Shown: positions 1-64,000 of the stretch, one piece after another | Layout: every line of letters starts with the position of its first letter | Position numbering within the stretch: position 1 is the first letter of the stretch | Assembly (NCBI RefSeq): GCF_021991835.1 | Contig: NZ_JAHDAU010000003.1 | Coordinates: 186,001 to 250,000 of the forward strand | Direction: 5' to 3' | Length of the DNA: 64,000 nt | Source of the DNA: Polaribacter sargassicola | Lineage (GTDB): Bacteria > Bacteroidota > Bacteroidia > Flavobacteriales > Flavobacteriaceae | Notes under the pieces: model-generated | What the model was told of the DNA's origin: nothing | Database searches by the model: none | The model's input: the letters and a program-made list of their open reading frames with translations, nothing else | Translations under genes and position numbers: made by a program

Positions 1-67
1 ATTTGATTGAATTCTATATAATTAATAGTACATATTAGACTTTATATAGACATATAACTTGTTTTTT

Positions 68-763
68 TTATAAAAAACAACAAGTTAATTGTAAGAATAA
101 AACAGTAAAATTCAGTTTTCTTAACGCTTTAATTGCCCTATAAACAGATGTTCTTGCAGACTCTACAGAAACACCTATAATCATAGAAATTTCTTCGTAA
201 GATTTTTCTTGCTCAAACTTTAAAAGCAACACTTCTCTTTGTTTATCACTTAAAGTTTTCATTGCATTTTTCAACCTAATATTTCTTTCAGAAATATGCT
301 CTTCTTTTATAATATCTTTCTCACAAGAATCTGAATGCTTTTTGTTCATAGCATCTATTTCATAATCAAAATCATCTAAAGAAACGGAGGTGTTTTTTTT
401 GTAATACTTTTTATTAATCTTTCTTTTTAAAGATTTAAACAAGTAATACTTTACATTATCTGTTTTAGATAAGCTATTTCTATACTTATATAGATCTACA
501 AATAAATCATGAATACAATCCATAACATACCCTCTATCTTTAGAGTGATACATTCCATAAGAAAATAAAATATTTACATATCTATCATACAGTTCTCCTA
601 GAGCTGTCTTTTTTCCTTTTTTTAGCTCTGCCCAAATTAAAGCATCAGATTTTTCTTCAGGAAAAACATCATTAGCGCTAGTTTCTACTACTTGATTTAT
701 TGCAGATGTATTAAGATTGTTCTTTGCTACTAAAGCCAATGCTAACTCTCCATATTCTTGCAT
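68..763 (-). CDS. ECF-type RNA polymerase sigma factor
   Basis: A 231-residue sigma-70 family protein of the extracytoplasmic-function group, which would direct RNA polymerase to a small regulon. Region 2 (core binding and -10 recognition) covers about residues 44-120 and includes DCIHDLFVDLYKYR. Region 4 (DNA-binding helix-turn-helix) covers about 165-217, with LSDKQREVLLLKF followed by YEEISMIIGVSVESARTSV. Between them is a charged linker. The N-terminal 40 residues are longer than usual for the family, so the start could lie further in. In Bacteroidota such sigma factors often precede a FecR-like anti-sigma and a SusCD pair. Any such partner would lie downstream, beyond the left window edge, and cannot be seen. 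The stop is close to the edge, but the gene is complete. A TATTTTTG -7-like element lies about 130 nt upstream. Confidence 0.9.
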   Translation of the reverse strand: MQEYGELALALVAKNNLNTSAINQVVETSANDVFPEEKSDALIWAELKKGKKTALGELYDRYVNILFSYGMYHSKDRGYVMDCIHDLFVDLYKYRNSLSKTDNVKYYLFKSLKRKINKKYYKKNTSVSLDDFDYEIDAMNKKHSDSCEKDIIKEEHISERNIRLKNAMKTLSDKQREVLLLKFEQEKSYEEISMIIGVSVESARTSVYRAIKALRKLNFTVLFLQLTCCFL

Positions 764-1051
764 AAATTTTTCATTTTATATTCTTACTCTATTAATATGT
801 TGTAAGGGCAACACAGTATATTAAGTAAACCATTTTAGTTTTATAGACGAAATTATCATATAATTATTAAAAAAGATCATTTTAAGAAAAATATTAAACA
901 AAAATACCATTTACATAAAAAAAACACACATAAATTACCATATTATTACCTATACCTCAACAACACAAGTAACAAAAACTATATTGCTTAGTTTAAGGTT
1001 TAATTAAATAACAGGTATAATTGACAATAATTCTCTCTTTTTAAAAAACAA
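764..1051. other. Intergenic region upstream of the sigma factor gene
   Basis: About 290 very AT-rich bases with no convincing open reading frame. On the minus strand, 899-906 reads TATTTTTG, which fits the Bacteroidota TAnnTTTG -7 element. No good -33 TTG stands at the right distance, so a sigma factor promoter here is possible but weak. I see no repeats or RNA gene. Confidence 0.4.
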
Positions 1052-1083
1052 AAAACCTATAAGACACTTATCTTATAGGTTTT
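1052..1083 (-). terminator. Intrinsic terminator after the rpsP-rimM-tRNA unit
   Basis: The arms AAAACCTATAAGA (1052-1064) and TCTTATAGGTTTT (1071-1083) pair perfectly over 13 bp around a 6-nt loop, with A/T runs on both sides. It lies 33 bp beyond the tRNA 3' end and would end minus-strand transcription. Confidence 0.8.
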
Positions 1084-1116
1084 TATAACTCTGTAACAAT
1101 TTGTAAGTTTTTTTAG

Positions 1117-1203
1117 CAGAAAGGAAGGGATTCGAACCCTCGATACCGTTACCAGTATACTACCTTTCCAGGGTAGCTCTTTCGACCACTCAGACACCTT
1201 TCT
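1117..1203 (-). tRNA. tRNA-Ser (anticodon GGA)
   Basis: An 87-nt class II tRNA. The acceptor stem is AGAAAGG/CCTTTCT with discriminator G, the D arm is short, and the anticodon stem CTACC/GGTAG encloses loop CTGGAAA, giving anticodon GGA. A long variable arm with an ATAC/GTAT stem is typical of serine tRNAs, and the T arm holds TTCGAAT. CCA is not encoded. The 5' end overlaps the rimM stop codon by two bases. I see no promoter between rimM and the tRNA, so it is probably cut out of the rpsP-rimM transcript. Confidence 0.95.
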
Positions 1204-1726
1204 AAATATACAAGGCAATTAAACCTTCTGGTGCCTCTACTTTTATTATTTTATTTTCTCTGTCTACCTTTTTTATAAAGTCATCAACCATAGGAATAAA
1301 GATTTCTGTACCATCTCTATCTATTTCAAAAAGTGGTTGTGCTGCTTTATCATTTATATAAACGATTTTACCAACTTCGCCAAAATTAACATCTACAACT
1401 GTAAAGCCAATTACTTCGTGATAATAAAATTTATCACCTGTAAGTTTAGGCAACATTGTATTTGGTAAATAGATTTCGCATTTTAGAATTGATTCTGCTT
1501 CTTCTTCTGAATATACATCTTCAAACTGAACACGTAGTTGATTTCCTTTGTGTAGTGAGCTTTTTTCAATAAAAAATGGAACCAAGTTTGTGCCAAATTC
1601 GACATAAACTGATTCCATTTCTGTGTACAACTCAGGTTCATCTGTATCTAATTTGATAACAACTTCACCTTTAAAACTATATTTTGTTACGATTTTGCCT
1701 AAATAAAAACAATCTTCTTTACGCAT
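1202..1726 (-). CDS. rimM: Ribosome maturation factor RimM
   Basis: A 174-residue protein that helps assemble the 30S head around ribosomal protein S19 in the cytoplasm. The N-terminal RimM beta-barrel (about 1-90) begins with FYLGKIVTKYSFKGEVVIKL. The C-terminal PRC-barrel (about 95-174) contains EVIGFTVVD, GEVGKIVYI and the conserved ending PEGLI. Length is normal for the family. It lies 19 bp downstream of rpsP, the usual rpsP-rimM pairing, so the two are almost certainly cotranscribed. The TAG stop (1202-1204) shares its last two bases with the first two of tRNA-Ser, so RNase P maturation of that tRNA would cut inside the stop codon. Confidence 0.96.
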   Translation of the reverse strand: MRKEDCFYLGKIVTKYSFKGEVVIKLDTDEPELYTEMESVYVEFGTNLVPFFIEKSSLHKGNQLRVQFEDVYSEEEAESILKCEIYLPNTMLPKLTGDKFYYHEVIGFTVVDVNFGEVGKIVYINDKAAQPLFEIDRDGTEIFIPMVDDFIKKVDRENKIIKVEAPEGLIALYI

Positions 1727-1745
1727 TGTCGTATAAATTTATAAT

Positions 1746-2249
1746 TTATTCTGCTGTATTTTCTTCTGTTGTTGCTTCTTCAGCAACCTCTTCTTCTACA
1801 ACTGGTTTAGCTGCTTCAATTCTAGCTTCATTAACAGCTTTTTCTGCTGCAAATGCTTTTGCTTTAGCATCAGCTTGCGCTGCGCTTAAACCTTCTTCTT
1901 TTGCAGAAATTTTTGCTGCTTTTTCTTCTAACCAAGCTGCAAATTTAGCATCTGCCTGCTCTTGAGTTAAAGCTCCTTTTCTAATACCACCAACTAAATG
2001 GTTTTTTAACATTGCACCTTTGTAAGATAAAATGTTTTTTGCAGTATCAGTAGGTTGTGCACCATTTTGTAACCATTCTACAGCTTTATCAATATTTAAA
2101 TCAATAGCAGCAGGGTTAACGTTAGGATTGTAAGTCCCAATTTTTTCTAAGTATTTACCATCTCTTTTTGCACGAGCATCAGCGGCAACGATCCAATAGA
2201 ATGGTTTCCCTTTTTTACCGTGTCTTTGTAATCTAATCTTTACAGACAT
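1746..2249 (-). CDS. rpsP: 30S ribosomal protein bS16
   Basis: A 167-residue bS16, a primary component of the 30S body. The conserved S16 fold fills about residues 1-82, with SVKIRLQRHGKKGKPFYWIV at the start and the YLEKIGTYNP segment. The remaining 80 or so residues form a low-complexity tail rich in Ala and Glu. Such tails are common in Bacteroidota S16 and are absent from the short proteobacterial form. First gene of an rpsP-rimM-tRNA unit. Its 5' leader holds two hairpins with identical loops, a possible site of autoregulation. Confidence 0.97.
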   Translation of the reverse strand: MSVKIRLQRHGKKGKPFYWIVAADARAKRDGKYLEKIGTYNPNVNPAAIDLNIDKAVEWLQNGAQPTDTAKNILSYKGAMLKNHLVGGIRKGALTQEQADAKFAAWLEEKAAKISAKEEGLSAAQADAKAKAFAAEKAVNEARIEAAKPVVEEEVAEEATTEENTAE

Positions 2250-2265
2250 AATTTGTTAATTTTTT

Positions 2266-2312
2266 AAGGTTCTCGACCTTGATTATTAATAGTCTTACTA
2301 TCTCGTAGTAAG
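2266..2312 (-). promoter_or_regulatory. Twin-hairpin leader of rpsP
   Basis: Read on the minus strand, the 5' leader contains a 7-bp hairpin CTTACTA-CGAGA-TAGTAAG (2312-2294), a 13-nt linker, and a 5-bp hairpin AAGGT-CGAGA-ACCTT (2280-2266), then 16 nt to the rpsP start. Both stems are perfect and both loops have the same five bases. This pattern suggests an RNA regulatory element, plausibly a ribosomal-protein leader bound by S16. That function is an inference. Confidence 0.6.
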
Positions 2313-2318
2313 TGGGCG

Positions 2319-2326
2319 CAAAATTA
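2319..2326 (-). promoter_or_regulatory. Putative -7 element of the rpsP promoter
   Basis: TAATTTTG on the minus strand matches TAnnTTTG. It sits just upstream of the twin hairpins, so transcription would start about 2315 and include both. The -33 region is AT-rich without a clear TTG. Confidence 0.5.
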
Positions 2327-2579
2327 CACTTTTTTTAAAAACTAAAACACTAATTTTCAATATTTTTTTACAGCTTCTAATCACAGTTTACAGTTAACTT
2401 TTTAAATCTATAACTAAACTTAAAAATCTTAAATTTCTATTAAAATAGCATATGAGCAAAGAATCAAACCTTATGCATCAATCACAACATTAAACATCCT
2501 ATAAATTTGTGGTATCAACAGATGTGAAACAATACGCATCTTAAAACAATCTATTGGAATTTAAAATGAAAATGATATT
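2327..2579. other. Intergenic region between the rpsP promoter and the DUF2383 gene
   Basis: About 250 AT-rich bases without a coding signal. The only site I can name is TAAATTTG at 2502-2509 on the plus strand, a TAnnTTTG match that could serve the following gene with a leader of about 65 nt. Its -33 partner is not recognisable. Confidence 0.4.
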
Positions 2580-3026
2580 ATGAAGTACACAGAAAAAATT
2601 TCGAATAAGTTAAACGAACTATTAGAAAAAAATTACGATGCAGAAAAAGGATATTTAAATTCTGCTGATAATGTAGATAGTCCTAAATTAAAAATATTCT
2701 TTAAAAATAGAGCATCAGAAAGAAGTCAATTTGCAAAAGAAATTAGAACAGAAATTTTATCTTATGGTCAAATACCAGAAGATGATGGTTCTTTTAAAGG
2801 TACAATGCACAGAAATTGGATGTCTTTAAAATCTTTATTTAGCTCTAACGATGAAGAAGCAATTTTAGAAGAAGCAATTAGAGGAGAAAAAGCAAGTTAT
2901 AATGAATATAAAGAAATTTTACAAGAAGATGCTCTTGCTCCATCAACAAGAAAAATGCTAGAATTTCAAATGCAAAAAATTCAATCTGCAATTAATATTT
3001 TAATGGTAGAAGAAGAATTATCATAA
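2580..3026 (+). CDS. DUF2383/PA2169-type four-helix-bundle protein
   Basis: A 148-residue, almost wholly helical cytoplasmic protein. It resembles the PA2169/DUF2383 family, ferritin-like four-helix bundles often linked to stress or stationary phase; the biochemical role is unknown. Typical segments are NELLEKNYDAEKGYLNSAD at the N terminus, FFKNRASERSQFAKEI, and EEAILEEAIRGEKASYNEYK, followed by a closing helix. There is no signal peptide or membrane segment. It is flanked by its own candidate -7 element and a strong terminator, so it is probably a single-gene unit. The ATG has no Shine-Dalgarno sequence, which is normal here. Confidence 0.85.
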   Translation: MKYTEKISNKLNELLEKNYDAEKGYLNSADNVDSPKLKIFFKNRASERSQFAKEIRTEILSYGQIPEDDGSFKGTMHRNWMSLKSLFSSNDEEAILEEAIRGEKASYNEYKEILQEDALAPSTRKMLEFQMQKIQSAINILMVEEELS

Positions 3027-3058
3027 ATAGTTGTAATTTAAATATAGTTAATTAATTT

Positions 3059-3092
3059 AAAGTCAGCCCTTAATTGGGTTGACTTTTTTTTT
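3059..3092 (+). terminator. Intrinsic terminator after the DUF2383 gene
   Basis: Stem AAAGTCAGCCC (3059-3069) pairs with GGGTTGACTTT (3076-3086), including one G-T pair, around a 6-nt loop. A run of T follows. Confidence 0.85.
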
Positions 3093-3180
3093 GGTTAAAT
3101 TTCTATCTTATTTACAATATAATCCTCTGATGTTTTTGTATTTTTAACTTTCCAAATTTATTACCCAAAAAGTCTTTTTT

Positions 3181-6100
3181 ATGTACTTAATTTTTGATAC
3201 AGAAACTACCGGTTTACCCAAAAGCTGGAATGCACCCATCACAGACACAGACAATTGGCCTAGATGTATACAAATTGCATGGCAATTGCATGATGCAATG
3301 GGAAATGTATTAGAACATAACGATTTTTTAATTCAACCAGAAGGTTTTAACATTCCTTATGATGCAGAAAGAATTCACGGAATTTCTACAGAATTAGCAC
3401 AAGAACAAGGTATAAAATTAGACAAAGGGTTAGCACTTTTTAATGAAGCTCTAAAAAAAACCAAGTTTATTGTTGGGCAAAATGTTGGTTTCGACATCAA
3501 TATTATGGGGTGCGAATTCCATAGATTAGGTGTAGAAAACAATTTAACTTCATTACCACTATTAGATACTTGTACAGAAAAAACAGCTACAATGTGTCAA
3601 ATTCCTGGTGGTCGTGGTGGTAAATTTAAATTACCAACCTTAACAGAATTACACAATCATTTATTTGGTGTTGGTTTTGGTGAAGCACACAACGCAACTG
3701 CCGATGTTGAAGCTACAACTCGTTGTTTTTTAGAGCTAATTCGTTTAAGAGAATTTACAAAAGAAGAATTAGATGTTGATGAAGATTATTTTAAAAACTT
3801 CTCTGAAGCAAACCCAAAACCAATTCAAGTAATTGGTTTAAAACACATCAACCTAAAACAAGAAAGCGATAAAATTCGCAAACGTTTAGAGAAATTAAAA
3901 GATACTGTAGAAACCAAATCTACATCAGAAGGTTTAGCAGAATTAAAAGACGTACAATTTTCACATTTACACAATCACACACAATATTCTGTTTTACAAA
4001 GTACCATTCAACTTGGTAATATTGTAAAAGCTGCTGCAAAGTATAATATGCCAGCAGTTGCTATGACAGATACAGCCAACATGATGGGAGCTTTTCATTT
4101 TGTAAATGCTGTTTTAAGTCATAATAAAAATGCAGAAACACCAATAAAACCAATTATTGGTTGTGAGTTTAATATTTGTGAAGACCACAAAAACAAGTCA
4201 CAAAAAGACAATGGTTATCAAGTTGTTTTATTGGCTAAAAATAAAAATGGTTATCATAATCTAGCAAAATTATCTTCTGCTGCATTTGTAGACGGTTTTT
4301 ACTATGTACCAAGAATAGACAAAATACTTGTAGAAAAATACAAAGAAGACATTATTGTATTAACCGGTAACTTATACGGAGAAGTACCAAGTAAAATTTT
4401 AAATCTAGGAGAAAAACAAGCCGAAGAAGCTTTAATTTGGTGGAAAGAGCAATTTAAAGACGATTTATATATCGAGTTGATGCGTCATAATCAACAAGAT
4501 GAAAACATTGTAAATGAAACTTTATTAAAATTCTCTAAAAAACATAATGTAAAAGTTGTTGCTACCAACAATACTTTCTATCTAGATAAAAAAGATGCCA
4601 ACGCACATGATATTTTATTATGTGTAAAAGATGGCGAAAAACAATCTACACCAATTGGTAAAGGCCGTGGTTATAGATATGGTTTACCTAACCAAGAGTA
4701 TTATTTTAAGTCTTCGGATGAAATGAAGGCGCTCTTTGCAGATTTACCAGAAGCCATAATTAACATACAAGAAATTGTAGATAAAGTAGAAATTTTTACG
4801 CTAGCAAGAGACGTTTTATTGCCTGCTTTTAATATTCCTGATGAGTTTAAAGACGAAAAAGACAATGAAGATGGCGGAAAAAGAGGTGAAAATAATTTTC
4901 TAAAACACCTAACTTATGAAGGGGCAAAAAAACGTTATGGAGAAATTACAGAATCTATAAAAGAACGTTTAGATTTTGAGTTAGAAGTAATTGAAAAAAC
5001 AGGATATCCTGGTTACTTTTTAATTGTAGAAGATTTTATTAGAGAAGCCAGAAATATGGATGTTGCTGTTGGTCCCGGTCGTGGTTCTGCAGCAGGTTCT
5101 GTAGTTGCTTACTGCCTTTGGATTACAAATATAGACCCTATTAAATACGATTTACTTTTTGAGCGTTTCTTAAATCCAGAACGTGTATCGATGCCCGATA
5201 TTGATATTGATTTTGATGATGAAGGTCGTGGACGTGTAATGGATTATGTAATTGATAAATATGGCGCAAACCAAGTAGCACAAATTATTACTTACGGTAC
5301 AATGGCTGCTAAATCTTCTATTAGAGATACTGCCAGAGTATTAGATTTACCACTTTTTGAAGCCGATAGAATTGCCAAATTAATTCCAGGAATTAAACTA
5401 AAAAATATTTTTGGTGATGATCCTAAAAGCAAAGGTAAAGTTGATGGTTTACGTGCAGAAGAAAAACAACTTGTAGAAGAATTAAAAAACATTTCTTATG
5501 GTTCTGATTTAGCTTCAGAAACTGTAAATAAAGCAACTATATTAGAGGGTTCTGTTAGAAATACCGGTATACATGCCTGTGGTGTAATTATAACTCCTGG
5601 TGATATAACAAATTATGTTCCTGTTTCTCTTGCTAAGGATTCTGACATGTATGTTACACAGTTTGATAACTCTGTAGTAGAAACTGCTGGGTTATTAAAA
5701 ATGGATTTCTTAGGATTAAAAACACTAACTTTAATTAAAGATACCGTTAAAATTGTAAAAGCAAGACATGGCATTACTTTAGATCCAGAAAATTTTTCTT
5801 TAGATGATGTAAAAACTTACGAATTATTCCAAAGAGGAGAAACTGTTGGTGTTTTTCAATATGAATCTCCAGGAATGCAAAAACACATGCGCTCTTTAAA
5901 ACCAACTGTTTTTGCCGATTTAATTGCAATGAACGCATTATATCGTCCTGGACCAATGGAATATATTCCGTCTTTTATCAACAGAAAACACGGTACAGAA
6001 GATATTGAGTACGATTTACCTGCCATGGAAGAATATTTGGCAGAAACCTACGGTATTACAGTTTACCAAGAGCAAGTAATGCTTTTATCGCAAAAATTAG

Positions 6101-7518
6101 CCGATTTTACCAAAGGTGAAGCCGATGTTTTACGTAAAGCAATGGGTAAAAAGCAAATTGCGGTTCTTGATAAAATGAAACCAAAATTTATTGAACAAGC
6201 TAGTAAAAACGGACATGATGAAGAAAAACTAGAAAAAATCTGGAAAGACTGGGAAGCTTTTGCAAGTTATGCCTTTAATAAATCTCACTCTACTTGTTAT
6301 GCTTGGATTGCCTATCAAACTGCCTATTTAAAAGCACATTACCCAGCAGAATATATGGCTTCTGTACTTTCTAATAATATGAATGATATTAAATCTGTAT
6401 CATTTTTTATGGAAGAATGTAAACGAATGGGATTACAAGTATTGGGACCAGATTTAAATGAATCTTTCTTAAAATTTTCTGTAAACAAAGAAGGTGCTGT
6501 TCGTTTTGGTATGGCAGCTGTAAAAGGTGTTGGCGCTGCAGCTGTAAGAGCAATTATTAAAGAAAGAGAAGAAAACGGACACTATAAATCTATTTTTGAT
6601 TTAGCAAAACGTGTAGATTTAAGAGCTGCCAACAAAAAATCTTTTGATAGTTTAATTAAAGCTGGTGCTTTTGATTCTTTTACAGATACACATAGAGCAC
6701 AATATTTTGAAACCGATGAAAAAGGGCAAACCTTTTTAGAACGTGCTATGAAATTTGGTAGTAAATATCAAGAAAACGAAAACTCAGCACAAGTTTCTAT
6801 GTTTGGTGAAGCTTCTACTGTTCAATTTCCAGAACCAGACATTCCTAAATGTGAAACTTGGGGAACTATGGAGCTTTTATCTCAAGAAAAAGAAGTAATT
6901 GGTATTTATATTTCTGCACATCCTTTAGATGATTTTAAAAACGAAATGATTTTTTGTAACGCGGCTTTAAAACATTTTAAAGGAGATTTATCTAAATATG
7001 TAGGTATGAATTTAACTTTTGCTGGTATTGTTACAGATGTGCAACATCGTGTATCTAAAGCCGGTAAAGGTTGGGCAATGTTTACTATGGAAGATTATGG
7101 AGATAGCAATGAATTTAGAATTTTTGGTGAAGATTATTTAAGAATGAAACATTTTTTGGTTCCTAATTCTTTCTTGTTTGTAAGAGCTACAATTCAACCT
7201 GGTTGGACAAACAAAGAAGGTGTAACAGGCGAACCTCGCTTAAAATTTACCGACTTTAAATTGTTGCATGATATTATGGATGAACTTTGTAAGAAAATAA
7301 CCATTAAAATTCCTTTACAAGAAATTACAACAGAAACCATTTCTAATTTAGAATCTATTCTAAAAAAGAGTCCTGGTAAACAAAATTTACATTTTACTGT
7401 TTGGGATGCTAAAGAAAAAATAGAAGTAAATTTACCAAGCAGAAATACAAAAGTTAATGTTTCTAACGAACTGTTAACTACCTTAAAAAGAGAACAAGTA
7501 GATTTTAAAATAAATTAA
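3181..7518 (+). CDS. dnaE: DNA polymerase III alpha subunit with fused N-terminal 3'-5' exonuclease
   Basis: The 1445-residue replicative polymerase. Residues 1-190 are a DnaQ-type DEDDh proofreading exonuclease: DTETTG at 6-11, NVGFDINIM as motif II, and HNATADVEAT as motif III. The PHP domain starts near 260 with HLHNHTQYS. The C-family polymerase core follows, with GPGRGSAAGS at about 631-640 and the catalytic PDIDIDF at about 672-678. Next come YQEQVM and GEADVLRKAMGKK, helix-hairpin-helix segments, and an OB fold near 1275-1320. E. coli DnaE has about 1160 residues and uses a separate DnaQ; the exonuclease fusion explains the extra length and is usual in Bacteroidota. Some PHP metal ligands are replaced (TDTAN near 296-300, NNTFYL near 463-468), so proofreading probably rests on the fused domain. 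Confidence 0.97.
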   Translation: MYLIFDTETTGLPKSWNAPITDTDNWPRCIQIAWQLHDAMGNVLEHNDFLIQPEGFNIPYDAERIHGISTELAQEQGIKLDKGLALFNEALKKTKFIVGQNVGFDINIMGCEFHRLGVENNLTSLPLLDTCTEKTATMCQIPGGRGGKFKLPTLTELHNHLFGVGFGEAHNATADVEATTRCFLELIRLREFTKEELDVDEDYFKNFSEANPKPIQVIGLKHINLKQESDKIRKRLEKLKDTVETKSTSEGLAELKDVQFSHLHNHTQYSVLQSTIQLGNIVKAAAKYNMPAVAMTDTANMMGAFHFVNAVLSHNKNAETPIKPIIGCEFNICEDHKNKSQKDNGYQVVLLAKNKNGYHNLAKLSSAAFVDGFYYVPRIDKILVEKYKEDIIVLTGNLYGEVPSKILNLGEKQAEEALIWWKEQFKDDLYIELMRHNQQDENIVNETLLKFSKKHNVKVVATNNTFYLDKKDANAHDILLCVKDGEKQSTPIGKGRGYRYGLPNQEYYFKSSDEMKALFADLPEAIINIQEIVDKVEIFTLARDVLLPAFNIPDEFKDEKDNEDGGKRGENNFLKHLTYEGAKKRYGEITESIKERLDFELEVIEKTGYPGYFLIVEDFIREARNMDVAVGPGRGSAAGSVVAYCLWITNIDPIKYDLLFERFLNPERVSMPDIDIDFDDEGRGRVMDYVIDKYGANQVAQIITYGTMAAKSSIRDTARVLDLPLFEADRIAKLIPGIKLKNIFGDDPKSKGKVDGLRAEEKQLVEELKNISYGSDLASETVNKATILEGSVRNTGIHACGVIITPGDITNYVPVSLAKDSDMYVTQFDNSVVETAGLLKMDFLGLKTLTLIKDTVKIVKARHGITLDPENFSLDDVKTYELFQRGETVGVFQYESPGMQKHMRSLKPTVFADLIAMNALYRPGPMEYIPSFINRKHGTEDIEYDLPAMEEYLAETYGITVYQEQVMLLSQKLADFTKGEADVLRKAMGKKQIAVLDKMKPKFIEQASKNGHDEEKLEKIWKDWEAFASYAFNKSHSTCYAWIAYQTAYLKAHYPAEYMASVLSNNMNDIKSVSFFMEECKRMGLQVLGPDLNESFLKFSVNKEGAVRFGMAAVKGVGAAAVRAIIKEREENGHYKSIFDLAKRVDLRAANKKSFDSLIKAGAFDSFTDTHRAQYFETDEKGQTFLERAMKFGSKYQENENSAQVSMFGEASTVQFPEPDIPKCETWGTMELLSQEKEVIGIYISAHPLDDFKNEMIFCNAALKHFKGDLSKYVGMNLTFAGIVTDVQHRVSKAGKGWAMFTMEDYGDSNEFRIFGEDYLRMKHFLVPNSFLFVRATIQPGWTNKEGVTGEPRLKFTDFKLLHDIMDELCKKITIKIPLQEITTETISNLESILKKSPGKQNLHFTVWDAKEKIEVNLPSRNTKVNVSNELLTTLKREQVDFKIN

Positions 7519-7523
7519 ATACT

Positions 7524-8159
7524 ATGAAAAAAAATTACATAATTATTTGTGCATTTTTAATCATAACCTCTTGTGGATCTCCAATAAAAATTACTGACTA
7601 TAAACCTAATAAATATAAAGTAGCAAAAATAAATCAAGACACTATATTTGTTCCAAAACCTACTAGAGTTAGCACATACTCTAAAAAAGGTAGCTATCCT
7701 TTCATCCATATTAATGGATTTAAATCTTATGAAATTAACAAATCAAGAGCAGTAAAAACAAGAGATTCTATTTTTGCAAATGAACTTAAATTTTACGCAA
7801 CTTATTCCTCTTTTTATACTAGACAATCTATGTATGAAAAATTTGGAAATTGGGATAAAAATTTATTTTTAAAAGGACAAAGAACTCCTTTTCTTATTTG
7901 GGAAAAAGTAAAATTATTTTCTGATAAAGAAAAATATTATACTGTAATTGCAGGTGGGTTTGAATGTACAACTTGTAATCCATCATTAGAAACAATTTAC
8001 TCTTCTATTATTATCTTAGATGAAAATAAAAATGATTGTTTATCGGATCAAAATCCCGAATTAAAAAAAGAAATTCTAGCATTCTTTTCTGAAGGCATTA
8101 AAAACCTAACAAATAGTAAAGAGTTTCACAATAAATTTTGGGAATTAGTTCTTGATTGA
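7524..8159 (+). CDS. Hypothetical lipoprotein
   Basis: A 211-residue protein I do not recognise. It starts with a lipoprotein signal peptide, ending in lipobox ITSC with the lipidated Cys at 17, so it should be anchored in the envelope. The mature part is polar, Lys- and Tyr-rich, with no repeats or further membrane segment. A CTTC pair (C148, C151) inside GGFECTTCNPS could bind metal or form a disulfide. It begins 5 bp after dnaE and may be read through from it, but nothing in the sequence links it to replication. No terminator is evident after it. The coding region is convincing; the function is unknown. Confidence 0.75.
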   Translation: MKKNYIIICAFLIITSCGSPIKITDYKPNKYKVAKINQDTIFVPKPTRVSTYSKKGSYPFIHINGFKSYEINKSRAVKTRDSIFANELKFYATYSSFYTRQSMYEKFGNWDKNLFLKGQRTPFLIWEKVKLFSDKEKYYTVIAGGFECTTCNPSLETIYSSIIILDENKNDCLSDQNPELKKEILAFFSEGIKNLTNSKEFHNKFWELVLD

Positions 8160-8214
8160 AAAATAAATAATTTTCCTAATAAAACTCTTTACAAAAAAAA
8201 ATAAACTTAATCAG

Positions 8215-8244
8215 TTGCTAAAAAAAGATTAATGATTACTTTTG
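8215..8244 (+). promoter_or_regulatory. Bacteroidota-type promoter for the lactone oxidase gene
   Basis: TTG at 8215-8217, a 19-nt spacer and TACTTTTG at 8237-8244 fit the TTG-N19-TAnnTTTG consensus. A start near 8249 gives a leader of about 15 nt. Confidence 0.65.
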
Positions 8245-8264
8245 TTTAATATTTTTAAAAATAC

Positions 8265-9578
8265 ATGAAACAAAACAAAAACGGAGTTTGGTTAAGCTGG
8301 AATGAAAATATAACTTATAACTACAAGTCTCTTTATACTATTTCTACTGAAGAAGAATTACAAGAAATTGTAAAAAATTCAGAAAAAATAAGGATTTTTG
8401 GTAATAAGCAATCTTCTGCAGACATTGCATCTGGAGCAGCAACTTTAGTTGATATAAAATCGTACAACAAAATTTTATCTTATAATGATGCTGAAAAAAC
8501 AATTACAGTTCAGTCTGGTATTATTTTAGGTGATTTAATAGAAGCTGTAGAAGCAAAAGGTTGGTGTATACCTTGTTTGCCAGATATAAATACGATTACA
8601 ATTGGTGGTGCTTTAGCTACAGGAACACATGGCACAAGTGGTAAATTATTATCTGAATATATTACAAAATGTAATCTTATTTTAGCTGATGGTTCTTTAA
8701 AAGAAATCACAGAAAAAGACGATTTAATAAATGCTGTTAGAGTTTCTTTAGGGGTTTTGGGCGTTTTATCAACCATTACTTTTAAATGTGAATCTATTTA
8801 TACTTTACATGTAAAAGAAGGGCCAGAAAACGATAATGAATGGTTACCAAAAATTAAAGAACGTTTAAAAAAACACGATTTTTTAAGAATTTTATGGATT
8901 CCACATACAGATAAAGGATATGTGATTACTGGTGATAAAATAAATCCTGAAACAGAAATTAATGAAGATTTAGGTTCATCATTTTTAAAACATAGAAGAA
9001 AAGCTTCTAAAATTCTATATAAATACACACATATTTTTCCTTGGCTTACATCAATTGCAAACAAAATTTTATATCAAGGTTTTTTTAGCGGAACAAAAGA
9101 ACACAAAGGTTCTTTATACCAAGCAACAGTTACAAAATCTAGAGGTTCTACATTAGAATTAGCAGAATGGACAATTGGTTTAGACGATTTTCCGAAAGTT
9201 TTTGAAGAGCTGAAAACTGAAATTAATAAATGGTCTAACAAATCTTTTATTCATATTCCTATGGATATTCGTTTTGTATATAGTGATAATTCTTGGTTAA
9301 GCTACGCTTACAAAAAAGAGGTTGTAACAATGGGGTGTGTTTCTAGAAATGCAGCAACTGCAGATACTTATGAAGCTTTTAAAACAATAGAAAACATCTT
9401 TTTAAAATACGGTGGAAAACCACATTGGGCAAAAAGATTTATGGCTAAAGATGCAGAGTTTTCTAAAATATATGACAAGTGGGAAGATTTTAAAACTTTA
9501 AGAAGAAAATTAGACCCAACTAACAAATTTTTAAATCCGTATTTAACAGAAATATTCAACGAAAAAACAAATAATTAA
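8265..9578 (+). CDS. FAD-binding oxidoreductase of the D-arabinono-1,4-lactone oxidase family
   Basis: A 437-residue flavoprotein of the aldonolactone/alditol oxidase group. The PCMH-type FAD domain covers about 20-190, with the signature GGALATGTHGTS at 114-125. The ALO cap domain fills the C-terminal half and includes the PHWAKR motif near 386. Members oxidise aldonolactones or sugar alcohols with O2 or another acceptor; the substrate here is unknown. In family members with 8-alpha-histidyl FAD the flavin-linking His lies in GxGHS; here the aligned segment IRIFGNKQSS has Gln49, so FAD is probably bound non-covalently. No signal peptide is seen, so it is cytoplasmic. The stop codon overlaps the next gene's ATG by one base (TAATG), implying coupled translation with the HAD phosphatase. 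Confidence 0.88.
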   Translation: MKQNKNGVWLSWNENITYNYKSLYTISTEEELQEIVKNSEKIRIFGNKQSSADIASGAATLVDIKSYNKILSYNDAEKTITVQSGIILGDLIEAVEAKGWCIPCLPDINTITIGGALATGTHGTSGKLLSEYITKCNLILADGSLKEITEKDDLINAVRVSLGVLGVLSTITFKCESIYTLHVKEGPENDNEWLPKIKERLKKHDFLRILWIPHTDKGYVITGDKINPETEINEDLGSSFLKHRRKASKILYKYTHIFPWLTSIANKILYQGFFSGTKEHKGSLYQATVTKSRGSTLELAEWTIGLDDFPKVFEELKTEINKWSNKSFIHIPMDIRFVYSDNSWLSYAYKKEVVTMGCVSRNAATADTYEAFKTIENIFLKYGGKPHWAKRFMAKDAEFSKIYDKWEDFKTLRRKLDPTNKFLNPYLTEIFNEKTNN

Positions 9579-10231
9579 TGGAGTTACCTAAAGGATTTTT
9601 ATTCGATTTTGATGGTGTAATTGTAGATAGTAAAGAAAGTCATAATTCGGCTTGGGCTTCTGCCTTTAAAGAATTGTTTAATACAGAAATTGCTCCTTTT
9701 CCTAAAAGCCTTTCTGGAAAATCGCCAATGATAATAGCAGAATATTTTTGTAGTGTAATCGGTAAAAAAGAGAAAACCGAAGATTTATATCATTTAAAAG
9801 ATGAACATTTAGATAAATACTTTACAGTGCCTAAATTATTACCTGGTATACGTGAAATTACCCAATTTTTATCCGAAGAGAAAATACCTTACGGTATTGC
9901 AAGTAACGCTACAAAACAGTTTTTAAAAAACAGTATTCATCATTTAGATTTAAACTTTACTACCGTTTTTGGATTGCAAGATTATGCAAAGCCAAAACCA
10001 GACCCAGAAGCTTATATATCTTTAGCAAAAGCTTTAGGTTTTAAAGAAGAAGATTTTAAAGAAATTTGGGTTTTTGAAGATAGCTTAACAGGTACAAATG
10101 CTGCAAAATTGGCAGGAATGCAACCTATTGGAATTACAACAAATTATTCTGTAGAAGAACTAAAAGCTGTTGGTAGTATTCTTGCATTTCCTACAGTTTT
10201 AGAAGCTTATAAATACTTAACCAATAAATAA
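9578..10231 (+). CDS. HAD-superfamily hydrolase, beta-phosphoglucomutase-like
   Basis: A 217-residue HAD hydrolase, subfamily IA. Motif I DFDGV (10-14) supplies the nucleophile Asp10 and acid/base Asp12. Motif II is IASNATKQF, motif III holds the Lys of KPKPDPEAY, and motif IV is VFEDSLTGTNAA. Helical cap residues lie between motifs I and II. Family members are sugar-phosphate phosphatases or beta-phosphoglucomutases; which one cannot be read from sequence. Its ATG overlaps the stop of the upstream lactone oxidase, so the pair probably acts in one sugar or polyol route. It converges on gldA with an 11-bp gap and no clear hairpin, so the two transcripts probably overlap at their 3' ends. Confidence 0.88.
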   Translation: MELPKGFLFDFDGVIVDSKESHNSAWASAFKELFNTEIAPFPKSLSGKSPMIIAEYFCSVIGKKEKTEDLYHLKDEHLDKYFTVPKLLPGIREITQFLSEEKIPYGIASNATKQFLKNSIHHLDLNFTTVFGLQDYAKPKPDPEAYISLAKALGFKEEDFKEIWVFEDSLTGTNAAKLAGMQPIGITTNYSVEELKAVGSILAFPTVLEAYKYLTNK

Positions 10232-10242
10232 AATCTTTTTTT

Positions 10243-11139
10243 TTAAGCTGATGTTACTTCTCTAAAAAGAGTTTCTAAATTCTTATTTTCTGTATTTAAA
10301 CTAAGAATTTTTAAACCGTTTTCTTGTGCAAAATCAAAAATTACAGGTCGCATATCTTTATCACTCTCAAAAGTAATGTACCAAGTATTGTCGTAATTAT
10401 TCTTGTATGAAACTATGTTTGGTAATCTATTAATAAATTGCTCTTCAATCTTATAATCAAAAGTAACAATTATAGTTTGTTGGTTATTTTCTTTCAATTC
10501 AGAAAGTTTTTTATCAACTAACAATTCACCTTTTTTAATAATAATTACTCTATCGCAAACCGCCTCTACTTCTTGCATAATATGTGTAGAAAAAAGCACT
10601 GTTTTGTCTTTACCTAAATCTTTAATTAACTCACGTATTTCTACCAATTGATTAGGATCTAAACCTGTTGTTGGTTCATCTAAAATTAAAACAGATGGAT
10701 TGTGTAAAATAGCAGCAGCCAAACCAACTCTTTGCTGGTATCCTTTAGATAATTGATGTATTTTTTTATGAGCTTCTGCAGTTAATCCTACTTTTTCTAT
10801 ACAAGTTTGTATTTGTTGTTTATCAACTTTATAAATTGAAGCTCTAAACTGCAAATACTCTTTAACATACATATCTGTATACAAAGGGTTATGTTCTGGT
10901 AAATAACCTATTGTAATTTGTGCTTTTAATGGATTGAGTAAAACATTAATTTCATCAACAAAAACATCTCCAGAGTTTGGTTTGATAAAACCTGTTAAGA
11001 TTTTCATCATTGTTGATTTTCCAGCTCCGTTTGGACCTAAAAAACCAATAATCTGACCTTTATCGGCAGAAAACGATACTTCGTTTAACGCTTTTTGATC
11101 TTTATAATTTTTAGAAACTAAGGATACTTTTATAGACAT
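10243..11139 (-). CDS. gldA: Gliding-motility ABC transporter ATPase GldA
   Basis: A 298-residue ABC ATPase closely matching GldA, which in Flavobacterium works with the membrane proteins GldF and GldG in gliding motility. Visible motifs are Walker A GPNGAGKST (35-43), the GldA-like segment GYLPEHNPLY (79-88), signature LSKGYQQRVGL (130-140), Walker B LILDEP (151-156) and switch His186 in STHIM. The C-terminal 80 residues are the accessory domain usual for DrrA/GldA ATPases. gldF and gldG are not in this window, which fits the known separation of gldA from gldFG. A TACATTTG -7 element ends 4 bp before the ATG, so the mRNA may be leaderless. Confidence 0.93.
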   Translation of the reverse strand: MSIKVSLVSKNYKDQKALNEVSFSADKGQIIGFLGPNGAGKSTMMKILTGFIKPNSGDVFVDEINVLLNPLKAQITIGYLPEHNPLYTDMYVKEYLQFRASIYKVDKQQIQTCIEKVGLTAEAHKKIHQLSKGYQQRVGLAAAILHNPSVLILDEPTTGLDPNQLVEIRELIKDLGKDKTVLFSTHIMQEVEAVCDRVIIIKKGELLVDKKLSELKENNQQTIIVTFDYKIEEQFINRLPNIVSYKNNYDNTWYITFESDKDMRPVIFDFAQENGLKILSLNTENKNLETLFREVTSA

Positions 11140-11143
11140 TTTA

Positions 11144-11151
11144 CAAATGTA
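11144..11151 (-). promoter_or_regulatory. -7 element of gldA abutting the start codon
   Basis: TACATTTG on the minus strand matches TAnnTTTG. Only 4 nt separate it from the gldA ATG, which places the expected transcript start at or next to the A of the ATG. Confidence 0.5.
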
Positions 11152-11212
11152 ATATGATTTATATTGATAACGAAACGATGCGGAAATTAGTTTTTAAAAT
11201 TAATTTTTTTAC

Positions 11213-11242
11213 AAAAAAAATGGCTCTAAAAAGAGCCATTTT
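11213..11242 (-). terminator. Terminator of the GLPGLI/barrel operon
   Basis: AAAATGGCTCT (11217-11227) and AGAGCCATTTT (11232-11242) form an 11-bp perfect stem with a 4-nt loop. On the minus strand a run of eight T follows, 23 bp after the barrel gene stop. Confidence 0.88.
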
Positions 11243-11265
11243 AAATTATATAATAAAGTAAAATA

Positions 11266-13998
11266 TTATAATTGATAACGAACTCTAAGACTTATAAATC
11301 TTGGTAAAATAAAAGTTTCGTTAATAGAAAAAGCAAGATTACTTGTATTTACAGACGCTGTAGAACCTGTTGCTAATAGGTTACTACCTACTAACTCATA
11401 TTCCCATTTTGCATCTTTATCTTTTCTATAAGCAAATGTTGCATCTAATATTTTATAAGAATTGGCAACAACTCCATCTTGTTTTACTTCATTATAAGAA
11501 AAATCTGAACGTATTGTTAAAGAGTTCCAAACATAAGCATCAAAACTTACAGAAGGCGCATTTGTAACACCTTTTACAATAGCATCTCTAGAACTGTTGT
11601 CTTGATCTGATAACCTTAAACTATAACCCAAAGAAAGATTTGGTGCTTTAGTAAAATTAGTACTTACACTTGCTGTATAACTTTGCGAAAATAATTCGTT
11701 TGTATTTTCTAAAGAGTTTATAAATTGATACGTTTTACTAAAACTATAATTAGCACCTAAAGAAGTTTTAATTTTATTAAATGTTTTACCAACTCTACCA
11801 GATGCTGTTAAACTCTCATTATCGAAAGGAGAATTTAAAGAAGTACTACTAGATACTACAGAACCATCTTCATAAATTACGTTAGAGTTAATTTGATCCA
11901 TTGTTTTTCTATAGTTAATTCTTGCAAAAACATTGGTATAATTAAATAAATTAAAACTAGAGTAATTTAAATTAACATTATGTAATTGTGCATTCATTAA
12001 CGCCTCATTACCATAATAAAAAGAATCATAACTATTGGCTACAATACCTCTTGCTAACTGATTAACGTCTGTAAAGTTAACTTCTTGTTTATAAGAAAAA
12101 CGTAAACTTTCGCTTTGTTTAAACTGTGCTATCAAAGAAAATTCTGGAAATACTTTTTGAAATTGATCTTCAAAAATTTCTGTTTGATATTGTGTGTTTT
12201 TCACATTATAAGCATGCACTGTAAAACCTGGTGTAATTGTAAAAATACCAGCTTTTAAACGATATCTTAATCCTCCATAAATATCAGAAAAAGTATATTC
12301 TGTATCGTTAATTGTTTGCGGATCATCATTACCAGGAATAGTTGGTGTTGGTGTATGCTCACTTCCGTCATCTAAAATTTGAAAAAATCTAGAATCAAAA
12401 TTTTGCTTACTTTGTATTGTACCAACCACAAAGTTTAAGTTACTTTTATCATTTAAAATATTATAGTAATCTAATTTTACATCTAACTGATTAGATTTTA
12501 CACGTCTATCTTGCTCTAATGTATAAAGTAAATTTGTTGAAGTTGGCTCTGGATCTAAACCTAACGTTTCTGCTTCATCAACAAAACTATCTTTTTCTAA
12601 AGCAGCTACATAAAAAGGATCTTCGTCTTGTAATAAGTGCTGTGCTTCTAATGCAAAGATATTTTTTTCGTTTGCTGTATAGAAATAACTAAAATTCTGA
12701 TTGATTTTATAAGGTGTTGATCTTTCATCTTCAGAAATATTATTTAACACATTAGACTCTACTTCATCTGTTCTAAACTCATTTGAAAAACGACCAATAA
12801 GATCGTAATTATATTGTTTTCTAGCGTTTTGCTTGTAGTTAGCACTAAACTTAAACAAACCTGTATTACTTGTTTGATCTGTTGTACTTACTTTGTTTTC
12901 ATCTGGCGTAGCTTCATCTACGTAATCTATAATTGATGAATTTTTTTGTCCGTTACTATTACTAGAAAAAATTAAGAATCCACTTAAATCTAATTTTGTA
13001 GTTGGTGAGTAACTAAAGTTTATTGCACTTAATTTAGTTTCTATTCTATTTGCATTTCTTGCATTTGCTGTTAAAAAACCAATACCTGCATCTGCTAAAC
13101 TTAAGTTTGTTCCGTTAGAAGGACTCTGGCTTCTAAAACCACCACTAAAATTTCTAATATCACTTCTATCTAAAACTACTTCTCCAATATTATTTACATC
13201 TCCAATTACGTTAATTGTATATTTTGGTGAATAGTAGAATAATTTTGGTTGAAACAAATATAAAGCTTCATCTGGTGCACTACCTCCTCCTGCAGTTACT
13301 TCTCCAAACCAAAAATTCTTTTTACCCTCTTTTAGTTTGATGTTAATAGCAACTCTGTCTTGGTTATTTTGCACACCGCTTAACTGACTTACATCTGCAT
13401 AATTTCTTAAAACTTCAATTTTATCTAAAGCATTAGAAGGTATATTTTTTGTTGCTAGTTTTGTATCTCCATCAAAGAAATCTTTACCATCAATCATTAT
13501 TTTTTCTACCGTGTTTCCTTCTACTTCAATTTCTCCATCATCATTAATTTCTACACCAGGTAGTTTCTTTATAACATCTTCTAATTTTCTTTCTGTACCA
13601 TTCTGAAAAGAATCTGCGTTATAAACAATTGTATCTCCTTTTACCGTAACTGGCATTTTAGATACAATATTTATTCCTTCTAAAGCATTATCATAAGCCA
13701 ACATAACATTATTAGTTATGTCTTCAGATTTTGTTTCTATATTAAATTCTGCTGGAATCATACCAACATAACTAATTTTTAAAATTATAGAAGCGTTTTT
13801 TTCTACATTTAATTTATAGTAACCATTTGCATCTGTAAAACCATAAGAGGCCATTTTATTAGTTACTTTATTAATAGCTAATACATTTGCCATTTCTAAA
13901 GGTTCACCAATACTATCTTTAACAACACCTGTTAATTTTACTTGTGCAGTAGCACAAAGTGAAACCATAAAAATGGTTAGTAGTAATATTTTTTTCAT
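11266..13998 (-). CDS. Outer-membrane beta-barrel protein with TonB-receptor-like plug
   Basis: A 910-residue exported protein. Residues 1-18 form a signal peptide (cleavage after CATAQ-like residues). A carboxypeptidase-regulatory-like beta-sandwich follows (about 20-100: TGVVKDSIGEPLEMANV, TDANGYYKL). A plug-like domain (about 110-235) contains LEDVIKKLPGVEINDDG and a MIDGKDFF segment. The rest is a long barrel ending in aromatic-alternating strands and a C-terminal Leu (RVRYQL). This architecture is the TonB-receptor-related outer membrane family often found beside GLPGLI proteins. I cannot name a ligand, and no TonB box is obvious. Last gene of the minus-strand operon 16132-11266, which is divergent from a two-component system and likely under its control. 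Confidence 0.85.
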   Translation of the reverse strand: MKKILLLTIFMVSLCATAQVKLTGVVKDSIGEPLEMANVLAINKVTNKMASYGFTDANGYYKLNVEKNASIILKISYVGMIPAEFNIETKSEDITNNVMLAYDNALEGINIVSKMPVTVKGDTIVYNADSFQNGTERKLEDVIKKLPGVEINDDGEIEVEGNTVEKIMIDGKDFFDGDTKLATKNIPSNALDKIEVLRNYADVSQLSGVQNNQDRVAINIKLKEGKKNFWFGEVTAGGGSAPDEALYLFQPKLFYYSPKYTINVIGDVNNIGEVVLDRSDIRNFSGGFRSQSPSNGTNLSLADAGIGFLTANARNANRIETKLSAINFSYSPTTKLDLSGFLIFSSNSNGQKNSSIIDYVDEATPDENKVSTTDQTSNTGLFKFSANYKQNARKQYNYDLIGRFSNEFRTDEVESNVLNNISEDERSTPYKINQNFSYFYTANEKNIFALEAQHLLQDEDPFYVAALEKDSFVDEAETLGLDPEPTSTNLLYTLEQDRRVKSNQLDVKLDYYNILNDKSNLNFVVGTIQSKQNFDSRFFQILDDGSEHTPTPTIPGNDDPQTINDTEYTFSDIYGGLRYRLKAGIFTITPGFTVHAYNVKNTQYQTEIFEDQFQKVFPEFSLIAQFKQSESLRFSYKQEVNFTDVNQLARGIVANSYDSFYYGNEALMNAQLHNVNLNYSSFNLFNYTNVFARINYRKTMDQINSNVIYEDGSVVSSSTSLNSPFDNESLTASGRVGKTFNKIKTSLGANYSFSKTYQFINSLENTNELFSQSYTASVSTNFTKAPNLSLGYSLRLSDQDNSSRDAIVKGVTNAPSVSFDAYVWNSLTIRSDFSYNEVKQDGVVANSYKILDATFAYRKDKDAKWEYELVGSNLLATGSTASVNTSNLAFSINETFILPRFISLRVRYQL

Positions 13999-14025
13999 TA
14001 GTTGAATTATATTTATTTTTTATTT

Positions 14026-14871
14026 TTAGAAACGTCCACCACCACGGTTACCACCTCTACCTCTGTTCTGAAAGTTTTGTCTTAATTCTTCCATTTTTTT
14101 AGTAACAGTTTCTGTGTATTTTTCTCTAGTAATTTTTTTACCTTTTGTTGGCGCTTCTATAGATGCTTTTTCTGATGGATTTAAAACAATTTCTGTACAT
14201 AAAATTGTTGTATTACCTTCACTAATTTCTAAAATTAAACCTGGTAAACCCCAGTATTCTCCAGGACCTGTACTTACTGGTATTTGTGGTGTATACCAAG
14301 CAGTAACTACAATTTGTTTTACTTCTTTTTCTTCTTCTTTTTTATCATCATTATTACCTGGTCTTCTAAAATTAGAAAAATCTAAAGGGTTAGCATCTTT
14401 TACTAAAGTTGCCTTATAGCATAAATAGTTACCTATTTGTTTTGTTTCTGCACCTAGCTCCCATTGTGGTTGCTCCATTTCGTCAGAAATTAAAAACTTT
14501 TTACCAAAAAATTCTGTAGATTCTAAAGCTACTTTGTCTTTAGTGTTTTTATATTTTGTTCCTCCTGTAGAAAAACCACCAAATCTAGGACCTCTTCCTC
14601 CACCACCAGTTGTTGGTGCATCTAATTTTGCATCTTCTTTATATAGTGAAGATGTTTTATCAAAGTCTAAAATAAATGTTTTCTCTAACTGAGATTTCAT
14701 TCTTTCTTGAATTTGTTTCTTTCTAGCTTCAGACAATTGTTCTCCTCCTCTTGCAAAGTTATTTAGATCTATGCTTGTTTTAGACATGTAAGTAGCTTTA
14801 CCTTGAAAGTCTTGTTGAGCAATTGTAACAAAAGAAGCAAATGCTAAAATGAATGTAAAAATTGATTTCAT
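14026..14871 (-). CDS. GLPGLI family protein (first copy)
   Basis: A 281-residue exported protein with a signal peptide (about 1-18, ending FVTIAQ) and the defining motif WGLPGLILEI near 206-215, in the context PVSTGPGEYWGLPGLILEI. The family is largely confined to Bacteroidota and its role is unknown; members are predicted to be periplasmic or outer-membrane associated. This copy has a Gly-rich insert near residues 85-100 and a Gly/Arg-rich tail (GRGGNRGGGRF), neither of which appears in the sister copy. It lies 27 bp upstream of the outer-membrane barrel gene. The tandem copy at 14956-15774 shares its layout: signal peptide, a QKTFILEFDK-like segment, a KQIGNYLCYKAT-like segment, then the GLPGLI motif. 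Confidence 0.9.
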   Translation of the reverse strand: MKSIFTFILAFASFVTIAQQDFQGKATYMSKTSIDLNNFARGGEQLSEARKKQIQERMKSQLEKTFILDFDKTSSLYKEDAKLDAPTTGGGGRGPRFGGFSTGGTKYKNTKDKVALESTEFFGKKFLISDEMEQPQWELGAETKQIGNYLCYKATLVKDANPLDFSNFRRPGNNDDKKEEEKEVKQIVVTAWYTPQIPVSTGPGEYWGLPGLILEISEGNTTILCTEIVLNPSEKASIEAPTKGKKITREKYTETVTKKMEELRQNFQNRGRGGNRGGGRF

Positions 14872-14955
14872 GTGTTCTGTTTATTTTTTTAATACTGATT
14901 GATATTACCTAAGACTTTTATAAAACAGAAAAGTTTAATCTAAATTCATTTTTTT

Positions 14956-15774
14956 TTAACCTTGTATGGTAATATTTATTCCTTTACCATCTCTACTTCT
15001 AAAACGCTCTAACATTTCTTTTTCTTTTTGAGCACTTATTTTGTTGTATTCTTCTTGGTTTACAACCTTACCTTTTTCTGGTGCTTCAATTTTAATTTCA
15101 TCCGTAGGATTTAAAATTATTTCTGTACAAACCATAGTTGTTGTACCATCATTTATTTCTAAAATTAAACCTGGTAAGCCATAATAGGTACTTGGCCCAT
15201 TGCTAACTGGTATTTGTGTTGTGTACCATGCGGTTGTAAGTACAGTTACTTTTTTGGTAACATTTTCTAATTTACCATCTACAACCTCCATACTTTTTTT
15301 ATCTACTTCTTTAGATATTGTAGCTTTATAACAAGTATAATTACCAATATGTTTTGTTTCTGCAGTTAGTTGCCAATTGTATTTTGGTAAAACATCTTTT
15401 ATTAAAAACCCTTTACCCATAATGTTTGTTTTATTAACAAACTTTTTTTCTTTAATATCTTTATAATAAACATCTGTACTGTTACCACCAAACATAGTAA
15501 TTCCGCCTTTTTTTGGCTGTGGAACATTTAATTTTGCTTCTTGCTTGTAAATTGATGTAGATTTATCGAACTCTAAAATAAATGTCTTTTGATTCATTTT
15601 GCGCATTCTTTCTTCAATCTCTTTTATTTGACTCTCTGACATGTTAGATTTTGCTCCATCAATTTTAAAATTAGATTTTCTACTCGTCTTATAAATAGCT
15701 TTTCCTATAAACTCTTGGGCGCTTACAAAAACAGATAAACATAAAATTAGTAGTGTAAGTAGTTTAGTTTTCAT
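14956..15774 (-). CDS. GLPGLI family protein (second copy)
   Basis: A 272-residue exported protein, paralogous to the gene just downstream. The signal peptide is MKTKLLTLLILCLSVFVSAQ (1-20). The defining motif YGLPGLILEI lies near 196-206, preceded by TAWYTTQIPVSNGPSTYYG. The segment QKTFILEFDKSTSIYKQEAK matches the sister copy closely, showing tandem duplication followed by divergence: this copy lacks the Gly-rich insert and tail. Biochemical function is unknown. The start overlaps the small exported-protein gene upstream by 11 bp, so translation is probably coupled. All four minus-strand genes here appear to form one operon. Confidence 0.9.
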   Translation of the reverse strand: MKTKLLTLLILCLSVFVSAQEFIGKAIYKTSRKSNFKIDGAKSNMSESQIKEIEERMRKMNQKTFILEFDKSTSIYKQEAKLNVPQPKKGGITMFGGNSTDVYYKDIKEKKFVNKTNIMGKGFLIKDVLPKYNWQLTAETKHIGNYTCYKATISKEVDKKSMEVVDGKLENVTKKVTVLTTAWYTTQIPVSNGPSTYYGLPGLILEINDGTTTMVCTEIILNPTDEIKIEAPEKGKVVNQEEYNKISAQKEKEMLERFRSRDGKGINITIQG

Positions 15775-16132
15775 GGTTTGATTTTTTAGTTATTTTATTA
15801 ATATAGTTTATTCCTTTTTTCATTCTTACAATTAAAGTATCTATAGCTTTTGCTTTACCAACAGATTTAAAACTGTAATCTACCTTAAACTTAAGTTTTT
15901 TATCTTTAGTTTCTTTGGTTTTTACTTTAAACTCTAAAGAAACATTACTTTCTGGATCATTATCTTTAAATATACTTTTTATATCGTCCCAATTAATTGT
16001 TGCTAATTCTTCTTCAGAATCTACTTTAATACTAAAACCGGTTACATTAACATACGCTGCTTTTGGTGCACTTTTTTGAGAAAAGACAAGCAACGAAGTA
16101 AAAAAACAAATAATTAAGATTAGCTTACTCAT
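15764..16132 (-). CDS. Small exported protein of unknown function
   Basis: A protein of 122 residues from the start I prefer. It begins with a signal peptide, MSKLILIICFFTSLLVFSQ, cleaved near residue 19. The mature domain is short, Lys-rich and beta-strand-like, with no family I can name. An upstream in-frame ATG at 16153 adds seven residues. I chose the downstream ATG at 16132 because a -7-like element (CATTTTTG, 16156-16163) would put the transcript start near 16151, and because it gives a cleaner signal peptide. First gene of the GLPGLI/barrel operon, overlapping the next gene by 11 bp. The GTTAAC boxes lie 22 bp upstream of the -7-like element. Confidence 0.7.
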   Translation of the reverse strand: MSKLILIICFFTSLLVFSQKSAPKAAYVNVTGFSIKVDSEEELATINWDDIKSIFKDNDPESNVSLEFKVKTKETKDKKLKFKVDYSFKSVGKAKAIDTLIVRMKKGINYINKITKKSNHEN

Positions 16133-16185
16133 AATAATTAATTTTAAATTCATTACAAAAATGGGTTTTAAATAACTATTACTTA

Positions 16186-16211
16186 GTTAACAAGTGTTAA
16201 CGAGTGTTAAC
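16186..16211. promoter_or_regulatory. Triple GTTAAC direct-repeat operator between divergent transcripts
   Basis: GTTAAC occurs at 16186-16191, 16196-16201 and 16206-16211, exactly 10 bp apart, with similar linkers (AAGT, GAGT). One-turn spacing of direct repeats is the usual pattern for OmpR-family response regulators. The array lies 26 bp before the kinase -7 element and 22 bp before the -7-like element of the divergent operon, where an activator would contact polymerase at either promoter. Binding by the adjacent response regulator is an inference. Confidence 0.65.
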
Positions 16212-16237
16212 CGACTGATTATATAATTTTTACTGAT

Positions 16238-16245
16238 TATATTTG
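16238..16245 (+). promoter_or_regulatory. -7 element of the histidine kinase gene abutting the start codon
   Basis: TATATTTG matches TAnnTTTG and ends 4 bp before the kinase ATG, so the transcript would begin at or next to the start codon. No -33 TTG is seen; the nearest upstream element is the third GTTAAC box. Confidence 0.55.
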
Positions 16246-16249
16246 ACTT

Positions 16250-17815
16250 ATGAATACCAAAAAGTATAAATGGATTTTCTACTTAATTACCGCTACAATT
16301 GTTGCAACAATTGCAGTACAATTCTATTGGAATTATAAAAATTACGAAGAAAATAAAATTAGAATTTCTAATGAAGTTCAACTAAGTTTAGATAATGCAA
16401 TAGAAGAGTATTATGCCAAATTAGCTAAAGATGAAGTAACTACTATTATTGATTATAATAGAATTAAGGGTAAAACGAATAAAAAAATAAAATTTGATTC
16501 TATTTTTAAAAATTCTAGAAATTTTCAAAAAATAAAATCGCTTATTAAAAAAGACACTTCTGTAAAACCAAAATTTGAAATTACCAATATTGCTATTACT
16601 ACAGATGATAAAAATGATGCAAAAAAAACAGATTCTATTTTTAAAGAATTAACAAAAGAAATTAATCCAAAAAACATAAAAAGTGTTCAAGTTTTTAAAA
16701 ATAATACATTTAATAGAAAAGATGAATTAAAGTATTTTATGGGTCAAAAAGCTGCAGATAGTTTAAAACTAATAGATAATTTAAAACCTATTGTAGTTTC
16801 TATTACATCTAATTTTGTAGAATACAATCAATTAGACTCTTTAATTACAAACCAATTAAAACAAAAAGAAATCTCTATTGATTATACATTTCAGCATTTT
16901 AAAAGTGATACCATTTTTTACACCTCTAAAGATACTTTTTTTATTAAAAAACCAGTAAGAAGTATTTCATCAAAATCTACCTATTTAAAAAAGAATGAAG
17001 CATTTAAATTACTTTTTATCAACCCAAATTTAGAAGCTCTAAAACGAAGTTCTTTTGGTATTTTATTATCACTTTTACTATCAATTTTAATTATTTCCTC
17101 TTTGTTTTATTTGCTAAAAATAATCAATCAACAAAAAGATTTAGCAACCATAAAAAACGATTTAATTAGTAATATTACGCATGAGTTTAAAACACCAATA
17201 GCAACGGTTTCTACAGCTATAGAAGCCATTGAAAACTTTAATGTTTTAGATGATAAAGAAAAAACAAAAAAATACCTTTCTATGTCTTCTATTCAATTAA
17301 AAAAACTACATCAAATGGTAGAAAAACTGTTAGAAACAGCAACACTAGATAGTGAGCAATTAATCTTAAAAAAAGAAACTATTGATATTACAGAGCTAAT
17401 AAAAAAATTAGTTTTAAAACATCAATTATTGTCTAACGGAAAAGAATTAATATTTTCTACCAACTTAAAACCTGTTTATGTTAACGTTGATGCTTTTCAT
17501 TTTGAAAACGTAATTTCTAATTTAATTGACAACGCAATAAAATATGGCGGAAATAAAATAGAAATTAATATAAATGCTATTTTAGACTTTACAGAAATTA
17601 CTGTTGCAGATAACGGAAAAGGAATTCTTCAAAATCAACAAGAAAAGATTTTTGATAAATTTTATAGAGTACCAAAAGGCAATACACATAATGTAAAAGG
17701 TTTTGGGATAGGCTTGTATTATTGTAAAAAAATAATTGAAAAACACTTAGGTAACATCTCTTTATCATCAACAAAAAACAATACTATTTTTAAAATAAAT
17801 ATTCCTAATGAATAA
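16250..17815 (+). CDS. Two-component sensor histidine kinase
   Basis: A 521-residue inner-membrane kinase. TM1 (about 8-28) and TM2 (about 266-291) bracket a periplasmic sensor region of about 235 residues with no recognisable domain. The HisKA domain carries the phospho-accepting His311 in NITHEFKTP. The HATPase domain (about 415-521) contains NLIDNAIKYGG, ADNGKGI and GFGIGLYY. It resembles RprX-like kinases of Bacteroidota. The stop overlaps the response regulator start by 8 bp, so the two are coupled. The gene is divergent from the GLPGLI/barrel operon across a GTTAAC array, suggesting it senses an envelope signal and controls that operon and its own expression. The ligand is unknown. Confidence 0.92.
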   Translation: MNTKKYKWIFYLITATIVATIAVQFYWNYKNYEENKIRISNEVQLSLDNAIEEYYAKLAKDEVTTIIDYNRIKGKTNKKIKFDSIFKNSRNFQKIKSLIKKDTSVKPKFEITNIAITTDDKNDAKKTDSIFKELTKEINPKNIKSVQVFKNNTFNRKDELKYFMGQKAADSLKLIDNLKPIVVSITSNFVEYNQLDSLITNQLKQKEISIDYTFQHFKSDTIFYTSKDTFFIKKPVRSISSKSTYLKKNEAFKLLFINPNLEALKRSSFGILLSLLLSILIISSLFYLLKIINQQKDLATIKNDLISNITHEFKTPIATVSTAIEAIENFNVLDDKEKTKKYLSMSSIQLKKLHQMVEKLLETATLDSEQLILKKETIDITELIKKLVLKHQLLSNGKELIFSTNLKPVYVNVDAFHFENVISNLIDNAIKYGGNKIEININAILDFTEITVADNGKGILQNQQEKIFDKFYRVPKGNTHNVKGFGIGLYYCKKIIEKHLGNISLSSTKNNTIFKINIPNE

Positions 17816-18485
17816 CATAAAAATACTTTTAGCAGAAGACGAAGCTAGTTTAGGAATGATTGTAAAAGAAAGTTTAGAAACTAGAAACTTTACTGTTTTT
17901 CATGCTGAAAATGGCGAAGAAGCTTTAGATATTTATCAAAAAGAAAATGTAGATATTTTAGTTTTAGATGTTATGATGCCTAAAAAAGATGGCTTTACAC
18001 TTGCCAAAGAAATCCGGCAAGAGAACAAAGAAATTCCTATTATTTTTTTAACTGCAAAATCGCAAACTTCTGATGTTTTAGAAGGTTTTAATAACGGAGG
18101 AAATGATTACCTAAAAAAACCTTTTTCTATGGAAGAATTAATTGTTAGAATTAAGTCTTTATTAAATAGAATTGAAATAAAACCACAAACAGACGCTATT
18201 AAAATTGGTAATTATCTTTTTAATTACACCAAACAAACTTTAACTTTTTTAGATGTAAAACAACAACTTACAAGTAGAGAAGCAGAATTATTACTGCATT
18301 TACACAAAAAGAAAAATGAAGTTTTAGACCGAACTTTTATATTGAATAAATTATGGGGAAATGATGATTTTTTTAATGCCAGAAGCATGGATGTTTTTAT
18401 AAGTAAACTAAGAAAGAAACTAAAAAACGATGCTAATGTTAAGATTATTAACGTAAGAGGTTATGGTTATAAACTAATTTGCTAG
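17808..18485 (+). CDS. OmpR/PhoB-family response regulator
   Basis: A 225-residue DNA-binding response regulator. The receiver domain (1-118) has acidic residues Glu10/Asp11, phospho-acceptor Asp54 in LVLDVMMPKKDG, Thr82 and the conserved Lys104 in LKKPF. The winged-helix output domain (about 130-225) contains LTSREAELLLHL and the ending NVRGYGYKL. It is RprY-like. It overlaps the kinase gene and is its obvious partner. Proteins of this family bind direct repeats one helical turn apart, and three such repeats (GTTAAC) stand just upstream of the operon. No terminator is seen before the next gene. Confidence 0.93.
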   Translation: MNNIKILLAEDEASLGMIVKESLETRNFTVFHAENGEEALDIYQKENVDILVLDVMMPKKDGFTLAKEIRQENKEIPIIFLTAKSQTSDVLEGFNNGGNDYLKKPFSMEELIVRIKSLLNRIEIKPQTDAIKIGNYLFNYTKQTLTFLDVKQQLTSREAELLLHLHKKKNEVLDRTFILNKLWGNDDFFNARSMDVFISKLRKKLKNDANVKIINVRGYGYKLIC

Positions 18486-18700
18486 TTTTTTTATCTATTA
18501 AAAAACATCATTCTTTAAAAAGATAACTAATTAAAAATCAAACAAAAAGACAAAAGTAACTTCTATTTATAAAGATAAAATATGTTAAATTTATTCTTTT
18601 TTTAAAAATTTATATTCTTTTTTGTAACAAAAACTTAGACTCTAACGTATAATAAGTTGTAGCGATTATATTAATGCTTAAAAAAGTTATAGAGAATTAG

Positions 18701-19564
18701 ATGAGACAACTTAAAATTACCAAGCAGGTTACCAATAGAGAAACTGCATCGTTAGATAAATATTTACAAGAGATAGGAAAAGTAGACTTAATTACTGCTG
18801 ATGAAGAAGTGGAATTAGCTCAACTTATTAAAGCAGGAGACCAAAGAGCTTTAGAAAAATTAACTAAAGCCAACTTAAGGTTTGTTGTCTCTGTAGCAAA
18901 ACAATACCAAAATCAAGGATTAACATTACCAGATTTAATTAACGAAGGTAACTTAGGTTTAATTAAAGCTGCAAAACGTTTTGATGAAACAAGAGGTTTT
19001 AAATTTATATCTTATGCTGTTTGGTGGATTCGTCAATCTATATTACAAGCTTTAGCAGAACAATCTAGAATTGTACGTTTACCGTTAAACAAAATTGGTT
19101 CTATCAATAAAATTAACAAAATGTATGCTTTCTTAGAGCAAGAAAATGAAAGACCTCCAAGTCCGGAAGAAATTGCTAAGAAATTAGACATGACTGTTAA
19201 TGACGTAAAAGAATCTATGAAAAATTCTGGTCGTCACGTATCTATGGATGCTCCTTTAATTGAGGGTGAAAACTCTAACTTATACGACGTATTAAACTCT
19301 GGAGAGTCTCCAAACCCAGATAGAGTTTTATTACATGAGTCTTTAAGAATAGAAATTAATAGAGCCTTAGAAACACTAACTCCTAGAGAGGCAGATGTTG
19401 TAAAATTATACTTTGGTTTAGGTGAACACCAACCAATGACTTTAGAAGAAATTGGAGAAACTTTTGATTTAACTAGAGAACGTGTTCGTCAAATTAAAGA
19501 AAAAGCAATTAGAAGACTAAAACACACTTCTAGATCTAAAATTTTAATGACGTATTTAGGATAA
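18701..19564 (+). CDS. rpoD: Primary RNA polymerase sigma factor (RpoD/SigA)
   Basis: A 287-residue housekeeping sigma factor, the short Bacteroidota type lacking the large region 1.1 and non-conserved insert of E. coli sigma-70 (613 residues). Region 1.2 is near 15-45. Region 2 has [36 protein letters not shown] and the -10-binding [13 protein letters not shown]. Region 3 follows (RLPLNKI onward), and region 4 ends with [20 protein letters not shown]. This factor would recognise the TAnnTTTG promoters seen in the window. The 215-bp upstream region is AT-rich and I cannot name a clear promoter in it. A strong terminator follows. Confidence 0.97.
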
Positions 19565-19601
19565 TAGAAACAATAAATTATCGTAATTAATTATCATATT
19601 A

Positions 19602-19634
19602 AAAACTCTCGAAATAAAATTCGAGAGTTTTTTT
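19602..19634 (+). terminator. Intrinsic terminator after rpoD
   Basis: AAAACTCTCGAA pairs with TTCGAGAGTTTT around a short TAAAA-type loop, with a run of T following. It lies about 40 bp after the rpoD stop. Confidence 0.88.
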
Positions 19635-19679
19635 GTTCTTTACTTTACAACATAATTTTTTATACTCTAAATCATACTT

Positions 19680-20207
19680 TTGAAAAAACTGTTATTATTT
19701 ATATCGTCATTATTTTTTAGCAATATAAATGCTCAATCAGAATTTGATTTAGAGACCGTTTTAAGAATGGAAAAAAGAGATATGATTGTTATGAAAATTG
19801 ACTCCTATTTGAATAAAAAATCTGAATATGGAGAAAAGATTGAAAAATTAAACTCCTCTCAACAAACTTTTCTTTTCGTAGAAAATTTAGAACGCGAAAT
19901 AAATAATGGAGGATTTAATCAATTTTATTTTAATTCTAGTGGAGATTTTTGTCTAGAAACTGTAAATGCTTTGTTAGAAATTGGAGCTAAAAAAACGGCT
20001 GAAATTGTAAAAAAAGCGAACTCAGAATTTAAAGAGGAAATTGTTACAAAAGACAGAACTAAAAGACAAAATCAATTAGAACTGATTAAAAAAAATGCAG
20101 AAGATAACTGGAGTAAATACAATTCGGAATTTTATGAGTATCAAGATAATTTAACCGAACTATTAATTGTATTTGTTATTAAAAACAAATCTGATTTTAA
20201 AAAATAA
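19680..20207 (+). CDS. Exported DMP19-like (DUF4375) protein with a TTG start
   Basis: A 175-residue protein. The core (about 45-165) has the DMP19/DUF4375 hallmark EINNGGFNQFYFNSSGD. Characterised Neisseria DMP19 is an acidic DNA mimic; this one is only mildly acidic, so mimicry should not be assumed. The N terminus reads as a signal peptide ending INAQ, which is unexpected for the family. The start appears to be TTG at 19680, with an in-frame stop 12 bp upstream and no ATG before codon 30. A TAnnTTTG match (TACTTTTG, 19675-19682) overlaps this TTG. If that is a real promoter, translation would start at Met30 or Met35 and give a cytoplasmic protein. The family call is good; the start is uncertain. 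Confidence 0.78.
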   Translation: MKKLLLFISSLFFSNINAQSEFDLETVLRMEKRDMIVMKIDSYLNKKSEYGEKIEKLNSSQQTFLFVENLEREINNGGFNQFYFNSSGDFCLETVNALLEIGAKKTAEIVKKANSEFKEEIVTKDRTKRQNQLELIKKNAEDNWSKYNSEFYEYQDNLTELLIVFVIKNKSDFKK

Positions 20208-20247
20208 TGTTTTTAACCTACATTTAGATGAATAAATAGGTAAAAAA

Positions 20248-20280
20248 AGAAAAGCCATCATTACTATTGATGGCTTTTCT
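20248..20280. terminator. Bidirectional terminator between the DMP19-like and T9SS cargo genes
   Basis: AGAAAAGCCATCA (20248-20260) pairs with TGATGGCTTTTCT (20268-20280) in a 13-bp perfect stem. An A run precedes it and T-rich sequence follows, between two convergent genes. Confidence 0.85.
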
Positions 20281-20310
20281 TATCTTGATTTTTTATGTAA
20301 TTACAATCTT

Positions 20311-22953
20311 TTAATTTATTATCAATTTATTAGTATCATAATCTCTGTAATCATTAGATATTTTAATAAAATACAGTCCAGATTTTAATCCTTCTCTCTT
20401 TAATTGAATCTTATTATTACCTATTTCTGTATTAACTTCAAATTTTCTAATTCTTGCTCCTGTTAAAGAATACACTTCTATTTCTGTAGTAGTATTAATT
20501 TCTGAATAAAAACTAATTTCTGATGTAGAACTCATCGGGTTTGGATATATCATTGTTTTATTCTCTTCAATTATTTCATCATTTACACTTAAAACACTCT
20601 GAGTAAACAATATATCTCTTAAATTTAATTCTCTAGAAACTACCTCTACTCCATCCGAAGACATTGTAAACACCATACTTACTGCATCAGTTAAATCAAT
20701 ATCATCAGCAATAGCAGATGCAAAATGATCTAAAGGAACCGCATAATGAGTTTCATTCTCATTTAATGTAATTGTAGTTCTAAACTGATTTTCCCATGCA
20801 TCAATACTTTCTTTTACAATTGTAATTTCTACATCTCCTATTCCGTTAGCATCAAACTCTAAAATATCGAATTCAGATAAATCAACCGCTGTAAATCTTG
20901 GAGTAAAAGACCTAAAAGCAGAAACATATTCGCTTGTTGTTGCTTTTAGAGCTATATTTCTTTCTACTCTATAACCACTTCCTGTATAAATTTCATCATT
21001 CTGAGTAATAGAGAAATCTGTAACTGTTGTTCCTTCTGGAGAATCATCTTTACCCCAAACACCATCAGACATAAATAAATCATCTGGAGTTAAATTGTAC
21101 TCATTTTCTATTCTAAAACCGATATCAAAAATATTACCTGTTTCAATCACTAGATTTTCTATGTAACTACCTGTTAATTGTATAGTTTCGTTAAAGTATT
21201 CTGTTTCTGAAGTTTCAGTTCTTTTAAACCCTGCATCAATTACAGCACTAGTACCTCTTCTTACATTTATTAACTCTAATTCTAAAGCTCCGTTTTTGTA
21301 CTCTCCTCTTTTTACAAATAATGGTGGAGGAGTAGAAGTTGCATACTCTGTAATAGGTTTTTGAATATCGAATAATGTTAGAGCTTCTTGACCTAAAGCT
21401 AACAAATCATCTATACTACTAGCCCAAATTTGAAAGTTATAATAAGTAGCTCCTTCTTGATATTTATCAATATTCCAATGACTATCAATTACAAAGTTTT
21501 CTTCATCATCAGTTAATCTACCAGAAAAACTTAATACAAATTCTTTAGATCCGTTGCTATTTTCTATTATAGATTTAATAAAATGAACCCCTTCTTCTTC
21601 TCCTTCTCCTTCTTCAGAATCTTCTTGAAATAGCTCTATTGTAGAAACAGATAATAATTTTGCACCTAATAATCTATCGCAAATAAACTTAGTATGTTCA
21701 TAAACACCGTTTTCTGTTTTTGTTGCTAATACTACAGCTACAGTTTCTGAACCTTTTAAATAATCAACAGAATATAACTCTGTAGCATTAGTTATGTTTA
21801 ATAAATCTAATGGTGATGATTCTACCGTTTCTGTTTCTGAGATTACACCTAAAGGAATTAAATCTTTTAATTCAAAACTTGTAGTTTTAGCAGATGTTTT
21901 CTTATAATTTTCTGACTTAATAACTTTTTTTGCTGAAAATTTATCAAACTTATAGTTTTCTTTAATTCTTAAATAATTTCTTTGATTGATTTTTTGTGAA
22001 AGTCTATCGTTACTTTCTAAACCTCCATCGCTTCCACTAGAAACCTCTGGCGTAATAACAGGACAAGATGCAACACCAGAACAAGCAGGATCATCACAAT
22101 CTGTTAAACCATCACCATCATCATCTAAACCATTTGAGCAGTCTTCTTGCGGCACAGGAGCAGAAGGACATCTTGCACCATCGTTAGAGCTACTAGAAGG
22201 ACCAAAAGCAAAAAGATTAGAATCCATTGTACTGCCTGCTGTTAAATCTTGTACATTTTGAATTACATAAACGGTTCCTGTTTCATTTGCTGATACATAA
22301 AAACGTCCAGAAGCATCAAAATAAACAGCTCCGTATGTATATCTAAAACCAGATAAAATTGGTACTTCTCCTAAATCTGTAATTACACTCGTTTCAGAGT
22401 CTATTCTATATAACTTATTTGTACTCTTTTCTACAGTATATAAATGTCCGTCTACAGCATTAAAAGCCCAATCATGAATATTAATACTTTTAGACAACTC
22501 ATTAGTACTTAAAACTTCTGTATATGTATCTGAACTTGGGTCTAAATCTATTTTATAAAATGTACTTGAAGATCCTGCTTTTGCATAATAGATTCCATCA
22601 ACACTTACATCTCCTACATATCTATTTTTTGTAGATAATTCATTAATTGTAATAACTTCTACTTGAAAGTCTTTACCTATTCTAACAATATTTTTACTAG
22701 ACTGTAAAGAACCCCAAATATAACCATCAACAGAATTGTAACCTGCTGCGTTTATATTGGTTGATGTAATATTTTCGGCCACTAAATACGAGCTTCCTGA
22801 AGCTAAATCTAATGCATAAACATCATTTCTTTGAAATAAATATGCATTATAATCACAATTAAAAGGCTCGCTTTGCGCATAAATCGATAAACTTAAAATT
22901 ATACATAAAACTGAGAATAATTTTGTTTTGAGGGGATGTAATTTTGTTATCAT
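20311..22953 (-). CDS. T9SS-secreted multidomain protein with beta-propeller-like N terminus
   Basis: An 880-residue cargo protein of the type IX secretion system. A signal peptide (about 1-26, ending SIYAQ) leads into a DUF6923-like propeller region (about 30-260) with repeated Gly-Tyr/Trp blade segments such as INIHDWAFNAVDGHLY. Then comes a Cys/Asp-rich calcium-binding-like loop, NGLDDDGDGLTDCDDPAC (about 275-292). The middle (about 300-780) is not recognised. The C-terminal 75 or so residues are a T9SS type A sorting domain: YPNPMSSTSEISFY, IEVYSLTGARIRKF and LKSGLYFIKI. It should be carried across the outer membrane and attached or released after removal of the sorting domain. Its ligand is unknown. 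A TATCTTTG -7 element sits 18 bp upstream. Confidence 0.88.
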   Translation of the reverse strand: MITKLHPLKTKLFSVLCIILSLSIYAQSEPFNCDYNAYLFQRNDVYALDLASGSSYLVAENITSTNINAAGYNSVDGYIWGSLQSSKNIVRIGKDFQVEVITINELSTKNRYVGDVSVDGIYYAKAGSSSTFYKIDLDPSSDTYTEVLSTNELSKSINIHDWAFNAVDGHLYTVEKSTNKLYRIDSETSVITDLGEVPILSGFRYTYGAVYFDASGRFYVSANETGTVYVIQNVQDLTAGSTMDSNLFAFGPSSSSNDGARCPSAPVPQEDCSNGLDDDGDGLTDCDDPACSGVASCPVITPEVSSGSDGGLESNDRLSQKINQRNYLRIKENYKFDKFSAKKVIKSENYKKTSAKTTSFELKDLIPLGVISETETVESSPLDLLNITNATELYSVDYLKGSETVAVVLATKTENGVYEHTKFICDRLLGAKLLSVSTIELFQEDSEEGEGEEEGVHFIKSIIENSNGSKEFVLSFSGRLTDDEENFVIDSHWNIDKYQEGATYYNFQIWASSIDDLLALGQEALTLFDIQKPITEYATSTPPPLFVKRGEYKNGALELELINVRRGTSAVIDAGFKRTETSETEYFNETIQLTGSYIENLVIETGNIFDIGFRIENEYNLTPDDLFMSDGVWGKDDSPEGTTVTDFSITQNDEIYTGSGYRVERNIALKATTSEYVSAFRSFTPRFTAVDLSEFDILEFDANGIGDVEITIVKESIDAWENQFRTTITLNENETHYAVPLDHFASAIADDIDLTDAVSMVFTMSSDGVEVVSRELNLRDILFTQSVLSVNDEIIEENKTMIYPNPMSSTSEISFYSEINTTTEIEVYSLTGARIRKFEVNTEIGNNKIQLKREGLKSGLYFIKISNDYRDYDTNKLIIN

Positions 22954-22970
22954 TTTTTCTGTTTTTTTGT

Positions 22971-22978
22971 CAAAGATA
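22971..22978 (-). promoter_or_regulatory. -7 element of the T9SS cargo gene
   Basis: TATCTTTG on the minus strand matches TAnnTTTG and would start transcription about 13 nt before the ATG. No good -33 TTG is visible. Confidence 0.45.
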
Positions 22979-23070
22979 ATTTCTTAACGTCTCTAAATAT
23001 AACAAAATTAGATTACTAACACAAATCTATAGATGAAATGTAATCTTAAAATGATTAATTTTTAAACAAA

Positions 23071-23104
23071 AAAAAACTCCTTCGTTAAAAGAAGAAGTTT
23101 TTTT
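23071..23104 (-). terminator. Terminator of the dcw cluster after ftsZ
   Basis: AAACTCCTTC (23074-23083) pairs with GAAGAAGTTT (23091-23100) with one mismatch and a 7-nt loop. On the minus strand a long T run follows. It ends the mraZ-to-ftsZ unit. Confidence 0.8.
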
Positions 23105-23126
23105 GTTTGAAAGTATTTTATTAATT

Positions 23127-24992
23127 CTAATCTACATTATCATGTAAAAATGAATTATTAGATTTTAAATTTAATTCATCTGTGTCTTTTTGAATAGATG
23201 TTTTATTGCTACTAATAGGCCCATTTGTATTTAAATCTATACCTAATCTTTTATAAGCTGGTTGACGCTCTATTTCATCTATATTTTTACTCATTTGATC
23301 GTTAAACTTATAATTGAAACCTTTCATCTTTTTACGTCTCTCTTCTGCTCTTCTTTGAAGCTCGTTTATTGTTAAATCTAACGGAGACACTTCTTCACTA
23401 CTTACTTCAAAATTATCATGAGATTCTGTTGTTTTTGTTTTTAATTCAAATTTAATCTCATCTTTATCTTCTTTATCATCAACAATAACAGAACTTTTAC
23501 CAATAGTTGGTTTAGCATCAAATTCTTCTAAAACATAACGTTTTTCTACTGTCTTTCTTTCAAATGTAATTTCTTCTACTCCAGAAACCTCAATTTCATT
23601 TACATTAACCTTAGGTGTTTCTTGTATCGGTTTTACCTGTCTTTTTGATGTTAAAGGTAAATCAAACAACAATTTTTCTTGAACTTCTTTAGGTTCTTCT
23701 TCAATAACTTCTTCTACAACAGGAGTTACATCATTAATAATAAAATCATCTTCAGAAACGATATCTAAAGTAATTTCTTCTGGAACTACTTGTGTTTCTA
23801 TAACCTGATTAGTTATTTGTGTTGGCTTAGGCGCTACTTCTTCTTCCTCTTCTAAAACATGTACCACTTTTTGCGGCACTTCTTTAGAAATAGGCTCATT
23901 TGAAGCAGGCTCGTTACTTATTGTTTTTTCTCCAAAATCATAAGTTGCCTTTTGTTCGTCTTCTAAAGTATGTACAATTTTCTTTACTTCTGTATTAGTA
24001 ATTGTATTTTGTTGATCTGCAGCAAAACCAGTTGCAACGATAGTTACCGAAATAGCTTCACCTATACTTTCATCTTCACCAATACCCATAATAATGTTGG
24101 CATCATAACCAGCTTCATCTTGAATGTAATCATTGATTTCTCCAATTTCATCAAGTGTAACTTCATTTGTACCTGACACAATTAATAACAACACATTTTT
24201 AGCTCCGGTAATTTTATTATCATTTAACAATGGAGAATCTAATGCTTTTTCTATGGCTGTTTTTGCTCTATTTGTACCTTCTTCTTTTGCAGAACCCATA
24301 ATTGCAGTACCACTATTAGAAAGCACTGTTTTAGCATCATGTAAATCTATATTTTGTTTATAGTGATGTGTTATAACTTCTGCAATTCCTCTAGATGCAG
24401 TAGATAATACTTCGTCTGCTTTAGAAAACCCTGCTTTAAAACCAAGATTTCCATAAACTTCACGAAGTTTGTTATTATTAATTACAATTAAAGAATCTAC
24501 ATTTTGGCGCAGTTGATCGATTCCTATTTGAGCTTGTTTAGAACGTCTTCTTCCTTCAAACTGAAAAGGCATGGTTACAATACCTACAGTAAGGATCTCC
24601 ATATCTTTTGCAATTTTTGCTATAATTGGCGCAGCTCCAGTACCTGTTCCACCTCCCATACCAGCAGTAATAAATACCATTTTTGTTTGGGTATTTAACA
24701 TTTGCTGAATCTCTTGTAAACTTTCTTTAGCTGCCTTTGCACCAATCTCTGGGTTAGCTCCTGCACCTAAACCTGAAGTTAAATTAACACCTAACTGAAT
24801 TTTATTGGGAATAGGGCTATTTTCTAAAGCTTGAGCATCTGTATTACAAATTACAAAGTCTACTCCTTTTATTTGTTGTGTAAACATGTGGTTTACTGCA
24901 TTGCTACCTCCACCACCAACACCAATTACTTTAATTGTATTAGATTGTGTTTTTGGCATGTCAAATGAAATGTTATCAAATTCTGCGCTCAT
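23127..24992 (-). CDS. ftsZ: Cell division GTPase FtsZ with long C-terminal linker
   Basis: A 621-residue tubulin homologue that forms the Z ring. The GTPase domain (about 15-320) includes [13 protein letters not shown], the tubulin signature GGGTGTG at 113-119, and the polymer-contact region. From about 330 a charged, Glu/Val/Pro-rich linker of roughly 260 residues runs to a conserved segment rich in Arg/Lys ([20 protein letters not shown]) and a short terminal tail. E. coli FtsZ has 383 residues; long linkers are typical of Bacteroidota. Last gene of the dcw cluster, directly after ftsA and followed by a terminator. Confidence 0.97.
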
Positions 24993-25044
24993 AATAACGT
25001 ATCTATTGTTTAATGTTTCTAATTTATTTTTTACTTTTTCTTTT

Positions 25045-26400
25045 TTATTCTGCGTTATCTAAAAAATCTTTTAAAGATTCTGTAAATTTTTCTAAAAAAG
25101 ACTTTTTCTTTTTTAATTTTGGTTTAGGCTCTTCTGCCTTAACAGGCTCTTCTTCAATTTCAATTGTTTTTTCTTCTGGCTTAAAAACCTCTTCTTCAAC
25201 AACTTCTTTTTCTTCTACAATTGTTTCAACTTCTTTATCTTTTTTCTCCAAACCTTCCATTAACAAACCTACTGCTGTTGCGTAAGATGGACTTGATAAA
25301 GCGTCATCAGAATCTCCTGCCAAATGCTCATTAGGATAACCTATTCTAGCATCCATACCCGTAATATATTCTACCAGTTGGCGTAAATGTTTTAATTGTG
25401 CACCACCACCTGTTAAAACAATACCTGCAATTAATTTTCCTTTTGCAGTTTCGTGTCCATAATTTTTTATCTCTAGATACACATGCTCAATAATTTCTTG
25501 AACTCTAGCATGTATAATTTTAGATAAGTTTTTAAGTGTAATCTCTTTAGGCTCTCTACCTCTTAACCCTGGTATAGAAACTATTTCTGTTTCTTTATTT
25601 TCTCCTGGCCATGCAGAACCAAACTTAATTTTTAACAATTCTGCTTGTTTTTCTATAATAGAACAACCTTCTTTAATATCATCTGTAATTACATTTCCTC
25701 CAAAAGGAATTACTGCTGTATGTCTAATAATACCATCTTTAAAAATAGCTAAATCCGTAGTTCCACCACCTATATCTATTAAAGCAACACCAGCTTCTTT
25801 TTCTTCTTGGCTTAAAACAGCAGATGCTGATGCTAATGGCTCTAATGTAATTTCATTTAAACCTAAACCAGCACTTTTTACACATCTACCTATATTTCTT
25901 ATTGATGAAACTTGCCCAACAACTACATGAAAATTGGCTTCTAAACGACCACCATACATCCCTATAGGCTCTTTAATATCTGCCTGAGAATCTACTTTGT
26001 ATTCTTGCGGTAAAACATGAATAATTTCTTCTCCTGGTAACATTACTAGTTTATGCACCTGATTTACCAAATCTTCTATATCAGAGTCATCAATTACCTC
26101 ATCGGCATGGCTTCTTGTAATATAATCACTATGATGTAAACTTCTAATGTGTTGCCCAGCTATACCAACAACAACTTCATCAATCTTTAAACCAGAAACA
26201 CTTTCCGCTTCATCTACAGATTGTTGTATAGATTGAATTGTTTGTGTTATATTGCTTACAACACCTCTTTTTACACCTAAACTTTTAGCTTTACCTATAC
26301 CAACAACCTCAATTTTATCGTATTCATTTTTACGACCAATCATGGCAACAATTTTGGTTGTACCAATATCTAAACCAACTGCTATTTTATTGTTCTCCAT
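25045..26400 (-). CDS. ftsA: Cell division protein FtsA
   Basis: A 451-residue actin-like ATPase that tethers FtsZ to the membrane. The phosphate-1 motif is VGLDIGTTKIVAMIG at the N terminus, followed by the FtsA-specific 1C domain, the phosphate-2 motif LIDIGGGTTDLAIF and the adenosine motif IVLTGGGAQLKHL. A charged linker leads to a Lys-rich amphipathic helix (KKKKSFLEKFTESLKDFL), the membrane-targeting tail. I chose ATG 26400 over an upstream in-frame ATG at 26424: the latter adds MCVQNKSK, which overlaps ftsQ and is not FtsA-like. With this start the gene follows ftsQ by 7 bp. Confidence 0.96.
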   Translation of the reverse strand: MENNKIAVGLDIGTTKIVAMIGRKNEYDKIEVVGIGKAKSLGVKRGVVSNITQTIQSIQQSVDEAESVSGLKIDEVVVGIAGQHIRSLHHSDYITRSHADEVIDDSDIEDLVNQVHKLVMLPGEEIIHVLPQEYKVDSQADIKEPIGMYGGRLEANFHVVVGQVSSIRNIGRCVKSAGLGLNEITLEPLASASAVLSQEEKEAGVALIDIGGGTTDLAIFKDGIIRHTAVIPFGGNVITDDIKEGCSIIEKQAELLKIKFGSAWPGENKETEIVSIPGLRGREPKEITLKNLSKIIHARVQEIIEHVYLEIKNYGHETAKGKLIAGIVLTGGGAQLKHLRQLVEYITGMDARIGYPNEHLAGDSDDALSSPSYATAVGLLMEGLEKKDKEVETIVEEKEVVEEEVFKPEEKTIEIEEEPVKAEEPKPKLKKKKSFLEKFTESLKDFLDNAE

Positions 26401-26407
26401 TTTTGAT

Positions 26408-27133
26408 TTATTTTGTACACACAACTTGGTTGTGATATTTTACATTTATTCTTTTATAATCTTTAATCGTTTTATCTTCAAATACTGTATTATAAAACGC
26501 TTTTAACTTTTTAATTTTAACATCTATTTCTGTTAACTTACCAAAGTCTATTTTGTAATCTCCACTTCTTACAGAAAGTTGATATTCTCCATTACTCTTT
26601 CTTTCTATACCAATAACTTCTTCTTTTAAAAATTTATCGTTATAAACAATCGATAAAAAAGGCAATACCTCTTTAATATCGTCATCACTTTCAACTCCAA
26701 AAACCAACATAACTCTTGCTGTAAAATTATCTGACAAAGGAAAACTTACTCCTTCTTTATCAACATAGTAAGAATTATCATTGTTAATAACTCTAGCTAT
26801 TGGGGTACGTTGTTTTATGGTAGATTTTAAGACTCCATTTATTGTTAAAAACACTGCTGCACTCTTAACAAACGGATTCTTAGAGACTTTCTTTTCTAAA
26901 TCGTGTAAATTTATAACAGATTTAGTTTGATTTTTAACTGTTGAATCATTTTGTATTAACAATTTATTAACCATAGCATGAGTTAAAAAATTATTATCTC
27001 CTGCATCAAATTCTACAACAACTTCTTTTACTTTTTTATTATAATTTCTTTTTGAAGAAAAACTACATAAAAAGCTTAAACTAATAATTAGTAAAAAAAA
27101 TAGTATGTATTTTAAAAACTTTTTAAATTTCAT
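26408..27133 (-). CDS. ftsQ: Cell division protein FtsQ/DivIB
   Basis: A 241-residue bitopic membrane protein. A short basic cytoplasmic N terminus and one TM helix (about 8-26, YILFFLLIISLSFLCSF) are followed by a periplasmic region with a POTRA-like part (VNKLLIQNDST..., KNPFVKSAAVFLTING) and a beta domain. FtsQ links early and late divisome proteins. Sequence conservation is weak; identity rests on architecture and position between murC and ftsA. The start overlaps the murC stop by 11 bp. Confidence 0.88.
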   Translation of the reverse strand: MKFKKFLKYILFFLLIISLSFLCSFSSKRNYNKKVKEVVVEFDAGDNNFLTHAMVNKLLIQNDSTVKNQTKSVINLHDLEKKVSKNPFVKSAAVFLTINGVLKSTIKQRTPIARVINNDNSYYVDKEGVSFPLSDNFTARVMLVFGVESDDDIKEVLPFLSIVYNDKFLKEEVIGIERKSNGEYQLSVRSGDYKIDFGKLTEIDVKIKKLKAFYNTVFEDKTIKDYKRINVKYHNQVVCTK

Positions 27134-28475
27134 TTGCTATTGTTTTTAAAAGTTCTTTTGTTACATCATTAATTACAGCTCCAATATCTCCTGCTCCTAA
27201 CATTACCACTACTTCTGCATCAGATTTTTTTATCTCTTCTATTATATTATTTTTTTTAATTATTTTTTTCTTATCGTTATAAATTTTACTTAACAACCAT
27301 TCTGAGTTTACCCCCTTAATTGGCTCTTCTCTTGCAGGGTAAATATCTAGTAACAAAACCTCATCAAACTTAGATAACGAATCTGCAAAACTATCAATAA
27401 AATCTCTAGTTCTACTAAATAAATGAGGTTGAAATACAACTAATATTTCTTTGTTAGGATACATTTCTCTAACAGAAGCTTCTACGGCATTAATTTCTGT
27501 TGGATGATGTGCATAATCATCAATTAAAACAAAATTTTCTGTTTTTATCTTATATGAAAATCTACGTTTTACTCCTTTAAAAACAGCCAAACTTTCTTTA
27601 ATTTTTTCTAATGATATGCCATAAATATCTGCAAGTGATAATGCAGCCAAAGCATTCATTACATTATGATGACCTGGCAAAAGAAATTCTATATCTTTAA
27701 TTTCTGATGAAGGTGTTTTAACATCAAAAATATATTTACCTCTTACAATTCTTAAGTTATAGGCTTTATAATCTGCATCATCATTAATTGCATAAGTTAA
27801 TCCTTTTAAAGGCAAACCTTTTGCAACAACTAACGTATTAGATACTTTTTTAGAAAACTCTACAAAAGACTCTTTTAAAGCTTCTGCATTTCCATAAATA
27901 TCTAAATGATCTGCATCCATAGAAGTTACACAAGCAATATTAGGACTCAGTTTTAAGAAAGATCTATCAAACTCATCTGCCTCTACTACACTTACCTTAT
28001 CTTCACCTAATATTAAATTTGAATTGTAATTTTCTGCAATTCCGCCTAAAAAAGAAGTTGCTTTTACTTCCGTCATAATATGACCCAAAATAGAAGATGT
28101 TGTTGTTTTACCGTGCGTACCTGCAACTGCTAAACAGAATGTGCTTTCTGTTATTTTACCTAAAATCTCTGCCCTTTTTAAAACTGTAAAATTATTATCT
28201 AAAAAATAATTTAACTCTATATTTTCCTTAGAAATTGCTGGCGTATAAACCACCAATGTATCCTTTTTTTCTAAAAATGAAATCGGCACATTTTTTAAAG
28301 CATCTTTAAAGTGAATTTGAACTCCCAAATTTTCTAAATCTTGAGTAATTTGTGTTGAATTTTTATCATAACCAGCCACATTTTTTCCATTAGAAACAAA
28401 GTAACGAGCAATTGCACTCATACCAATGCCTCCAATACCGACAAAATAGACGTTATGTATATTCTTTAAATTCAC
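27123..28475 (-). CDS. murC: UDP-N-acetylmuramate--L-alanine ligase
   Basis: A 450-residue cytoplasmic Mur ligase that adds L-Ala to UDP-MurNAc with ATP. The N-terminal nucleotide-binding glycine motif is VGIGGIGMSAIA (12-23). The ATP loop AGTHGKTTTSS lies at 118-128. The central domain has EADEFDRSFL and the C-terminal domain DDYAHHPTEI, followed by FQPHLFSRT. Length is normal. It overlaps murG by 1 bp and ftsQ by 11 bp, so translation along this stretch is probably coupled. First of the four amino-acid-adding ligases; murD and murE are also in the cluster, murF is not. Confidence 0.97.
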   Translation of the reverse strand: MNLKNIHNVYFVGIGGIGMSAIARYFVSNGKNVAGYDKNSTQITQDLENLGVQIHFKDALKNVPISFLEKKDTLVVYTPAISKENIELNYFLDNNFTVLKRAEILGKITESTFCLAVAGTHGKTTTSSILGHIMTEVKATSFLGGIAENYNSNLILGEDKVSVVEADEFDRSFLKLSPNIACVTSMDADHLDIYGNAEALKESFVEFSKKVSNTLVVAKGLPLKGLTYAINDDADYKAYNLRIVRGKYIFDVKTPSSEIKDIEFLLPGHHNVMNALAALSLADIYGISLEKIKESLAVFKGVKRRFSYKIKTENFVLIDDYAHHPTEINAVEASVREMYPNKEILVVFQPHLFSRTRDFIDSFADSLSKFDEVLLLDIYPAREEPIKGVNSEWLLSKIYNDKKKIIKKNNIIEEIKKSDAEVVVMLGAGDIGAVINDVTKELLKTIANEI

Positions 28476-29566
28476 TACTTTAATAATTTTTCTACTTCAT
28501 TAACAATATCTATTGTTGCACTTGGCAACGCTAATTCTTTAATATTTTTAGACAACTGTTGCTGTCTTTTATCATCTTTTATCAGTTCTTTAAATACAGA
28601 AGAAAATGTTTCTAATTCTGTTTCTTTTAATAAAATTGCTCCCTCTTTATCTGCAATTGATTTTGCATTTTTTGTTTGATGATCTTCTGCAACATTAGGA
28701 GAAGGAATAAAAATTACAGGTTTACCTACTATACATAATTCTGATACAGAACTTGCGCCCGCTCTAGAAATTATAATATCTGATGCTGCATAAGCTAAAT
28801 CCATTCTATTTAAAAACTGATGCACTTGCACATTATCTAACTCATTGTATTTTTTATACTCATCAAAATAAAACTTACCACATTGCCAAACAATTTGCAC
28901 TTCTTTACTTTTAAAGAAATTTAAATTATTTTCTACTAATTGATTTATTTTTCTTGCTCCTAAACTTCCTCCTAAAATGAGTACAGTTTTCTTAGTTTTA
29001 TCTAACTTAAAAAACTCTTTTCCTTCTTTTCTCTTTGTGTCAATTGTTAATAAATCTTGACGAACAGGGTTTCCTGTTTTAACAATTTTTTCAACAGGAA
29101 AAAAACGTTCTAAATTATCATAAGCAACACAGATTTTATGAGCTTTTTTACCTAATAATTTATTGGTAATTCCTGGAAAAGAATTCTGTTCTTGTATTAA
29201 CGTAGGAAATCCTTTTTTATTCGCCATTATTAAAGTTGGCCCACTTGCAAACCCACCCGTACCAATTGCTACATCGGGCTTAAATTCTTTAATTATTCTT
29301 TTTGCTTCTCGCAAACTACTCATCAACTTAAACGGAAAAGACAAATTATCTATTGTTAATTTTCTTTGAATGCCAGAAATCCACAAACCTTTAATTTTAT
29401 ATCCCGCTTGCGGAACTTTTTCCATTTCCATTTTATCTTTTGCACCTACAAACAAAAAATTAGCTTCCGGATAACGTAATTTTATCTCGTTAGCAATTGC
29501 TATTGCAGGATAAATATGCCCTCCTGTTCCTCCGCCTGAAATTAGTATGTTAATCGACTGTTTCAT
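28475..29566 (-). CDS. murG: Lipid II-forming GlcNAc transferase MurG
   Basis: A 363-residue peripheral membrane GT28 glycosyltransferase that adds GlcNAc to lipid I on the cytoplasmic face. The N-terminal loop [16 protein letters not shown] lies at 10-25. The second Gly-rich loop is [14 protein letters not shown], and the donor-binding region includes [23 protein letters not shown]. Both domains are complete. It overlaps ftsW by 17 bp and murC by 1 bp. Confidence 0.97.
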
Positions 29567-30734
29567 GAAGTATGTCTAAAGGGTTATCATCTAAAATATC
29601 TTCTTCTGTTTCTTCTTTTGATGCACTTACACTTAAAATCATTCCTAAAGCAAAACACGTCATCCAAATAGAAGTACCACCACTACTAATTAACGGTAAA
29701 GTTTGCCCTGTTACCGGAAATAAATTTGTTGCTACAGCCATATTTATTGTTGCTTGAAAAACAATAGGAATACCTACACCTAACACCAGTAGAACTCCAA
29801 AGATTGTTGTTGTTTTTCTTACAACAACAAAAATTCTAAACAACAATAAAAAATAAATACACACTATTACAAAACCACCAACTAAACCATATTCTTCTAC
29901 AATAATTGCATAAATAAAATCTGAGGTTGATTGTGGTAAAAAGTTTTTTTGTACACTTTTTCCTGGTCCTACACCTAATGTTCCTCCTTTTGCAATTGCT
30001 ATTTTTGCTTTTTCTACTTGATAAGAATCTCCACTTTCATCTTCAAAAAAACTACCTATCCTACTTTCCCAAGTTTGTACTCTATTTGGCATTATATCCG
30101 GAAAAGCTTTTGCAAATAATATAAATATTAAAAGCGCAACAATACCTGCTCCTAAAATAACGCCTATTTGCTTTATAGGATAACCACCAATAAAAGATAA
30201 AACCAAAATCATCATAAAAATGATGGCTGTTGTAGAAAAATTTGCTGGTAAAATCAATACCAAAACAGCAAATACTGGCAACCATAATTGCCATAAACTT
30301 TCTTTAAAATTTATTTTACCTTCTTTATTTTTTGCCAAATATCTTGCCACGTAAACCATTAATACCAAACCTGCCAAAGTAGATGTTTGAAAACCCAAAC
30401 CACCTATTCTAATCCATCTACTAGCATTTGCACCACCAATGGTAGTACCTTGTGCCATTGTAAAAACTAATAAAATTATAATTACAGGCAACATTAACAC
30501 AGATCCACCAGAAAAGTATCTGTAAGGTATTTTATGAACTCCATAAATAATAAGAAATCCCATTATTAAATGAAAAATATGCTTTGCCAAATAACCTAAA
30601 GTAGAACCAGAACCAACAACATACACTAAATTTGTACTTGCACTATAAACAGGCATAAACGAAAATATAGACAAAATGGCAAATATTGCCCAAATTGTTT
30701 TATCTCCTTTTATATGTTGAAAAATGGTTTTCAT
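29550..30734 (-). CDS. ftsW: Peptidoglycan glycosyltransferase FtsW (SEDS family)
   Basis: A 394-residue polytopic SEDS protein with about ten TM helices. SEDS signatures include [13 protein letters not shown], the conserved [11 protein letters not shown] loop, and [17 protein letters not shown] near the C terminus. It polymerises lipid II at the septum with its cognate class B penicillin-binding protein, encoded upstream at 34803-36824. The C-terminal tail is short and acidic. It is separated from murD by about 33 bp, one of the few real gaps in the cluster. Confidence 0.95.
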
Positions 30735-30767
30735 TTCTACGTTATTAAACTAGTTTTTATTCTTTTT

Positions 30768-32105
30768 TTATTGTAGGTTTCTTACTGCATTTTTAAATTG
30801 ACGTCCTCTATCTTCATAATTATCAAATAAATCAAAACTTGCACAAGCTGGCGATAACAAAACAGTTTCTCCTTTTTCTGCTAATTTTTGAGAAACTTTT
30901 ACAGCTTCTTCTGCTCCTGCTGTTTCTACAATAATATCTACAACATTTTCGAAAACATTTTTTATTTTATCATTATCTATACCTAAACAAACAATTGCTT
31001 TTACTTTTTCTCTTACTAAAGGCAATAAATCATTATAATCATTTCCTTTATCTACACCTCCTACAATCCAAATGGTAGTTTTATCCATGCACTCTAAAGC
31101 ATAAAAAGTTGCATTAACATTGGTTGCTTTAGAATCATTAATGTATTCTACTTCTCTTATTTTTGCTACATTTTCTAATCTATGCTCTACACCTTCAAAA
31201 TCCTCTAAACTTTCTTTTATTGTTTGCCTTCTTACTTTTAATAGTTGAGAGGCCATTGTTGCAGCCATAGCGTTTTTAGTATTGTGTTTTCCTTTTAATG
31301 ATAAAGCTGATATTGGCATCGTAATTTTGTCGTTATTTATATTAATTATAATATTATTATTTTCTAAAAATGCTCCAAATTCTAATTTTCTTTCAATCGA
31401 AAACGGAACTATTTTTGCTTTTGTTTTATTGTTTTTTAACCAATTAATTATTGCATCATCATCTGCATCAACAATTAAAAAATCGGTTTCTTTTTGATTT
31501 TTTGTTATTCTAAATTTTGATTCTATATACTTATTAAAATCATACTCATATCTATCTAAATGATCTGGCGTAATATTGGTTATAATTGCAATATGCGGCG
31601 CAAATGTTATAATTCCATCTAACTGAAAACTACTTAATTCTAAAACATAATTTTCATAAGATTTTTCTCCAATTTGTTTTGCAAAACTATCACCAATATT
31701 ACCTGCAACAGCAACATTTAAACCTGCTTTATTTAAAATATAATGCGTTAACAATGTTGTTGTTGTTTTACCGTTTGATCCCGTAACACCAACAATAGTT
31801 GCATTTGTATATTCTGATGCAAATTCAATTTCTGAAATAACAGGAACTCCTTTTTCTTTTATCTCTTTAATTAAAGATACTTTATCTGGAATTCCAGGAC
31901 TTTTCATTACTACATCAGCATTTAAAATTTTGCTTTTAGTATGATTTTTCTCCTCAAAATCTATTTTACTATTTAAAAGAACTTCTTTATATTTTTTTAA
32001 TATTTCTCCTTTATCAGAAACAAACACATCGTAACCTTTCTGCTTTCCTAAAATAGCAGTTCCAACGCCACTTTCGCCTCCACCAAGAATTACCAACCTT
32101 TTCAT
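30768..32105 (-). CDS. murD: UDP-N-acetylmuramoylalanine--D-glutamate ligase
   Basis: A 445-residue cytoplasmic ligase that adds D-Glu. The N terminus has ILGGGESGVGTAIL. The ATP loop GVTGSNGKTTTT lies near 109-120. Other Mur motifs are YVLELSSFQLD, ITPDHLDRY, FEGVEHRLE and YINDSKATN. The ending LLSPACASFDLFDNYEDRG is typical of MurD. The gene abuts mraY with no gap. Confidence 0.97.
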   Translation of the reverse strand: MKRLVILGGGESGVGTAILGKQKGYDVFVSDKGEILKKYKEVLLNSKIDFEEKNHTKSKILNADVVMKSPGIPDKVSLIKEIKEKGVPVISEIEFASEYTNATIVGVTGSNGKTTTTLLTHYILNKAGLNVAVAGNIGDSFAKQIGEKSYENYVLELSSFQLDGIITFAPHIAIITNITPDHLDRYEYDFNKYIESKFRITKNQKETDFLIVDADDDAIINWLKNNKTKAKIVPFSIERKLEFGAFLENNNIIININNDKITMPISALSLKGKHNTKNAMAATMASQLLKVRRQTIKESLEDFEGVEHRLENVAKIREVEYINDSKATNVNATFYALECMDKTTIWIVGGVDKGNDYNDLLPLVREKVKAIVCLGIDNDKIKNVFENVVDIIVETAGAEEAVKVSQKLAEKGETVLLSPACASFDLFDNYEDRGRQFKNAVRNLQ

Positions 32106-33332
32106 TTATCTTAATTTAAGAGTAACAATTGTAAATACAGCTAATAAAATTCCTATAATCCAAAAACGAACTACAATCTTACTTTCATGATAATCTAACT
32201 TTTGATAATGATGATGTAATGGCGACATTTTAAAAATCCTTCTTCCTGCTCCAAACTTCTTCTTTGTATATTTAAACCAAGAAACTTGCATAATTACCGA
32301 TAGATTTTCAACCACAAAAACTCCTGCTAAAATTGGCAATAACAATTCTTTTCTAATTGCAATTGCTATAACTGCTATAATTCCTCCGATTGTTAAACTA
32401 CCTGTATCTCCCATAAAAACTTGGGCCGGAAATGTATTGTACCATAGAAAACCTATTAACGCACCTGCAAAAGCCAAGATAAAAACAGTCATTTCTCCAG
32501 AATTTGGTATGTACATCACATCTAAATAATCTGCAAAAATAATATTACCAGAAACCCAAGCGAAAATTGCCAATGTTACCACCATAATTGCAGATGTACC
32601 TGCTGCTAAACCATCTATACCGTCTGTTAAATTTGCTCCGTTTGAGATTCCTGTTACTATAAAAACAGTAACCAAAATAAAAACAATCCAACCATATTTT
32701 TCATAACCTTCTCCTAAAAAACTTAAAGCTTTAGAATACTCTAATTCATTATTTTTAAAAAAAGGAATTGTTGTTTTTGTTGATTTATGAGCATCACCAA
32801 AAACTATTTTTCGTCCATTTTCATTTACAACTTGCTGCTCTTTAGGTAACTGATCTTTCATAGTAACTCCATCATTAAAATACAACATAGAACCTACGAT
32901 AATACCTAAACCAACCTGACCAAGAACTTTAAATTTCCCTTTTAAACCTTCTTTATCTTTTTTAAAAACTTTTATATAGTCATCTATAAAACCAATTAAC
33001 CCCATCCAAATGGTAGTAATTAAAAGCAGTACTATATATACATTATCTAACTTTGCTAATAAAAACACAGGTACTAAAGTTGAAAGAATAATAATTATTC
33101 CACCCATTGTTGGTGTACCAGATTTTTGCTTTTGTCCTTCTAAACCTAAATCTCTAACAGTTTCTCCAACTTGTTGTTTTCTTAAAAAATCAATAATTCT
33201 TCTACCAAAAATTGTTGATATCAATAATGATAAAATAAATGCAGCTCCAGCTCTAAACGTAATAAACTGAAACAATCCTAAACCAGGAAAGTGAGTTTGA
33301 CTTTTTAAATACTCAAATAAATAATACAACAT
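32106..33332 (-). CDS. mraY: Phospho-MurNAc-pentapeptide transferase MraY
   Basis: A 408-residue integral membrane enzyme with ten predicted TM helices that makes lipid I from UDP-MurNAc-pentapeptide and undecaprenyl phosphate. Catalytic and metal-site motifs are [33 protein letters not shown] and the late MSPLHHHYQ. It is about 45 residues longer than the E. coli enzyme (360), mainly from an insert after the third helix (about 165-205). Such an insert is common in Bacteroidota. Confidence 0.97.
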
Positions 33333-33334
33333 TA

Positions 33335-34801
33335 TTAATTTCTTTTTAATTGATTAAAACAATTATTAACCTCTTCTAAATCATCAAAATGAGTTCTTAC
33401 TCCATTTACTTCTTGATAATTTTCATGTCCTTTTCCTGCTATTAAAATAATATCACCCGTTTCAGAAAACTTACAAGCTGTTTTTATTGCTTGTCTTCTA
33501 TCTAAAATTGACAATGTTTTTTTATAATTTTCTGCCGCAACACCAACTTCCATTTCATCAATTATCACTTGAGGATTTTCTGTTCTTGGATTATCTGATG
33601 TAAAAATTGCCTGATTACTTAAATGAGAAGCAATGTGTGCCATTTTTGGTCTTTTTACTTTATCCCTATCACCTCCACAACCAACAACCGAAATTAATTT
33701 TTCGTTACCTGTTCTAATATCATTAATTGTTTCTAAAACATTTTTTAACGCATCTGGTGTATGTGCATAATCTACAATTGCAGTAACCCCATCTTCTGAC
33801 ACTGTGTATTCAAAACGTCCGCTTACACTTTCTAACTGACTTACAATTGTTAAAATCTCTAATTTTTCTAATCCTAACAATTCTGCAGCAGCAACAATTG
33901 CTGTTAAATTATAGATATTAAAAACACCTATTAATTTTGTCCAAACTTCAGTTCCATCAACATTAATTAATGTACCAGAAAGCTGTTTCTCTAAAATTCT
34001 TACCTTAAAATCTGCAATGGTTTTTAAAGCATATGTTTTCTTTTTCGCTTTTGTGTTTTGCAACATAAAAGCACCATTTTTATCATCAATATTTGTTAAA
34101 GCAAAAGCTGATTTTGGTAAAGCATCAAAAAATGATTTTTTAATATTTCTGTACTCTGCAAATGTTTTATGATAATCTAAATGATCATGAGAAAGATTTG
34201 TAAAAATTCCTCCCGCAAAGGTTAAACCTTCAGTTCTTTTTTGATGAATTCCATGAGAGCTCACTTCCATAAAACAGTAATCTACACCAGCATCAATCAT
34301 TTTATCTAAATAACTATTTATAGTTACCGAATCTGGCGTTGTATGTGTTGCTTTAAATTCTGTATTATCTACTAAAATTTTAACCGTAGATAAAAGACCT
34401 ACTTTATAACCTGCCTTTTTAAATAATTGATACAGTAAAGAAGCTATTGTTGTCTTTCCGTTTGTTCCTGTAACACCAATTAATGGCAACTTACTTGAAG
34501 GATTATCATAAAAATTTGAAGCCATTATAGCTAAAGCTACATTCGAATCTTTTACCTCAACATAAGTTATTCCTTCTTTTTTATCTGATGGAAAATCTTC
34601 ACACACAATTACTTTTGCCCCAAGACCTATTGCTTTATCAATATATAAATGACCATCTACTGTAACTCCTTTTTGAGCAACAAAAACATCGTTTAATTCA
34701 ATTTTACGAGAATCAAAAACAATATTATTTACCACAACATCTGTTATGCCAAATACTTGCTGAATAGCAACCTGATACAATATGTCTTTTAAATTTCTCA
34801 A
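33335..34801 (-). CDS. murE: UDP-MurNAc-tripeptide synthetase MurE, meso-DAP type
   Basis: A 488-residue cytoplasmic ligase that adds the third amino acid. The ATP loop [10 protein letters not shown] is followed by [17 protein letters not shown] and DYAHTPDAL. The diaminopimelate-recognition motif DNPR (about 401-404, in [10 protein letters not shown]) indicates meso-DAP rather than lysine in the peptidoglycan. Length is normal. It begins 2 bp after the penicillin-binding protein gene. Confidence 0.97.
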
Positions 34802-34802
34802 T

Positions 34803-36824
34803 CTACGACAGCTTTAAAATAATTGTTCTTCCCTTTACTAATTTTTCTCCTTTTCTAAGTGATTGAGATTTCACCTTTCCAGTTCCTTGTACTTTTACTT
34901 TTAATCCTATATTTTCTAACAAAGACAAAGCATCCATACCAGACATACCTCTTACATCTGGCACTTCTTGGTATTCTTTATGCAACTTTTTATCAAAATC
35001 TTGATATTCTTTTTCTATGTCTGTAAAAGAAATTTTATCTCCGTCTACAGATTTATTATCTATAGGATTTGTTGTATAAATCTTTTGTGCAATCTCTTTA
35101 AATACAGGTCCTGCAACTGTTGCCCCGTAATATCCTTTTTCTTTCTTTGGATTATGAATAATAACAATACAAGAATATTTTGGCTTGTCTGCCGGAAAAA
35201 AACCAGCAAAAGAAGCTGTATAATGTTTGGTAGAATAATAACCACCCTCCCATTCGCCATTTTTATTTTTAGTTCTTGGCAAATACTTTTTAGCAGTACC
35301 CGTTTTACCTGCCATAGAAAAATTTGACGAGTATATATTTTTTGCGGTACCTTTAACTACAACATTCTCCAATACCTTTCTCAACTTTTTTAAAGTTTCA
35401 TCAGAAGCTATTTTTGGATTGATTACTTCTGTTTTAAAAACTCTTTCTGTTTTATCTTCTTTTCTTAACTCTTTTATAAACCTAGGTTTTACCATAACCC
35501 CGTTGTTTGCAACAGCATTATAAAACATTAATGTTTGCATTGGCGTTATTGCTATACCATATCCCCAAGACATCCATTCTAGAGAAATTTTACTCCAGTT
35601 TTTCTTATCTTCAGGATTAGGCACAGAAGGCATTCCTTCTCCTTTTATTTGAAAACCAATAGGCTTAGTAAAACCATACTCTTCAATTTTATCATAAAAT
35701 TTTTGAGGATTATCATCATAATGTTCTTTAATGATCTTAACAACACCTACATTAGAAGACACCTCTAAAACTCTAGCAGCAGATATTTTGCCATAACCAC
35801 CTCTGTGAGAGTCTTCAACTTTTTTTCCATTTACATAAAATATTCCCTTCTCCGTATCTACCACTGTAGAAGTATCAATCACCTTATCATCTAGAGCAAC
35901 CATTAAACTTGCTAACTTAAAAGTAGAACCTGGCTCATGACTTTCCCAAACAGCGTAATTTCTTTTCTCGTAATATGTCCCTTTAGAAGTTCTTCCTAAA
36001 TTAGAAATTGCTTTAATCTCTCCAGTTGCAACCTCCATAACAACCGCACAACCATGTTCTGCCTCAAAATATTCTAACTTATCTAACAATGCATGATGCG
36101 CAATATCTTGAATATTTACATCTAAAGTTGTAATAATATCAAAACCATCAACAGGCTCTTTCTCATTTACATCATTTATTGGTTTCCATTGGTTTTTTGC
36201 AATTTTCTGTTTCCACCTAACACCATCTTCTCCTTTCATAAAATCTGCAAAAGCACCTTCAACCCCAGCTTCTCCTCTATGATCATGATAACCAATTGTA
36301 CGCTCTGCAATTTTACCTATCGGGTGTGCACGAACCGTTTTTTGCTCTGCAATAAAACCACCTTTATAAACACCTTTATTAAATATCGGAAACTGTTTCA
36401 TCTTTAAATAATCAGTATACCCAATATTTCTAGCAATAAAGAAATAACGTTTTCTTTTATTTTTTGCGTCCCTTAACCTAGATTGATAATAAGAAGCCGA
36501 CCTACCTAAAAGCTTAGACAACTCTTTAGAAAGCCCTGCAATATTTTCTTCAAAAAGCTTCTGATCAACCGTTACCAAATCCATATAGATATTAAACCTA
36601 GACATTGATGTTGCTAGCAAATTACCATCAGACGCATAGACATTTCCTTTATTCGCAAAAACAGTATCCTTTCTAACAGTAAGATCTGTAGCCAGTTTTC
36701 TATATTTATCTCCCTCTACATTTTGAATCGCAAAAACCCTAAAGACAATAGCTAGTAAAAAAAGCGACATAAAAGCAGCCACTAAGTAGAATTTTGCAAG
36801 TATGCTTTTTTTATGAGTTGCCAA
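34803..36824 (-). CDS. ftsI: Class B penicillin-binding protein (FtsI-like) with PASTA domain
   Basis: A 673-residue septal transpeptidase. One N-terminal TM helix (about 10-28) precedes a dimerisation/pedestal domain (about 45-220). The transpeptidase domain has the catalytic SxxK in EPGSTFKLA (near 298), the SxN in VSSNVGVVK (near 355) and KTG in AGKTGTAKK (near 505). A single PASTA domain fills about 605-673 (EVPDVRGMSGMDALSLLENI onward). E. coli FtsI lacks PASTA; its presence is usual in Bacteroidota dcw clusters. Position between ftsL and murE and the ftsW gene downstream support a septal role with FtsW. Confidence 0.94.
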   Translation of the reverse strand: MATHKKSILAKFYLVAAFMSLFLLAIVFRVFAIQNVEGDKYRKLATDLTVRKDTVFANKGNVYASDGNLLATSMSRFNIYMDLVTVDQKLFEENIAGLSKELSKLLGRSASYYQSRLRDAKNKRKRYFFIARNIGYTDYLKMKQFPIFNKGVYKGGFIAEQKTVRAHPIGKIAERTIGYHDHRGEAGVEGAFADFMKGEDGVRWKQKIAKNQWKPINDVNEKEPVDGFDIITTLDVNIQDIAHHALLDKLEYFEAEHGCAVVMEVATGEIKAISNLGRTSKGTYYEKRNYAVWESHEPGSTFKLASLMVALDDKVIDTSTVVDTEKGIFYVNGKKVEDSHRGGYGKISAARVLEVSSNVGVVKIIKEHYDDNPQKFYDKIEEYGFTKPIGFQIKGEGMPSVPNPEDKKNWSKISLEWMSWGYGIAITPMQTLMFYNAVANNGVMVKPRFIKELRKEDKTERVFKTEVINPKIASDETLKKLRKVLENVVVKGTAKNIYSSNFSMAGKTGTAKKYLPRTKNKNGEWEGGYYSTKHYTASFAGFFPADKPKYSCIVIIHNPKKEKGYYGATVAGPVFKEIAQKIYTTNPIDNKSVDGDKISFTDIEKEYQDFDKKLHKEYQEVPDVRGMSGMDALSLLENIGLKVKVQGTGKVKSQSLRKGEKLVKGRTIILKLS

Positions 36825-36829
36825 TTTTA

Positions 36830-37156
36830 TTAATCTTTAATAGTTACTTTTATTTTTTTCGGAGGAGACTCCAAAGGTTTTAAACCTCTTAATTTTGCTT
36901 TTTCTCTAATACTAGATTCCATTTTCATTCTCATCAAAATAGTCCCCGTATCTACGTATTCTGCCCTTAACTCTCTTTTCTTTTTATTTAGCTCTGATAT
37001 CTTAATTACTTTCGTATCAGCCCTATGAGCACTTGATATCATTATCAACAATAAAGCCACTACAAAAACGATGATTTTCCAATTTTTAAAAGAAGAATCA
37101 TCCGTAAGAAAACTTCCTCTCAGAAAATCATACACTCCTTTTTTTACTTTAGACAT
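36830..37156 (-). CDS. ftsL: FtsL-like cell division protein
   Basis: A 108-residue bitopic protein. The cytoplasmic N terminus contains a FLRGSFLTDDSSFKNWK segment, one TM helix lies at about 27-45, and a periplasmic coiled-coil stretch follows (ISELNKKKRELRAEYVDT), with RGLKPLESPPKKI near the end. Sequence is weakly conserved; identity rests on size, architecture and position between rsmH and the FtsI-like gene. It would join FtsQ (DivIB) and a FtsB-type partner in the divisome. Confidence 0.85.
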   Translation of the reverse strand: MSKVKKGVYDFLRGSFLTDDSSFKNWKIIVFVVALLLIMISSAHRADTKVIKISELNKKKRELRAEYVDTGTILMRMKMESSIREKAKLRGLKPLESPPKKIKVTIKD

Positions 37157-37157
37157 G

Positions 37158-38057
37158 TTATTTTTTTAATGTAGCTATTCGCAACTTTGCACTACGCGCT
37201 CTATTATTTAACTTAATTTCTTCCGCTGTAGGCACAATCAATTTACCCACTCTCTTTAAAGGCTCATTACTATTCCCAAAAACATCTTTCTCTGGCTCAC
37301 CACTAAACAACCCCGTTCTAATAAACCTCTTTACTAACCTATCTTCTAAAGAATGATACGAAATAACACTTAACCTACCATCTTCTTTTAATAAGTTAGG
37401 AATCTGCTCTAAAAACTCTTTTAAAACATCCAACTCCTCATTCACCTCTATTCTAATTGCCTGAAATATTTGTGCAATTATTTTATGTTCTTTTGCTTTT
37501 GGCAAATACCTTTCTAATACTTTTCTTAATTGAAGACTGGTATTAATCTTCTCTTGCCCTCTTTTCTCTACAATCGTTTTTGCTATATTTCTAGAGTTTC
37601 TTAACTCACCATACAAAAACAATATTTCAGCTAATTTTTCTTCTGTATAACTGTTGATTATTTCTTTTGCTGATATTTTAGATTTTTGATTCATCCTCAT
37701 ATCTAACTCTCCATCAAAACGAGTAGAAAAACCTCTTTCCGCCTCATCAAACTGATGAGAAGAAACTCCTAAATCAGCTAAAACCCCATCAACTTTTCTA
37801 ACACCATTAAATCGTAAAAACCTAGACATGTATCTAAAATTTTCTGGAATTAAAACAAAACGACTATCATCTATTATATTTTCTTGCGCATCCGGATCTT
37901 GATCAAAACCAAACAACCTACCGTTTTCTCCAAGCCTACTCAAAATTTCTCTTGAATGACCTCCACCACCAAACGTAACATCAACATAGACACCATCTTC
38001 TTTAATAGCTAAAGCATCTACACTTTCTTTTAACAAAACCGGATTATGATAATTCAT
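37158..38057 (-). CDS. rsmH: 16S rRNA (cytosine1402-N4)-methyltransferase RsmH
   Basis: A 299-residue SAM-dependent methyltransferase that modifies C1402 in the 30S P site. The N-terminal NYHNPVLLKESVDAL leads to the SAM loop YVDVTFGGGGHSREIL (24-39). Family motifs GVLADLGVSSHQFD, RGFSTRFDGELDMRM, FQAIRIEVNEEL and VISYHSLEDRLVKRF follow. Length is normal. It overlaps mraZ by 14 bp, the standard mraZ-rsmH arrangement at the head of dcw clusters. Confidence 0.97.
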   Translation of the reverse strand: MNYHNPVLLKESVDALAIKEDGVYVDVTFGGGGHSREILSRLGENGRLFGFDQDPDAQENIIDDSRFVLIPENFRYMSRFLRFNGVRKVDGVLADLGVSSHQFDEAERGFSTRFDGELDMRMNQKSKISAKEIINSYTEEKLAEILFLYGELRNSRNIAKTIVEKRGQEKINTSLQLRKVLERYLPKAKEHKIIAQIFQAIRIEVNEELDVLKEFLEQIPNLLKEDGRLSVISYHSLEDRLVKRFIRTGLFSGEPEKDVFGNSNEPLKRVGKLIVPTAEEIKLNNRARSAKLRIATLKK

Positions 38058-38514
38058 CTATTATATCTGTATTTCCCATTACTTCTTCTGCCAAATCAGC
38101 AAAATCATCAGCCGCCTCATTGATGGCTTTTTCATACTTCTCTTTATCCCAAATCTCAATAATATTTACTGAAGACGCCATTACAACCTCTTTTTTTATC
38201 CCTGCAAAAGCAAATAAATCTTTTGGTATTAAAATTCTTCCCGCAGCATCTAATTCTACTATTTTTACACCCGCAGTAAACCTTCTTATAAAATCGTTAT
38301 TCTTTTTGTTAAACCTATTTAACTTATTAATCTTCGCCATCATCAATTCCCACTCTTTCATAGGATACAATTCTAAACATGGTTGAAAAACCGCTCTTTT
38401 AATAACAAAACCTTCTTGTAAGACAGATGACAGCTGCTTTTTAAAAGCTGATGAAAACATCATCCTTCCCTTAGCGTCTGATTTACAATCATATGTCCCA
38501 ATTAAATTTATCAC
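38044..38514 (-). CDS. mraZ: Transcriptional regulator MraZ
   Basis: A 156-residue protein with two tandem AbrB-like SpoVT domains: LIGTYDCKSDAKGRMMFSSA near the N terminus and IVELDAAGRILIPKDLFAF near 85-105. MraZ forms a ring and binds direct repeats upstream of its own gene to control the dcw cluster. The start is GTG (38512-38514), since the reading frame has no closer ATG giving the conserved N terminus. Three AAAGTGGTAA repeats at 38553-38582 lie just upstream of a TATTTTTG -7 element, the expected operator arrangement. Confidence 0.96.
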   Translation of the reverse strand: MINLIGTYDCKSDAKGRMMFSSAFKKQLSSVLQEGFVIKRAVFQPCLELYPMKEWELMMAKINKLNRFNKKNNDFIRRFTAGVKIVELDAAGRILIPKDLFAFAGIKKEVVMASSVNIIEIWDKEKYEKAINEAADDFADLAEEVMGNTDIIDELS

Positions 38515-38536
38515 TTCTGAGCTCGTTTATTAAAAT

Positions 38537-38544
38537 CAAAAATA
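38537..38544 (-). promoter_or_regulatory. -7 element of the mraZ/dcw promoter
   Basis: TATTTTTG on the minus strand matches TAnnTTTG and lies 22 bp before the mraZ GTG. The MraZ boxes begin 8 bp upstream of it and cover the -33 position. Confidence 0.65.
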
Positions 38545-38552
38545 TATAAAAT

Positions 38553-38582
38553 TTACCACTTTTTACCACTTTTTACCACTTT
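38553..38582 (-). promoter_or_regulatory. Three MraZ boxes
   Basis: AAAGTGGTAA is repeated three times with no gap (38582-38573, 38572-38563, 38562-38553 on the minus strand), a period of exactly 10 bp. Repeats of this kind (AAAGTG-type in Mollicutes, TGGG-type in E. coli) are the known MraZ binding sites. Overlap with the -33 region suggests repression. Confidence 0.85.
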
Positions 38583-38685
38583 GTTAATAACTATTCCTTT
38601 TACCCGTAATCTTTTAAGAACAAAATCTTCTAGAATTAAAATAATAGTGAAGCTTTAAAACAATATGTAATTCACAAAAAAGAAT

Positions 38686-38693
38686 TACATTTG
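38686..38693 (+). promoter_or_regulatory. -7 element of the alpha/beta hydrolase gene
   Basis: TACATTTG matches TAnnTTTG, 22 bp before the ATG. The -33 element is not clear. Confidence 0.5.
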
Positions 38694-38715
38694 CTATTAG
38701 CCAATTGAAAAATTA

Positions 38716-39480
38716 ATGACTGACAAGTTAACATCGGAAGGAAAATTTACATATGCAGAAGCTGGAGAAGGACCTTCAATCATTATTTTACACGGATTGA
38801 TGGGAGCATTAAGTAATTTTGACTCTACATTTGATCATTTCTCTAATAATGGATATCAAGTTTTAATTCCAGAATTACCCTTATACACATTACCTCTAAT
38901 AAAAACTAATGTTAAAAACTTAGCTAAGTTTTTACATGAATTTATGGAGTTTAAAGGCATAAAAAGTGCCATTTTATTAGGAAATTCTTTAGGAGGACAT
39001 ATTTCTTTATATTTTACAAAACACTATCCAGAAAATGTAAAAGCACTAGTACTTACTGGTAGTTCTGGTTTGTACGAGAATGCCATGGGAGATAGTTTTC
39101 CTAAAAGAGGAAATTATGAGTTTATAGAGCAAAAAGCCAGAGAAGTATTTTACGATCCTGCAATTGCTACTAAGCAATTAGTAGATGATGTTTACAATAC
39201 TGTAAACGACAGAGTAAAAGCTTTAAAAACTATATCTATTGCCAAAAGTGCTATTAGACATAATATGGCTAATGATTTACCTAACATGAAACATCCTACA
39301 TGTTTAATTTGGGGTAAACAAGATGGTGTTACACCACCAGAAGCTGCAGAAGATTTTCATAAACTTTTACCTAATTCAGATTTATTTTGGATAGACAAGT
39401 GTGGACATGCTGCAATGATGGAAAGACCAGAAGAGTTTAATAAAATTCTTCATGATTGGTTTCTTGCTAAGAATATTTAA
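38716..39480 (+). CDS. Alpha/beta-fold hydrolase
   Basis: A 254-residue cytoplasmic esterase/lipase-like hydrolase with a complete triad: nucleophile Ser91 in the elbow GNSLGG, Asp in WGKQDGVTPP (about 203), and His in KCGHAAMMERPEEF (about 230). The oxyanion segment is HGLMGALSNF. The substrate cannot be read from sequence; meta-cleavage hydrolases and simple esterases look similar. It is divergent from mraZ and 9 bp upstream of engB, with which it is probably cotranscribed. Confidence 0.88.
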   Translation: MTDKLTSEGKFTYAEAGEGPSIIILHGLMGALSNFDSTFDHFSNNGYQVLIPELPLYTLPLIKTNVKNLAKFLHEFMEFKGIKSAILLGNSLGGHISLYFTKHYPENVKALVLTGSSGLYENAMGDSFPKRGNYEFIEQKAREVFYDPAIATKQLVDDVYNTVNDRVKALKTISIAKSAIRHNMANDLPNMKHPTCLIWGKQDGVTPPEAAEDFHKLLPNSDLFWIDKCGHAAMMERPEEFNKILHDWFLAKNI

Positions 39481-39489
39481 ATCTATCTT

Positions 39490-40101
39490 ATGAAAATAAA
39501 ATCTGCAGACTTTGTAATGAGCAATAGTAATGTTACAAATGCTCCCAAAGATAGAATTCCGGAATATGCTTTTATAGGACGCTCTAATGTTGGTAAATCT
39601 TCATTAATAAATATGTTAATGGAGCGCAAAGATCTAGCAAAAACATCTGGTAAGCCTGGTAAAACACAACTAATCAATCATTTTAAAATAAATGATGAGT
39701 GGTTTTTAGTAGATTTACCTGGCTATGGTTACGCACAAATTTCTAAAAAGAAAAGAACTATTTTTCAATACTTTATAGAAAACTACTTTAAAGAAAGAGA
39801 ACAATTAGTTTGTACTTTTGTTTTAATTGATTCTAGACACGATCCTCAAAAAATTGATTTAGAGTTTATGCAGTTTTTAGGCGAAAATCAAATTCCGTTT
39901 TGCATTGTATTTACAAAAGCAGATAAATTAAGTAGCTCTAAATTAAACAAGCAAATTACCTCTTATAAAAAGAAACTTTTAAACAATTGGGAAACTTTAC
40001 CAATGTCTTTTATTACGTCTTCTTCTAGCGGACTTGGTAGAAAAGAATTTTTAGATTTCATCAATAGTGTAAATGAAGATGTTGCAAAAGACTTTAAATA
40101 G
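39490..40101 (+). CDS. engB: Ribosome biogenesis GTPase EngB/YsxC
   Basis: A 203-residue TrmE-Era-EngA-EngB-Septin-like GTPase needed for 50S assembly. G1 is GRSNVGKSSLI (30-40), G2 lies in GKPGKTQLINHF, G3 is DLPGYGYAQ, G4 is TKADKLS, and SSSSGLGR near the C terminus is the G5 region. Length is normal. It lies between an alpha/beta hydrolase and an RluA-family pseudouridine synthase gene, so ribosome-related functions continue downstream. Confidence 0.95.
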   Translation: MKIKSADFVMSNSNVTNAPKDRIPEYAFIGRSNVGKSSLINMLMERKDLAKTSGKPGKTQLINHFKINDEWFLVDLPGYGYAQISKKKRTIFQYFIENYFKEREQLVCTFVLIDSRHDPQKIDLEFMQFLGENQIPFCIVFTKADKLSSSKLNKQITSYKKKLLNNWETLPMSFITSSSSGLGRKEFLDFINSVNEDVAKDFK

Positions 40102-40138
40102 TCTTTAATTTACTATATTAAAACAAAACTTCTTTTTT

Positions 40139-40825
40139 ATGCATTCTTCCAAAGAAAATTTACAAATTTTATTTGAAGACAATCACATTGTGGTAGTAAA
40201 TAAACGTGCTGGCGATATTACACAAGGTGATAAAACAGGCGACAAACCTTTAAGTGAGGTTGTAAAAGAATACATTAAAGACAAATACAACAAACCTGGC
40301 AACGTATATTTAGGCGTAGTACATAGGTTAGACAGACCAACATCTGGTATTATTATCTTTGCAAGAACCTCTAAAGCACTTGAGAGACTTAACAAAATGT
40401 TGCGAGATAAAACCATCAATAAAACCTATTGGGCTGTTGTTAAAAATCACCCTAAAAAAGAAAAAGACACTTTAATTAATTTTTTAAAAAAGAATCCTAA
40501 AAACAACAAATCTACCGCTTACGATAAAGAAATTAAAGATTCTAAAAAAGCTATCTTACATTATAAGGTGATAAAAAAACTAGACAATTACTCTTTATTA
40601 GAAATAGATTTAGAAACCGGAAGACATCACCAAATTAGAACACAATTATCTAATATTGGTTGCCCAATTAAAGGTGATTTAAAATACGGATTTAATAGAA
40701 GTAATAAAGACGGAAGCATCCATTTACATGCTAGAAAAATTAATTTTACACATCCTGTTTCTAAAGAAAACATTCAAATAACTGCTCCTACACCAAATGA
40801 AGTTATTTGGAATGCTTGCTCTTAA
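40139..40825 (+). CDS. RluA-family pseudouridine synthase
   Basis: A 228-residue pseudouridine synthase. The catalytic Asp65 sits in VHRLDRPTSG (61-70); other family motifs are KTYWAVV, SLLEIDLETGRHHQIR and GDLKYG. There is no N-terminal S4 domain, so it resembles the short RluA/TruC-like enzymes; the RNA target (rRNA or tRNA) cannot be fixed from sequence. It ends 3 bp from the convergent penicillin-acylase homologue, and there is no terminator in the gap. Confidence 0.92.
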   Translation: MHSSKENLQILFEDNHIVVVNKRAGDITQGDKTGDKPLSEVVKEYIKDKYNKPGNVYLGVVHRLDRPTSGIIIFARTSKALERLNKMLRDKTINKTYWAVVKNHPKKEKDTLINFLKKNPKNNKSTAYDKEIKDSKKAILHYKVIKKLDNYSLLEIDLETGRHHQIRTQLSNIGCPIKGDLKYGFNRSNKDGSIHLHARKINFTHPVSKENIQITAPTPNEVIWNACS

Positions 40826-40828
40826 AAA

Positions 40829-43213
40829 CTATTCTTTGGGTTTAAAAATTAACACGTTTTTACTCCTTTCTATCTCCGATTGATTTAGTTTCATTTTAAC
40901 AAACTCTCCATCTAAATATTTTTGAGTTTGATCTTTATAATACTCACTAAAAACAACTCCAGACTGCCCTGTTGGTAAAATAGCCAAACTATTTTCTACA
41001 TCAGAAAAATCGATAATTCTTCTTGTTGATGGTCCTGCAGTTACCTTATAATAACCTGTACTATCAATTTTAAAAATCTGATTATTTATTACCTCATTCC
41101 CGCCAATTGTTTCAAAAGGGCCAACATTAAAAAACGTACGTAAAAGACCTCCTGCCTTACCAATTGCATGTTCATGTTCTACAGATAAAACTCTATTCCA
41201 TGTCCAATTATTTATATTTTCTCCTAATTGATTTTGTAAAAAAGAAATGGCTTTTACAAATGATGTTTGAACAATTTCTTTTCTTGTCTCAACCTTATCA
41301 TTTGTTTTAATGTTATCCCACCAAACAGAATTTTCTCTATTAATTTGATTCGGCAAAACCTCATCTTGTAATTGTGTGTTGATAAACAAATTAAAACTTT
41401 CACCTAATTCGTCTTTATAAGTAGCACTTAAAAACTCATATAAAAAGCGATTATAAATTGTTGGTCCAATAGCTGTTTTTAAATACTCGCCATTCCAATT
41501 TATTAATGCAGAATGCGCTCTTTTTTCTGAAGGAGAAAATTTAAATTTATCAATAACTATTAATAAATCTTTAATCATAGAAGTAACTGTTGATGATTCT
41601 ACATCATAAATCATCTCAGCAACATCTTCTTTTGTAAAATTATCTTTTGCATCTAATAACTCTACTATTCTTTTAGCTCTATCTTGTGGCTGACAATATC
41701 CAGGATACAATTTTCCTCTTACAGAATCTACTTGATTATTTGCAGAATACACATAATTAAAATCTGGATTTACAGCCTTAGGATTTTCCTCAAAAGGTAA
41801 ATACGCTACAATTTCATCTTTACCAGAAGCTCCATTTAAATATGTTTTGGTAGACAAACTATCTCTTAATTGATACAATTTTGCAGAAGAAAACCAAGCC
41901 ACATTATCTTTTGCATCACCATACATTACATTTAAACCAGGAGCATGAATTTTTGCTACAGAATTTTTAAAGTCATTTATAGATTTTGCATGAGAAATAC
42001 CATAACAAGCATCTAAAACCCTGTTTGGCAACTGCGTGTAAATCCAGTTCATAGCAATTGATCTTTCATCTACAATATGTTCTATCAAACCATTCATAAC
42101 CGGACCATGTTTACTAACTTTTACCTGATAAGAAGTATCTGCCGCATTTTTTACTAGAATTGTTTTATTTCTAATTTCATACTTTTTAAAACCATCTATC
42201 GTTTTGTATTCTAAAGAATTTTTAGGATTATTTTCTTCCACATAAAAATTTAAATCATCATTTGCCAACATTGTTAATCCGTATGCATAATCTCTATTAT
42301 GCCCCAATAATGGAAAAGGCATTAAAGCAATATTAAATCCATAAATTTCAAAATCGGGTGTTTTTATATGATTTTGATACCAAACCGAAGGTTGAGAATA
42401 TGCAATATGAGGATCGTTTGCAAAAATTACTTTTCCGTTTTTTGTTTTTTCTGGTGCTATTACCCAAGAATTACTACCTATAAGAGGAGAAACTGGTAAA
42501 TTATCCATTATAGAAGCTACACTTTTAGAAATTGTAGCATCTATTTTATTTGGCACACTTGTTCTATTTATTGTTAAATAATCACTATTTAAATCTAACA
42601 ATTCATTTAAATAAGAATCTCCTAATTTTTCTTTTATCTCTGTTAATAAAGGGTCTGTTTTATGAGCAATCGCAAAACTAAAAGACATATAACCAAAAAC
42701 ATTATACACATCTTTTATCGTATATTTTTCTTTTTCTACACCTACTAAAGTAAATTCTAAAGGAGTTTTCCCCTCTTCTATAAATTGATTTATACCATCT
42801 AAATACGCTTGTGTTAAAATATAAGCGTCAGAAGTTTTATCTAAATTTTCTATGGTTTTTTCAGCCGCTTCTTCAATTCCTAATCCTCCAAAAAACTGAT
42901 CTACTCTTACCAAGTCTTTTCCAAAAATTTCAGATAATCTTCCTGCTGCAATTCTTCGCATTAATTCCATTTGCCATAATCTATCTTGCGCATGTACATA
43001 ACCCAAAGCTATGTATGCATCTTTTTGATTTTTAGCATTAATATGAGGCACACCAATTTCATCAAAATAAACAGTTACTTCATCAGAAATATTTTTTAAA
43101 TCTAACTCTCCAGAATAATTTGGATGATAGGTTTTAGAGTATAACCAGACAGAAACAACCGTTAACAAAATAAGAATTAATAAAATTTTAAAAAAACGTC
43201 TTAAAAACTTCAT
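40829..43213 (-). CDS. Penicillin acylase family protein (N-terminal nucleophile hydrolase)
   Basis: A protein of 794 residues from the chosen start, made as a precursor. An N-terminal membrane/signal segment (about 4-24, FFKILLILILLTVVSVWLY) is followed by the A-chain region (GYVHAQDRLWQMELMRR) and a linker. The nucleophile Ser begins the B chain at SNSWVIAPEKT (about 248), expected to be freed by autocleavage. The B chain includes FANDPHI. Members cleave amide bonds, including those of acyl-homoserine lactones; the substrate is unknown here. I prefer ATG 43213 over 43231 because a TATCTTTG -7 element occupies 43229-43236 and overlaps the upstream ATG. Confidence 0.9.
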   Translation of the reverse strand: MKFLRRFFKILLILILLTVVSVWLYSKTYHPNYSGELDLKNISDEVTVYFDEIGVPHINAKNQKDAYIALGYVHAQDRLWQMELMRRIAAGRLSEIFGKDLVRVDQFFGGLGIEEAAEKTIENLDKTSDAYILTQAYLDGINQFIEEGKTPLEFTLVGVEKEKYTIKDVYNVFGYMSFSFAIAHKTDPLLTEIKEKLGDSYLNELLDLNSDYLTINRTSVPNKIDATISKSVASIMDNLPVSPLIGSNSWVIAPEKTKNGKVIFANDPHIAYSQPSVWYQNHIKTPDFEIYGFNIALMPFPLLGHNRDYAYGLTMLANDDLNFYVEENNPKNSLEYKTIDGFKKYEIRNKTILVKNAADTSYQVKVSKHGPVMNGLIEHIVDERSIAMNWIYTQLPNRVLDACYGISHAKSINDFKNSVAKIHAPGLNVMYGDAKDNVAWFSSAKLYQLRDSLSTKTYLNGASGKDEIVAYLPFEENPKAVNPDFNYVYSANNQVDSVRGKLYPGYCQPQDRAKRIVELLDAKDNFTKEDVAEMIYDVESSTVTSMIKDLLIVIDKFKFSPSEKRAHSALINWNGEYLKTAIGPTIYNRFLYEFLSATYKDELGESFNLFINTQLQDEVLPNQINRENSVWWDNIKTNDKVETRKEIVQTSFVKAISFLQNQLGENINNWTWNRVLSVEHEHAIGKAGGLLRTFFNVGPFETIGGNEVINNQIFKIDSTGYYKVTAGPSTRRIIDFSDVENSLAILPTGQSGVVFSEYYKDQTQKYLDGEFVKMKLNQSEIERSKNVLIFKPKE

Positions 43214-43228
43214 AAAATTGATTTTATT

Positions 43229-43236
43229 CAAAGATA
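43229..43236 (-). promoter_or_regulatory. -7 element of the penicillin-acylase homologue
   Basis: TATCTTTG on the minus strand matches TAnnTTTG, 15 bp before ATG 43213. It overlaps the alternative upstream start, which argues against that start. Confidence 0.5.
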
Positions 43237-43285
43237 ACAGAATTATTATTTACTTATAAATACAAAAAAAACGAAAGTTAGTTTG

Positions 43286-43293
43286 TATTTTTG
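43286..43293 (+). promoter_or_regulatory. -7 element of the DegT aminotransferase gene
   Basis: TATTTTTG matches TAnnTTTG, 18 bp before ATG 43312. In-frame starts at 43291 and 43294 overlap or touch it and are therefore unlikely. Confidence 0.55.
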
Positions 43294-43311
43294 ATGAGCA
43301 AACTTTTTTAT

Positions 43312-44439
43312 ATGAAAAAAATTCAAATGGTTGACCTACAAGGTCAATATCAACAAATAAAAGAAGCTGTAAATACTTCTATAGAGCAAGTTTTAAATTC
43401 TTCTGCATACATAAACGGACCTTTAGTTCACGAGTTTCAAGCAGATTTAGAAAAATATTTAAATGTAAAACACGTAATTCCTTGTGCAAATGGTACCGAC
43501 GCTTTGCAAATAGCAATGATGGGCTTAGGTTTAGAACAAGGTGATGAAGTTATTACTGCAGATTTTACTTTTGCAGCAACTGTAGAGGTTATTGCTTTGT
43601 TAAAATTAACACCTGTTTTGGTTGATGTAGATGCAGCAACTTTTAACATAGATATTGAAGCTTTAAAAAAAGCAATTACACCTAAAACAAAAGCAATTGT
43701 ACCAGTTCATTTATTTGGACAAGTAGCTAATATGGATGCTGTTTTAGAAATAGCCAAAGAACACAATTTATTTGTAATAGAAGATACTGCACAAGCAATT
43801 GGTGCAACTTACACGTTTAAAGATGGTACAAAAAAGAAAGCTGGTACAATTGGTCATGTTGGTACAACTTCTTTTTTCCCTTCTAAAAACTTAGGTTGTT
43901 ATGGTGATGGAGGTGCAATTTTTACAAATGATGATGAATTAGCACACACTATTAGAGGTATTGTAAATCACGGAATGTACACACGTTATTACCACGATGT
44001 GGTTGGTGTAAACTCTCGTTTAGATTCTATACAAGCTGGTGTTTTAAAAGCTAAATTACCTTTATTAAATGATTATTGCGATGCCAGAAGAAATGCAGCA
44101 GAATTTTATTCAAATGCTTTTGCTGATAACAAAAACATCATCACTCCTAAAATTGCAGAAAATACCACACATGTTTTTCATCAATATACTTTACAAATAA
44201 CAAACGGTAAAAGAGATGATTTACACAAACATTTATTAGCACAAGGAATACCGAATGCAATTTACTACCCAGTTGCATTGCATTCTCAAAAAGCATACGC
44301 AGACACTCGTTATAAAGAAAGTGATTTTCCTGTAACAAATGAGTTGATTAAAACTGTAATTTCTCTGCCAATGCATACAGAATTAGATAAAGAACAATTA
44401 ACATTTATTACAAAAACTATTTTAGGTTTTGTAGGCTAA
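43312..44439 (+). CDS. DegT/DnrJ/EryC1/StrS-family sugar aminotransferase
   Basis: A 375-residue PLP enzyme that transaminates nucleotide-linked keto sugars for surface polysaccharides. MVDLQGQYQQIK opens the protein. The cofactor region has CANGTDALQIAMMGLG and the aromatic loop EDTAQAIGATY; the Schiff-base Lys is in FFPSKNLGCYGDGGA (about 192). The ending VISLPMHTELD is typical of the family. Start 43312 is preferred on promoter evidence. It lies 9 bp before galE, so the pair forms a small sugar-nucleotide operon. WbpE-like function is plausible; the exact sugar is unknown. Confidence 0.93.
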   Translation: MKKIQMVDLQGQYQQIKEAVNTSIEQVLNSSAYINGPLVHEFQADLEKYLNVKHVIPCANGTDALQIAMMGLGLEQGDEVITADFTFAATVEVIALLKLTPVLVDVDAATFNIDIEALKKAITPKTKAIVPVHLFGQVANMDAVLEIAKEHNLFVIEDTAQAIGATYTFKDGTKKKAGTIGHVGTTSFFPSKNLGCYGDGGAIFTNDDELAHTIRGIVNHGMYTRYYHDVVGVNSRLDSIQAGVLKAKLPLLNDYCDARRNAAEFYSNAFADNKNIITPKIAENTTHVFHQYTLQITNGKRDDLHKHLLAQGIPNAIYYPVALHSQKAYADTRYKESDFPVTNELIKTVISLPMHTELDKEQLTFITKTILGFVG

Positions 44440-44448
44440 AAAAATATC

Positions 44449-45456
44449 ATGAAAAAAATACTAGTAACAGGAGGACTTGGTTTTATTGGTTCTCACACAG
44501 TTGTAGAATTACAAAATGCAGGTTTCGAGGTAGTAATTATTGATGATTTATCTAACACAACTATAGGTGTTTTAGATAAAATTACAGAAATTACGGGCAC
44601 TAAACCAGATTTTCATCAAATTGATTTAAGAGTAAAAAATGATGTAAAAAACTTTTTCGAAAACAATAAGGTTGATGGAATTATTCATTTTGCGGCTTTT
44701 AAAGCTGTTGGAGAAAGCATGCACAAGCCTTTAGATTACTATGAAAACAATCTTGGTGCTCTAGTTTATTTATTACAAGAAATGAGAGATAGAAAGTTAG
44801 ACAACTTTATCTTTTCTTCTTCTTGTACTGTATATGGGCAAGCTGATGAATTACCTATTACAGAAAAAGCACCGGTTAAAACTGCAGAATCTGTATACGG
44901 AAACACAAAACAAATTGGTGAGGAAATCTTAAAAGACGCTAGTAAAGCACACAATTTAAATATTATTGCTTTAAGATATTTTAATCCTATTGGCGCACAT
45001 CCATCAATAAAAATTGGAGAATTACCATTAGGTGTTCCTCAAAACTTAATTCCTTACATCACTCAAACTGCAGCTGGCATGAGAGAAGAATTATCTGTTT
45101 TTGGTGATGATTATGATACACCAGATGGAACAGCTGTACGTGATTATATACATGTTGTTGATTTAGCAAAAGCTCATATTGCGGCTTTAGAAAGATTGAT
45201 TAATAAAAACAATAAAAAAGGTTTTGAGTATTTTAATATTGGTACAGGTAAAGGTAGCTCTGTTTTAGAAGTAATTAAAGCTTTTGAAAAAGCATCTGGT
45301 AAAACTTTAAATTACAAAATTGTCCCAAGAAGAGAAGGTGATATTACTGCTGCTTACGCAGACACAACAATTGCCAATAAAGAACTAAATTGGAAAACCG
45401 AAAAAACATTAGAAGAAGCTTTAGGTTCTTCTTGGAAATGGCAGCAACAACAATAA
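44449..45456 (+). CDS. galE: UDP-glucose 4-epimerase GalE
   Basis: A 335-residue extended SDR that interconverts UDP-glucose and UDP-galactose. The NAD loop GGLGFIGSH lies at 8-16 and DDLSN near 33. The catalytic SSCTVYG Ser/Thr region precedes Tyr150 and Lys154 in VYGNTKQ. Substrate-site motifs ALRYFNPIGAHPS and DYIHVVDLA complete the family picture. Length is typical. It is cotranscribed with the aminotransferase gene upstream and ends at a strong hairpin terminator. Confidence 0.95.
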   Translation: MKKILVTGGLGFIGSHTVVELQNAGFEVVIIDDLSNTTIGVLDKITEITGTKPDFHQIDLRVKNDVKNFFENNKVDGIIHFAAFKAVGESMHKPLDYYENNLGALVYLLQEMRDRKLDNFIFSSSCTVYGQADELPITEKAPVKTAESVYGNTKQIGEEILKDASKAHNLNIIALRYFNPIGAHPSIKIGELPLGVPQNLIPYITQTAAGMREELSVFGDDYDTPDGTAVRDYIHVVDLAKAHIAALERLINKNNKKGFEYFNIGTGKGSSVLEVIKAFEKASGKTLNYKIVPRREGDITAAYADTTIANKELNWKTEKTLEEALGSSWKWQQQQ

Positions 45457-45495
45457 TTTTATTTTTCTTTTAAATTAGAAAAAAGAAATTTTAAT

Positions 45496-45548
45496 AAAAA
45501 AATCACTTGAAAAAAGATAATTCTCTATCATTTTTGAGTGATTTTTTA
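45496..45548 (+). terminator. Long hairpin terminator after galE
   Basis: AAAAAATCACT pairs with AGTGATTTTTT, extended inward by an imperfect stem (TGAAAAAAGATA with TATCATTTTTGA) around an ATTCTC-type loop. T run on the 3' side. Confidence 0.8.
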
Positions 45549-45691
45549 CATTTTTTAGATATTTTAATCTAAAAACTGCTTTCTATATGCTAACGATATT
45601 ACATTAGAATTATCATATCAATAAAACTAACTCGTAATATTTTTGACATTCATGTTTATTCGTAATTCATCTTGGTTTTAACATTTATAAA

Positions 45692-45722
45692 TTGACATCC
45701 CTTTAGATTCGCTCTAACTTTG
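45692..45722 (+). promoter_or_regulatory. Strong Bacteroidota-type promoter for the 69-codon gene
   Basis: TTGACA starts at 45692. A 20-nt spacer separates the TTG from TAACTTTG at 45715-45722, an exact TTG-N20-TAnnTTTG match. The expected transcript start is near 45727, about 10 nt before the first ATG. Confidence 0.75.
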
Positions 45723-45736
45723 TTGCCAATTTATTA

Positions 45737-45946
45737 ATGATACTAGAAAACATGAAATTGATTAAAATTAAAAGAAAAACACGTTTAGAAAAACGTTTTA
45801 CACCAAAAATGGGAAGGCTACACACAAATGTAACTTACATTAAAAAAACACTATTTAATGTTATTCCTATAGAAACTGTACACAAATATAGAGAAACATA
45901 TTACGGTGAAATAAAAGATTGCGAAGACTGTGTTTTATCAAAATAA
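45737..45946 (+). CDS. Small basic protein with C-terminal CxxC, function unknown
   Basis: A 69-residue protein I do not recognise. It is strongly basic in the first half (KLIKIKRKTRLEKRFTPK) and ends with KDCEDCVLSK, a CxxC pair at 62 and 65. There is no signal peptide or membrane helix, so it is cytoplasmic; the charge suggests contact with nucleic acid or ribosomes, which is an inference. A second in-frame ATG at 45752 (MKLIKIK) is an equally good start. A consensus promoter and a strong terminator flank it, so it is a single-gene unit, not a chance frame. Confidence 0.75.
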   Translation: MILENMKLIKIKRKTRLEKRFTPKMGRLHTNVTYIKKTLFNVIPIETVHKYRETYYGEIKDCEDCVLSK

Positions 45947-45951
45947 AAATT

Positions 45952-45982
45952 AAAAACCTAAACTAAGATTTAGGTTTTTTTT
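45952..45982 (+). terminator. Terminator after the 69-codon gene
   Basis: AAAAACCTAAA pairs with TTTAGGTTTTT around a 6-nt loop (CTAAGA), followed by a T run. It begins 6 bp after the stop codon. Confidence 0.88.
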
Positions 45983-46057
45983 TGCAATTTATTTAACAAG
46001 ACTCAAAGACGCTCATCAATAAATTTTAGTATTTTTAAAAGTCTAAAATCAAACCAA

Positions 46058-48892
46058 ATGAAAAAAATATTACTCGCATTCTTAGTTACAACTTCGCTAT
46101 TAAGTTGTAAAAATTCATCCGAAGAAAAAACACCCGAACTTAGCATCAATTATAAAAAAATAGAACTAGAAAACGGCTTAGATGTTGTTTTTCATGTTGA
46201 TAAATCAGACCCAGTTGTTGCTGTAGAATTAATGGTACACGTTGGTTCTGCCAGAGAAATTGAAGGTAGAACTGGTTTTGCCCATTTATTTGAACACTTA
46301 TTATTCTTAGAATCAGAAAATTTAGGCAAAGGAGGTTTAGATAAAATGAGCGCAAGAATTGGTGGTTCTGGCGCAAACGGTTCTACCTCTAGAGATAGAA
46401 CTAATTATTTACAAACAGTACCAAAAGATGCTTTAGAAAAAATGATTTGGGCAGAAGCAGACAAGTTAGGCTGGTTTATAAATACCGTTACAGACCCTGT
46501 TTTAGCAAAAGAAAAAGAAGTTGTTAAAAATGAAAAAAGACAACGTGTAGACAATGCTCCTTACGGTCATAATCAATATGTAATTGGTAAAAATTTATAC
46601 CCAAAAGATCATCCTTATAATTGGCAAGTAATTGGTTCTTTAGAAGATTTACAAAATGCTACTTTAAATGATGTAAAAACATTTTTTAAAAAATGGTACG
46701 TACCAAATAATGCAACATTAGTTTTATCTGGTGATATTGATGTGGAACAAGCTACAAAATGGGTCCATAAATATTTTGATGAAATTCCTAAAGGTGATGA
46801 AATCCCTACACTAGAAAAAAGACCAGGAAAAGTTGATGAAATTAAATCTTTATATTATGAAGACAATTTTGCTAGAGTTCCGCAATTAACAATGGTTTGG
46901 CCAACGGTAGAACAATACCATCCAGACTCTTATGCTTTAGATGTTTTAGCTCAATATTTAACTGACGGAAAATCTGCTCCTTTTAATCAAGTTTTAATTG
47001 ACGATTTAAAACTAACTTCTCGTACAGGTATGTTTAGTAGAAGTTCTGAATTGGCAGGAGAAACACAAATTTCTATTAGAGCTTTTAACAATGTAAAACT
47101 AGATGATGTAAAAGCCGGAATAGAAAAAGCTTTTGCAAAATTTGAAGAAGAAGGAATTTCTGAAAAAGACTTAAATAAAATTAAAGCCGGACAAGAAACA
47201 CGTTTTTATAGTAGTTTATCTAGTGTTTTAGGTAAAGGAACTCGTTTAGCATCTTACAACACGTATACAGGAAATCCAGGTTTTGTAACAGAAGACATAA
47301 AAAACACATTGGCTGTAACTACTGCAGATGTAATGCGTGTGTATAACAAATACATTAAAGGTAAAAATTACGTTGCTACTAGTTTTGTACCTAAAAGTTC
47401 TGCAGAATTAGCTTTAACAGGAGCAGTTTTAGCAGATGTTGTAGAAGAACAAATTGTAACAGGAGCAGAAGAAAAATTTGATCCTAAAATTGCTGCAACT
47501 TACGAAAAAACTCCTTCTACTTTTGATAGAAGCGTAGAGCCACCTTACGGAGAAACTCCTTCTTTAGCTGTACCAGAAGTTTACGAAAGTAGCTTAGAAA
47601 ACGGATTAAAAGTTTACGGAATAGAAAATGATGAAGTTCCATTAGTCCGTTTTAATATTACTATTGATGGAGGTCAATTATTAGAGTCTATGGGTAAATT
47701 AGGCGTTGCCAATTTAACTGCAGATTTATTAAATAAAGGAACCAAAAACAAAACGGTAAAAGAATTAGAAGAAGCAATTCAAGAACTAGGAGCTTCTATA
47801 TATATTTATTCAGATGTTGAAAACATTACTTTAAGCGGAACAACTTTAGCTAAAAACTATAATAAAACATTAGCTTTAGCACAAGAAATGTTATTAGAAC
47901 CAAGGTTCGATGAAAAAGAATTCGACTTACTTAAAAAAGCAACTATTACTAATTTGCGTCAGCAAGAAGCAAACCCAAATTCTGTAGCAAGAAATGCTTA
48001 CAATGAATTAATTTACGGAAAAGACAACATTCGTTCTAAAAACATTTTAGGTAGTTTATCATCCGTAGAAAAAATAACTATTGAAGATTTAAAAGCATAT
48101 TACAACAATTACATTTCTCCTTCTGTTGCAAAAATGTTAGTAGTTGGTGATATTTCTAAAGAAAAAGTAGTTGCTTCTTTAGCTTCATTAAATACAAATT
48201 GGCAAGCAAAAGAAGTGAATATTCCAGAATATAAAACACCAGAAACACCAACAAAACCTACTGTTTATTTTTACGACATTCCTAATGCAAAACAATCTGT
48301 TTTACAATTTGGTGCTCCTGCTTTAGCTGCAACAGACAAAGATTTTTACGCAGCTTCTGTTATGAACTATATTCTTGGCGGCGGTGGTTTTGCTTCTCGA
48401 TTAACACAAGAGTTAAGAGAAGGAAAAGGTTATACATACGGAATTCGTTCTGGCTTTTCAGGTACAAAAGCAAAAGGTGCATTTACCATTTCTAGCGGAG
48501 TTAGAAGTAACGTTACACTAGAATCTGCACAATTAGTAAAACAAATTTTAGAAGAATATCCAACCACTTTTTCTGATAAAGACTTAGAAACAACTAAAAG
48601 TTTCTTAATTAAAAGTAACGCAAGAGCTTTTGAAACTTCTAGAGCAAAATTAAATATGTTATCTAATATTAGTAATTATGGCTGGAGTGCAGATTATGTA
48701 AAAGACCGAGAAAATATTGTTAATAATATGACTAAAGAAGAGATTTCTACACTAGCTAATAAATACGTAAATCCTAATAAAATGATTTGGTTAGTTGTTG
48801 GTGATGCAGAAACACAATTAGACAGAATGAAAGAATTAGGCTACGGAGAACCTATTTTATTAAACAAAAGACAAGAAAAAATTAAAAATTAA
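46058..48892 (+). CDS. Double-domain M16 zinc metallopeptidase lipoprotein
   Basis: A 944-residue envelope lipoprotein with lipobox LLSC (Cys17). The N-terminal M16 half carries the inverted zinc motif HLFEH (76-80), within RTGFAHLFEHLLF, and the downstream Glu in KEKEVVKNEKRQRV (about 155). The C-terminal half (about 510-940) is a second M16 fold that lacks HxxEH but keeps the ELREGKGYTYGI segment; it completes the substrate chamber. Members degrade short peptides left in the periplasm. Complete and full-length. It is an isolated transcription unit followed by a terminator. Confidence 0.94.
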   Translation: MKKILLAFLVTTSLLSCKNSSEEKTPELSINYKKIELENGLDVVFHVDKSDPVVAVELMVHVGSAREIEGRTGFAHLFEHLLFLESENLGKGGLDKMSARIGGSGANGSTSRDRTNYLQTVPKDALEKMIWAEADKLGWFINTVTDPVLAKEKEVVKNEKRQRVDNAPYGHNQYVIGKNLYPKDHPYNWQVIGSLEDLQNATLNDVKTFFKKWYVPNNATLVLSGDIDVEQATKWVHKYFDEIPKGDEIPTLEKRPGKVDEIKSLYYEDNFARVPQLTMVWPTVEQYHPDSYALDVLAQYLTDGKSAPFNQVLIDDLKLTSRTGMFSRSSELAGETQISIRAFNNVKLDDVKAGIEKAFAKFEEEGISEKDLNKIKAGQETRFYSSLSSVLGKGTRLASYNTYTGNPGFVTEDIKNTLAVTTADVMRVYNKYIKGKNYVATSFVPKSSAELALTGAVLADVVEEQIVTGAEEKFDPKIAATYEKTPSTFDRSVEPPYGETPSLAVPEVYESSLENGLKVYGIENDEVPLVRFNITIDGGQLLESMGKLGVANLTADLLNKGTKNKTVKELEEAIQELGASIYIYSDVENITLSGTTLAKNYNKTLALAQEMLLEPRFDEKEFDLLKKATITNLRQQEANPNSVARNAYNELIYGKDNIRSKNILGSLSSVEKITIEDLKAYYNNYISPSVAKMLVVGDISKEKVVASLASLNTNWQAKEVNIPEYKTPETPTKPTVYFYDIPNAKQSVLQFGAPALAATDKDFYAASVMNYILGGGGFASRLTQELREGKGYTYGIRSGFSGTKAKGAFTISSGVRSNVTLESAQLVKQILEEYPTTFSDKDLETTKSFLIKSNARAFETSRAKLNMLSNISNYGWSADYVKDRENIVNNMTKEEISTLANKYVNPNKMIWLVVGDAETQLDRMKELGYGEPILLNKRQEKIKN

Positions 48893-48913
48893 AAATTAAA
48901 ATAATATTTACAA

Positions 48914-48950
48914 AAAGGTCCTAATTTCAAATAAGAAATTAGGACTTTTG
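48914..48950 (+). terminator. Terminator after the M16 peptidase
   Basis: GGTCCTAATTTC pairs with GAAATTAGGAC around AAATAA with flanking A and T runs, within 25 bp of the stop codon. Confidence 0.82.
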
Positions 48951-48970
48951 TTTTTTAAATTATTAAAATA

Positions 48971-49423
48971 ATGAACTACAGAAAAGCAACCGAAAAAGAC
49001 CTTTTAGCAATTGTTAAAATAATGGCAGATGATGTATTAGGACAAAAGAGAGAAAACTTTCAAATTCCATTACCAAGCTCTTATTTAGATGCATTTCACA
49101 AAATAGACGCAAACAAAAACCAAGAATTGATTGTTTTAGAAAATGAAAATTTAGAAATAATTGGCACACTTCAATTAACTTACATTCAATACATTTCTTA
49201 TTGCGGTGGCACTAGAGTTTTAATAGAAAATGTTTTTATAAGAGCAGACCAAAGAGGTCTTGGTATCGGCAAAAAAATGTTTGAGTGGGCAATTAACAGA
49301 GCTAAAGAAAAAAATGCACACATGGTGCAATTAACTTCTAATAAAGAAAGACCAAGAGCTATAAAATTTTATGAAAATTTAGGCTTTAAAGCAACTCATG
49401 AAGGCATGAAATTACTTTTTTAA
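48971..49423 (+). CDS. GNAT-family N-acetyltransferase
   Basis: A 150-residue acetyltransferase using acetyl-CoA. Motif A, VFIRADQRGLGIGKKMFEWA (about 86-105), contains the Q/R-x-x-G-x-G pyrophosphate loop. Motif B, RPRAIKFYENLGF, is near 127-139. The beginning MNYRKATEKDLLAIVKIM is the usual first strand-helix. The substrate is unknown. It is free-standing, between a terminator and the promoter of the iron module. Confidence 0.9.
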   Translation: MNYRKATEKDLLAIVKIMADDVLGQKRENFQIPLPSSYLDAFHKIDANKNQELIVLENENLEIIGTLQLTYIQYISYCGGTRVLIENVFIRADQRGLGIGKKMFEWAINRAKEKNAHMVQLTSNKERPRAIKFYENLGFKATHEGMKLLF

Positions 49424-49470
49424 TCTTAAAAAGATATTCCCCTTTAAACATCAATCAACAAAATTTATAT

Positions 49471-49493
49471 TTATTTAGATTTATTATAAATAA
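49471..49493 (+). promoter_or_regulatory. Inverted repeat, possible operator of the iron module
   Basis: TTATTTA and TAAATAA are perfect 7-bp inverted arms separated by 9 bp, directly before the -33 TTG of the TonB receptor promoter. An iron-responsive repressor such as Fur is plausible by context. The sequence is AT-only in the arms, so chance cannot be ruled out. Confidence 0.35.
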
Positions 49494-49494
49494 C

Positions 49495-49525
49495 TTGCGT
49501 AAATTAAAGCAAGAAAGTATTTTTG
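49495..49525 (+). promoter_or_regulatory. Promoter of the TonB receptor gene
   Basis: TTG at 49495-49497, a 20-nt spacer and TATTTTTG at 49518-49525 fit the Bacteroidota consensus. Expected leader of about 40 nt. Confidence 0.7.
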
Positions 49526-49568
49526 CATAAAATTAACATATTATCTATACTCATTCTAAATAAACTAA

Positions 49569-52217
49569 ATGAAAAATAAATTAACGCTACTATTATTAGT
49601 AGCAATAACCTCTCTTGGTTTTTCTCAAAACGCAACAGTTTCTGGTAAAATAACAGACAACTCTAAAACAGAAATTATCGGTGTAAACACATACTTAAAA
49701 AACACTATAATAGGTACTGAAACAAATGAAAAAGGAGAATTTACAATTTCTAACATTAATACAGGAAAACACACACTTGTAATTTCTTATTTAGGATATA
49801 AAACTAAAGAAATACCATTTACAATAACTAATAATGAAGTTAAAGATTTTGGTACTATTATATTATTTGAAGGAAATGAATTATTACAAGAAGTAACATT
49901 AACTTCTAGAGACAATAAATTTTCTCGTAAAAACACAGCATACGTTTCAAAATTACCTTTAAAAGATTTAGAAAACTCGCATGTATATTCTACTGTTACT
50001 TCAGATTTATTAGAATCTCAAATAGTTACTAACTTAGATGATGCTATGCAAAATGCAACTGGAGTTTATAAACTTTGGGAAGCTACAGGTAGAGGTCCCG
50101 GAAATGGAACCTCTTACTTTTCAACTAGAGGTTTTAGCGTACAACCTAGATTAATTAATGGTGTATCTGGAATAACTTTTAGTGAAGTAGATCCTTCTTA
50201 TATAGAGCGTATTGAAGTAATAAAAGGACCTTCTGCTACTTTATTTGGTAGTACAGAAACATCATTAGGAGGTTTAATTAATGTCGTTACAAAAAAACCT
50301 TTTCAAGGTTTTGGAGGTAGCATTAGCTATACAGGTGGTTCATTTGGTATGCACAGGCTTTCTGCAGATGTTAATACTCCAATAGGAAATAGTGATGATT
50401 TATTTTTTAGAATAAACACTTCTTACTTAACTCAAGATAGTTTTCAAGATGCAGGATTTAAAAACACCTTTTTTGTTGCTCCGTCTCTTTCGTACAGAGT
50501 AAATAATAAATTAAATCTTACAGCAGGTATCGAGTTTTCTAGAACAGAACAAACAAACCCTTCAATGTTATTTTTAGGAAAAGGAACTCCATTAGTATCT
50601 ACAAATATTGAAGAGCTAAACATAGACCCAAACAAATCTTTTACCTCTAATGATATTACATTAGATAACGATGTTTATAATACAAGGTTTGTAGTAGACT
50701 ATAAAATTTCTGACAAATGGACTTCGCAAACTACTTTTTCTAGTAGTTATGCAGAAACAGGTGGTTATTATCAATATCAATTTGATGGAGGTGCCGCAGG
50801 TTTATTACAATTAGTAGCACTTTATGATGTTCCTGGCCTACAAGATTTAATAAGTCCGTTTGTAGACCCAATGCTTTATGAAGCAAGTACATTATTACAA
50901 CAAAATGCTTTTACACGTGTTTACAGTAAAAGAGATGCAGACCAAACTAGATATAATTTACAACAAAATTTTATTGGAGATTTTAAAATAGGTAAAGTTA
51001 GAAATAGATTTGTTTTTGGAATTGATTATTTAAATGATTTAAGAAACAATAGAAATGTTAACGGTAACACTGTACTAACAAGTACTTCTAATTTCCCGGC
51101 ATTATTAAACTACTTAAACAATTTTCCTTACGCAGATTTATCTGCTGTAGCTCAAACAATAGAAGCAAGTTTTGCTGGTTTTCCTTTCTTTGATGCTTTT
51201 CTATCTCCTAACGGAAATGTTATTTCTACAAGTTTTACACCAAACGCAACATATTCTCCTCCAACTAAGGCTCAATTAGATGCTAATTTTAATCAAATAG
51301 AACCTTTTACAAACAGACAAACATCTAAAACAATTGCAACTTATGTTTCTGATGTAATTAATGTAACACCTAACTTAACTGTTAATCTTGGTTTAAGATT
51401 AGATCATTTTATTCAAGATGGTAGAGATGATATTGCAGAAGATGATTTTACAAAAACTACATTATCTCCAACAGCTGGTATTTTATATCAACCAATAAAA
51501 AATAAATTATCATTATTTACAAACTACCAAACTGGTTTTGTAAATGTAGACCCTGTGGTAAATGCAGATAATACTGTTGATGTTTTTCAACCTCAAAAAG
51601 CAGTACAAATAGAAGCAGGAATAAAAACGCAGCTTTTTAATAGTAAATTAAATTTAGGAGCTAGTTATTACCATATTACTGTTGATGATTTTACCGCTCA
51701 AGATCCTACAGAAAGATTATTTAACACAACAATAGATATTGCACAAGCAGTAAGTAAAGGTTGGGAACTTGAGTTAAACGCAAACCCTTTTAACGGTCTT
51801 AACATTAGAGGTTCATATTCATTTAATGATATGAAATACACAGATGTTTATAGTGAAAAGGCCGGTAGAGATATTACAGAATTTGAAGGTAGAAGACCAG
51901 AATCTGCAGGAGCAGAAACTTTATATAATTTTTGGGCAGATTATAAATTTCAAAAAGGAAGTTTTGCAGAAAACTTTGGTTTTGGTATTGGTTTTAACGG
52001 AGCCTCAGAAAGTTTACCTATAAACAATGCACTTACAGGTGCTTTTACAATACCTAGTTACACAATATATAATGCAAGTATTTATTATGATGCTAATAAA
52101 TTTAGAATTGGTTTAAAAGCAAATAATTTTACAGATAAAATTTATTACACAGGATGGACAACAGTAAATGCACAAGCTCCTAGATCTTTTGTAGGAACTG
52201 TAAGTTATAAATTTTAG
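49569..52217 (+). CDS. TonB-dependent siderophore receptor
   Basis: An 882-residue outer-membrane receptor. The signal peptide (1-19, ending LGFSQ) is followed by a carboxypeptidase-regulatory-like domain (about 22-95: SGKITDNSKTEIIGVNTYLK, TNEKGEFTISNI). The plug (about 135-245) contains LDDAMQNATGVY, SYFSTRGFSVQPRLINGV and RIEVIKGPSATLFGSTE, all typical of FecA/FhuE-type siderophore receptors. The barrel runs to a C-terminal Phe (VSYKF). The operon context (DUF3325- and DUF3649-like proteins, PepSY reductase, flavodoxin) supports iron-chelate uptake. The specific siderophore is unknown. Confidence 0.92.
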   Translation: MKNKLTLLLLVAITSLGFSQNATVSGKITDNSKTEIIGVNTYLKNTIIGTETNEKGEFTISNINTGKHTLVISYLGYKTKEIPFTITNNEVKDFGTIILFEGNELLQEVTLTSRDNKFSRKNTAYVSKLPLKDLENSHVYSTVTSDLLESQIVTNLDDAMQNATGVYKLWEATGRGPGNGTSYFSTRGFSVQPRLINGVSGITFSEVDPSYIERIEVIKGPSATLFGSTETSLGGLINVVTKKPFQGFGGSISYTGGSFGMHRLSADVNTPIGNSDDLFFRINTSYLTQDSFQDAGFKNTFFVAPSLSYRVNNKLNLTAGIEFSRTEQTNPSMLFLGKGTPLVSTNIEELNIDPNKSFTSNDITLDNDVYNTRFVVDYKISDKWTSQTTFSSSYAETGGYYQYQFDGGAAGLLQLVALYDVPGLQDLISPFVDPMLYEASTLLQQNAFTRVYSKRDADQTRYNLQQNFIGDFKIGKVRNRFVFGIDYLNDLRNNRNVNGNTVLTSTSNFPALLNYLNNFPYADLSAVAQTIEASFAGFPFFDAFLSPNGNVISTSFTPNATYSPPTKAQLDANFNQIEPFTNRQTSKTIATYVSDVINVTPNLTVNLGLRLDHFIQDGRDDIAEDDFTKTTLSPTAGILYQPIKNKLSLFTNYQTGFVNVDPVVNADNTVDVFQPQKAVQIEAGIKTQLFNSKLNLGASYYHITVDDFTAQDPTERLFNTTIDIAQAVSKGWELELNANPFNGLNIRGSYSFNDMKYTDVYSEKAGRDITEFEGRRPESAGAETLYNFWADYKFQKGSFAENFGFGIGFNGASESLPINNALTGAFTIPSYTIYNASIYYDANKFRIGLKANNFTDKIYYTGWTTVNAQAPRSFVGTVSYKF

Positions 52218-52265
52218 ATAAAATTGTGATTAATAATTATTTTGAATTAATAATTTTTGAAATGA

Positions 52266-52295
52266 AGAACTCTAAATTTTTTAATTTAGAGTTCT
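52266..52295 (+). other. Strong intercistronic hairpin after the receptor gene
   Basis: AGAACTCTAAATT (52266-52278) and AATTTAGAGTTCT (52283-52295) form a 13-bp perfect stem with a TTTT loop. No T run follows, so it is more likely an mRNA-stabilising or partial-stop element, keeping receptor mRNA more abundant than the downstream genes, than a full terminator. Confidence 0.6.
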
Positions 52296-52311
52296 CTTAT
52301 TCTGTAAAAAT

Positions 52312-52647
52312 ATGATAAGTACTTTAATTTTTATAATTTTCTTTGGATGTTTTTTTATATATAATACTTCAAAAAAAACAGTATTACAGCGTCAATCTAT
52401 TTTAGATAATTGGCTACAAAAAAACAAAAAGCAAACAAAATACTTAGGGCTAACATTTTTATTAATTACTTTAATCTGTTCAATTCTAATTTTTAATCTA
52501 ACAAGCGGACTCTTATTTTGGCTTTTTACAGTATCTTTTATTTTAAGTCTCATCATTGTACTTTACCCTATAATTAAACCTAAAATAAAACACTTAATAA
52601 TTCTTTATATAATATCATTAATAATTGAATTAACATTAAATTTTTAA
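52312..52647 (+). CDS. DUF3325-like inner-membrane protein of the iron module
   Basis: A 111-residue integral membrane protein with three or four TM helices. The pattern fits DUF3325: helix 1 at the N terminus, a basic loop (KQTKYLGLTFLLITLI), then a hydrophobic pair with LLFWLFTVSFILSLIIVL. Small proteins of this kind accompany PepSY-type ferric-siderophore reductases in proteobacterial operons such as the fpvGHJK cluster of Pseudomonas. Sequence alone gives only moderate support. It is 1 bp upstream of the next gene, so translation is coupled. Confidence 0.75.
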   Translation: MISTLIFIIFFGCFFIYNTSKKTVLQRQSILDNWLQKNKKQTKYLGLTFLLITLICSILIFNLTSGLLFWLFTVSFILSLIIVLYPIIKPKIKHLIILYIISLIIELTLNF

Positions 52648-52648
52648 A

Positions 52649-52954
52649 ATGCCTGCAAATACTAAATACTTAACAACAAGCGCTTGGCAAAAAACAGCAA
52701 AAATTACTGCTGGGTTAATTGGCGGATATATTATAACAGCATTATTTCACATATCATTAGCATTATGGTTATCTCCTTATCATAAAGAGGTATTAATTAC
52801 ATCTATTTATACTGTTTTTATTCTTTGGGGTATTTTATTAATTATCCCTTTTTTGTTTAAAAACGGATGGAAAGTATGGGGATTATACCTAATTATTTCT
52901 ATAGTGTTATATATCATCTATTTTTTAGGAAAACAACAAAACCCTTTTATGTAA
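52649..52954 (+). CDS. DUF3649-like inner-membrane protein of the iron module
   Basis: A 101-residue membrane protein with three predicted helices. The segment WQKTAKITAGLIGGYIITAL near the N terminus is the family-like part, followed by a helix ending in IIPFLF and a terminal helix GLYLIISIVLYIIYFL. Proteins of this type sit beside PepSY reductases in siderophore operons and are thought to assist iron release or passage; the mechanism is not established. Its TAA stop overlaps the PepSY ATG by one base (TAATG). Confidence 0.75.
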   Translation: MPANTKYLTTSAWQKTAKITAGLIGGYIITALFHISLALWLSPYHKEVLITSIYTVFILWGILLIIPFLFKNGWKVWGLYLIISIVLYIIYFLGKQQNPFM

Positions 52955-55026
52955 TGAGTAAAAAAAACTATAATATTTTTTTTAACACACATACTGTTAG
53001 CGGTATAGTTATTAGTGTTGCATTGTATGTTATTTTCTTTGCGGGTGCTTTTTCTTTATTTAAAGATGAAATTTCATTATGGGAAGAAGGAAAACCACTA
53101 CAACATATAGAAAAAAAAGATGTAAATTTTGATAAAATACTAAATAATTTACATCAAGAACACAATTTAACAGGTAGAGATTTATCATTAAATTTCAATT
53201 TTGAAAGCGATCATATTTCTATTACTTTAGAACCACAAAAAGACACTATAAACAATCAAAAAGATATAGAAAGAAAAGTCTTTTTTGTTAATACAAATAC
53301 TTTTGAAAGCAAAACTTACGAAGAACAATATAGCTTAGGAGAATTTATTTATAGGTTACATTATTTTAGACAATTGCCAATTATTGGTCAGTACTTATCT
53401 GGTTTTGTTTCATTGTTTTTCTTATTTGCCATTGTAACAGGTGTTATTGTTCATTGGAAAAAAATTATTCCTAATTTCTTTCAATTCAATCCTAAAGTAA
53501 CTTTAAAACGAATCTGGACAGATTCTCATACAGCTCTTGGGGTTATAGGATTACCTTTTCAATTTATATTTGCTGTAACTGGTGCTTATTTAGGTATAGG
53601 TCTTTTAGTGCTTTTGCCTGCTACATTTTTATACAATGGTAGTCAAGAAAAATTAATTGAAGATGTACGTCCTGCTAGAAAAACTTATGAATGGGTAAAC
53701 ACATCAAACCAAAAAGCTTTAAGTTTTAACACTTTTGCAAAAAAAACAAACGATAATTGGAATGATTTTTTCTTAACCAGAGCCTTTATTCGTAATTACG
53801 GAGGTAACAATATGGAGTATGTTTTAATAGGAGAACTAAACGACAACAAACGCTATATTGGTATTGGTAGAATTGTTTACAACGCCTACACAGGGCAAAT
53901 ACAAGAAGTTAAATCACCAGAAAAACTAGGCTATTTAGAAGATTCTCAAAGACTATTAGCTAGATTACATTTTGCAGATTTTGGTGGCTATTGGATTAAA
54001 ATAGTCTATTTTATTTTAGCTTTAATTACCTGTTTTGTTATAATAACAGGAGTTTTAATTTACATAGAAGCTCGTAATAAAAAGAGCATGACGTTAAAAC
54101 AACGTTTATTTACCGCTAAAGTTGGTCATATTTATTTAGCAATTTGCTTATCTATGTTTCCTATTATAGCATTATCCTTTTTATTGATAAAACTTTTACC
54201 AGAAGCATATATGGATCAAAGAATGAATATTTTGTACGCATTCTTTTTCACCTCTTGGTTAATAGCAACCCTCTTTTTTCGTTACAAAAGAGATAATTAT
54301 TTTACAAACAAAATAAACCTATTAGCTGGTTCAATTCTTGGATTCTTAATTCCTATAACAAATGGTATCGTTTCTAATAATTGGATTTGGAATACTTATA
54401 AAAATCATCAATATGAAATTTTATCAGTAGATATTCTTTGGTTAATATTATCAATAACAGCATTACTTATCTATTTAAAAATTAAACCAGCTGTTAAAGA
54501 ACAAAGTTCTTTTACAAAACATCCTATTGATTTTAAAAATCGAAAAAAATTATTATTAGAAGAAAAAAACAACCTATCTGTTACTAATAAAACAGAAATT
54601 ACAGATAAAAACTTACAAAACAAAAACCACATCTCTATGAGAACAAAAATTATAATACTTTGGATATTTTTAGCTATCGGATGGATTGTACATCACATTT
54701 ATGGTCTTTTTAACATCTACTATAACGAAACTTTAATGATTGAAGGTGCAACGGGAGATGTACCAACCGCGCATCATATTTACCGAATTTTATTTGAAGG
54801 TCTTTGTCTTCTTTTTGGATTATTAACCCTAGAAGTTTCTAAAAAATGGTTTAAATGGGTTTCTCTTATTTGGGCAATAATTACAGGTTTATACAATGTA
54901 TATCATTTTGTAGAAGCTATTATTTATGAGAGCACAAACATTTCAGAAATATTTATGTTAGCATTAGTTTCTATTGCAAGTATTTTCTTAATTAAAAATT
55001 TAATTAACTGGAAAAAAGAACTTTAA
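52954..55026 (+). CDS. PepSY-type membrane reductase with extra C-terminal four-helix membrane domain
   Basis: A 690-residue inner-membrane protein. The PepSY-associated TM region fills about 1-470: an N-terminal helix in TVSGIVISVALYVIFFAGAF, periplasmic PepSY domains, and the helix pair with VTGVIVHWKKIIPNFFQF and FVIITGVLIYIEARN. The family includes FpvG-like ferric-siderophore reductases. After a polar linker (about 525-560) a further domain starts near Met562 (MRTKIIILW) with about four TM helices and a HHIYG/HHIYR pair; I do not recognise it. It looks like a fusion of a separate membrane protein. I chose ATG 52954, which overlaps the previous stop; an upstream in-frame ATG at 52867 lies inside that gene. 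Confidence 0.85.
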   Translation: MSKKNYNIFFNTHTVSGIVISVALYVIFFAGAFSLFKDEISLWEEGKPLQHIEKKDVNFDKILNNLHQEHNLTGRDLSLNFNFESDHISITLEPQKDTINNQKDIERKVFFVNTNTFESKTYEEQYSLGEFIYRLHYFRQLPIIGQYLSGFVSLFFLFAIVTGVIVHWKKIIPNFFQFNPKVTLKRIWTDSHTALGVIGLPFQFIFAVTGAYLGIGLLVLLPATFLYNGSQEKLIEDVRPARKTYEWVNTSNQKALSFNTFAKKTNDNWNDFFLTRAFIRNYGGNNMEYVLIGELNDNKRYIGIGRIVYNAYTGQIQEVKSPEKLGYLEDSQRLLARLHFADFGGYWIKIVYFILALITCFVIITGVLIYIEARNKKSMTLKQRLFTAKVGHIYLAICLSMFPIIALSFLLIKLLPEAYMDQRMNILYAFFFTSWLIATLFFRYKRDNYFTNKINLLAGSILGFLIPITNGIVSNNWIWNTYKNHQYEILSVDILWLILSITALLIYLKIKPAVKEQSSFTKHPIDFKNRKKLLLEEKNNLSVTNKTEITDKNLQNKNHISMRTKIIILWIFLAIGWIVHHIYGLFNIYYNETLMIEGATGDVPTAHHIYRILFEGLCLLFGLLTLEVSKKWFKWVSLIWAIITGLYNVYHFVEAIIYESTNISEIFMLALVSIASIFLIKNLINWKKEL

Positions 55027-55035
55027 AAATATACA

Positions 55036-55557
55036 ATGAAAGAAATTGGGTTAATTTATGGTTCTGATACAGGAATGACAGAAGAAATTACAAGTGCTAT
55101 TATAGACAAATGGGATTTGTGCAACATTAATGTTATTGAAGTTTCTGAAGTTAAAAAAGAAGATTTTGATAAATACAATATTTTAATTCTTGGTCTTTCT
55201 ACTTGGTACGATGGCGATTTACAAAGCGAATGGGAATCTTATTATAACGAATTTAAAACAATAGATTTTACAGGTAAAACAGTTGCGCTTTATGGTTTAG
55301 GAGATCAATATGGTTATGGAGAATATTTTATTGATGGTGTAGGTATTTTAGCAGAAATAATATTAAAAAACAACGGTAATATTACTGGTTATTGGCCAAC
55401 TAAAGAGTATGCTTTTGAAAAATCTAAAGCCTTGTTTAATGATGATTTCTTTTACGGCTTGGCAATAGATGAAGATAATCAACCAGAACTAACAGAACAA
55501 AGAATAAAAGATTGGCTCTCTATCTTAAAAGACGAGTTTTCTTTCATCTTAAATTAA
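55036..55557 (+). CDS. Flavodoxin, long-chain type
   Basis: A 173-residue FMN electron carrier. The phosphate-binding loop is YGSDTGMTEEIT (9-20). The aromatic isoalloxazine loops are LSTWYDGDLQSEW and LGDQYGYGEYF, with the long-chain insertion in the second half (GYWPTKEYAFEKSKAL). It can replace ferredoxin when iron is scarce. Its place 9 bp after the PepSY reductase, at the end of the siderophore module, supports an iron-limitation role and perhaps electron supply for ferric reduction (inference). A strong terminator follows. Confidence 0.93.
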   Translation: MKEIGLIYGSDTGMTEEITSAIIDKWDLCNINVIEVSEVKKEDFDKYNILILGLSTWYDGDLQSEWESYYNEFKTIDFTGKTVALYGLGDQYGYGEYFIDGVGILAEIILKNNGNITGYWPTKEYAFEKSKALFNDDFFYGLAIDEDNQPELTEQRIKDWLSILKDEFSFILN

Positions 55558-55576
55558 CACATCACATTTTAAAAAA

Positions 55577-55612
55577 CAAAAAAAACGAACTTAAATTAAG
55601 TTCGTTTTTTTT
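55577..55612. terminator. Bidirectional terminator between flavodoxin and fabD
   Basis: AAAAAACGAACTTAA pairs with TTAAGTTCGTTTTTT in a stem of about 15 bp, with A and T runs on either side, between two convergent genes. Confidence 0.88.
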
Positions 55613-55630
55613 GTAATATATAATTTCTAT

Positions 55631-56518
55631 TTATTCTGCCAAAGCAGCACCAGAAGCTGCAACAGATCTATCAATCTTACGCATTAAACCTTGTAAAACT
55701 TTACCAGGTCCAACTTCAATAAATTCAGTTCCACCATCAGCAATCATTGCTTGTACACATTGTGTCCATTTTACAGGCGCAGTTAATTGAGCAATTAAAT
55801 TCTCTTTAATTTCTGCAGGATTTGTAACAGCTTTTGCAACCACGTTTTGATATACTGCACAAGTTGGCTCACTAAACTGAGTAGCTTCTATTGCAGCCGC
55901 TAACTCTTCTCTTGCAGGCTCCATCATTGGCGAATGAAATGCACCTCCAACAGGCAACAATAAAGCTCTTCTTGCTCCTTTTTCTGTTAATACTTCACAA
56001 GCTTTTTTAACCGCTTCTATTTCTCCAGAAATTACCAATTGACCCGGACAATTATAATTTGCCGCAACTACTACTCCATCAATTTCTGCACACGTTTCTT
56101 CTACAACCTCATCTGCCAAACCTAAAACTGCCGCCATTGTACTTGGTGCAATTTCACAAGCTTTTTGCATTGCCAAAGCTCTTTTAGAAACCAAAGTTAA
56201 TCCATCTTCAAAAGATAAAACTCCGTTTGCAACCAAAGCAGACAATTCTCCTAAAGAGTGCCCAGCAACCATTTCTGGCTGAAAAGAATCTCCTAAAACC
56301 TTTGCTAAAATTACAGAATGTAAAAAAATTGCAGGTTGTGTAACCTTTGTTTCTTTTAATTGTTCTGCCGTTCCTTCAAACATAATATCTGTTATAGAAA
56401 AACCTAAAATCTTGTTGGCTTTTTCAAATAATTCTTGCGCCAATGCAGATTTTTCGTATAAATCCAATCCCATTCCTGTAAATTGTGCTCCTTGACCCGG
56501 AAAAATATATGCTTTCAT
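55631..56518 (-). CDS. fabD: Malonyl-CoA:ACP transacylase FabD
   Basis: A 295-residue enzyme that loads malonyl groups onto acyl carrier protein for fatty-acid synthesis. FPGQGAQ lies at 6-12, the catalytic Ser88 in VAGHSLGE, the malonate-binding Arg in KRALAMQ (about 113), and the catalytic His in GGAFHSPMM (about 198). The ending EVGPGKVLQGLMRKI is typical. I chose ATG 56518. An upstream in-frame ATG at 56563 adds 15 non-homologous residues and falls inside a TATTTTTG -7 element. It stands alone, convergent with flavodoxin; no other fab gene is near. Confidence 0.95.
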   Translation of the reverse strand: MKAYIFPGQGAQFTGMGLDLYEKSALAQELFEKANKILGFSITDIMFEGTAEQLKETKVTQPAIFLHSVILAKVLGDSFQPEMVAGHSLGELSALVANGVLSFEDGLTLVSKRALAMQKACEIAPSTMAAVLGLADEVVEETCAEIDGVVVAANYNCPGQLVISGEIEAVKKACEVLTEKGARRALLLPVGGAFHSPMMEPAREELAAAIEATQFSEPTCAVYQNVVAKAVTNPAEIKENLIAQLTAPVKWTQCVQAMIADGGTEFIEVGPGKVLQGLMRKIDRSVAASGAALAE

Positions 56519-56560
56519 ATAATATCTATTTTTGTAACTATTTTTTCGTTTTATTATCGG

Positions 56561-56568
56561 CAAAAATA
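56561..56568 (-). promoter_or_regulatory. -7 element of fabD
   Basis: TATTTTTG on the minus strand matches TAnnTTTG and gives a leader of about 37 nt before ATG 56518. The -33 element is unclear. Confidence 0.5.
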
Positions 56569-56793
56569 CTCATTTTTATTAGAAGCTATTTCCTGCTTTC
56601 CGCACTCGCTTTTTTTTGATGTTCTTTTACACAAACATCAAGCATTTTTTCAATCTCATTTTCAAATCAAAAAGCATTACACTTTATTTTTTACATCAAA
56701 AAAAGAGCTCAAACAAATGCTGCAATCAGGGCTAAACACATCAATTAACACTTGGCTTTCTTTAACCAATAGAATATTTATTAATTTCGCTTT

Positions 56794-57495
56794 ATGAAAA
56801 CAAAAGACAAACTACTTGCTAACAGAATTTATTTAATCTTAGCAGCATTGTTTATTGCTTCTTTAGTTACTTCTAACTTAATTTTTCAGAAGTTTTTTTA
56901 TTGGTATCCTTTTCAAATAGAAATATTTAATGTAAAATTATTCGAAGTTTCGGTTGGTTTATTGCCTTACCCAATTACCTTTTTAATTACAGATATTTTA
57001 TCAGAAATTTACGGAAAAAAGAAAGCCAACGATGTTGTTATTGCCGGCATTTTTGCATCATTTTTTTCTTTATTAATAATATACGTTTCTAAAGAAGTGC
57101 CAGCAACTTCGTGGTCTCAAGTACAAGACAATACTTTTTTAAACGTTTTTGGCGCAGCGCCTTTAGCAGTTTTTGCATCTATGCTAGCCTATTTATTTGC
57201 ACAATTTATAGACATTAAAGTATATCATTTCTGGAAAAACTTTACAAAAGGCAAACATTTATGGTTGCGTAATAATTTTTCTACTTTTTCTTCTCAGTTT
57301 ATAGATACACTTACGGTTTTAGTATTATTATGCTCTTTTAATATTATAGCTTGGAGTCAGTTTATAGGACTTTTAATAAGTGGAGTTCTTTTTAAAATAA
57401 TTATTGCTGCGTTAGATACTCCTATTCTTTATTTTATTGTTTTTCTATTTAAAAAGAGATTCCATTTAAAAGCCGGACAAGAATTAACAGATTAA
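56794..57495 (+). CDS. Queuosine-precursor transporter (YhhQ/VUT family)
   Basis: A 233-residue inner-membrane protein with about six TM helices. The family signature is YPITFLITDILSEIYGKKKA after the second helix, followed by PLAVFASMLAYLFAQFIDIKVYHFWK and FSSQFIDTLTVLVL. YhhQ-type proteins import queuine precursors such as 7-cyano-7-deazaguanine for tRNA modification. Length is normal. The upstream region shared with fabD has no firm promoter. It is a single-gene unit as far as can be seen. Confidence 0.92.
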   Translation: MKTKDKLLANRIYLILAALFIASLVTSNLIFQKFFYWYPFQIEIFNVKLFEVSVGLLPYPITFLITDILSEIYGKKKANDVVIAGIFASFFSLLIIYVSKEVPATSWSQVQDNTFLNVFGAAPLAVFASMLAYLFAQFIDIKVYHFWKNFTKGKHLWLRNNFSTFSSQFIDTLTVLVLLCSFNIIAWSQFIGLLISGVLFKIIIAALDTPILYFIVFLFKKRFHLKAGQELTD

Positions 57496-57556
57496 TTTTT
57501 TATTTTTTGTAATCAATCTAAAAAGGTTTCGTCTAAAAAATCAGAAATTATAAAAA

Positions 57557-58267
57557 ATGAAAAAAATACTTTTAATACTTGTTGCAGTTTTTACTTTATC
57601 AAATGTAAATGCACAAACATCAATATTTAACAATTTACTACAAAAACACGTTACAAAAGATGGCGTTGTAGATTATAAATCTTTACAAAAAAACGAAGCA
57701 AAACTAGATGAATTTTTATCTTATTTAGCAAACACAGTACCAGATAATTCTTGGTCTGCCAATAAACAAAAAGCTTTTTGGATAAACGCATACAACGCAT
57801 ATACAATCAAATTAATTTTAAATAATTACCCTTTAAAAAGCATTACTAATATTAAAGTAAAAGGCAAAACTGCTTGGAAAACTCCATTTGCTAAAGTTGC
57901 TGGTAAAACTTATACGTTAGATGAAATTGAGCACGAAGTTTTATTTAAAAACTTTTTTGATCCTAGAATTCATGTTGGTGTAAATTGCGCTTCTGGTTCT
58001 TGTCCTCAATTAGCAAATTTTGCTTTTACAGAAAATAATATCGACACAGAATTAACACGTTTAATGAAGCTCTTTGTAAACGATGCTTCTAGAAATAAAA
58101 TATCAGAAAAGAAAATTCAAATATCTTCAATCTTCGATTGGTTTAAAGTTCATTTTACAAAAAACGGAACTGTTATTGATTTTTTAAATCAGTATTCAGA
58201 AACTAAAATTAGTCCAAAAGCAAAAATCAGTTATCTAAATTACGATTGGACTTTAAACGGTAAATAA
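57557..58267 (+). CDS. Exported DUF547 protein
   Basis: A 236-residue protein with a signal peptide (1-19, ending NVNAQ), so periplasmic or surface-located. The DUF547 domain (about 30-215) has the typical segments KQKAFWINAYNAYTIKLIL, LDEIEHEVLFKNFFDPRIH and the paired-Cys stretch NCASGSCPQL. Catalytic function is unproven; the fold is thought to be papain-like, and the conserved Cys and His are consistent with that. It lies 39 bp upstream of the AhpD-like gene and reads toward arsS, so the three probably form an operon. Confidence 0.88.
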   Translation: MKKILLILVAVFTLSNVNAQTSIFNNLLQKHVTKDGVVDYKSLQKNEAKLDEFLSYLANTVPDNSWSANKQKAFWINAYNAYTIKLILNNYPLKSITNIKVKGKTAWKTPFAKVAGKTYTLDEIEHEVLFKNFFDPRIHVGVNCASGSCPQLANFAFTENNIDTELTRLMKLFVNDASRNKISEKKIQISSIFDWFKVHFTKNGTVIDFLNQYSETKISPKAKISYLNYDWTLNGK

Positions 58268-58306
58268 TTTTTTATCTTTCCGTTTTTAATCTAAAAAAAC
58301 CAAAAA

Positions 58307-58642
58307 ATGTCTAAAACATATTACGATGCTGCCGATTTAAGAAAATTCGGAAAAATAACTGAATGGAACGAAGAATTGGGTAACAAATTTTTTGATTATT
58401 ATGGTAAAGTTTTCGAAGAAGGTGCTTTAACAGCTCGCGAAAAAAGCTTAATTGCTTTGGCAGTTGCACATACAGAACAATGCCCATATTGTATAGATGC
58501 TTACACTAAAGACGGTTTACAACGTGGTATTACAAAAGAAGAAATGATGGAAGCTGTGCATGTTGGTGCTGCTATTAAAAGTGGCGCAACTTTGGTACAT
58601 GGCGTACAAATGATGAATAAAGTTAACAAACTTGAAATGTAA
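58307..58642 (+). CDS. AhpD/carboxymuconolactone-decarboxylase-like protein linked to arsS
   Basis: A 111-residue AhpD-like protein with the redox pair C59-P-Y-C62 in EQCPYCIDAYTKDGLQRG, preceded by AREKSLIALAVAHTEQ and followed by EEMMEAVHVGAAI. Such CxxC members usually have peroxidase or disulfide-reductase activity. A subgroup accompanies the arsenosugar radical SAM gene, and its position 75 bp before arsS fits that. The DUF547 gene lies just upstream. Confidence 0.88.
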   Translation: MSKTYYDAADLRKFGKITEWNEELGNKFFDYYGKVFEEGALTAREKSLIALAVAHTEQCPYCIDAYTKDGLQRGITKEEMMEAVHVGAAIKSGATLVHGVQMMNKVNKLEM

Positions 58643-58652
58643 AGCAAGTATA

Positions 58653-58705
58653 CAGTATCGATTGGCTAAAAAGCAGTCTAACTGTTTTACTGCAATTGAA
58701 TACTG
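58653..58705 (+). other. Structured intercistronic segment before arsS
   Basis: CAGTAT (58653-58658) pairs with ATACTG (58700-58705), and ATTG (58661-58664) with CAAT (58693-58696) across a small internal loop. The enclosed part can fold as CAGT-CTA-ACTG or as GCAGT with ACTGC, two mutually exclusive pairings. It ends 12 bp before the arsS ATG and could affect translation; this is not a class I recognise. Confidence 0.45.
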
Positions 58706-58717
58706 AGAATTATAAAT

Positions 58718-59773
58718 ATGGCTACAAAATCACTTAAAGCAAGAAATAACGATATTGCTAACACTTCTCGTCAAATGGAAATTCTGTCTAACGGAATTTT
58801 TGCTGACGGAGAATTACCCACTTTTGCCGCAAAAATTAAAGAAACAAATCAGTTTCCTTTACGTCCTAAAAAATTAGAAATTTTGCAAATTAACTTAGGT
58901 TACATGTGTAACCAAGTTTGCGAACATTGCCACGTAGATGCGGGGCCAGATCGTAAAGAAATTATGACGGTAGAAACCATGCAACAATGTTTAAAAGTCA
59001 TAAAAAATACCGGTGCACATACGCTAGATTTAACAGGTGGCGCACCAGAAATGAATCCTAATTTTAGATGGTTTGTAGAAGAAGCTTCTAAAGCCGGAAT
59101 TAAAGATTTTATTGTTCGTTCTAATTTAACCATTATTAGAGCCAATAAAAAATATTACGATTTACCAGAATTCTTTAAAAAACACAACGTACATGTTATT
59201 TCTTCTATGCCACATTGGACACGTGGAAAGACAGACAAACAACGTGGTAATGGTGTTTTTGATAAATCTATAAAAGCATTACAAGAATTAAATGCTGTTG
59301 GTTACGGTATGCCAAATTCTGATTTAAAATTAGACTTAGTTTACAATCCTTCGGGAGCTTTTTTACCTGGAGACCAAATGGCTTTAGAAAACGACTTTAA
59401 AAAAGCATTAAAAGCAGATTTTAATATTGATTTTCATAATTTATTTGCCATTACAAACTTGCCAATTAGCCGTTTTTTAGATTACTTAATTGCATCAGAA
59501 AATTACGAAGATTACATGTATTCTTTAGTAGAAGCCTACAATCCGCTTGCGGTAGAAAACGTAATGTGTACAAACACGCTTTCTATTAGTTGGGACGGTT
59601 GGTTGTATGATTGTGATTTTAATCAAATGTTAAATTTAAAAGTTAACTCTAAAGTAAAACACGTTTCTGATTACAACGAAGAATTATTGCAAAACAGAAA
59701 CATTATTATAAATCAACATTGTTATGGTTGCACTGCTGGCGCAGGAAGTAGTTGCCAAGGTGTAGTTGCATAA
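58718..59773 (+). CDS. arsS: Arsenosugar biosynthesis radical SAM protein ArsS
   Basis: A 351-residue radical SAM enzyme. The [4Fe-4S] motif C64-x3-C68-x2-C71 lies in GYMCNQVCEHCHVDAGP. LDLTGGAPEMNP provides the SAM-binding GGE-like element (here GGA), and a C-terminal cysteine set in HCYGCTAGAGSSCQG (334-348) is typical of ArsS. ArsS is proposed to join a 5'-deoxyadenosyl group to dimethylarsenite in making arsenosugars. Some family members use selenocysteine; none is needed here, as the frame has no internal TGA. No arsM methyltransferase lies in the window. It follows the AhpD-like gene and precedes SusC after a 270-bp gap with a large hairpin. Confidence 0.93.
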   Translation: MATKSLKARNNDIANTSRQMEILSNGIFADGELPTFAAKIKETNQFPLRPKKLEILQINLGYMCNQVCEHCHVDAGPDRKEIMTVETMQQCLKVIKNTGAHTLDLTGGAPEMNPNFRWFVEEASKAGIKDFIVRSNLTIIRANKKYYDLPEFFKKHNVHVISSMPHWTRGKTDKQRGNGVFDKSIKALQELNAVGYGMPNSDLKLDLVYNPSGAFLPGDQMALENDFKKALKADFNIDFHNLFAITNLPISRFLDYLIASENYEDYMYSLVEAYNPLAVENVMCTNTLSISWDGWLYDCDFNQMLNLKVNSKVKHVSDYNEELLQNRNIIINQHCYGCTAGAGSSCQGVVA

Positions 59774-59802
59774 CAAATCTTACAATAAAATTTTATCTTT
59801 TT

Positions 59803-59859
59803 AAAAGAATCAGAATTAAGTAAAAATCATATTATTTTATACTTTTTTTTGATTCTTTT
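59803..59859 (+). terminator. Large imperfect hairpin between arsS and susC
   Basis: AAAAGAATCA (59803-59812) pairs perfectly with TGATTCTTTT (59850-59859). Inside, AAGTAAAAAT can pair with ATTTTATACTT with a bulge. A T-rich tail precedes the closing arm. It probably terminates or weakens read-through from arsS, though it lacks a clean U tract. Confidence 0.45.
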
Positions 59860-60045
59860 CTTATTTTAAAAATTACATTATTATTAAAAAATACAGGTTA
59901 TTTTTATTAAAAATTTATTGATTTTCTCAAAAACTAATTTTTAAATCAAAAACCAAGGATATTTCCTCTATTTTTTTGTACTTTGAGCAAATGTTGATTT
60001 TATCATCAATAAAAACCAAAATTTTTAGACAAAAACCATAATTGA

Positions 60046-63000
60046 ATGAAACACATTTTCATGTGGATGTTTTTGCTTTTTACTGGCATAAGCATTGCGC
60101 AAACTAAAATTACGGGTACAATTACCGACAAAAAAACAGGAGAAAAACTTCCTTATGTAAGCATCTCTTCTACTAGTAAAAATGGTACAACTTCTGATAT
60201 TAACGGACAATATTCTATTACCATTTTACCCAACTCTAAATTTTTAACATTTACTTATTTAGGGTATCAAACAAAAAAAATCCCCATTAATAATCAAACC
60301 ATAATTGATATTCAATTAGAAGAATCTGCTACTAGTTTAAACGAAGTTGTGGTTACTGCTTTGGGTGTAAACAGACAAACCAAAGAATTAGGTTATGTAG
60401 TACAAGAAATAAAATCTAAAGATCTTACAGAAGTAAAAACGCCTAACTTTTTAAATAACTTATCTGGTAAATTAGCAGGTGTTACTATTTCTCAAGGTGC
60501 TACAGGTGTTGGTTCTTCATCAAAGATAACCATTCGTGGCGAGGCTTCTTTTTCTAACAACAATCCGCTTTTTGTTGTAGACGGAACGCCTATAAATAAC
60601 AATACTGTTTTTAATTTTAGTAACGAAGCGGCAGCTGGTTTTCAAGAAATAGATTTTGGAAACGGTGGTATGGAAGTAAATGCAGATGATATTGCATCGG
60701 TAACTGTTTTAAAAGGGCCAAGTGCAGCTGCATTGTATGGTACAAGAGCTTCTAACGGTGTAATTGTAATAAAAACAAAAGATGGTAGCAAGAAAAAAGG
60801 ATTGGGTATCAGCATTAATTCTTCTATTACTTTTGACAGCGCTTTTCGTTTGCCAGATTTTCAAAACGAATACGGACAAGGTAATGCCGGAAACTTTGAA
60901 TTTGTAGATGGTTTAGGTAGCGGAACCAATGATTTAATTTCTTATTCTTGGGGACCAAGATTAGATGATGGTAATTATATTGCCCAATTTGACAGCCCTG
61001 TAACCTTACCAGACGGAACGGTTGTTCGTGGTGGAGATACTTCTTTATATAGTGGTTTAACAATTACGCCTACTTTATTTAAATCTAACCCAGATAATTT
61101 AAAAGATTTTTACAGAACGGGTATTACAACTATTAATAATATTTCTATTACCGATAGTTTTGACAGAGGTTCTTACCGTTTGTCTTTAACTAATTTAGAT
61201 AGCGAATCTATTATTCCGGGGGTAAATTTAGACAGAAAAACAGCCGCTTTTAAACTGAATTTTAATCCGATAGAAAAAACAAAAATTACTGCTTCTATCA
61301 ATTATGTAAATTCTGGTAGCGACAACAGACCTTCTAACGGTTATGGTAGTGAAAATGCCAATTATGCGTTAGTTGCTTGGGGACCAAGATCTTTAAATAT
61401 TGATAGTTTAAGAGATTATTGGCAACCTGGTCTAGAAGGCGTGCAACAATATTCTTTTAATTACACCTATTTCGACAATCCGTTTTTTACATTATATGAA
61501 AACACCAATTCTTTTAACAGAGATCGTGTGTACGGTAATGTAGCTATCAATCATCAATTTACAGATAATTTAAGCATTACAGTGCGTTCTGGAATGGATT
61601 ACTCATCAGAAAAAAGAAAATTTAAACGTAATTTTAGCTCTAATCGTTTTAAAAACGGAGCTTATGCAGAACACGATGTTTTTTACAGAGAAGTTAACAC
61701 AGATTTTTTAGTTAATTACAATAAGGAATTTAATAATTTTACTTTTGATGTTTCTTTTGGAGGTAACAGATTAGACCAAAATGCTTCTACAAAACAGTTA
61801 CAAACAACAAGTTTAGCGCAACCAGGTATTTTTAGCTTAAACAATGCTGCTTCTCCTATAGAAGGTTTTCAATTCGATTCTAAAAAACGAATTAATTCTT
61901 TATACGGAATTGCAAAATTTGGATACAAAAATTATTTATACGTAGATATAACAGGAAGAAACGATTGGTCTAGCGCCTTGGCAACACCTTTTTCTGTAGA
62001 CGGTACATCGTTCTTTTATCCATCTCTTTCTACAAGTTTTATTTTGTCTAATTATACAGAATTACCAGAAGTATTTTCTTTTGCTAAACTAAGAGCTAGT
62101 GTTGCACAAGTAGGTAATGATACAGATCCGTATCAAACTTCAGGAGCATTTGTATCGCAAACAACCTATAACAGCCAACCAACATTTAGCAACCAAGATT
62201 TTATTCCGAATGCAAATTTAAAACCAGAATCTACTACTTCTTATGAAATTGGTGCAGATGTGCGTTTCTTTAAAGATCGATTAAATGTCGATTTTACGTA
62301 TTATAATGGTACAACGGTAGATCAAATTATCTCTTTACCAATTGCAAGTTCTTCTGGTTATAACCAACAAGTAATTAACGGAGGAAAAGTAAACACTAGT
62401 GGTTTTGAAGTTATTTTAGGAGGAACACCAATTAGAACCGAAAATTTTAAATGGAATACCACATTTAATTTTGCTTCTAACAAATCTATAATTAAAGATT
62501 TACCGCAAGAAGAAGGTAGATTAACATTAGCTTACAGTAGAATTTATGATAGTGCCAACCAAACGGTTTGGTTTCAAGCAGAAGAAGGCGGACAAGTTGG
62601 AGACATTTATGGAACTGGTTATCAAAAAAATGAAAATGGGCAATTTTTAATTGATGATAGTGGCAATTATATTGCCAGTGATGAATTGATTAAAATTGGT
62701 AATTACAATCCTGATTTTACCTTAGGATGGAACAATAGTTTCTCTTACAAAAACTGGAATGCAAGTTTCTTATTAGATTGGAGACAAGGTGGCGAAATTG
62801 TTTCTAGAACCCGTGCTTTAGGTAATGTTGGTGGGCAATTAGCAGAAACATTATACAGACCTTCTGAAGGAATTATTGCAGATGGAGTAAACATTAATAC
62901 AGGTGCACAAAACACTGTAGCAATTACTGCAGAAAGTTATTACAGACAGTATTACGACAGAAATCATGAAGAAAATAATGTGTACGATGCTTCTTATTTA

Positions 63001-63240
63001 AAACTGCGTCAACTTTCTATTGGCTATACTTTAGAGTTAGATGAAGGTTTCTTAGGGTTGAAAGACACTTCTACAATGAATTTTTCTTTGATTGGAAACA
63101 ACTTGTTTGTAATTACAGAAAATCCACATTTCGATCCAGAACAATTATCTGTACAAGGTAATGGTTTTGTAAGTGGTGTAGAAGATATGAGTTATGCTAC
63201 AAGCAGAAGTTTAGGTTTTAAAGTATCGTTTGATTTTTAA
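60046..63240 (+). CDS. SusC/RagA-family TonB-linked outer-membrane transporter
   Basis: A 1064-residue receptor. A signal peptide (1-19, ending SIAQ) leads into a carboxypeptidase-regulatory-like domain (about 20-95: ITGTITDKKTGEKLPYVSIS, TSDINGQYSI). The SusC-type plug (about 110-230) has the hallmark SSKITIRGEASFSNNNPLF, VVDGTPINN and VTVLKGPSAAALYGTRASNG. The barrel ends in SLGFKVSFDF. It forms the membrane half of a SusC/SusD importer with the lipoprotein gene 10 bp downstream. The substrate is unknown; no glycoside hydrolase lies in the visible part. A possible -7-like TACTTTG lies about 60 bp upstream. Confidence 0.94.
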   Translation: MKHIFMWMFLLFTGISIAQTKITGTITDKKTGEKLPYVSISSTSKNGTTSDINGQYSITILPNSKFLTFTYLGYQTKKIPINNQTIIDIQLEESATSLNEVVVTALGVNRQTKELGYVVQEIKSKDLTEVKTPNFLNNLSGKLAGVTISQGATGVGSSSKITIRGEASFSNNNPLFVVDGTPINNNTVFNFSNEAAAGFQEIDFGNGGMEVNADDIASVTVLKGPSAAALYGTRASNGVIVIKTKDGSKKKGLGISINSSITFDSAFRLPDFQNEYGQGNAGNFEFVDGLGSGTNDLISYSWGPRLDDGNYIAQFDSPVTLPDGTVVRGGDTSLYSGLTITPTLFKSNPDNLKDFYRTGITTINNISITDSFDRGSYRLSLTNLDSESIIPGVNLDRKTAAFKLNFNPIEKTKITASINYVNSGSDNRPSNGYGSENANYALVAWGPRSLNIDSLRDYWQPGLEGVQQYSFNYTYFDNPFFTLYENTNSFNRDRVYGNVAINHQFTDNLSITVRSGMDYSSEKRKFKRNFSSNRFKNGAYAEHDVFYREVNTDFLVNYNKEFNNFTFDVSFGGNRLDQNASTKQLQTTSLAQPGIFSLNNAASPIEGFQFDSKKRINSLYGIAKFGYKNYLYVDITGRNDWSSALATPFSVDGTSFFYPSLSTSFILSNYTELPEVFSFAKLRASVAQVGNDTDPYQTSGAFVSQTTYNSQPTFSNQDFIPNANLKPESTTSYEIGADVRFFKDRLNVDFTYYNGTTVDQIISLPIASSSGYNQQVINGGKVNTSGFEVILGGTPIRTENFKWNTTFNFASNKSIIKDLPQEEGRLTLAYSRIYDSANQTVWFQAEEGGQVGDIYGTGYQKNENGQFLIDDSGNYIASDELIKIGNYNPDFTLGWNNSFSYKNWNASFLLDWRQGGEIVSRTRALGNVGGQLAETLYRPSEGIIADGVNINTGAQNTVAITAESYYRQYYDRNHEENNVYDASYLKLRQLSIGYTLELDEGFLGLKDTSTMNFSLIGNNLFVITENPHFDPEQLSVQGNGFVSGVEDMSYATSRSLGFKVSFDF

Positions 63241-63250
63241 AAAAGACATT

Positions 63251-64000
63251 ATGAAAAAAATTATATATACACTCGCAATTTTTGCTTTTACAATAGCAAG
63301 TTGCACCAAAGATTTCGAAGAATTAAACACCAATATTAACGAGCCTGTTGCCGTACAACCAAATTTGTTATTAAGACAAGTTATTTACGATTTTGGAGAA
63401 AACATGAGTTATGAAGGTTTTGTTGCTGGCGATTTATTAGCACAACACAGAACTGCTTTAGACTTTAATTTATTTGATAGACATGCTTTAAAAAGTCCGC
63501 AATTGGGAGGAAATCCTTGGGAAATATTTTATACTAATTTACGTGATAATGAAATTATTATAAAACAAGCTCAAGAAACCACAGCTTACGCTGTTTACGA
63601 AGGTCCGGCTTTAATTTTAAAAGCATATATGGCTGCTGGTTTAACAGATTTATTTGGTGATGTTCCGTATTTTGAAGCCTTTAACGGAATTGACGGAACA
63701 GTAACACCTGCATACGATTTACAAGAAGATATTTATTTAAGTGAAAATGGTATTCTAGATAATTTAGACAAAGGGATTACAGCCATTAATGCGTATACAA
63801 GTTCTATTGCTTTAGAAGGTGATATATTGTTTAATGGTGATTTAGAGAGTTGGGTAAAATTTGCAAATTCACTAAAAATAAAATACCTAATTCGTATTTC
63901 TGATAAAGTAGATGTGGCTACTCAATTACAAACCATCTTTACAGAAGGTAATTATATAAAAAGCAATACAGAAAATGCAATTTTCGATTTTACAAACACA
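63251..64000 (+). CDS. SusD/RagB-family nutrient-binding lipoprotein (partial, cut by window edge)
   Basis: The first 250 codons of a SusD-like surface lipoprotein; the frame is open to the last base and no stop is reached. A lipoprotein signal ends in IASC with Cys18. The mature start TKDFEELNTNINEPV, then GEPAL-like ALILKAYMAAGLTDLFGDVPY and the FNGDLESWVKFANSLKIKYL helix pair, match the SusD-like_2 group of the family. Together with SusC it would bind and import a ligand across the outer membrane. The gene starts 10 bp after SusC, so the two are cotranscribed. About half the protein is missing here. Confidence 0.9.
   Translation, partial: MKKIIYTLAIFAFTIASCTKDFEELNTNINEPVAVQPNLLLRQVIYDFGENMSYEGFVAGDLLAQHRTALDFNLFDRHALKSPQLGGNPWEIFYTNLRDNEIIIKQAQETTAYAVYEGPALILKAYMAAGLTDLFGDVPYFEAFNGIDGTVTPAYDLQEDIYLSENGILDNLDKGITAINAYTSSIALEGDILFNGDLESWVKFANSLKIKYLIRISDKVDVATQLQTIFTEGNYIKSNTENAIFDFTNT

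Follow-up and report, generated by a model that had tools for sequence, protein, structure and literature searches.

Two hairpins with one loop in the rpsP leader of Polaribacter sargassicola and their likeness to the tip of 16S rRNA helix 17

The rpsP-rimM locus and its leader

The window, a stretch of 64 kb of Polaribacter sargassicola DNA, carries on its minus strand rpsP and rimM, presumably one operon, preceded by a leader in which two hairpins, here hp1 and hp2, present the same loop (Table 1). Read on that strand, with loops in square brackets, the leader is CGCCCA-CTTACTA[CGAGA]TAGTAAG-ACTATTAATAATC-AAGGT[CGAGA]ACCTT-AAAAAATTAACAAATT-ATG. The two perfect stems with identical CGAGA loops that the first-pass annotation had placed at 2266-2312 lie exactly there, and its spacing of 13 nt between the hairpins and 16 nt from the end of hp2 to the rpsP ATG is likewise correct. 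The transcription start map of Flavobacterium psychrophilum, as presented in PMC9723704, has the promoter box at -12 to -5; this spacing predicts a rpsP transcription start at 2314, which would make roughly the third nucleotide of the mRNA the first base of hp1.

Table 1. Features of the rpsP leader and operon in the window
Feature	Position	Strand	Basis
rimM, 16S maturation factor, next gene of the presumed operon	1202..1726	-	PF01782, PF24986
rpsP, ribosomal protein S16, 167 aa, long C-terminal extension	1746..2249	-	PF00886 over residues 9-67; ATG at 2249
Rfam RF03138, S16-Flavobacteria ribosomal protein leader (outer A/U stem and hp2)	2255..2290	-	cmscan, 50.2 bits; gathering score 35.7
3' arm of the outer stem, -11 to -6 before the ATG, pairing with 2290-2285	2255..2260	-	RF03138 match, pair probabilities
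hp2, AAGGT-CGAGA-ACCTT, inside RF03138	2266..2280	-	sequence, pair probabilities, RF03138 match
hp1, 5'-terminal hairpin with a CGAGA loop on a stem of 7 bp (CTTACTA/TAGTAAG); the second copy, not covered by RF03138	2294..2312	-	sequence, pair probabilities, genus leaders
-7 promoter box TAATTTTG, TAnnTTTG type (predicted only)	2319..2326	-	sequence

Elsewhere in the window, a DUF2383 protein is encoded divergently from rpsP (2580-3026, plus strand), and a DnaE-type polymerase III alpha subunit of 1445 aa is encoded at 3181-7518 (plus strand); it has an RNase_T exonuclease domain at its N terminus, followed by PHP and polymerase domains. A match to Rfam Histone3 (RF00032) at 11197-11242 (minus strand; 34.8 bits against a cut-off of 34) is probably a chance match, and its stretch contains a terminator-like hairpin, GGCTCT...AGAGCC, between A and T runs.

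Pair probabilities were 0.89-0.99 for hp1 and 0.82-0.99 for hp2 and reached at most 0.44 for the outer stem, which is therefore weak alone; one of its six pairs in the window is non-standard. The minimum energy of the leader (-8.7 kcal/mol, z -1.65) was equalled by 13 of 200 shuffles, so that fold energy by itself is unremarkable and weak evidence. What is remarkable in this leader, unlike its fold energy, is the repeated loop. When the 72-nt leader was shuffled 20,000 times with its dinucleotides preserved, no shuffle contained two CGNG[ACT] hairpins with a stem of at least 5 bp and three contained at least one, and on both strands of the 64 kb window hp1 and hp2 are the only such hairpins, with one further example on a 4-bp stem at 22862-22874. 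A hairpin census took in the window and 74 of the 80 named loci of relatives (those longer than 4 kb): CGNG loops cap 1 of the 412 hairpins that the window has besides those of the leader, and 12 of 1946 in the named loci with their leaders masked. The idea that the loops pair with one another or with their surroundings was not borne out, the two loops being identical and TCTCG being absent from the predicted transcript.

The comparison with Rfam that the first-pass annotation had called for identified hp2 together with the outer stem as RF03138, above the gathering score, whilst hp1 gave no RF03138 match even at an E value of 10. The match lies directly upstream of rpsP with rimM next (from ORFs and Pfam), which is the location proper to this family, and RF03138 is present in 278 of 397 Flavobacteriaceae genomes. 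The paper on the S16-Flavobacteria leader is reportedly by Eckert & Weinberg. RF03138 is described as an S16 leader with rpsP and rimM as the regulated genes in Table 1 of PMC7247131, which gives S16 no asterisk for similarity to an rRNA site, and in its treatment of this leader S16 is predicted as ligand from the position of the downstream gene only (PMC7247131). The main text of that paper contains none of the terms 'two hairpins', 'tandem', 'h17' or 'helix 17' (PMC7247131), and full-text literature searches found no later work on S16-Flavobacteria or rpsP ribosomal protein leaders. The window's leader and the catalogued one have in common hp2, its CGAGA loop and the place before rpsP-rimM, and probably also the outer stem; the catalogued model of 35 positions has one hairpin whereas the window's leader has two. 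Within the literature searched, hp2 was thus already known, and hp1, the likeness to 16S rRNA helix 17 (h17) and the recurrence in other orders set out below appear to be new.

Conservation of hp1 and hp2 in Flavobacteriales

The hp2 loop was of the CGNG form, with or without an extra base, in 215 of 228 distinct Flavobacteriales leaders (209 by script and six by eye: L118, L123, L127, L134, L275 and L277), UUCG+1 in seven and something else in six, and GNRA was absent from the loops of all 228. The third loop base is mostly A (163 of the 236 CGNG+1 loops closest to the start codon, duplicates included). Leaders of family f4, perhaps Weeksellaceae, have the opposite closing pair, as in GGGA[CGAGT]TCCC, and outside f4 the loop is in a few cases cut down to the tetraloop A[CGNG]U. 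At the gathering score RF03138 did not match L257, L258 or L272, leaders that represent three further families of Flavobacteriales. Loops of a CAGNG type, perhaps a third loop type, were seen by eye in further Flavobacteriales families (L274, L270 and L276, with ACTA[CAGAGT]TAGT, GGGT[CAGCGT]ACCC and AACCA[CAGAG]TTGGTT respectively).

hp1 is narrower in distribution. The genus sample comprised 58 genomes searched. S16 was matched in 56 of them, and the leader could be read in 54 (G400 and G434, whose S16 match falls short of the start, were left out). Of these 54 leaders 49 carry hp1, its loop being of the form CGNG[AT], and the five exceptions (L140, L321, L327, L332 and L333) have another 5' hairpin or none. 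In three of these five, L140, L327 and L332, hp2 is GGTA[CGTG]TACC, with a tetraloop of the type seen in h17, and the loss of hp1 and the change in hp2 may be linked. Beyond the genus sample, hp1 was found in 16 of the 80 named relatives, in Polaribacter, part of Tenacibaculum and their kin, and overall in 66 of 253 leaders, the window's own included. This list had held 68 leaders, from which L081 and L186 were dropped as spurious script matches with weak A/T-rich stems far upstream; removal of 10 exact duplicates left 56 distinct leaders, and L194, with a shorter stem, is not in alignment A1, leaving 55 aligned.

Across these 55 leaders 98.7% of the cells of the hp1 helix are paired, against a background of changing sequence: one pair is CG in 27, UA in 13, UG in 11, GC in 3 and AU in 1, and the adjoining pair is CG in 23, UA in 22 and UG in 10, whilst the C, G and G of the loop are invariant. 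For the outer stem 78.2% of the cells in alignment A1 are paired, with alignment gaps nearby. Over the whole structure two-sided changes occur in 46 cells, compared with 8.8 in shuffles and at most 4 in slid controls; pairs with a two-sided change number three, a figure that 334 of 500 shuffles also attain and that does not exceed chance. In the 66 loci the hp1 loop is CGAGA in 60, CGTGA in two and CGAGT in four, all fitting the consensus of the hp2 loop, and the two loops stand 24-28 nt apart, so that each leader holds two copies of one element. The expectation that stems would covary around conserved loops among Flavobacteriia was thus upheld for the stems and loops themselves and for the wide occurrence of hp2, but not for hp1, which with CGAGA was found in few lineages.

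The CGAGA loop also stands at the same 5' place on different stems in at least two more genera, on CACTT/AAGTG in G119 and G314 and on CTACTT/AAGTAG in G253. The latter two genomes came from 20 matches outside the genus to a two-hairpin covariance model, R1, that were read among the matches listed, chosen mostly by length, and G119 (the source of L194) was already known to have a CGAGA 5' loop before that search. R1 matched 183 of 397 family genomes, a tally that was not used for hp1 because many of its matches are leaders with hp2 only. One congener, G025, has TTGAGA in place of the hp1 CGAGA loop.

These distributions bear on whether hp1 is a functional copy at all. If hp2 were a genuine S16 leader and hp1 merely a 5'-end hairpin against mRNA decay, its CGAGA kept by descent or good folding, one would expect what is seen in many genera read, including Tenacibaculum agarivorans and relatives, namely 5' hairpins with unrelated loops before rpsP; the few lineages with a CGAGA-bearing hp1 and the fact that most Flavobacteriaceae leaders read have hp2 alone would also fit. 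Since so many other leaders have unrelated 5' loops, the 5' stem is the common part and the CGAGA loop the special one, and a stable stem alone predicts that the loop drifts, whereas here the stem drifts and CGAGA stays, on three different stems and in a lineage where CGNG is a rare cap elsewhere (12 of 1946 hairpins in the 74 named loci). We therefore regard a purely protective hp1 as unlikely, a view to which the leaders of other orders also contribute.

Leaders of other orders and the tip of helix 17

Among 85 genomes of other Bacteroidia orders, 83 gave an S16 match and so an rpsP leader. CGNG hairpins with at least four pairs, G-U allowed, occur in 9 of these 83 leaders, from five families, whereas 200 shuffles gave 1.4 on average and never more than 4; when G-U pairs are disallowed the count is 7 against 0.4 in shuffles (maximum 3), and the antisense strand of the same leaders holds such hairpins in 3. 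The remaining 74 leaders outside Flavobacteriales have no CGNG hairpin, although CGNG caps 23 of the 26 h17 tips that were read in those orders. Three leaders of family f24 have compensated stems near the start codon, GGTTA[CGTG]TAACC, GGTTA[CGCG]TAACC and GGCTA[CGTGT]TAGCC. In two other families the hairpin comes directly after the promoter box, like hp1, with GCTATTA[CGAGA]TAATAGC and GCTATTA[CGAGA]TAGTAGC in f41 and CCCCTT[CGAGC]AAGGGG and a variant of it in f21; these leaders (G643/G611 and G629/G591) showed no further hairpin of CGNG or UUCG type before rpsP. A CGAG hairpin at the 5' place for which no such partner was found argues further against hp1 being a mere stabiliser. UUCG hairpins are present in 6 of the 83 leaders (shuffle mean 1.0, maximum 4; antisense 2), of which at most four are regarded as real, and UUCG+1 hairpins stand at the hp2 place in G636, G601 and G588, leader-like by eye. 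RF03138 matched none of 13 such loci in other orders (seven tested at the gathering score and ten at an E value of 1, four of them in both). The 5' hairpin of L437 and L444 (f41), GCTATTA[CGAGA]TAATAGC, is nearly the same as hp1 of L179, CTTATTA[CGAGA]TAATAAG; the S16 of the L437/L444 genome and that of the window share only 55% identity, and convergence, descent and transfer are all candidates.

The same loop design caps h17 of 16S rRNA. In each of the first 30 Flavobacteriaceae 16S genes viewed, its tip (roughly E. coli 455-477) presents a CGNG loop on a stem that varies with compensation. The loop is CGNG or CGNG+1 in 82 of 84 readable Flavobacteriales genomes, and the two exceptions, G531 and G463, have UGUA; among the 26 other Bacteroidia genomes read 23 conform, and the remainder are UUCG, UUCGU and UUCU. 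For this count L292 and L382 (unreadable h17) and L391 and L396 (repeat genomes) were left out, and L203, L377 and L384 were read by eye. No GNRA loop occurs among the 110 tips. The closing pairs of hp1 (A-U) and hp2 (U-A) are both seen in h17 tips; h17 of G063, CTCCCT[CGAGA]AGGGAG, has a loop identical to that of the leader, and exact leader-type pentaloops, CGAGA and CGCGT, are found in h17 (L168, L142). Conversely, h17-type tetraloops serve as hp2, not only in the GGTA[CGTG]TACC of L140, L327 and L332 but also as GGGTA[CGCG]TACCC in L238, and the alternative leader loop UUCG+N is also found at the h17 tip (UUCGU in L393, UUCG in L387). Judged by sequence, leaders and h17 tips draw largely from one loop set, CGNG, CGNG+1 and UUCG+1.

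The two do not change in step genome by genome, and we therefore speak of likeness of a site and not of strict co-variation. The third loop base is mostly U in h17 as opposed to mostly A in leaders, the leaders of G531 and G463 keep CGAG beside their UGUA h17 tips, and the UUCG leaders L399 and L417 occur in genomes with CGUG h17 tips. The window's own genome gave no 16S match, and the genus members G131 and G320 have CGUG h17 tips. By eye, the likeness between the internal loops of the leader and of h17 was unconvincing. Other 16S stems with CGNG loops, near E. coli 112 and 1302, were set aside as not being local hairpins, which we take to be their status in the accepted 16S structure.

Such a likeness could also arise if CGNG(H) were no more than a stable, Z-turn-like cap that this lineage favours, on which leader and h17 had converged for stability and with no common ligand. 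CGAG, CGCG and UUCG do fit the YNMG loop class, and a leader and an h17 tip need not have the same binder. Stability in general, however, would be expected to bring in GNRA, a very common stable tetraloop that is absent from the 110 h17 tips and the 228 leaders; CGNG caps fewer than 1% of other hairpins, and CGUG and CGGG, common here, are not YNMG. We consider convergence on stability alone improbable.

A further reading keeps the hairpins as binding sites but gives them to another ligand, be it another protein, such as RimM or a regulator that binds RNA, or else a small RNA carrying UCUCG. rimM is, after all, the next gene after rpsP, the published assignment to S16 derives from gene position, and exposed five-base loops can be targets of small RNAs. 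The variation of the loop at its third and fifth bases (CGNGH) and the substitution of UUCG for it fit recognition of a fold and not base pairing, and the matching rRNA site sits in a helix that S16 contacts, so that a ligand other than S16 seems to us very improbable.

S16 as the putative ligand of a two-site leader

S16 is 167 aa long in the window and 188 aa in 7JIL, which we take to be F. johnsoniae and whose bS16 sequence recurs in six other entries, and since it is long here its reach to the tip of h17 in Bacteroidia is plausible. In the solved ribosomes described in PMC5591316, PMC10046523 and PMC10085706, S16 contacts h15 and h17. According to the accounts given there, it lies on the central part of h17 in E. 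coli, where the h17 tip (A465-C470) touches h10 (PMC10046523), and in Cutibacterium acnes, where h17 is shorter and bS16 extended, the protein holds a flipped base of that helix (PMC10085706). S16 is described as recognising tertiary features of h15/h17 and as a late binder that departs from rRNA within seconds without S20 (PMC5591316), and tight binding to a lone hairpin is for that reason no given. Among ribosomal protein operons the E. coli trmD operon is characterised as a rare case (PMC10931766), and in F. johnsoniae mRNA structure and A-12/A-13 are reported to tune initiation (PMC6847099).

Taking these lines together, we favour, at a probability of about 0.55, the reading that the rpsP-rimM leader contains two hairpins that imitate the tip of h17, and that S16 would repress translation by binding them. 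Once S16 outnumbers 16S rRNA, it would bind the CGNG-loop hairpin hp2 and hold the weak A/U outer stem closed; the closed stem would cover -11 to -6 and enclose the A-rich -12/-13, and initiation would thereby be blocked. When rRNA is plentiful S16 would go to h17, and rpsP-rimM would be translated. hp1 would be a second S16 site at the 5' end of the mRNA, raising affinity or occupancy through avidity or through a second S16 per mRNA. The proposal of the first-pass annotation that one recognition element is present twice and serves autoregulation by S16 is therefore the best-supported reading, given covarying stems, kept loops and one copy that is a catalogued S16 leader; it fails if taken to mean both hairpins in many Flavobacteriia, and S16 is its putative ligand.

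More broadly, and more tentatively, somewhat short of even odds, S16 across Bacteroidia may recognise a CGNG(H)/UUCG-type hairpin that caps h17, and rpsP mRNAs may repeatedly have acquired copies of it in two scaffolds. The first, beside the start codon, would comprise RF03138 and relatives of it, as yet undescribed, from further families and orders; the second would lie where the mRNA begins. Polaribacter, some of Tenacibaculum and a small number of other genera would combine the two in a double-mimicry leader. If true, this would explain why one h17-tip loop design is kept in nearly all Bacteroidia read despite a freely varying stem. One loop on two mRNA stems and one rRNA stem predicts the bases that S16 would read, which makes the question of the ligand directly testable, and leaders with one site and with two form a natural series for measuring what a second site adds. 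The sequences thus suggest that S16 may switch off its own production via look-alikes of its site in the ribosome.

A leader of this kind would have a counterpart in the E. coli L20 leader, in which Guillier et al. in 2005 reportedly found two rRNA-like L20 sites in one mRNA. Both would hold two sites for one ribosomal protein, each like its rRNA site, those for S16 being putative; L20, however, is a large-subunit protein, and its leader mimics 23S rRNA with a structure unrelated to the S16 hairpins. The S15 leaders, as PMC7247131 presents them, resemble the S16 leaders in that differing scaffolds present one small rRNA-like feature to one protein, but S15 leaders imitate conserved nucleotides of a three-stem junction or stacked G-C/G-U pairs whereas the S16 leader would imitate a loop (PMC7247131).
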